DNA of 25,166 nt from a virus, in IMG/VR virus record IMGVR_UViG_3300025108_000352, positions 1 through 25,166 of that record. One strand, given 5' to 3'. Made by a program: the position numbers and the translations under genes. The notes under the pieces were generated by a model, which did not search any database, was not told the DNA's origin, and saw only the letters and a list, made by a program, of their open reading frames with translations. Position 1 is the stretch's first letter, and the number at the start of each line of letters is the position of its first letter. This document shows positions 1 through 25,166 of the stretch, piece after piece.

Positions 1-13
1 TAAAGCAGATATT

Positions 14-373
14 GTGGAGAACATGACACGCAGTTTTTTTAAACAAAGCGATTCAGAAGAAGCTGTGATAACTATTAAGCCAAACAAAATGACTAGAAGC
101 CAAGCTCAGAATAGATTGTATTGGATGATTATTGAGCAGATACGCAAGGAAACATTCAACAGTAAAGATGCTATACATGATCATTGCAGAGAAGAATATC
201 TGACTAGATCAACTGAGATTGTTTGCAATAAAGAAAGAACTGTCTTAAAATCAACGACAGAACTAAATACTAAAGAAATGGGTGAGTACATAGATGATGT
301 GATTGTCTTTGCTGAAACTGATCTTGGAATTAAGTTACAACTTCCTGATGATTGGAGAGATTTAATTAGCTAG
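14..373 (+). CDS. NinB/Orf-like recombination protein
   Basis: Probable NinB (lambda Orf) family protein, which helps load or modulate phage recombinase on single-stranded DNA during recombinational repair. What is seen: 119 residues with the family's central signature around residues 25-45, where a basic stretch is followed by RSQAQNRLYWMIIEQI (compare the RS-x-x-QN-x-x-W/YW core of NinB), and a C-terminal Asp/Trp-rich end (PDDWRDL). The length is slightly below the usual 140 or so. The start is uncertain: GTG at 14 and ATG at 23 are both possible, and the frame is open to the window edge, so the gene could begin upstream. It is the only recombination gene visible, and sits just before the packaging genes. 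The family call is from motif resemblance only. Confidence 0.7.
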   Translation: MENMTRSFFKQSDSEEAVITIKPNKMTRSQAQNRLYWMIIEQIRKETFNSKDAIHDHCREEYLTRSTEIVCNKERTVLKSTTELNTKEMGEYIDDVIVFAETDLGIKLQLPDDWRDLIS

Positions 374-449
374 GACATTTATACATTAATAGATGCTACA
401 TTTAGTGCTTCCAACCATTTGTGGTTTCCGTTGTGGAAAGAGTGTCCTA
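371..449 (+). ncRNA. Candidate structured RNA or hairpin between genes
   Basis: The only sizeable gap in the left part of the window (374-453) is bounded by a perfect 7-bp inverted repeat: TAGGACA at 371-377 and TGTCCTA at 443-449. Inside lies a 5-bp hairpin AACCA/TGGTT with loop TTTG (413-426), and an alternative TTTCC/GGAAA stem (425-429 with 435-439). The left arm includes the stop codon of the NinB-like gene. The 79-nt size and 7-bp closing stem are tRNA-like, but no T-loop signature or anticodon arm could be fitted on either strand. It may be a small RNA, a processing or termination structure, or chance; a 7-bp repeat in such a short stretch is not rare. Confidence 0.25.
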
Positions 450-453
450 ACTA

Positions 454-624
454 ATGAGAGATGACATGAAAAAGAAAAAAGGTTTATACGACAATATCCA
501 TGCTAAACGTAGAAGAATAGCACGAGGTAGTGGTGAAACAATGCGTAGAAAAGGTAACAAAAAAAGACCAAGCGCTATGAATTTTAAACGTGCAGCATTA
601 ACTGCAAAAGATAGAGGTATCTAA
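454..624 (+). CDS. Small, very basic phage protein
   Basis: A 56-residue Lys/Arg-rich protein beginning MRDDMKKKKGLYDNIHAKRR and ending AKDRGI. The central GSGETMRRKG and the KRAALTAK end resemble small basic proteins I recall from many marine phage genomes (the 'GLxxNIHAKRxRIxxGSGExMR' type), whose function is unknown. The stop TAA (622-624) overlaps the ATG (624) of the next gene, and the start lies after a short gap. A second in-frame ATG at 466 would give a 52-residue form starting MKKKKG. The composition would suit nucleic-acid binding, and the position before the terminase suggests a packaging or head-related role, but both points are inference. Confidence 0.72.
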   Translation: MRDDMKKKKGLYDNIHAKRRRIARGSGETMRRKGNKKRPSAMNFKRAALTAKDRGI

Positions 625-836
625 TGGGAGCGCCAGTAAAGAAAGGAGATAATCCTAGAAGGGCAGCTTTCTTGCAACGCATGGGAAAAATGAAAGGTGC
701 TGAATATAAAGATGGTAAGCCAACTCCACTCTTGTTAAGTTTAAGAGCATGGGGTGCTTCAAGTAAAGCTGATGCAGTTGCAAAAGGTAAAGCAATTAGT
801 AAAAGAAATAAGGCTAAAAAAACTAGGAGTGCATAA
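624..836 (+). CDS. Small basic conserved phage protein
   Basis: A 70-residue Lys/Arg-rich protein with an N-terminal KKGDNPRRAAFLQRM segment, a middle PTPLLLSLRAWG segment and a Lys-rich tail (KRNKAKKTRS). It belongs to the same style of small charged proteins often found before terminase genes in marine phages; I do not recognise a defined function. Both ends overlap neighbours in TAATG junctions: its ATG shares the last base of the preceding stop, and its own stop (834-836) overlaps the ATG of the small terminase at 836. This points to translational coupling with the packaging genes. Confidence 0.72.
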   Translation: MGAPVKKGDNPRRAAFLQRMGKMKGAEYKDGKPTPLLLSLRAWGASSKADAVAKGKAISKRNKAKKTRSA

Positions 837-1198
837 TGGCTAGACCTACTAAGTGGAGCAAGGAGTTAGAAGCTCAAGCCTACGAGTATATAAAAGACTA
901 TCAAGTGCATGGACATATGATCCCAAGCATTGAGGGTTTGGCTATGGTTTTAGACCTTCACAGAGATACTTTATACGATTGGGCAAAGGATGAAAAGAAG
1001 GAGTTTTCCGACATATTAGGAAAGTTACTACAAGCTCAGAACTTTTGGCTCATTCAGAACGGACTCAATAACACCTTTAATTCAGCTATTACTAAGTTAG
1101 TTTTAGGTAAGCATGGATACCATGACAAGATGGATCAAGACATCACTACTAAGGGTGAAGCTATGCCAACTACTATTGAGTTAGTAGCTAAGAAGTGA
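836..1198 (+). CDS. Terminase small subunit, P22 gp3-like
   Basis: Probable DNA-recognition subunit of the packaging motor. It binds the pac region and delivers the genome to the large subunit. Its 120 residues match the P22 gp3-type layout: an N-terminal RPTKWSKELEAQAYEYI helix, then PSIEGLAMVLDLHRDTLYDW (residues about 31-50), which reads as a helix-turn-helix, then a helical FWLIQNGLNNTFN segment and LVLGKHGYHDK, both typical of this family. The family usually has about 110-165 residues. The gene starts in a TAATG overlap and ends in a GTGA overlap with the large subunit, the expected partner. A P22-like small subunit suggests headful packaging, which is an inference. Confidence 0.88.
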   Translation: MARPTKWSKELEAQAYEYIKDYQVHGHMIPSIEGLAMVLDLHRDTLYDWAKDEKKEFSDILGKLLQAQNFWLIQNGLNNTFNSAITKLVLGKHGYHDKMDQDITTKGEAMPTTIELVAKK

Positions 1199-2484
1199 AG
1201 GCAGAGATAGAACTACCACCGAAGCTCGTACCAATCTTTGAAGGTCAAGCAAGGTATCGTATAGCTTATGGCGGGCGCGGCAGTGGAAAAACACGCTCGT
1301 TTGCGCTGATGACAGCAATCAAAGGTTATCAATGGGGCAACTCAGTACCACCAATTAAAGGTCAAATACTATGTGGTCGTGAGTTTATGAACTCTCTGAA
1401 CGATTCTTCACTTGAGGAGATCAAGTCAGCTATTGCATCAGTACCGTGGTTAGCTGAATATTACGAAGTTGGTGACAAATTCATAAGATCACGTGATGGT
1501 AACATAACTTATACATTTGCAGGACTACGTAGATCACTAGAGTCAATTAAATCAAAAGCTAGAATATTGTTAGCGTGGGTTGATGAAGCAGAACAGGTGA
1601 GTGCAAAAGCGTGGAACTTGTTAATACCATCAGTACGTGAAGTAGATAGTGAAGTGTGGATTACGTACAACCCTGAGTCAAAGTACAGCGCAACACATGA
1701 ACGCTTCAGAGAGAATCCTCCTAGTGATGCTAAGTTGGTGCAACTGAACTACACCGATAATCCCTGGTTCCCGGACGTCTTGGAGCAAACTAGATTAGAA
1801 GATAAAGAAAAAAGACCTGACCAATATGAACACATTTGGCTCGGAGCGTTCCAAATTTTTCAGGAGGGAAGTTATTATAAGTCCGAAATGCGTAGAGCAA
1901 GAGATGAAAATCGTATAACAAAAGTAGCTTATGATCGTGGCAAAGGTGTTGTTGTTAGCTTTGATTTAGGTGTTGGTGATAGCACAGCAATATGGTTCGC
2001 ACAGTTTATAGGAACAGAAGTACACCTAATAGATTACTATGAAGCATCAGGAGAAGGGTTAGAGCATTATGTAAAAGTCTTGCAAGACAAAGGTTATGTG
2101 TACGAGCAATACATATTCCCACATGACATTAAAGTAAGAGAGCTTGGAACTGGTAGAAGTAGACTAGAAACGCTTGAAGGATTAGGTATTCATTCTGATA
2201 AAACAGAGATCGCACCACAGTTGTTAATTGAAGATGGCATACAAAAGGTTAGAGAAATGTTAGATAAATGCTACTTTGATGAGGAAAAGTGTGAACGTGG
2301 TATAGATTGTTTGTTAAACTATAGCAAGAAATGGGATGATACAGGAGCAACATGGAGGATGCGACCTGATCATAATTGGGCATCACATGGCAGCGATAGC
2401 TTTCGTTACTTAGCATTAGGCTATCAACCATACAATGATTCATGGGATAAACCAATTAGAAGAAATCTACAAGGAGTAGTATGA
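1195..2484 (+). CDS. Terminase large subunit (ATPase and nuclease)
   Basis: Motor protein that translocates DNA into the prohead at the portal and cuts the concatemer. Walker A is at residues 26-33 (GGRGSGKT). Walker B with the catalytic acid is at about 124-131 (ILLAWVDE, E131), followed by a coupling-type ITYNPES near 156-162. The C-terminal RNase H-like nuclease shows D257 in SFDLGVGDST, YYEASG near 281-286, FPHD ending at D311, and a final HGSDSFRYLALG with D401. The 429-residue length is normal for PBSX/P22-like large subunits. The start is GTG at 1195, overlapping the TGA of the small subunit. The end overlaps the next ATG in an ATGA junction. Family assignment is secure. Confidence 0.95.
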   Translation: MKAEIELPPKLVPIFEGQARYRIAYGGRGSGKTRSFALMTAIKGYQWGNSVPPIKGQILCGREFMNSLNDSSLEEIKSAIASVPWLAEYYEVGDKFIRSRDGNITYTFAGLRRSLESIKSKARILLAWVDEAEQVSAKAWNLLIPSVREVDSEVWITYNPESKYSATHERFRENPPSDAKLVQLNYTDNPWFPDVLEQTRLEDKEKRPDQYEHIWLGAFQIFQEGSYYKSEMRRARDENRITKVAYDRGKGVVVSFDLGVGDSTAIWFAQFIGTEVHLIDYYEASGEGLEHYVKVLQDKGYVYEQYIFPHDIKVRELGTGRSRLETLEGLGIHSDKTEIAPQLLIEDGIQKVREMLDKCYFDEEKCERGIDCLLNYSKKWDDTGATWRMRPDHNWASHGSDSFRYLALGYQPYNDSWDKPIRRNLQGVV

Positions 2485-4412
2485 AAGGCTTACTGGCTAA
2501 TATGTGGGATAACAAAGAAAGCCTAGTTGGTGGAGTTTTTGATATTGTTACTAATAAAGAAGAAGCTGAACTAGGTGATGATGTAAGATATGGATTGTTA
2601 GCTAGAAACTTTATACCTGACATGAAAGAAGGTGTAGAAGAACTAAAAACAATAATAGATAACCCAAGCCTAGCTCTAAGAAGCGCTTTAGAATTAAGTG
2701 CAGGTGCTATTGGTAAAATAACACCTGAATTTATCAATGAAGGATTAAAAAAAACAGCTCCTGACAATCTTATTACAAGTGAACGCACTTCAGAAATGGC
2801 TTCTGATGCGTATAAAGATATGCAAGAAAATCTTGGTTCATTAGATGCTGTGAAGAAAACTGTACAAAACCACCCATTTGATACGGTTTTAACTGCAACA
2901 GGTGTAGGAGCAATCGTAAATCAAATAAAAAAAGCAAGTACACCCACAATCAAAAAGGCACTCGCAGAAGCTGAAACAAATGGCTTAATGGATGAAATTA
3001 GAAAAATTGGTTCAACTCCTGTTGGATTGTCAATTAAAGATGTAAGTGATCCAATGATAGTGCAACATAATTTAAATACAGAAGCATTACAAAAACATTT
3101 AGGTGCATCAGGTATTCCTATGCCTTCAATTGCCATATCAAAAGTAGATAATCCGATAAAAGGGTTTGGAGAAATATCATTGTTAGGTTCTTCTGATTTA
3201 GTTAAACCTAGTGCAAGAACACAAGTATATCCAGTTGATATGTATTCAGGTAGAGCGCCACACGATCAATTAAAATATACAAACTTAGACGAAGCGTTTA
3301 AAAATATAGATGCAGATATATTAAGATTTTATGCAAATGTAAAACCAATACCTGATCCTGAAGCTATGAGTCCTCAAAACAGTAAATTTAACAAAGGTGA
3401 ATTGTTAGAAGGAAAGGTACACGGAATATTAAAACAAAAATCTACAGGTATTCTTGAAAATCAAATGCGTATGGTAGAACAAGCTATTGAATTAGGATTT
3501 GATCCGTATAAATATCCTACTTACAGACAAGCTATGTATGAAATAGACAATGAATTAATAGCACAAGGCAAACCAAGAATGACTCAATTATCGTCAGATG
3601 ATATACCAAGAGAAGGTTTATTAGGAGAAACAAGACGTACTATGACAAATCCTTTAGGAGAATTTACTACAATAGGTAACAGACGCCCTGAAGTAGAGTA
3701 TTCGGCTGAAAATGCGTTAAAAGTTATGCGTAGAAGAAAAGGATACAAACCAGGTTCAGAAGGTTATGACTCATTAAATCAAACTATTGCTTTAGCTTCA
3801 ACTCCTTTCAAAAACTTAGATGAAATTAAAAAAAATAGAGGTTTATTAGAAGATTCTAGAGGTATGTCTGATGGTGATGCAAGAGAACTATTTGAAATAT
3901 CATACGAGAATGTGCAAGAACAATTATCTGCTTTAGGAAATGCAGATGGAAAAAGATTGCCATCTATTATGGATGAACGTAGAGATGCACTTATCAACGA
4001 TGTGTTGCGTGATGGAAAGTTGTCAGTAGAAGATGTTATTCAAATGCGATATACTCCTGAACAAGCCAAAAAAGCTGAAGAATTAATATTAAGTTTGAAA
4101 ATTTCTAACGATCCAAAAATACCTATTGATCCTATAAAAGCAGAACTTATAAATCGCCCAGTAGCAACTGAATACTTTGAAGCTAAACCTAACCGAATAG
4201 TAGACATAGCTGAATTTAAAGGAGCTATAATTCCAGAAGATACAAAACCTACTATTATTAAATTGTTAAAAGATAAGGGAATAAAAAAGATATTGTCGTA
4301 TGGAACAGAAGCTGAGCGTGTAGCATTGTACAAAAAATTTCCTGAATTAAATTTTATTGCTTTAGCACTACCCATGAATATGTTGAATGAAGAAGAAGGA
4401 TTATTACAATGA
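2481..4412 (+). CDS. 643-aa polyvalent-like protein, probably co-injected
   Basis: Large protein without a secure family. Residues about 191-260 contain QHNLNTEALQKHLGASGIPM, then PSIAIS, GFGEISLLGSSDLVKP, and VYPVDMYSGRAP. This recalls a module (roughly 'NL-x-x-x-x-L..lG-x-P-x-PSiav..FGeItLi..D-x-Y') that I associate with large polyvalent proteins of phages and mobile elements, which are thought to be packaged and injected with DNA. The N-terminus (1-170) is helical with short hydrophobic stretches (69-80, 136-147). The C-terminus (580-643) contains an alpha/beta-like stretch ending in ALALPMNMLNEEEGLLQ. It follows the large terminase by an ATGA overlap with AAGGAG upstream. No catalytic residues were identified. 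The gene is clearly coding; the functional reading is tentative. Confidence 0.6.
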   Translation: MKGLLANMWDNKESLVGGVFDIVTNKEEAELGDDVRYGLLARNFIPDMKEGVEELKTIIDNPSLALRSALELSAGAIGKITPEFINEGLKKTAPDNLITSERTSEMASDAYKDMQENLGSLDAVKKTVQNHPFDTVLTATGVGAIVNQIKKASTPTIKKALAEAETNGLMDEIRKIGSTPVGLSIKDVSDPMIVQHNLNTEALQKHLGASGIPMPSIAISKVDNPIKGFGEISLLGSSDLVKPSARTQVYPVDMYSGRAPHDQLKYTNLDEAFKNIDADILRFYANVKPIPDPEAMSPQNSKFNKGELLEGKVHGILKQKSTGILENQMRMVEQAIELGFDPYKYPTYRQAMYEIDNELIAQGKPRMTQLSSDDIPREGLLGETRRTMTNPLGEFTTIGNRRPEVEYSAENALKVMRRRKGYKPGSEGYDSLNQTIALASTPFKNLDEIKKNRGLLEDSRGMSDGDARELFEISYENVQEQLSALGNADGKRLPSIMDERRDALINDVLRDGKLSVEDVIQMRYTPEQAKKAEELILSLKISNDPKIPIDPIKAELINRPVATEYFEAKPNRIVDIAEFKGAIIPEDTKPTIIKLLKDKGIKKILSYGTEAERVALYKKFPELNFIALALPMNMLNEEEGLLQ

Positions 4413-4846
4413 TGGAAGGACTATTAAATCAAGTATTAGGTATTGGTGACACAGGATCAGGAATTCTCGATTTGATGTCAAAAAACAAAGGTGGCAAGAA
4501 AGATGAATTTGAGGAATTCGTTAGACTGAAACAAAATCCAAACAAAGGCTTTGTAAACAAAAAAGAATTTGAAACAGATGCATATGGTGAGCCAGTTGTA
4601 CCTGTAGATGTTGACTCATTAACACAACAGTTTTATAGTATATTAGGTAGTATGGACAATAAAAGGGAACAAGAAAGGGTAATACAACTCTTTCAAATGT
4701 CTGACGATGAAGGTAAAATTAGTTTTATGCAACAAATTGTCGACAACCCTGCAATGGCTACAAGCTATGGTATTCAAGATGAAGGTTTAATGTATACTGG
4801 AGAAAATACGCCTACAAAAAATTTAAGCAATTTAGGATTTAACTAA
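4409..4846 (+). CDS. Unknown small acidic protein
   Basis: A 145-residue protein that I do not recognise. Its N-terminus (MMEGLLNQVLGIGDTGSGIL) is a short amphipathic, Gly/Leu-rich stretch similar in style to the start of the 643-aa protein before it (MKGLLANMW). The rest is acidic and mostly helical, with Gln/Asp-rich segments (residues about 70-125). It starts in an ATGA overlap with the preceding gene after AAGGA; a tandem ATG at 4412 is an alternative. It ends in a TAATG overlap with the tail adaptor. The position between a probable injected protein and the adaptor suggests a virion or assembly role, which is inference only. Confidence 0.6.
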   Translation: MMEGLLNQVLGIGDTGSGILDLMSKNKGGKKDEFEEFVRLKQNPNKGFVNKKEFETDAYGEPVVPVDVDSLTQQFYSILGSMDNKREQERVIQLFQMSDDEGKISFMQQIVDNPAMATSYGIQDEGLMYTGENTPTKNLSNLGFN

Positions 4847-5472
4847 TGGCATTAAATACATACACAGCACTAAAGACAAGTATTGCAGACTTTTTAAACA
4901 GAGATGATCTCACGTCAGTCATACCTGACTTCATTGCATTAGCAGAAGCTCAGATAAACAGAGATGTTAGACATTGGAAGATGGAAGCAAGATCAAGTGG
5001 ACAACAATCAAGTGGTGACGAGTATATGCAAGTACCTCCTGATTGGATTGAAACTATAAGGTTGCATTTAACAGGCACAGGAACTACAGTTGTTAACTTA
5101 GTTTCTAGAGATGCTATGGCTGACAAACGTGCAGCTAATGAAGATGCAACAGGTACACCAAGAATGTACACACACGCTGATGGGCAGTTTCAATTGTATC
5201 CAACACCATCAGTAGACACAGACTTTGAGTTACTTTACTATCAGAAGATACCTTCTCTTAGTAGTAACGCAGACAACTGGCTTTTACTAGAAGCGCCTGA
5301 TGTATACCTCTATGGAGCGTTAATACACTCAGCACCGTACCTAGCAGAAGATCAAAGGGTAGCAGTTTGGGCGCAGATGTATAGCGCAGCAGTTGCTAGA
5401 TTAAATGAATCCTCTGAATCTGCTCGTTATAGTGGATCAGGGTTAACTATGAAAGTGAGGGGATTAGTATGA
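4846..5472 (+). CDS. Head-tail adaptor, P22 gp4-like
   Basis: Probable adaptor ring that binds below the portal and seals the filled head in short-tailed phages. The 208 residues begin with a helical TYTALKTSIADFLNRDDL followed by ALAEAQINRDVRHWKME. Next come the family's YMQVPPDWIETIRL segment (residues about 60-75) and a beta-rich FQLYPTPSVDTDFELLYYQKIPSLS part, then a C-terminal helix pair (APYLAEDQRVAVWAQMY). P22 gp4 is about 166 residues, so this is a longer relative. It starts in a TAATG overlap after AGGA and ends in an ATGA overlap. In P22 the adaptor lies downstream of the capsid genes; here it lies upstream of portal and capsid. Confidence 0.78.
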   Translation: MALNTYTALKTSIADFLNRDDLTSVIPDFIALAEAQINRDVRHWKMEARSSGQQSSGDEYMQVPPDWIETIRLHLTGTGTTVVNLVSRDAMADKRAANEDATGTPRMYTHADGQFQLYPTPSVDTDFELLYYQKIPSLSSNADNWLLLEAPDVYLYGALIHSAPYLAEDQRVAVWAQMYSAAVARLNESSESARYSGSGLTMKVRGLV

Positions 5473-5852
5473 GTTTTACAAACTTTTTAGAAACAGAAAT
5501 ATTAGACCACGTATTTGCAGGTGCTGCTTACACAGCTCCAGGTACACATTACCTAGCGTTATTTACAGCAGTAGCTGATGGTGAAGCTGGTTCAGTAACG
5601 GAGTTATCAGGCTCTGCATATGCTAGACAATCAGTTGCATTTACTACATCAGGTAATACAACATCGAACAATGCGGCAGTAGAATTTCCTACAGCTACAG
5701 GTTCATGGGGTACAGTAACACACGTTGGTGTTTACGATGCTTCTACATCAGGTAACTTAATGGCATATGCTACGTTATCATCGAGCAAAACTATTGATAC
5801 TGGTGATGTATTTCGTGTTCCATCAGGTGACTTAGATATTACGCTAAACTAA
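5469..5852 (+). CDS. Small beta-rich virion protein
   Basis: A 127-residue protein of a type common in phage tail modules. It opens with FLETEILDHVFAGAAYTAP and THYLALFTAVADGEAG, then a GSAYARQSVAFTTSG segment and a GTVTHVGVYDASTSGNLMAYATL segment, and ends in VPSGDLDITLN. The pattern of an N-terminal helix, 'LALFT', 'YARQ' and 'GvyDa..GNLma' is familiar from small phage fibre or decoration proteins, often annotated as tail-fibre-like or head-fibre proteins. The exact role is not settled. It starts in an ATGA overlap with the adaptor and sits directly before the Ser/Thr-repeat protein, which fits a part of the tail or neck. Confidence 0.65.
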   Translation: MSFTNFLETEILDHVFAGAAYTAPGTHYLALFTAVADGEAGSVTELSGSAYARQSVAFTTSGNTTSNNAAVEFPTATGSWGTVTHVGVYDASTSGNLMAYATLSSSKTIDTGDVFRVPSGDLDITLN

Positions 5853-5866
5853 TAGAGTAAGTTTCG

Positions 5867-6850
5867 ATGGCTTTTGAATACGGTGAATCGTATTATGGCT
5901 TACGAACATTTGGCTCTAGTGTAGGTGATGTAAAAGACGCTTCTGCAACATTAACAGCCACATCAAGTATAGCCAATGTAAATTACGTTGTTGCTATAGG
6001 TGCTGACGCAACCATAACTGTTACTTCAAGCGCAACGTGTTCTGCTGAACAGTTTGTACTAGAAGAATCAGATAGATACGTATATGGTTCAGGCTTATAT
6101 GGTAGAAATGTTTTTGCGGGTGATGCTGATCTACAGACAGTAGTTACTGCAACATCTAGTGTAACAGGAAGTTGTGAGCGTATACGTTTAGGCTCTGCAA
6201 CATCTACTGTAACGTCAAGTATTGTAGCTTTAGGTGGTTTCTTAGGAAATACTGGTGGCACTATTACAGCCACAAGTGCTAGTACGTGTAGTGGTCAAAG
6301 AATAGGTGAGCGTAGTGCTACGTCAACACAAAATTCTGCAACTACTGCTAACGCAACTGCTACCTTTAGTGATCCTGTACAAATTACTGCTACATCTACA
6401 GCAACTGCAACTGCTGAAAAATTCTTCTTAGAAAGCTCAGATAAGTTTGCATATGGTAGTGGCTTGTATGGTTATAACAACTACGATGCTGAAGATTTAC
6501 AAACAATTATATCTGCTACATCAGTTGATACGACTTGTACAGGTGCTAAAGTAAATCTCGCTTCAGCTACATCAAGTGTTACAAGTGGAACAACAGCTAG
6601 TGCAGAACGTATAGAGCAACCAACTGCTACAGCAACAGTCACGTCAAGCTCCACGTCTGCAGGTTTAGTTGTGTATGTAGGTGCTGCTACAATGACATCA
6701 ACAAGCACAACAACACAGACTAGCAATAATACAAGAGTACGAGAAAGCACAGGTATAGTATCATCAACATCAGGTATAGCAACAATAGCTAGAGAAAAGT
6801 GGGAGGTAATACCACCTACATCTATAACATGGACACAAATAGCGGCTTAA
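5867..6850 (+). CDS. Ser/Thr-rich repeat protein, probable tail or fibre part
   Basis: A 327-residue low-complexity protein built from about a dozen degenerate copies of an alternating 'A-T-x-T-x-T-S-S' strand-like motif (for example ATLTATSSI, ATITVTSSA, VTATSSVTG, ATSTVTSSI, ATATVTSSS). Three aromatic insertions are related to each other: GESYYGLRTFGSS near residues 6-18, YVYGSGLYGRNVF near 71-83, and FAYGSGLYGYNNY near 190-202. The two longer ones come after very similar acidic leads (LEESDR, LESSDK), so a unit of about 119 residues has probably been duplicated. The C-terminus (EKWEVIPPTSITWTQI) is unique. This suggests a beta-helical or fibrous virion part between the adaptor and the hub. 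No named family was recognised. The ribosome site before ATG 5867 is weak. Confidence 0.7.
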   Translation: MAFEYGESYYGLRTFGSSVGDVKDASATLTATSSIANVNYVVAIGADATITVTSSATCSAEQFVLEESDRYVYGSGLYGRNVFAGDADLQTVVTATSSVTGSCERIRLGSATSTVTSSIVALGGFLGNTGGTITATSASTCSGQRIGERSATSTQNSATTANATATFSDPVQITATSTATATAEKFFLESSDKFAYGSGLYGYNNYDAEDLQTIISATSVDTTCTGAKVNLASATSSVTSGTTASAERIEQPTATATVTSSSTSAGLVVYVGAATMTSTSTTTQTSNNTRVRESTGIVSSTSGIATIAREKWEVIPPTSITWTQIAA

Positions 6851-6854
6851 TATT

Positions 6855-8333
6855 ATGGCATTAATACCATTAGACATACCACCGGGGCAATACCGAAACG
6901 GTACAGATTTTCAAGCGTCTAACAGATGGCGAGATGCAAGTTTAGTTAGATGGCATGATGGATCAATGCGACCTGTTGGTGGATGGACAAGTAGAAAAGC
7001 TAGTGCATTTGCATCAGCACCTAGAGCAATGCTTTCGTTTCTTGATAATTCTAGTGACGAATATCTTGTAGGAGCAACGTACAACAAACTGTATTATGTA
7101 AATCCCTCACACACGGTTTACGACATAACACCTTCAGGACTAACATCAGGAAACCTAAACGGATCATTAAATCTTGGTTATGGTGGTGGTTTCTATGGAC
7201 ATGATAACTATGGATCAGCACCAACATCGTCAGGTGTATATGCAGAAGCAACAACTTGGTCGTTAGATACTTGGGGTGAATACTTATTAGCTTGTTCGTC
7301 AAAAGATGGCAAGATATACGAATGGCAATTGAACACAGGTGTAGTTGCGGCTCAAGTTAGCAACGCACCAGTAAGCAATAAAGGGATAGTAGTTACTGAA
7401 GAAAGGTTTGTATTTGCACTTGGCGCAGGTGGTAACCCTCGTAAAGTGGCATGGTGTGATCAAGAGAACAACACATCATGGACTGCGTCAGCTACAAACC
7501 AAGCGGGTGATTTTGAATTACAGACAACTGGTCAAATTATGAGTGGTTTGCGTATGAGAGGTAGAACTTTAATACTTACTGACAATGACGCACACGTAGC
7601 AACATACTCAGGCGCACCATTTGTCTATGGCTTTGAAAGAGTAGGCACAGCTTGTGGATTATCATCACGTAAAGGCGCTGTAGCAATCGATGAAGGTGCA
7701 TTTTGGATGGGTAAACGTGGTTTCTTCACGTTTGATGGCTCAGTTGCTAAAGAAATTAACTGTGAAGTGTCAGATTATGTGTTTGATGACCTAAATCAGT
7801 CACAAATAAGCAAGGTTTACGCTGTTCATAACTCTCAACACAGCGAAATATGGTGGTTTTACCCTTCAGGAACGTCAAACGAGAACGATAGATACGTTGC
7901 ACTTGATTATAAAGAGGGGCATTGGTCAACTGGAGAGTTAGATCGTACAGCAGGTGTAGATTCAGGAGTGTTTACTAACCCAATATGGGCAGATGCTAGT
8001 GGTAATTTGTATAATCAAGAAACAGGTTACACGCATGGCTCTACAAAACCATACGCAGAGTCAGGATCAATTAGTATTGGTAACGGTGACAGCATTATGA
8101 AAGTAACTCAGCTTATACCTGACGAAAAAACACAAGGACAAGTAGAAGTGACATTTAAGACACGTTTTTATCCGAATGATACTGAGTCCACACATGGTGC
8201 ATTTACGCTTACTAATCCTACAGATGTGCGCTTTCAGGGTAGACAAGTGCGAATAAAAGTACAAGGTACAGGTAACGACAACTGGAGATCAGGAGTTATG
8301 AGAATAGAAGCAAGTGCAGGAGGTAGACGATGA
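6855..8333 (+). CDS. Tail hub / DNA stabilisation protein, P22 gp10-like
   Basis: Probable tail closure protein of the P22 gp10 kind, which binds below the adaptor and retains packaged DNA. It starts IPLDIPPGQYRNGTDFQASN followed by RWRDASLVRWHDGSMRPVGGW (residues about 5-45), the recognisable opening of this family. It then shows repeated strand-turn units typical of a beta-propeller (for example SFLDNSSDEYLVGATYNKLYYV, TWGEYLLACSSKDGKIYEW and FWMGKRGFFTFDG), and a C-terminal beta domain. At 492 residues it is close to the usual length (P22 gp10 has 472). Only four bases separate it from the repeat protein. It ends in an ATGA overlap with the next small gene, preceded by GGAGG. Confidence 0.75.
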   Translation: MALIPLDIPPGQYRNGTDFQASNRWRDASLVRWHDGSMRPVGGWTSRKASAFASAPRAMLSFLDNSSDEYLVGATYNKLYYVNPSHTVYDITPSGLTSGNLNGSLNLGYGGGFYGHDNYGSAPTSSGVYAEATTWSLDTWGEYLLACSSKDGKIYEWQLNTGVVAAQVSNAPVSNKGIVVTEERFVFALGAGGNPRKVAWCDQENNTSWTASATNQAGDFELQTTGQIMSGLRMRGRTLILTDNDAHVATYSGAPFVYGFERVGTACGLSSRKGAVAIDEGAFWMGKRGFFTFDGSVAKEINCEVSDYVFDDLNQSQISKVYAVHNSQHSEIWWFYPSGTSNENDRYVALDYKEGHWSTGELDRTAGVDSGVFTNPIWADASGNLYNQETGYTHGSTKPYAESGSISIGNGDSIMKVTQLIPDEKTQGQVEVTFKTRFYPNDTESTHGAFTLTNPTDVRFQGRQVRIKVQGTGNDNWRSGVMRIEASAGGRR

Positions 8334-8545
8334 GTACACAGACTCCGCCACCACCTTTAGGATCAGATTGGAAACCGTGGGGTGAAAGATTAAATAGTTT
8401 TTTAACAACAACAAGAAACAAGCTACAGTTTTACAACTCTGACAGCAAAGCTACACAAGATGGCATAATTATGTGGGATGAAGCGCAAAACGCTGTTGTA
8501 GTAAGTAAGAACGGTGCTTGGGTAAAACTAAAATTTGATCCATGA
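8330..8545 (+). CDS. Short fibre-like or tail-associated protein
   Basis: A 71-residue protein with a Pro-rich start (STQTPPPPLGSDWKPWG), a helical linker, and a C-terminal QDGIIMWDEAQNAVVVSKNG motif followed by AWVKLKF. This last pattern ('G.i.wD.....vVS.nGaWv.L') is common at the ends of phage tail-fibre and structural proteins. Nothing catalytic is seen. The gene overlaps both neighbours in ATGA junctions and is preceded by GGAGG. It is probably a minor virion part or an anchor; I cannot say more. Confidence 0.6.
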   Translation: MSTQTPPPPLGSDWKPWGERLNSFLTTTRNKLQFYNSDSKATQDGIIMWDEAQNAVVVSKNGAWVKLKFDP

Positions 8546-8919
8546 CATTAGAAGAAGAATTAATGAGATGTAGAGATTGGATACAATCAGCTTTGAACAA
8601 AGGAGGTAATACTCATGAGTTTAAAGATGTAGTTGATGGGATAATAAAAGGTGATTTTCAACTGTGGTTAGGTGCAAACGGTTGTGCAGTAACTGAAATA
8701 GTAGTGTATCCTAATAAGAAAGTCCTTCACGTCTTTCTAGCAGGAGGAGATCAAGGGCAAGGAATAGAACAAATTACTGACATGCATGATGATGCAATGG
8801 CATGGGGTAAACAGCAAGGTTGTGATGGTATGACCGTAACAGGTCGCAGAGGTTGGAAAAAGGTTTTAGCTTCTAAAGGTTGGAAAGAACAATTCACAAC
8901 ATTATTAAAGGAGTTTTGA
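8542..8919 (+). CDS. GNAT-fold-like phage protein
   Basis: A 125-residue protein that reads as a compact GNAT-like (N-acetyltransferase) fold: a helical start (LMRCRDWIQSAL, then a KGDFQLWLG segment), a central strand pair (CAVTEIVVYPNKKVLHVFLAGG, residues 48-69), a helix ending AMAWGKQQGCDGMTVTGRRG, and a final GWKKVLASKGW loop of the kind seen where acetyltransferases close over acetyl-CoA. The classical Q/R-x-x-G-x-G/A pyrophosphate loop is not clear (only GDQGQG at 69-74), so activity is doubtful. Similar proteins occur in tail modules of other phages. It overlaps the preceding gene by ATGA, and AAGGAG lies just before the next ATG. Confidence 0.6.
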   Translation: MTLEEELMRCRDWIQSALNKGGNTHEFKDVVDGIIKGDFQLWLGANGCAVTEIVVYPNKKVLHVFLAGGDQGQGIEQITDMHDDAMAWGKQQGCDGMTVTGRRGWKKVLASKGWKEQFTTLLKEF

Positions 8920-8920
8920 C

Positions 8921-9670
8921 ATGAGTAGTGGTGGTGGAAAAGGTGGCAAGGAAACAACAACAGAAGAAACAACGATTCCTGATTGGCTGAAACAACCAGC
9001 AATCAGAAACTTGCAACGAGCAGAAGATGTACAACGCATAGAGTATATGCCATATCGTGGTGCTGAGATCGCAGCATTTAACGATGTACAAAATCTTGCA
9101 ATGAATAATAATTTAGATACAGCAAAAGCGTTTGGTCTATTAGCTCCTGATAGCACAATGACTGCTGAAAGTCAGATGCCTACACCAACAGAGTTTGCAG
9201 GTGGTTTTAAAGGTTACTCATCAATGCCATTGTATGATCAAGCATTGGCTGAAACACGTAAGGCACAGCCTGATGCAGTAGCACAATATGAAGCGTTATT
9301 TGGCGCACCAGCTATGCAAAAACTTAATCAATCAAGAGCTAATAGTGGTGGTAGACCATCAGGAAATGTAAACTTTAGAACAAGTAGACCTAGTGGAAAT
9401 GCACCAATAAACACACCTGATTTAGTATTAAGAGATAGAGATGGCAATGTAGTTAATAGTGTAGCACCTGAAATGACTGTAAGCTATAACCCACCTAATT
9501 TAGATGCTTTTGGTAATTTACCTTCAGCACCTCTTACTACACCAAATTTTAATTTACAACCACCATCTAGAACACCTACAATGGATGATACAGCAGACAT
9601 TGAAGCAGGTATGCGTGGAATAGTGACTGGAAAAGGTAGTAATCCATTAGGATATGGTATGGGAAAGTGA
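8921..9670 (+). CDS. Probable internal virion / DNA-ejection protein (frame-0 product)
   Basis: A 249-residue protein with a low-complexity start (SSGGGKGGKETTTEETTIP), then DWLKQPAIRNLQRAEDVQRI and MPYRGAEIAAFNDVQNLAMN (residues about 20-65). The order 'TTT-E-x-T-x-P-x-W-L....PY.G..IA.....Q' is one I recall from virion or ejection proteins of short-tailed marine phages. The rest is Pro/Asn-rich and probably flexible. AAGGAG precedes the ATG. The end is unusual: the last codons run G-GGA-AAG-TGA, a canonical slippery heptamer just before the stop, followed by a GC hairpin. A -1 shift would extend the protein by about 90 residues into the next frame. Functional assignment rests on resemblance and position. 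Confidence 0.65.
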   Translation: MSSGGGKGGKETTTEETTIPDWLKQPAIRNLQRAEDVQRIEYMPYRGAEIAAFNDVQNLAMNNNLDTAKAFGLLAPDSTMTAESQMPTPTEFAGGFKGYSSMPLYDQALAETRKAQPDAVAQYEALFGAPAMQKLNQSRANSGGRPSGNVNFRTSRPSGNAPINTPDLVLRDRDGNVVNSVAPEMTVSYNPPNLDAFGNLPSAPLTTPNFNLQPPSRTPTMDDTADIEAGMRGIVTGKGSNPLGYGMGK

Positions 9671-9690
9671 CGGGGGAATCAGCCCCCCTG
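9661..9690 (+). promoter_or_regulatory. Candidate programmed -1 ribosomal frameshift site
   Basis: The heptamer GGGAAAG (9661-9667) lies in the reading frame as G-GGA-AAG, the X-XXY-YYZ form required for a -1 slip, and the in-frame stop TGA (9668-9670) follows at once. Four bases after the heptamer begins a GC stem: five G (9672-9676) facing a run of six C (9683-9688), loop of about six bases, exceptional in this AT-rich DNA. After slipping, translation continues in the frame of the next gene (GTG 9667), giving about 339 residues. The same heptamer drives the lambda G/GT tail-protein shift. The alternative is ordinary GTGA start coupling. Confidence 0.55.
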
Positions 9691-9939
9691 ACCGAAGCTG
9701 AATATAATGAAGGTAGAGCAAAATGGCTAGATATATTGACACCAAAATTTCCAGAAACAACAGATGTTCTCGATGTGGTTACACCAGTAAAAATGGTAGA
9801 TAAAGGTGAACCAGCATTAGGTCAAACAATTTTTGGTGCCACTATGAGTGATGTGAGAAAAAAAGCTAATCCACAAAGCTCAGACACTTATACAGTAGGA
9901 GCAACATATCCTACTAGATTTTCGGACAGATACAAATAG
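9667..9939 (+). CDS. 90-codon frame: frameshift extension or small coupled gene
   Basis: An open frame of 90 codons in the -1 frame relative to the preceding gene, with a GTG at 9667 that overlaps that gene's TGA. No good ribosome site precedes the GTG; the only purine run (GGGAAA) is directly adjacent and is itself the slippery sequence. The first codons are covered by the GC hairpin at 9672-9688. The product (TGESAPLTEAEYNEGRAKWL, then DVLDVVTPVKMVDKGEPALG) is mainly polar, and I do not recognise it. It is best read as the C-terminal extension of the 249-residue protein made by -1 frameshifting. A separate small protein remains possible. Confidence 0.6.
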   Translation: MTGESAPLTEAEYNEGRAKWLDILTPKFPETTDVLDVVTPVKMVDKGEPALGQTIFGATMSDVRKKANPQSSDTYTVGATYPTRFSDRYK

Positions 9940-9950
9940 GAGATAATAAA

Positions 9951-10802
9951 ATGGCAGGATCACCATTACCCGGTGGACAAACAGCACCACCAAACATTAA
10001 TCAACTAGCAGCGCAAGGTATACAAGGCGCTGGTATGGGTAGTGCTATGGGCATGGGTTACACACCACAACAAGTAAGTGTTGTTGGTGATAGTGCAAGA
10101 GTAACACCTCAAACACTTGCAAGTACGAATCTTGATCCATACATGAATCCATATACAGATGCAGTAATCAAGCAAAACGAAGCTGACATTTTAAGAGGAG
10201 CGCAAATAGGTCTAAATGAATTATCAGCACAAGCGCAAAAAGCTAAGTCTTTTGGTGGATCAAGGCATGGAATACAAGGCGCTGAATTAGGTAGAGGATC
10301 ACTCGAACAACTTGCAAGATCATCAGCAGGCCTTAGACAATCTAACTATGCAAACGCACAAAACGCAGCCTTGCAAGACATACAAAACAATATGCAAGGT
10401 CAGTTAGCTAATCAATCTTCAGGTTTACAAGATATATCTAACAGATTACAAGCATCATTAGCTAATCAGAGCGCAGGTTTACAAGCACAAAATCAAAGAT
10501 TAGGAGCAGCAAACCAACTAGCTAACATTTCAAATCTTGGCTTTGGTATGGGGCAACAAGTAAATCAAAATCTTGCTCAACAAGGTGCAATGCAACAAGC
10601 ATTACAGCAAATGATTATGGATAACGCTAGAAACAAATTTGACACATATACAGGCTTCCCAGCAGCAGGGTTGCCATATCTTAACAATGCACTAGGCAAT
10701 ACACCACAAGGTGAAAGCACTACAGTACAAACAAGAACAAAAACACCGGGATTGTTTGATTATCTGTCATTAGGTGCTAGTGGATATACTGGAGGTAACT
10801 AA
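9951..10802 (+). CDS. Gln/Ala-rich probable ejection protein
   Basis: A 283-residue protein with an N-terminal Gly/Met-rich stretch (GAGMGSAMGMGYTPQQV), a conserved-looking block LDPYMNPYTDAVIKQNEADI, then AQKAKSFGGSRHGIQGAELG (residues about 61-115), and a long Gln/Asn/Ala-rich helical region with LANQSSGLQ and LANQSAGLQ repeats (about 149-185). The 'DPYMNPYTD..I..Q..DI' and 'FGGSRHGI' blocks are ones I recall from internal virion proteins of marine short-tailed phages. The composition fits an elongated helical protein carried in the head and injected. AGGAG overlaps the stop codon of the upstream frame. It ends in a TAATG overlap. Confidence 0.68.
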   Translation: MAGSPLPGGQTAPPNINQLAAQGIQGAGMGSAMGMGYTPQQVSVVGDSARVTPQTLASTNLDPYMNPYTDAVIKQNEADILRGAQIGLNELSAQAQKAKSFGGSRHGIQGAELGRGSLEQLARSSAGLRQSNYANAQNAALQDIQNNMQGQLANQSSGLQDISNRLQASLANQSAGLQAQNQRLGAANQLANISNLGFGMGQQVNQNLAQQGAMQQALQQMIMDNARNKFDTYTGFPAAGLPYLNNALGNTPQGESTTVQTRTKTPGLFDYLSLGASGYTGGN

Positions 10803-12178
10803 TGGCAGGATTATCTAAACTACTAATAGGAGGAATATTAGGAAACGCTTTCTCAGGTGGTGGTTTGCTAGGTAATCAAAGACCTGATGATCAGTCAACA
10901 CAAATGGCTAATAACAGCAATCAAGGTTTTGGTGGTGTAGTTAGTAATTTTAGCAATCAATTGTTTGATGGCATGAGCAGAGAGCAAGTAGCAAGGCTTG
11001 GTCTTGGCTTCAACTCTATGCGTCTTGATCCTGACGAAAGTCTTGCGGCTTCTTTTAGAGAAACAATCAAACAACAAGGCACAGTCCAACAAAGAAACGA
11101 AACTGTTAAATATCTACGAAAAATGGGGCATAACAATCAAGCTGATCTAGTTGAAAAAGGCATTATGTCTATTAAAGATGCATCAGCGTTACTCTCAAAA
11201 GATGCAACTGCAAAAGGAGATGTTAAGGGATACATATCATGGTTAACTGCTGAAGCTCAAAAAGAGGGTAGAGCGCACTTTGGTGATTACGCTGAAATGC
11301 TAACCTTTAACCCAACTGAAGATATGATGAAAGAAGTCACCAAGATGGTTGCAAATGATCTTGGTTATGGCGATGAAAATCTAAAAATTAATTTTTCTAC
11401 ACCAAAAGTAGATCAAACAGATGGAAGGGAGTACGTTGTAAAAACTGATCCTAATAAAGCACCAGCTGATCAAGTATCAATTGTTTATACAGGAAATGTG
11501 TTACCTACAGAAGAAGAATTAAGAAAGACAGAAGCACAAGCTAAATTCTTAGAAGCAGACAAATCAAGAGTGCAAGAGGTGGCAAGAGATGCATTCCAAC
11601 AAGGTCAAGCCTTAGAAGCTGATGTCTATAACTATAAGATAGCGCTTGATCAGTTAGTCTACACAGACGAGAACGGTGTTAGAAAGCTGAGAGAAGAAGA
11701 TCGAGCGCAAACAGGATGGCTTGTTACAAACTTCTTACCAGCAATGAATGAACAGACAGCTCTTTTACGTAGAGTAGCTAATGTAATGGGTATTAGTGTA
11801 ATAAACATGGCTACATTTGGTGCATTATCAGAGCGTGAAATGGCGATGGCAATGGCTACAAACTTAGACTTAATGTTGCCTGAACAAGAATTAGTAGATT
11901 ACATTGATGAAATGATTATTGCTAAACAGAAATTAGCTAGAGTCATGTATGACCGTGTAGATGAAATTCAGTTTGATCCAAACATGACATATACAGACTG
12001 GATGAAAAAGACTACTGAAAGAGCTAAAGAACATGATGATCATAGATACCATAATCTTTCTAAAAGTCAGCAACAAGATTTAGAAGAAATAATTGCAGAA
12101 GGTAATTATGCTGATGGCTTTACTGGAAGAATGTTATGGAATACATTTAACTTAGATCAAAGAAAAGGATTTATGTAA
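10802..12178 (+). CDS. Probable internal virion protein, 458 aa
   Basis: The N-terminus (AGLSKLLIGGILGNAFSGGG) is a Gly-rich amphipathic or hydrophobic segment. It is followed by a Gln/Asn-rich linker and an all-helical body with charged, Leu-spaced segments (for example TVQQRNETVKYLRKMGHNNQ and LEADKSRVQEVARDAFQQGQ). No named domain was recognised. The position between two other probable ejection proteins, the composition and the membrane-prone N-terminus suggest a head-internal protein that helps move DNA across the cell envelope. The gene starts in a TAATG overlap preceded by GGAGG and ends in a TAATG overlap with the 683-residue protein. Confidence 0.62.
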   Translation: MAGLSKLLIGGILGNAFSGGGLLGNQRPDDQSTQMANNSNQGFGGVVSNFSNQLFDGMSREQVARLGLGFNSMRLDPDESLAASFRETIKQQGTVQQRNETVKYLRKMGHNNQADLVEKGIMSIKDASALLSKDATAKGDVKGYISWLTAEAQKEGRAHFGDYAEMLTFNPTEDMMKEVTKMVANDLGYGDENLKINFSTPKVDQTDGREYVVKTDPNKAPADQVSIVYTGNVLPTEEELRKTEAQAKFLEADKSRVQEVARDAFQQGQALEADVYNYKIALDQLVYTDENGVRKLREEDRAQTGWLVTNFLPAMNEQTALLRRVANVMGISVINMATFGALSEREMAMAMATNLDLMLPEQELVDYIDEMIIAKQKLARVMYDRVDEIQFDPNMTYTDWMKKTTERAKEHDDHRYHNLSKSQQQDLEEIIAEGNYADGFTGRMLWNTFNLDQRKGFM

Positions 12179-14229
12179 TGAGTGATTTTAAAAACAAAAT
12201 ACAAGCTACATTAAACCAAGCACAACAAAAAGCAGAAAACCCTGATGGTGTCGGATTTAGTGAAGAAGCAATTGAAGAAATTACAGCCTTATCACCAAAA
12301 ATAGATCAGGTTACACTCAATGAGGTACAAGCTGAAGTTGAAGATCAAAAAATGAGAGCATTAGCACAAGGCTTAACCTTTGGTTTTGCAGATGAGTTAG
12401 AAGCGTTTGGTAAAGCATTATTAAATAAAGACGTTACTTATGAACAAGCTAGAGATGAAATTAGAACAAAAGTAAGTCAGTACCAAGAAGCAAAACCGGG
12501 TGAATCACTAGCTATAGAGATAGCAGGTGCAGTTGTACCTACTGTTGCTAGTTTATTTGGCGGCCCAGCAGGTTGGGCAAAAGCTATGCAAACTATCACA
12601 CAATTAGGAACTAAATTAGCTGGTCGTAAAAGTATAGGGGAAGTAGCACATCTATCAGGTAAGCAAGGTGCAGCGTATTCTGTTGGAACAGGTGAAGAAG
12701 GAATAGTAGAGGACTCAAAAAACGCACTGGGTGGTTATGTAGCTGGTGCCACACTTGGTACAGTTATACAAGGTGGAGGTCAACTTGCGTCAGAAGGCAT
12801 GTCAAGATTGTTATCTACAGAAATAGGAAAGAAATATTCGCCAGTTGTTAGAGAACAAATGCAAATGCTAATTGATAAGACAGGTTTAACAGCTCAACAG
12901 GTTATTGATCAAGTTAAACAAGGCAAACTTGTTATTGATAATGCAACACTACGAGCCGCGATAAAAGCTCTTACAGGAACTTTAGGTGACGCAGGTCAAA
13001 CTATTACTGATGTTGCAAAACGCAGACCAATTGACACTAGAAAAGATTTGCTAGATCAAATGCAAATGAATGTGAACAGAACAAAGTCTGAAGTGAACGT
13101 ACAAGAGTTATACAGATTGTCAGATGATGCATTACGTGAAAATGAGTCTAAACTGTATAAAACATTATTTAAAGATATAAACCCACAACTGCCACCAAGT
13201 TTAGCTAAAAATCTTGAAGGCACAATGCAAATGTTTCCACAAATGTTTGATGAACTTAATGCTATTTACAGATCAACACCGGGCAATCTAGTACCATTTT
13301 ATGAAATTGGCAAAAACGGAGCGTTAAAAATTATTAGGTCACCATCATTAGAAGATGCAGAAATAGTGTACAGAGCCTTGCGTGACACACCTAGAATGAA
13401 CGTGAATAAAACACTTTTATCTAATATGGATCAAGCAGTTAAAGACCTGAAAAAACAAATTGATGACTTTAGTCCTGACCTTAAATTTGTAAGAGAACAG
13501 GCTAAACAAACAAGAGTTGGTAGAGATGCATTTTTATATGGCGAAACGCTATTAGGTCAAAACCCTGAAAAAGTAGCATTAGAAATTAAAAAATTTGAAA
13601 AAACACCGGGTGCAATGGATGCGTTACGTCAAGGATTTATGTCTACGTATAAGTTTAGATCACAAACACCACAAACAATCAAAAGCACAGCAGATGAAAC
13701 TAAAGCATTTAATAAAATTGTGCAACTTGTATTTCCTGAAGGTCAAGCAGACGATCTCATTGCTAGAGCAAGAGTTGCGGGCGATGCAGTTGATACAAAA
13801 AACTCAATTATTGGTGGCACAACTACATCTAGGGAGCAAACAGCTATTGATCAAATGACACAAGCCGCAGCATTAGCAAGATTTAAACAGAATCCTACAG
13901 ATATAGCTTCAGGAATAACTGTTGTTAAAAACATGATTTCAAACAGAGCGCCTAACATAAACGCTAAAGACGCTCAAGATATTGCTGAACTAGTAACAAC
14001 AAAAGACTTTAAACTATTACAACAGGCATTAGTTGATGAATCTAAACTACCATTATTTGTGAAAATATTAGACTCAGCAATATATGGTGCATCAAGAACA
14101 GCCGCTTCAGGTACTGCCAAATTAGGTGGTGATCAAGTACAAGAAGATTTGTTAAGCAGTAGTGGTTTGATGGATTATGTTGGTAGCGCAGTTAGTGATA
14201 GTATAGGTAACTTAATGCAACAAAATTAA
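12178..14229 (+). CDS. Large probable internal virion / ejection protein
   Basis: A 683-residue mostly helical protein. Residues 60-110 contain ALAQGLTFGFADELEAFGKA followed by a YEQARDEIRTKVSQYQEAKPG segment. This pattern ('GLTfGFaDE.eA....y...r.e.r.....a....P') I recall from conserved large virion proteins of marine phages. Two hydrophobic Gly/Ala-rich stretches (IEIAGAVVPTVASLFGG at 113-129; LGGYVAGATLGTVIQGG at 184-200) could insert in a membrane. The remainder lacks recognisable catalytic motifs. Size and place, last of the block before the portal, fit an injected protein comparable in role to P22 gp16 or T7 gp16, but no homology to those is claimed. Confidence 0.65.
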   Translation: MSDFKNKIQATLNQAQQKAENPDGVGFSEEAIEEITALSPKIDQVTLNEVQAEVEDQKMRALAQGLTFGFADELEAFGKALLNKDVTYEQARDEIRTKVSQYQEAKPGESLAIEIAGAVVPTVASLFGGPAGWAKAMQTITQLGTKLAGRKSIGEVAHLSGKQGAAYSVGTGEEGIVEDSKNALGGYVAGATLGTVIQGGGQLASEGMSRLLSTEIGKKYSPVVREQMQMLIDKTGLTAQQVIDQVKQGKLVIDNATLRAAIKALTGTLGDAGQTITDVAKRRPIDTRKDLLDQMQMNVNRTKSEVNVQELYRLSDDALRENESKLYKTLFKDINPQLPPSLAKNLEGTMQMFPQMFDELNAIYRSTPGNLVPFYEIGKNGALKIIRSPSLEDAEIVYRALRDTPRMNVNKTLLSNMDQAVKDLKKQIDDFSPDLKFVREQAKQTRVGRDAFLYGETLLGQNPEKVALEIKKFEKTPGAMDALRQGFMSTYKFRSQTPQTIKSTADETKAFNKIVQLVFPEGQADDLIARARVAGDAVDTKNSIIGGTTTSREQTAIDQMTQAAALARFKQNPTDIASGITVVKNMISNRAPNINAKDAQDIAELVTTKDFKLLQQALVDESKLPLFVKILDSAIYGASRTAASGTAKLGGDQVQEDLLSSSGLMDYVGSAVSDSIGNLMQQN

Positions 14230-14240
14230 TAGAGGATACA

Positions 14241-16343
14241 ATGGCACATACAGAATTAAAAGCAATGAGTGAAGATGATGTACAGAAAATAGCACATGAA
14301 GCTGTACAAAGTGCAATCAATTTTGTTGAAAGTGAAATAGCTGAAGATCGTATTAAGTCACAACGCTACTTTGAAGGTGAAGTAGACATTGGTCAGGAAG
14401 ATGGAAGATCAAAAATAGTATCTACAAAGGTTCGTGATACTATTAGAGCAATTAAACCTAGCTTAATGCGTGTATTTCTATCTTCAGAGCATCCAGTTGA
14501 ATTTATACCTACAAGCCAACAAGATGTTAAAAGCGCAGAACAAGCTACAAGGTACTGTAACTATAAGTTTGGTGAGTTAAACGGTTACACGCTTCTTAAT
14601 GACGCTATACACGATGCATTAGTTAAAAAGACAGGTGTATTAAAGGTGTGGTGGGAGGATAACACAGAAGAAGAATTTTTTAGCTTTAGTAACGTCACAG
14701 AAGAAGAAATGTTAGCTATTGTTAATGAACCTAACGCTACAGTTATAGAACAATCTATGGAAATGGCTATGGAAATGGGTGAGGATGGCATGGAAATGGA
14801 AATGCCTGAATACACACTTAAAGTAAGCTATAAGAAAGAAAACGGAAAGCTATGCGTAGAAGCTGTACCACCCGAAGAATTTTTAGTAGATCGTAACGCT
14901 AGATCAATAGACGATGCATATGTCGTTGCACACAGATCAGAAATGAGAGTAGGTGATCTTGTACAGATGGGTTATGACTTTGAAGAAGTAAGTGAATTAT
15001 CAGGTCTGTCATCAGATGATTCCTACACAGATACAGAAGCGTTTGAGCGTAAAGGTTACGAGCAAGACGAAGAACAATCAACAATGGACATCAGCATGAA
15101 AAAAGTTGCTGTTACAGAAGCCTACATGAAGATGGATAAGGAAGGCACAGGTGTAGCGTCAATGTACAGAATACTAATGGCTGGTGGTGATAACAAACTA
15201 TTAGAGTGTGAGCCATATGGAGATGTGCCATTCGCAGTATTTGAAGTTGATCCTGAACCACACACATTCTTTGGTCGTAGTGTCGCAGACTTAGTTATGA
15301 ATGATCAAGACTCTGCTACAGCTATGATGCGTGGCATGATGGACAACGTAGCGCTAACAAACTCACCAAGACAAGGTTATGTACAAGGTCAAGTTAATGT
15401 AGACGATTTAATGAACAATGAGATCGGTGGACTAGTGCGTATGAAATCTCCTCAAGCACTTGTTGATATAGCAACACCCTTTGTCGCAGGTCAGGTTTTG
15501 ACTGCGATGCAATACCTAGACGATGCTGTTGAAGCTAAAACTGGAGTTAGCCGAGCTTCAATGGGTTTAGACCCGGATGCATTACAAAATACATCAGCGA
15601 CAGCAGCTCGTCTACAAGCACAACAAGGTTCAGCGCAAATTGAAGTTATGGCTCGAAATATTGCCGAAGGTGGCATGAAAAGATTATTCCAACTAATGCT
15701 AAAGCTACTAGTAGAAAATAGCTGTGAAGAAACGCTTATGCGCTTACACGGTGATTTTGTGCCAGTTGATCCACGATCTTGGAATACATCAATGGATATG
15801 ACTGTTAATGTAGGTTTAGGTACAGGTCGAGAGGAGTCAAGAGTAGCAGCTTTGAATCAAGCACTTACAATGCAAATGCAAATATGGACAACGTATGGCG
15901 CTCAGAACGGTTTAGTGACAATGACAGGTATAAGAAACACGCTTGGAGATATGTTAGGCATTGCAGGTATTAAGAATGTAGATCGTTACTTTAATCCAAT
16001 GACACCTGAAACAGAAGCACAACTAATGCAACAACAGACTGAACAACAAGCACAAGCTGAACAGCAACTAACAGAAGCAGAAGCTGTGGTACAAGCAGAA
16101 CAATACAAAGCTGATAAGAAGGCTGAAATGGATATGTTAAAAGCTCAGATAGACGCACAGAAAGCTATCTCAGTTGATGACAGAGAGCGTGATAAGATGG
16201 ATCAGGATTTATTAATTAAGGCGGCTGAGATACTTGGTGAATACGGTACTAAGGTAGATGTTGAAACTATAAAAGGTCAACAACAGAAAGAAAGATACCC
16301 ACAGCAATCACCAGCTGAAGCTGTTACAGGAGGTAGATTCTAG
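14241..16343 (+). CDS. Portal protein (P22-like, long form)
   Basis: Dodecameric head vertex through which DNA enters and leaves. Evidence: 700 residues, an N-terminal segment AINFVESEIAEDRIKSQRYF leading to SKIVSTKVRDTIRAIKPSL and FLSSEHPVEFIP (residues about 26-90), and VPPEEFLVDRNARSIDDAYV (about 208-228). A wing/crown core follows, with GRSVADLVMNDQDSATAMMR and TGVSRASMGLDPDALQNTSA, both typical of P22-type portals. The C-terminal 100 residues are Gln/Ala/Glu-rich and helical, as in the P22 barrel. An unusual Met/Glu-rich insert occupies about 173-188. AGAGGA precedes the ATG. The stop (16341-16343) overlaps the next GTG. Confidence 0.88.
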   Translation: MAHTELKAMSEDDVQKIAHEAVQSAINFVESEIAEDRIKSQRYFEGEVDIGQEDGRSKIVSTKVRDTIRAIKPSLMRVFLSSEHPVEFIPTSQQDVKSAEQATRYCNYKFGELNGYTLLNDAIHDALVKKTGVLKVWWEDNTEEEFFSFSNVTEEEMLAIVNEPNATVIEQSMEMAMEMGEDGMEMEMPEYTLKVSYKKENGKLCVEAVPPEEFLVDRNARSIDDAYVVAHRSEMRVGDLVQMGYDFEEVSELSGLSSDDSYTDTEAFERKGYEQDEEQSTMDISMKKVAVTEAYMKMDKEGTGVASMYRILMAGGDNKLLECEPYGDVPFAVFEVDPEPHTFFGRSVADLVMNDQDSATAMMRGMMDNVALTNSPRQGYVQGQVNVDDLMNNEIGGLVRMKSPQALVDIATPFVAGQVLTAMQYLDDAVEAKTGVSRASMGLDPDALQNTSATAARLQAQQGSAQIEVMARNIAEGGMKRLFQLMLKLLVENSCEETLMRLHGDFVPVDPRSWNTSMDMTVNVGLGTGREESRVAALNQALTMQMQIWTTYGAQNGLVTMTGIRNTLGDMLGIAGIKNVDRYFNPMTPETEAQLMQQQTEQQAQAEQQLTEAEAVVQAEQYKADKKAEMDMLKAQIDAQKAISVDDRERDKMDQDLLIKAAEILGEYGTKVDVETIKGQQQKERYPQQSPAEAVTGGRF

Positions 16344-16603
16344 TGGCAAACAACTTATCAATAGTTGAAAAAAGCGCTAAAATGAGAACATTAAAAGCTG
16401 ATGACACGTTTCAATTAGCTTTAAAAGAGATTACAGAACAGCAAGTAGCTGTGTTTGTAAATGCAGATTCGACAACGGATCAGCGAGAGGAAGCACACAA
16501 TATAATTTGTGCGCTTAGAAAGATTGAGGATTATTTCGACTCCGTAGAAACGGATGAGGTAATGTACAATCATAAACTAACTAAGGGAGAATCAGCACCG
16601 TGA
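16343..16603 (+). CDS. Small unknown protein between portal and scaffold
   Basis: An 86-residue helical, charged protein (start NNLSIVEKSAKMRTLKADDT). GTG at 16343 overlaps the portal stop and follows a good AGGAGG (16328-16333), which supports this start. The end overlaps the GTG of the scaffold gene in a GTGA junction. The middle reads as two helices joined by a polar turn (NADSTTDQREEAHNIICALR). I do not recognise a family. Small genes at this position in related phages are often conserved, and a role in head assembly would be reasonable, but nothing in the sequence proves it. Confidence 0.65.
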   Translation: MANNLSIVEKSAKMRTLKADDTFQLALKEITEQQVAVFVNADSTTDQREEAHNIICALRKIEDYFDSVETDEVMYNHKLTKGESAP

Positions 16604-17604
16604 GTGAAACGACTGAACCTAAAGTAACTGACGTAGATAGTGCTTTAAATAGCATTCTAGAGCCAGTACAAGAAGAAACAACTGAAGCTGTAATTGAAGA
16701 AGAACAGATAACAGAAGAAGCAACTGAAGAAGTTGAAGATACTGCTGACTCTGATATTGAAGAAGAAGTTGAATCGGAAGAAGAAGTAGAAGATGAAGAA
16801 ATCTATGCTTCAGAATCGGATGACGAAAACCACCTAGATGATGCAAGTCAAGAAGAACCTAGTCTTTATACTGTTAAAGTTAATGGTCAAGAAGAACAGG
16901 TAACCTTAGATGACTTAAAGCAAGGCTATAGTGGGCAGAAGTATGTCCAACAAGGTATGCAAGATGCTGCAACGCAAAAGAAAGAAGCTGTAGCAGTTTT
17001 TGAAGCCTTGACTAATGAACGTCAGCAACTAGCTGAGTTGTATCAATCGTTACAGAATGGTAATATTTCAGCGCCACCTGTGAAACCTACAAAAGAATTG
17101 TTTGATGCCGATCCTATCGGGTACATGAAACAAAACATGGAGTATGAAGAACAGAAAGCGCAGTATGATGCACAAATGGCGCAATTGCATGAAGTATCAC
17201 AGAAATCAAGTGAAGCTGAAGCAAATGCAAAACAAGCGTATCTACAAGAACAAATGCAAGTATTACAACGTAAAATTCCTGAGTTTGCAGACTCTAAACG
17301 AGCAACTGCACTCAAGGAAGAACTTGTACAGTACGGAACTACTCATTATGGTTATACTACTGAGGAAATTTCGCAGATTACAGATGCAAGAGCGATAGAA
17401 GTGCTATACGATGCTTCAAGGTATCAGGCTACATTAAAGGGTAAATCAAAGGCTAAACAAAAGTTAAAGTCAGCGAAACCCATGATGAAACCGGGCGCTA
17501 AGAAACAACCAACTAGTCAAGCTAAAATACGTTCTCGCCAAAAGGCAAAACTTAGGGATTCAGGTAGCATTGATGATGCACTTGGATTAATTTTAAATTC
17601 ATAA
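16600..17604 (+). CDS. Scaffolding protein
   Basis: Probable internal scaffold that directs capsid assembly and is then released or degraded. Evidence: position directly before the major capsid gene; 334 residues; a strongly acidic, disordered N-terminus (about residues 20-90, runs of Glu/Asp); a short folded block YTVKVNGQEEQVTLDDLKQG (about 94-113); a Gln/Glu-rich coiled-coil middle (about 120-240); and a basic C-terminus (KGKSKAKQKLKSAK onward). This acidic-coil-basic order is characteristic. A short motif at the N-terminus (VDSALNSIL) is echoed at the C-terminus (IDDALGLIL). The start is GTG at 16600, with GGGAG about 10 bases upstream. Confidence 0.82.
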   Translation: MSETTEPKVTDVDSALNSILEPVQEETTEAVIEEEQITEEATEEVEDTADSDIEEEVESEEEVEDEEIYASESDDENHLDDASQEEPSLYTVKVNGQEEQVTLDDLKQGYSGQKYVQQGMQDAATQKKEAVAVFEALTNERQQLAELYQSLQNGNISAPPVKPTKELFDADPIGYMKQNMEYEEQKAQYDAQMAQLHEVSQKSSEAEANAKQAYLQEQMQVLQRKIPEFADSKRATALKEELVQYGTTHYGYTTEEISQITDARAIEVLYDASRYQATLKGKSKAKQKLKSAKPMMKPGAKKQPTSQAKIRSRQKAKLRDSGSIDDALGLILNS

Positions 17605-17616
17605 TGGAGAATTATT

Positions 17617-18585
17617 ATGGCACAACCAAGTAATACATTTGACAGTTATGATGCAAAAGGTATTCGTGAGGACTTAGAGAACGTCATTTATGACATCTCA
17701 CCTGAAGAAACTCCTTTTTACTCATCGCTGAAAAAAGTAAAAGCAAGTAACACTTACCACGAATGGCAGACCGACTCATTAAGAAGTTCGGCTGCTAATG
17801 CACACATTGAAGGTGATGCAACAACTGCCGAGGCAAGAACTGCCACCGTCAGGCTGGGAAATTATACACAAATCTTCAAGAACGCAACCGTGATACCTGA
17901 TACAGACGAAGGTCTTGATAAGGCCGGGCGTTCTGCTGAGATGGCATACCAGGTGCTGAAGATAGCTAAAGAGCAAAAGCTAGACATCGAGAAGGCATTG
18001 TTTGATAACAACGCTTATGTCGCAGGTAATGCGACAACTGCTCGTGAACTAGCAGGTTGTGGTGCTTACGTCACAACTAATGTTGCAAACATCGGTGGAT
18101 CAGGTGGTGCAAACCCAACTGGCTCAGTACCGGGTGCAACAGCTCGTACTGATGGTACAGCTACTGTTTTTGCACAAGCAGACTTTGATAGTGTTATGCA
18201 GTCTATTTGGGAAGAAGGTGGTAAGCCTGATACTGTATATCTAAGTGCGTTCCAAATGAACAAGGCACTAGGATTTACTGGTATGAACAACCAACGCTCT
18301 ACAATTGGTGCAGCAGTTGGTGGTACTAACGCAGTTGTAAACGCAGTAGACGTGTATGTTACTCCGTGGGGAACAGTTGACTTTGTTCCTTCTCGTGAGA
18401 ACAGATCACGTGATGTGTGGATTATGCAGTCTGATATGTGGGCATGTGGAATTCTTAGACCAACTAAGAATACTGAACTAGCCAAGACTGGTGATAATAC
18501 AACACGTCAAGTATTGACTGAACTTACGCTTATCTCTAAAAACGAGAAGGCTTCAGGTTTAGTTGCTGACTGTACTACTTCATAA
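17617..18585 (+). CDS. Major capsid protein (DUF5309-like, HK97 fold expected)
   Basis: Shell subunit of the head. The 322 residues open with NTFDSYDAKGIREDLENVIY followed by DISPEETPFYSSLKKVKASN and TYHEWQTDSL, a distinctive run of the DUF5309 major-capsid family. Further matches are IEGDATTAEA, VRLGNYTQIFKNATVIPDT and a C-terminal VWIMQSDMWACGILRPTKNT stretch. The length is usual for the family. GGAG precedes the ATG. Local GC is clearly above that of the flanking accessory genes, as expected for a highly translated gene (32 of 60 bases G or C in 17881-17940). It is followed by a strong hairpin in the gap before the next gene. Confidence 0.93.
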   Translation: MAQPSNTFDSYDAKGIREDLENVIYDISPEETPFYSSLKKVKASNTYHEWQTDSLRSSAANAHIEGDATTAEARTATVRLGNYTQIFKNATVIPDTDEGLDKAGRSAEMAYQVLKIAKEQKLDIEKALFDNNAYVAGNATTARELAGCGAYVTTNVANIGGSGGANPTGSVPGATARTDGTATVFAQADFDSVMQSIWEEGGKPDTVYLSAFQMNKALGFTGMNNQRSTIGAAVGGTNAVVNAVDVYVTPWGTVDFVPSRENRSRDVWIMQSDMWACGILRPTKNTELAKTGDNTTRQVLTELTLISKNEKASGLVADCTTS

Positions 18586-18597
18586 TGAGGTAGAATA

Positions 18598-18667
18598 TTA
18601 GGTGTGGGGAGTCCTCCTTAATCTCCCCACACTTAACGTGGGAGATTTGAGCTAAGTTTCCCACACC
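18598..18667 (+). terminator. Post-capsid hairpins with alternative pairings
   Basis: Four segments lie in the gap after the capsid gene: 1, GGTGTGGGGAG (18601-18611); 2, CTCCCCACAC (18623-18632); 3, GTGGGAG (18638-18644); 4, TCCCACACC (18659-18667). Segments 1 and 2 make a perfect 10-bp stem, extended to 14 pairs by TTAG/TTAA with one G-T pair. Segments 3 and 4 make a second, 6-bp stem. Alternatively 2 pairs with 3 (7 bp, one bulged C) inside 1 paired with 4 (8 bp or more). No U-run follows the main stem, so a classical intrinsic terminator is not assured; it could equally be an attenuator or an mRNA processing or protection element. Confidence 0.6.
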
Positions 18668-18681
18668 AAATTTGAGATAAT

Positions 18682-18972
18682 ATGAAAGTAAAAGAACAAG
18701 TACAATACAATCAAAAAGAAGATAAGATAGAGATTGCACGTACATTTGATAATGCACCTAGCCTAGACAGAGCAAATGATTTAAGACAGGCAAAGGTGGG
18801 TTTAACTGGTGAGAATCGTCTTGTAGGCTCTATACCTTTACACATCATGGCTCAATGGTGCAAGGATGCAGGAGTACAATGGGATGATATAGAAGCGAGA
18901 AAAGAAGTTGTCAGAAAAAACATTCTTAGTGGTGAGTTTGACAAATTCCGAGTATGGCAAGGAACTTTTTAG
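18682..18972 (+). CDS. Small conserved protein after capsid
   Basis: A 96-residue charged protein with a middle NDLRQAKVGLTGENRLVGSI and PLHIMAQWCKDAGVQWDDIE, ending FDKFRVWQGTF. The 'LR..G..G....vG.iP..v...w....gV...D' and 'kFRVWqG' patterns are ones I recall from small proteins that follow the major capsid gene in related marine phages; no function is known to me. It lies just after the hairpin-rich gap and has only a weak ribosome site (GAG at 18674-18676), so its expression might depend on RNA structure. AGGAG overlapping its end serves the fibre gene. Confidence 0.68.
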   Translation: MKVKEQVQYNQKEDKIEIARTFDNAPSLDRANDLRQAKVGLTGENRLVGSIPLHIMAQWCKDAGVQWDDIEARKEVVRKNILSGEFDKFRVWQGTF

Positions 18973-18982
18973 GAGATAAGAA

Positions 18983-19837
18983 ATGGCAGATACAACTACT
19001 ACTACGTTCTCTTTGACAAAGCCTGAAGTGGGAGCTTCTGCTGATACTTGGGGAACAAAACTAAACACTAACTTAGATTCACTTGATGATCTGTTAGATG
19101 GCACAACAGCAATTAAACCAAATCTAACAGCAAGTCAATGGAAAGTAGGTGGTACAGCAATTACCTCAACTGGAGCAGAACTTAACATTCTTGATGGTGT
19201 TACATCTACTGCGGCAGAGTTAAATATTCTTGACGGTGTTACGTCAACAGCAGCTGAACTAAATTTATTAGATGGAGTTACAGCTACTACAGCAGAACTT
19301 AATTATGTAGATGGTGTTACAAGCGCAATACAAACACAACTAGATGCAAAACTAGCATTAGCAGGTGGCACTATGACAGGTGATTTGTTGTTAGGTTCAA
19401 ACAAAATAGGCGCTGATGCAGGTGATTACATTCAATTTACTGCTGACACTCAAATGGACTTTTATGTGAATGGCAATAACGAAATGCGATTAGAAGCTGA
19501 TGGTGATCTACACGTTGATGGTGATGTGATTGCTTACTCAAGCACTACAGCATCAAGTATTGCATTAAAGCATGATGTAAACATTATTGATAATGCACTA
19601 GAAAAACTACAGGCTCTTAAAGGTGTTAGTTTTAAATATAACCATGACAACAGAGAAAGCGCAGGTGTTATTGCTGAAGATGTAAAAAGAGTATTACCTG
19701 AAGCAGTAAAAGTTATTCCACCTCAGTTTGGTGCTGAAAAAACAAGTTTAGGTGTAAACTATGGTGCATTAACTTCAATATTGATTGAAGCAATAAAGGA
19801 GTTAACTGCGAAAGTAGAAAAACTGGAGAAAAAATAA
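18983..19837 (+). CDS. Tail fibre with C-terminal S74 intramolecular chaperone
   Basis: Probable trimeric tail fibre. The N-terminus (FSLTKPEVGASADTWGTKLN, residues 9-28) is a common anchor of phage fibres. Residues 65-113 hold four 13-residue AELN-x-(L/V)DGVT repeats. A beta-rich middle (125-185) includes MTGDLLLGSNKI. The end (191-284) is a Peptidase S74 domain: S191 and K196 in SSIALK match the catalytic Ser/Lys spacing, then AGVIAEDVKRVLPEAV, VNYGALTSILIEAIKEL and a coiled-coil tail. By analogy with endosialidase fibres, self-cleavage is expected just before S191, releasing the chaperone after trimer folding. AGGAG precedes the ATG. Receptor unknown; the protein is short for a fibre. Confidence 0.85.
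   Translation: MADTTTTTFSLTKPEVGASADTWGTKLNTNLDSLDDLLDGTTAIKPNLTASQWKVGGTAITSTGAELNILDGVTSTAAELNILDGVTSTAAELNLLDGVTATTAELNYVDGVTSAIQTQLDAKLALAGGTMTGDLLLGSNKIGADAGDYIQFTADTQMDFYVNGNNEMRLEADGDLHVDGDVIAYSSTTASSIALKHDVNIIDNALEKLQALKGVSFKYNHDNRESAGVIAEDVKRVLPEAVKVIPPQFGAEKTSLGVNYGALTSILIEAIKELTAKVEKLEKK
19175..19321 (+). repeat. Four 39-bp tandem repeats in the fibre gene
   Basis: Residues 65-113 of the fibre are four copies of a 13-residue unit, AELN-(I/I/L/Y)-(L/V)-DGVT plus three variable residues. The protein repeats are near perfect but the codons differ from copy to copy (for example leucine as ctt, tta or ctt/tta mixtures, glycine as ggt or gga), so the copies are not recent DNA duplications. 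Such AELN-LDGVT units are common in phage fibre shafts. Confidence 0.85.
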
Positions 19838-20883
19838 TGGCAGTTAAATCATCAGGCGCAAATTTATCAATACAAGGTGACATTGTTGCTGAGTTTGGTG
19901 GTTCAGCACCTCATGCACTAAGTGAATACTATGGTGGTGGTGGACTTGTACCAGCGGGTGCAAATCCAGGTGTTGCAACATCAGGTCAGATAAACATCGG
20001 ATCATTTTATGGCACAGTAGCGGCTACTGTATTAACTATATCTAGTAATACCAATGACTATAACATTAAAACTGCAGCAGTTGCGGCAGGTGGTGATACT
20101 AGTACACCAGTTATATTAACTATTAATAGTGGTGTAACAGTTGGATCGACATCAACAAGCACACCGGCTATGAAAACTGACACAGGTTGGTCTAATGGTG
20201 TAACAATTAATATTACTAACAATGGCTCTATTGTAGGAGCTGCAGGCGCTAATACAACAACCAATCCTTCTAGTGGAGGTGGCAACGGAGGTGGTGGCAC
20301 AAATCATCCAAATCAGGGTGGTCAATTTCCACCGGGTTCAGCAGGTCAAGGACATTCAGGATCAGCTTCATCATCTAATAATGGTGGTGTAGCATTTGAA
20401 CATTCGCAAACTGGCGATAATAATCTTTCTGTAATTTTTGATACAGCGGGAACTAGAACTGGTGGAGCTGCTGGCACAGCTACCTTTGTTGGAAATGGAG
20501 GTGGCGGCGGAGGTGGCGGCTCAGCTTTTGCAACACCACACAGGTTTGGTACCGGCGCAGGAGGAGGTGGCGGCGCAAATGGTGGTACAGGCGGCCCAGC
20601 ATATGGAATGCATTGGCATAGTGCAATGCGAGGCGATAATGGTGGATCAACAACAGGTGGTGAAGGTGGACAACCTTACAACCCTGGTCAAGCAATAGGT
20701 GGTGTTGGTGGTGATGGTGGAGATATAGGGCAAGCAGGTCAGAACGGACAAGCGGGTAACCCATTATCAGCCGGTCCATATACACCTACATCAGCATCAG
20801 CAGGTGGAGCTGCGGGTTCAACAGGAACAGCGTCAGGATCAGCAGGTTCAGCACTATCAGGAAATACAGGACAAATATCATAG
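19837..20883 (+). CDS. Glycine-rich adhesin (T4-type gp38-like architecture)
   Basis: Probable receptor-binding tail-tip protein. Residues 1-60 form an anchor (LSIQGDIVAEFGGSAPHALS, then YYGGGG and SGQINIGSFYGT) of a type common in marine phage structural proteins. Residues 61-135 are beta-rich (DYNIKTAAVAAGGDTSTPVI, then WSNGVTINITNNGSIVGAAG). Residues 145-348 are Gly-rich with four dense Gly tracts (about 145-155, 219-228, 240-252, 285-308) separated by variable aromatic/His segments such as FATPHRFG and AYGMHWHSAMRG. The same plan, polyglycine helices holding variable loops, is known from gp38 adhesins of T4-like phages. The gene starts in a TAATG overlap after GGAG. A collagen-like structural role is the alternative. 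Confidence 0.7.
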   Translation: MAVKSSGANLSIQGDIVAEFGGSAPHALSEYYGGGGLVPAGANPGVATSGQINIGSFYGTVAATVLTISSNTNDYNIKTAAVAAGGDTSTPVILTINSGVTVGSTSTSTPAMKTDTGWSNGVTINITNNGSIVGAAGANTTTNPSSGGGNGGGGTNHPNQGGQFPPGSAGQGHSGSASSSNNGGVAFEHSQTGDNNLSVIFDTAGTRTGGAAGTATFVGNGGGGGGGGSAFATPHRFGTGAGGGGGANGGTGGPAYGMHWHSAMRGDNGGSTTGGEGGQPYNPGQAIGGVGGDGGDIGQAGQNGQAGNPLSAGPYTPTSASAGGAAGSTGTASGSAGSALSGNTGQIS

Positions 20884-20892
20884 GAGTAAAAC

Positions 20893-21420
20893 ATGGCAAC
20901 ATTGACAGCAAGAAGAACTGAAGGAGGTCAATTTACTCCTGACGATACTATAGAAGTAACATTTGATTATGATGGAACTTTAATATACTGCGTACACTAT
21001 TTAGAAATAGTTAGTGGCGCAGAGGTTACACATGGTGGTGGAGCATCATCATCTACACCATTACATTACAAAGCAATAGAAAGAGATGCAGATGGTGATG
21101 GTGTAATTGATTACAGCACCGTTACGATGAAACTAGTGCAAACAGAAAAAGGTACTGCTGTAGTTAAGGCTTGTGCAAAACTAATAACTCAAGCAGATTG
21201 GAATACTTACAACACTAATCTTACTAATTGGTTAACAGCTAATTGCACACCGTCTGATACAGTAGAGCGAGAAGAAAGCGAAGGATTTAGGCATTCAGAT
21301 GGTAAAACGTATATAGCTAACGATGGTGTTTCAATGGATGATAGACCACTACCACCTGCTGAAACTGAGTATAAGACAGGAGATATTACTTTAGTATATA
21401 CAGACGATGATCCTGTCTAA
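20893..21420 (+). CDS. Unknown acidic protein with EF-hand-like loop
   Basis: A 175-residue protein that I do not recognise. The N-terminal part is beta-rich (TIEVTFDYDGTLIYCVHYLE). Residues 65-73 read DADGDGVID, the classic D-x-D-x-D-G calcium-binding loop seen in EF-hands and dockerins, but no paired second loop was found. The C-terminal part is polar with FRHSDGKTYIANDGVSMDD. AGGAG overlaps the adhesin's stop codon and serves this ATG, so the two are probably translated together. An accessory of the adhesin, such as a tail-tip part or folding helper, would fit the position; this is inference. Confidence 0.55.
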   Translation: MATLTARRTEGGQFTPDDTIEVTFDYDGTLIYCVHYLEIVSGAEVTHGGGASSSTPLHYKAIERDADGDGVIDYSTVTMKLVQTEKGTAVVKACAKLITQADWNTYNTNLTNWLTANCTPSDTVEREESEGFRHSDGKTYIANDGVSMDDRPLPPAETEYKTGDITLVYTDDDPV

Positions 21421-21450
21421 ATAATGTAATACACGCAAAAGGAGGATTGC

Positions 21451-22098
21451 ATGATAGATCATTTATTTCCTATACCTATAGGCATATATGAAAGAACATT
21501 AAAAATTACAGATGATGAATTAAACTTCATCAAAAACTTAGAACGTAGATCAAACAAATCTAACGATACGACAGTTGATAGTTTTATATTACAGAATAAA
21601 AAACTAAATAATCTGTACAAATTTTTTAAACAATGTTTAGATGAATATCTAGAGCAAACTATAGCGCCTGATCAAGAACAAATACAATTCTATATAACAC
21701 AATCTTGGGCAAACTACACAAAAGGTGGCGAATATCATCAATTACATAAACACCAAAATTCTATAGTATCAGGTGTTTTTTATCCACAAGTTGAAGAAAA
21801 CGATAATATTACGTTTCGCAATTATGACGAAACAGCAGGTACACAGTTACCATTGTTAATACATCCAGTTTCATTTAATAGATACAACTCTGTGACGTGG
21901 AAATACCCTGTAAAGGTAGGTCAGTTGTATTTATTTCCTAGCGCTTTACAACATTGCGTTGAAACATTACCAAAAGATCAAGAAACAACAAGAATTTCAT
22001 TATCTTTTAACACTTGGTGTCAAGGTCAATTAGGTGATCCTACTCAGCTCAATGCATTAAATCTTATAAAGGAGGAAAGATATGATATTGCTGAATAA
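21451..22098 (+). CDS. Putative 2OG-Fe(II) oxygenase, first of three
   Basis: Resembles the small '2OG-Fe(II) oxygenase_5' type proteins frequent in marine phages: enzymes that hydroxylate a substrate using 2-oxoglutarate, O2 and Fe(II). What is seen: SWANYTKGGEYHQLHKHQNS with H96, H99 and H101, then SGVFYPQ (107-113), LYLFPSALQHCVE with H168, and TRISLSFNTW with R181 as the likely 2OG ligand. The N-terminus starts MIDHLFPIPIGIYE, a familiar opening for this family. A strong AAGGAGG (21439-21445) precedes the ATG. Substrate unknown. The last 17 bases overlap the next gene, whose own AAGGAGGA lies inside this one. Confidence 0.75.
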   Translation: MIDHLFPIPIGIYERTLKITDDELNFIKNLERRSNKSNDTTVDSFILQNKKLNNLYKFFKQCLDEYLEQTIAPDQEQIQFYITQSWANYTKGGEYHQLHKHQNSIVSGVFYPQVEENDNITFRNYDETAGTQLPLLIHPVSFNRYNSVTWKYPVKVGQLYLFPSALQHCVETLPKDQETTRISLSFNTWCQGQLGDPTQLNALNLIKEERYDIAE

Positions 22099-22624
22099 AC
22101 TGACAACACATGAAAAACAAAAAGAAATTTTGTTAGATAGAATAGAAAAATACAAGCTGAAAAAAAATTGCATATTGCCTACGAAATATGCTTCAAAAAA
22201 CAATGATAACCGTGTTTACTCAGATTATCATTTTAATAATACAGAAAAATTATTTAAAGACGATTTTTTTGAACACAAAGAGTTAGTAGAATTGTTAGCT
22301 AATATTGGCACAACAATGCACATGAATATGTTTGGTAATTTTTCAGTTAATAGAGATGATGCATGGTTTCAACAATATAGTGAAAATTCAGAACATACGT
22401 GGCATAACCATTCAAGAACACAGTTTACTAATATTTATTTTCTTGAGTTGCCTGACACAAAATACAAGACAGAAATTTGTGGACTCAATGGTAAATTAAT
22501 TGAGTACGAAGCAGAAGAAGGTGAAATATTAACCATGCCTGCGTTTTTGTTACACAGATCGAAACCTAACGGATCAAAGCGTAAAACAATTTTATCTTTT
22601 AATACTAATTACCAAAGTGCTTAG
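22082..22624 (+). CDS. Putative 2OG-Fe(II) oxygenase/cupin-like protein, second of three
   Basis: A 180-residue double-stranded beta-helix type protein from a different family than its neighbours. Seen: WFQQYSENSEHTWHNHSRTQ with H105, H108 and H110, FTNIYFLELPD (115-125), EEGEILTMPAFLLHRSKPNG with H158, and KRKTILSFNTNY with R167. The order 'H-x-W-H-x-H ... G-x-i-x-x-x-P-x-x-x-x-H-x-S ... R-K-T-x-x-S-F-N' fits Fe(II)-binding with a 2-oxoglutarate arginine. The N-terminal 90 residues are AT-rich in codons and charged. Translation is coupled to the preceding gene (17-base overlap, strong AAGGAGGA at 22069-22076). Its substrate is unknown. Confidence 0.68.
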   Translation: MILLNKLTTHEKQKEILLDRIEKYKLKKNCILPTKYASKNNDNRVYSDYHFNNTEKLFKDDFFEHKELVELLANIGTTMHMNMFGNFSVNRDDAWFQQYSENSEHTWHNHSRTQFTNIYFLELPDTKYKTEICGLNGKLIEYEAEEGEILTMPAFLLHRSKPNGSKRKTILSFNTNYQSA

Positions 22625-23386
22625 ATGAATAAACTACATTTATTAGCAGGTTTGCCAAGAACTGGAACAACAGTATTAGGCGCTATATTAAATCAAAACC
22701 CTGAAATGTATGTGTCTACAACATCGTCTTTTGTCGAATTGTTATGGCGAAATTATTCATTATGGTATGACGAAAAAGAAATACCATGCTTAGACACACA
22801 AGCTATAAAAAGAATGAAACATGAGTACCTCAGAAACGTAGGCAACATATGGTTTGAAAATTTAACAGAAAAAAACATAGTTATAGACAAAAGACGTATA
22901 TGGCACAGCATCCCAAACATAAAAATGTACAAAGAAATATATGGAGTCAAACCAAAAATTATCTGTACAGTAAGAGATATAGCAGAAATTGTTGTGTCGT
23001 TTATGAAAGTATTTGAAGCGAATGATGAACTTTTTGTGCATCACAAATCTTTAAACGGTGAAATGTATGGGGTAGTATATGATCGTTTAAAAGAAACTTT
23101 TTTTGATAGCTATTTTACTGAGTGTATACATATTGTTGAATACAACGACATTTGTAACAATACAGAAAAAACATTAAAAAACATTTACAAGTTTTTAGAA
23201 ATTGAACCGTATAAGCACGATCTTAAAAACATTGAAGTTTTTGAACAAGAAGGTAACCATCATTTTAAGAACTTACATGATATAAAAGGCACTTTAAATC
23301 CATCAGAAACAAATTTATTAGATTATTTGACACCACATGAAATTGACAAATACAACGCTGATATATTTTGGAAAACAAACGGATGA
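22625..23386 (+). CDS. Sulfotransferase-like protein
   Basis: Probable PAPS-dependent sulfotransferase. Residues 8-17 (AGLPRTGTTV) form the 5'-phosphosulfate loop at the very N-terminus, directly after a beta strand (KLHLL). IVIDKRRIWHSIP (85-97) and KIICTVRDIAEIVVSFMK (111-128) hold the 3'-phosphate-binding R117 and S125. The C-terminal half has an IVEYNDICNN strand-loop and TLKNIYKFLEIEPY, as in sulfotransferases of marine cyanophages and bacteria. The ATG follows the preceding stop immediately with no clear ribosome site, implying coupling. Local GC is very low (15 of 60 bases in 22921-22980). The acceptor could be a sugar, tyrosine or lipid; the sequence does not tell. Confidence 0.8.
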   Translation: MNKLHLLAGLPRTGTTVLGAILNQNPEMYVSTTSSFVELLWRNYSLWYDEKEIPCLDTQAIKRMKHEYLRNVGNIWFENLTEKNIVIDKRRIWHSIPNIKMYKEIYGVKPKIICTVRDIAEIVVSFMKVFEANDELFVHHKSLNGEMYGVVYDRLKETFFDSYFTECIHIVEYNDICNNTEKTLKNIYKFLEIEPYKHDLKNIEVFEQEGNHHFKNLHDIKGTLNPSETNLLDYLTPHEIDKYNADIFWKTNG

Positions 23387-23958
23387 TTAATTTTGACAAT
23401 GTAGACGATTATGTTGTTACAGATAACTTTATGCCAAAAGCATTTTGTGAAGAATACATAGAAAAAATTACAAAGCACAAGTGGGAAAAACACGTATGGA
23501 CACAACACGACAAACCTGATGAGTTTTTTTCAAGAGAAAATGAAGAATTAGATGTGCTTGATATACAAGGCGAATTGCACGAATTACTAAGTCCTTATGT
23601 TTTTCAAGCTATAAATAACTATCAGTCTAAATTTCAGACACCTGAAATGAAAGTACAAGCTGTACCGATAGGTCAATATTCAACTCCACGTTTAAATAGA
23701 TACTCAAAAGGTCAAGGTATGGCAAAACATCAAGATCACATCAGCTCTCTGTTTAAAAATTGGGAAGGAATACCAGTTTTAAGCATAGTAGGTGTATTTA
23801 ATGATGACTATGAAGGTGGTAATTTTATGTTGCGAGATAAAAAAATTGACTTGAAAACAGGAGATATATTGATGTTTCCATCATTGTTTATATACACACA
23901 TGAAGTAACTTTAGTTACAAAAGGTGTTCGTCATTCTTTTGTAAGCTGGGCATACTAG
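23383..23958 (+). CDS. 2OG-Fe(II) oxygenase, prolyl-4-hydroxylase/PKHD-like, third of three
   Basis: The clearest dioxygenase of the cassette. Seen (numbering from the ATG at 23383, 191 residues): LNRYSKGQGMAKHQDHISSL with the H116-x-D118 pair, then GVFNDDYEGGNFMLRDKKID (the family's 'L-N-D-x-Y-x-G-G-x-F' run), GDILMFPSLFIYTHEV with the third ligand H173, and TKGVRHSFVSWAY with the 2-oxoglutarate arginine R183. All expected ligands are present, so activity is likely. A TTG at 23368 would add five residues, but the ATG is preferred because it overlaps the sulfotransferase stop as ATGA. Substrate unknown; relatives hydroxylate protein side chains or small molecules. Confidence 0.85.
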   Translation: MINFDNVDDYVVTDNFMPKAFCEEYIEKITKHKWEKHVWTQHDKPDEFFSRENEELDVLDIQGELHELLSPYVFQAINNYQSKFQTPEMKVQAVPIGQYSTPRLNRYSKGQGMAKHQDHISSLFKNWEGIPVLSIVGVFNDDYEGGNFMLRDKKIDLKTGDILMFPSLFIYTHEVTLVTKGVRHSFVSWAY

Positions 23959-23966
23959 GTTAAACT

Positions 23967-24521
23967 ATGAATATGAAAACAAAATTAGCCTTATTTTTAA
24001 TAGTTTTTGTGTTTCCTGTACTTGCAGTTGACGAAAGCTCAATAACGCAAAATACGACATCTACGGTGACTACAAAGTCAGAAAACGAAACTACAGTTTA
24101 CTCACCACCACCAAGCGCCATATCACCAAACGTAGGTGGCACAAATTCAGATTTATGTACGATCTCATCTAGTGGTGCTATGGGTACACAAATATTTTCA
24201 TTAAGTCTAGGTGCTACATATACTGAAGAAAATTGTATAAGACTGAAAATGGCTAAGACATTGTATGATTTTGGTATGAAGGTTGCCGCAGTAAGCCTTT
24301 TGTGCGCTGATCCTTCGGGTGAAGTGCATCGCAGTATGGCTATGGCCGGGACTCCCTGCCCCTATATGGGTTTAATAGGCTCAGAGGCTACTGCAGCATG
24401 GGAGGTGCATAGCGATGAAATTCCTGTTCCTAGCATAGACTTGCAAAAAACTACGGAGGAGAAAAGAGATGATGTTATTAAGATCATGGGCGCTATTGCT
24501 TCTGCTTTTTTGTTCTTCTAG
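23967..24521 (+). CDS. Secreted or envelope-targeted conserved phage protein
   Basis: A 184-residue protein with a clear signal peptide (MNMKTKLALFLIVFVFPVLA, cleavage predicted after A20). A Ser/Thr-rich linker with a PPPSAISPNVGG stretch follows, then a Cys-containing block: CTISSSG, EENCIRLKMAKTLYDFGMKV, AAVSLLCADPSGEVHRSMAM and AGTPCPYMG. The four Cys in this block suggest disulfides in the periplasm. The last 15 residues are hydrophobic (IKIMGAIASAFLFF). I recall the 'C.RLK..r.LYD.GMKVAAV..LC' block from many marine phages, without a known role. A second in-frame ATG (23973) is possible. Its last 53 bases overlap the next gene's signal-peptide region in another frame. Confidence 0.7.
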   Translation: MNMKTKLALFLIVFVFPVLAVDESSITQNTTSTVTTKSENETTVYSPPPSAISPNVGGTNSDLCTISSSGAMGTQIFSLSLGATYTEENCIRLKMAKTLYDFGMKVAAVSLLCADPSGEVHRSMAMAGTPCPYMGLIGSEATAAWEVHSDEIPVPSIDLQKTTEEKRDDVIKIMGAIASAFLFF

Positions 24522-25166
24522 CGTAACTGCTTACAGTTTTGGCTACACACCTAACGTAGCTATTAGTGGCTTAGAATGGACAATGACTCCTACTTATCTT
24601 GGTGCTAATGGTATTGGTGGTATGGATGTATCAGGTGTCACTTACAAATACACACCAATAAAAAACAAAGAAGATGATTACGTTGTTACTCTTGAGAATG
24701 ACAAAGTAGGTGGTGGTTATGTGTTTCAAGACAAACAAGATTGGTCACAACGAGAAGGTGGTATTGAGGTAAGAAGAACTATTGCTTTGCCATACACTCC
24801 TATTGCAGTATTTGGCGATGGTAGGCTAAAGCAAGAAGGCACAGGAAGTATAGAAAATGCTGATGTTAGATATATCTATAGGTTTGATCCCTGCTTTGAT
24901 CCTCAGAGCGATCCTAATTGCCCCGGTTATAAAAAACCTAAACCACCTCCATTGCCTAAAATTCCTGAGTACGATGCGTTGCAAGATGAGTCAGTAGCTA
25001 TAGCACAAGCTGAAACAGACAAAAAACTAATAGAAGAAGAACAAGCAAAAAAAGAAGAAGATGAAGAGGAGGAAAAAGAATCACTAGAGGTTATGTTAGC
25101 TGATGTAGAAAACGCTATAACAATGGCAAACGAAATATCGCAATCAATTGTATTACAACAGCTTAA
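24469..25166 (+). CDS. Exported protein with acidic coiled tail (cut off by window end)
   Basis: An open frame of at least 232 codons runs off the window. GGAGGA (24455-24460) lies eight bases before ATG 24469, one of the best ribosome sites here; a tandem ATG is at 24472. The signal peptide is residues 1 to about 21 (LLRSWALLLLLFCSSSVTA, cleavage likely after A). The mature part is beta-rich (VAISGLEWTMTPTYLGANGI), with a Cys motif near FDPCFDPQSDPNCPGYKKPK and a Pro-rich hinge. It then has a Glu/Lys-rich helix (KKLIEEEQAKKEEDEEEEKE) and a probable coiled coil. No function is known to me. It pairs with the preceding exported protein, suggesting a joint envelope role such as lysis, exclusion or virion-associated. 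Confidence 0.72.
   Translation, partial: MMLLRSWALLLLLFCSSSVTAYSFGYTPNVAISGLEWTMTPTYLGANGIGGMDVSGVTYKYTPIKNKEDDYVVTLENDKVGGGYVFQDKQDWSQREGGIEVRRTIALPYTPIAVFGDGRLKQEGTGSIENADVRYIYRFDPCFDPQSDPNCPGYKKPKPPPLPKIPEYDALQDESVAIAQAETDKKLIEEEQAKKEEDEEEEKESLEVMLADVENAITMANEISQSIVLQQL

Follow-up and report, generated by a model that had tools for sequence, protein, structure and literature searches.

The window, that is, the whole stretch of 25,166 bases analysed, is IMG/VR record IMGVR_UViG_3300025108_000352 at full length and belongs to a podovirus-like phage. Octadecabacter Antarctic DB virus 2 is the phage closest to its portal (44%) and capsid (68%). Downstream of the capsid gene lie, in this order, an S74 tail fibre, a glycine-rich adhesin, a companion of the adhesin, two oxygenases (ox1 and ox2), a sulfotransferase, a third oxygenase (ox3) and a conserved right flank (Table 1). 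The four enzyme genes are real and intact. Their coordinates, their order and their position behind the adhesin and companion are as given in the initial annotation, as is their coupling, which consists of a 17-base overlap (22082–22098), an abutting stop and start (22624/22625) and an ATGA (23383–23386). An AGGAGG ribosome site precedes the ox1 start at 21451. The block is AT-richer than its surroundings, with a GC content of 30–34% against 38–46%. Scanning for promoters and terminators gave no signal above chance. Because the same four genes are present with near-identical sequence on contigs of three further metagenomes, the block is neither a chance arrangement nor an assembly error.

Table 1. 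Genes of the window from the tail fibre to the right flank of the enzyme slot
Feature	Position	Strand	Evidence
S74-type tail fibre protein, 5' of the adhesin	18983..19837	+	PF13884 (2.1e-12); many PHROG tail fibre families
Gly-rich adhesin, gp38-like architecture	19837..20883	+	Up to 42% Gly per 100 residues; Gly-rich stretches and variable segments alternate
Adhesin companion	20893..21420	+	Among the capsid relatives, seen with this adhesin type only
ox1, 2OG-Fe(II) oxygenase PF13759	21451..22098	+	PF13759 (1.1e-17); phrog_81 (4.3e-37)
ox2, divergent PF13759-like oxygenase	22082..22624	+	PF13759 (1.4e-5); phrog_81 (2.3e-18); structure-model match
PAPS-dependent sulfotransferase	22625..23386	+	PF13469 (6e-14); PF00685 (1e-12); 5'-PSB and 3'-PB motifs
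ox3, 2OG-Fe(II) oxygenase PF13640	23383..23958	+	PF13640 (2.1e-9); HxD...H...R
Conserved protein flanking the slot on the right, outside the cassette	23967..24521	+	Signal-peptide-like N-terminus; phrog_20531

Judged from its sequence, the adhesin resembles gp38-type polyglycine adhesins in having glycine-rich motifs that alternate with variable segments. No match was obtained when it was searched against solved structures, nor for the companion against Pfam and PHROG. In relatives, the N-terminus of the adhesin is conserved and the glycine-rich part is divergent. The region behind the adhesin and companion is hereafter called the slot. The right flank is found in order 3' of it in relatives, with 82–94% identity in the nearest ones. 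In the window, two conserved genes with signal-peptide-like starts (23967–25166) close the slot. In relatives, a cysteine-rich protein of 60–72 residues with CxxC pairs often opens the slot a short distance 3' of the companion or adhesin (L008:5618–5803 and loci L009, L025, L026 and L043, L numbers designating the loci compared).

Oxygenases and sulfotransferase of the cassette

ox1 scores 64.6 bits against PF13759, above the Pfam cut-off of 27, and its putative metal-site pattern HxH...H...R (H99, H101, H168, R181) is conserved throughout the alignment. ox2, with 25.8 bits, falls below the same cut-off of 27 and is termed PF13759-like only. Its pattern is HxH...H...K/R (H108, H110, H158, R168), in which H108, H110 and H158 are invariant in the alignment. 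The model of ox2 (pLDDT 70) forms a double-stranded β-helix and matches 2rg4 and 3bvc with Z scores of 17.9 and 17.6 over 166 residues. After uncharacterised PF13759 proteins, the next-nearest structures are PKHD and HIF prolyl hydroxylases. Although ox1 and ox2 are 14–18% identical, both match phrog_81, they cluster together and they share the HxH...H...R/K pattern. They had been described as two different small families, and the cassette as containing three dissimilar oxygenases; as ox1 and ox2 belong to the same family, there are two oxygenase families instead, the PF13759-type of ox1 and ox2 and the PF13640 type of ox3. At the position of the second His of HxH, Asp or Glu is found in most 2OG enzymes; this His of ox1 and ox2 is also present in nearly all the relatives aligned. 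One PF13759-like member (L008:7535–8176) has DVC where HxH is expected and is possibly inactive or provided with another metal site.

ox3 scores 38.7 bits against PF13640 (cut-off 27), and the HxD...H...R residues are conserved in the alignment. Their numbering as H116, D118, H173 and R183 in the initial annotation is correct if translation starts at ATG 23383, which is more likely than a start at TTG 23368, from which they would be H121, D123, H178 and R188. Against the PDB, ox3 weakly matches the PKHD hydroxylase PiuC (E 0.0068).

The sulfotransferase scores above the cut-off with both PF13469 (53.2 bits) and PF00685 (48.4 bits). Its 5'-PSB is LPRTGTT and its 3'-PB is R117/S125; P11, R12, G14, R117 and S125 are invariant in 29 aligned sequences. 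The best match of its model (pLDDT 89.9) is to TPST1 (Z 18.3), with Z scores of 17.5–18.3 for TPST1 and TPST2 over about 235 residues, 15.5 for a polyketide-synthase sulfotransferase and 13.6 for heparan sulfate 3-O-sulfotransferases. The catalytic glutamate of TPSTs belongs to a GEET motif and is Glu99 in TPST2. T32 and T33 of the window protein align with the TPST glutamate pair, and the profile consensus is likewise not Glu at these positions. Because of the two threonines, the protein is not filed as a tyrosylprotein sulfotransferase. It resembles TPST1 and TPST2 in fold and PAPS motifs (Z 18), but also differs from them in lacking a membrane anchor and in an identity of about 14%. The common fold predicted by the model leaves the substrate unfixed.

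The acidic C-terminus of the companion (EYKTG, VYTDDD) was considered as a tyrosine sulfation target and dropped as support, because the sulfotransferase phage L079, which has the same companion, lacks both tyrosines, and L008, which has no sulfotransferase, has the second. No acidic tyrosine motif of the companion tracks with the sulfotransferase. A bacterial origin of the sulfotransferase was also set aside: the best matches, in Bacteroidetes bins, are only 26–28% identical, and one locus there gave no clear origin.

Turnover of the slot between conserved flanks

Seventy-nine loci were retrieved by the major capsid protein (MCP) and scored with profiles built from slot proteins. Between the MCP and the right flank, 59 modifier genes were found in 259 kb, and none in the 568 kb outside, where early genes are hardly sampled because mostly structural genes are present. 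Once tail genes were removed, 57 of the 69 slot ORFs with a length of 150 residues or more proved to be modifiers, and oxygenases occur in 15 of the 19 slots whose right end is the conserved flank gene. The kinds encountered are PF13759, PF13640, other 2OG-like families named oxC to oxH (two of which match DUF6445, above or below the cut-off), JmjC_2, tryptophan halogenase PF04820, sulfotransferase and, in the slot of L081, a CmcI-type methyltransferase. The halogenases lie behind a Gly-rich adhesin at L024:14240–15745 (1.7e-101) and L030:7356–8813; the halogenase scan returned its own contig only. A family of 230 residues without Pfam match, phrog_17480, accompanies slot oxygenases (L018:15098–15787, and L021, L033, L040, L042 and L056).

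The exact four-gene set is confined to the near-identical contigs, and the sets differ in nearly every relative. When their co-occurrence was checked, the four genes were found apart, in other combinations and sometimes as a lone oxygenase or a lone sulfotransferase. They are therefore not one conserved pathway, as had been proposed; the conserved feature is the slot with its class of enzymes, not the gene set.

In relatives with 95–97% capsid identity, the adhesin and everything behind it are replaced between conserved flanks, again by almost nothing but modifying enzymes. Between the window and L008, identity is 97% for the MCP, 89% for the S74 fibre, 59% for the adhesin, 39% for the companion and 94% for the right flank, and no slot gene has a counterpart more than 26% identical. 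This profile indicates that the adhesin and slot have been exchanged between conserved flanks. With its variable recognition genes flanked by conserved ones, the block has the make-up of a hypervariable host-recognition island of marine phages. In the loci that extend 4 kb or more past the capsid gene, modifiers are present in 15/16 of those with a Gly-rich adhesin and in 7/18 of those without (Fisher p 0.001, ignoring relatedness). In the seven modifier loci that lack this adhesin, the S74 fibre is followed by a different conserved pair of fibre-associated genes (p103/p140).

Some of the slot enzymes, namely the tryptophan halogenases and the CmcI-type methyltransferase, resemble tailoring enzymes, and the sulfotransferase profile has further matches among the sulfotransferase domains of polyketide synthases. 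These observations would agree with the making of a modified peptide or small molecule (a toxin, a siderophore-like or a signalling compound), an explanation that is considered very improbable, as neither a scaffold-making enzyme nor a conserved precursor peptide was recognised in the slots, and as enzyme sets change completely between close relatives.

Related gene orders in other phages

The genes had been taken for modifying enzymes, and this stands: their motifs are intact, and phages both related and unrelated, cultured SAR11 phages among them, repeatedly have such genes behind the adhesin. At a different genome position, in L168–L183, a Gly-rich fibre is followed by a gene of 93 residues, up to six oxygenases in tandem and a phrog_3287-type structural gene, the window relative of which (6855–8333) is far from the cassette. 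dN/dS in these arrays is mostly 0.1–0.3, with one value of 0.68; the low values, which denote purifying selection, imply that the array oxygenases are maintained as proteins. In L210, a Gly-rich fibre, with a fibre-associated gene, has a mixed-strand run of oxygenases behind it. The order in L096 is Gly-rich fibre, fibre-associated gene, sulfotransferase and PF13759-like oxygenase, and DSL-LC04 has a Gly-rich protein, a gene of 94 residues and an ox1 relative at 40.5%. Many freshwater sulfotransferase loci likewise lie behind Gly-rich ORFs. Within the freshwater loci, which include L103, L105, L122 and L124, some contain two or three genes for sulfotransferases in the vicinity of Gly-rich ORFs.

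Two cultured phages with SAR11 hosts have the same layout. In HTVC033P, the Gly-rich gp64 and gp62 (the latter matching PF21722) are followed by oxygenases gp61 and gp60 and "ferrochelatase" gp58. HTVC023P has two such sites, one with Gly-rich gp61/gp62, a fibre-associated gene, oxygenases gp65 and gp66 and "ferrochelatase" gp67, the other with Gly-rich gp70 followed by oxygenase gp71.

The names of several phage genes deserve comment. "Ferrochelatase" YP_214401 of P-SSM2 (L212:8962–9555) scores as a PF13640 oxygenase, with 41% identity to the window ox3. The "ferrochelatases" of the pelagiphages HTVC033P (gp58, L216:9007–9651) and HTVC023P (gp67, L217:7998–8618) have no Pfam match and contain an HxD...H pattern. 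The published pairing of ferrochelatase and 2OG oxygenase in pelagiphages may simply be one of tandem oxygenases. Several proteins that bear the name of DNA endonuclease V resemble 2OG oxygenases: the P-SSM2 denV (L212:6745–7314) reaches 27.3 bits with PF13640, the S-B64 "endonuclease V" (L215:5492–5995) weakly matches PF13661, and phrog_274, of the same name, matches the oxC family.

Marine phages often carry 2OG-Fe(II) oxygenases as accessory genes without an explained role, for which DNA repair or nitrogen sensing is the usual guess. In agreement with published proposals for cyanophage oxygenases (PMC3037559), the enzymes of the slot could act on nucleic acids, in repair or modification, or in 2OG/nitrogen metabolism, the slot being merely a tolerant insertion site. 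In T4-like cyanophages (P-SSM2), homologues of these oxygenase families indeed lie among replication genes. However, a tolerant site should hold mixed cargo, not the preponderance of modifiers counted among the larger slot genes, and a sulfotransferase and a halogenase are unfit for repair. The older repair argument also leans on neighbours like "denV", and is weakened because the "denV" and "ferrochelatase" of P-SSM2 themselves score as PF13640 oxygenases. This role is regarded as improbable.

Target of the enzymes and known systems

The observed anatomy of the locus, the intact motifs, the turnover of adhesin and slot, and the recurrence of the enzyme class behind adhesins elsewhere form part of a wider reading, put forward tentatively and at close to an even chance: a host-recognition module of a marine podovirus, in which a Gly-rich gp38-like adhesin and its companion are combined with an exchangeable modifier slot, the enzymes acting on the adhesin or tail tip. 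That enzyme sets are swapped at the same site suggests chemical modification by these phages, either of the protein with which they bind or of the host surface. The adhesin or tail tip would be the most likely target, and the host surface otherwise.

In such a module, the enzymes would be made late, together with virion proteins. The oxygenases would hydroxylate residues of the adhesin or tail tip, the sulfotransferase, where present, would sulfate, and halogenation may take place in some phages. The modified residues are probably in the variable loops between the glycine runs of the adhesin. The chemistry of the binding surface would thereby exceed that of 20 amino acids, and a swapped enzyme set would shift receptor preference. 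Adsorption or superinfection may be affected, as had been proposed. Rather than working in one chain, the enzymes may each act at a site of their own.

In favour of the adhesin or tail tip as the target, the genes neighbour the adhesin in the structural part of the genome, and protein modifiers are among the nearest folds. Against it, the TPST glutamate is replaced, and neither the companion motif nor the adhesin composition tracks the enzyme set: the Pro, Tyr or Trp content of the adhesin shows no pattern with hydroxylase, sulfotransferase or halogenase. The seven modifier loci without a Gly-rich adhesin and the oxygenase families placed among cyanophage replication genes also count against it.

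The main rival holds that the enzymes act late in infection on the host surface, namely on LPS, the capsule or outer-membrane proteins, and would thereby block superinfection or the binding of progeny to debris. The slot would then be next to the adhesin because each is matched to the same receptor, which fits their joint switch. In phage S-SRM01, the sulfotransferase adjoins a glycosyltransferase and a nucleotide-sugar epimerase; PMC7824862 proposes that a cyanophage halogenase/2OG cluster decorates capsular polysaccharide or a secondary metabolite; and glycosyltransferases in a pelagimyophage host-recognition cluster have been argued to serve surface change and coinfection avoidance (PMC7029224). 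On the other hand, the slot genes of the window relatives included none recognised as coding for a glycosyltransferase, an epimerase or a membrane protein, and the modelled sulfotransferase fold is nearer to protein than to polysaccharide sulfotransferases. Modification of the host surface is held to be rather unlikely.

Were the adhesin the substrate, phage host range would acquire a new layer in post-translational modification, and host prediction based on the adhesin sequence alone would miss it. It is conceivable, if doubtful, that aquatic phages widely modify the loops of Gly-rich adhesins with exchangeable enzyme sets dedicated to this purpose, made up of oxygenases, sulfotransferases and halogenases, and so diversify their receptor-binding surface and host range. 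The idea of adhesin or host-surface modification is testable in cultured ocean phages, some of which share this layout.

Several described systems come close. Among the most frequent genes of metaviromic islands, which are variable host-recognition regions, Mizuno et al. 2014 (PMC3909814) list Fe(II)-dependent oxygenases (8) and gp38 adhesins (3). The islands are alike in this combination; tandem arrays, a sulfotransferase, a halogenase, a tie to Gly-rich adhesins and a mechanism are absent from the portion of that description concerned with them. The cyanophage clusters for sugar and amino-acid modification of Iyer et al. 2021 (PMC7824862) likewise bring together a halogenase, 2OG oxygenases and methyltransferases in one phage, but in jumbo cyanophages and with carbamoyltransferases and HAD phosphatases, and the account of these clusters does not mention adhesin-adjacent placement in the section concerned. 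The HTVC023P-type pelagiphages (PMC9599517) carry several non-orthologous 2OG genes with a "ferrochelatase", treated there as iron or metabolic partner genes. The oxygenase families are the same as in the window, whereas here the "ferrochelatase" looks like a further oxygenase, and a Gly-rich adhesin precedes the run. Phages of OM43 carry a 2OG oxygenase and a sulfotransferase, the function of the latter being called unclear (PMC10580990), and phage oxygenases show high pN/pS in the Mediterranean (PMC6832022). In the open-licence literature, no paper was found that ties such oxygenase arrays to Gly-rich adhesins. Oxygenases in variable host-recognition islands have been known since 2014; their arrays and their tie to Gly-rich adhesins seem to be undescribed. 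Finally, the gp38 adhesin of S16 and T-even phages (PDB 6F45, PMC6851490) has no sequence match to the window adhesin, and its description includes no modifying enzymes; the likeness is one of architecture in sequence, with hypervariable segments placed between glycine-rich motifs at the tail tip.
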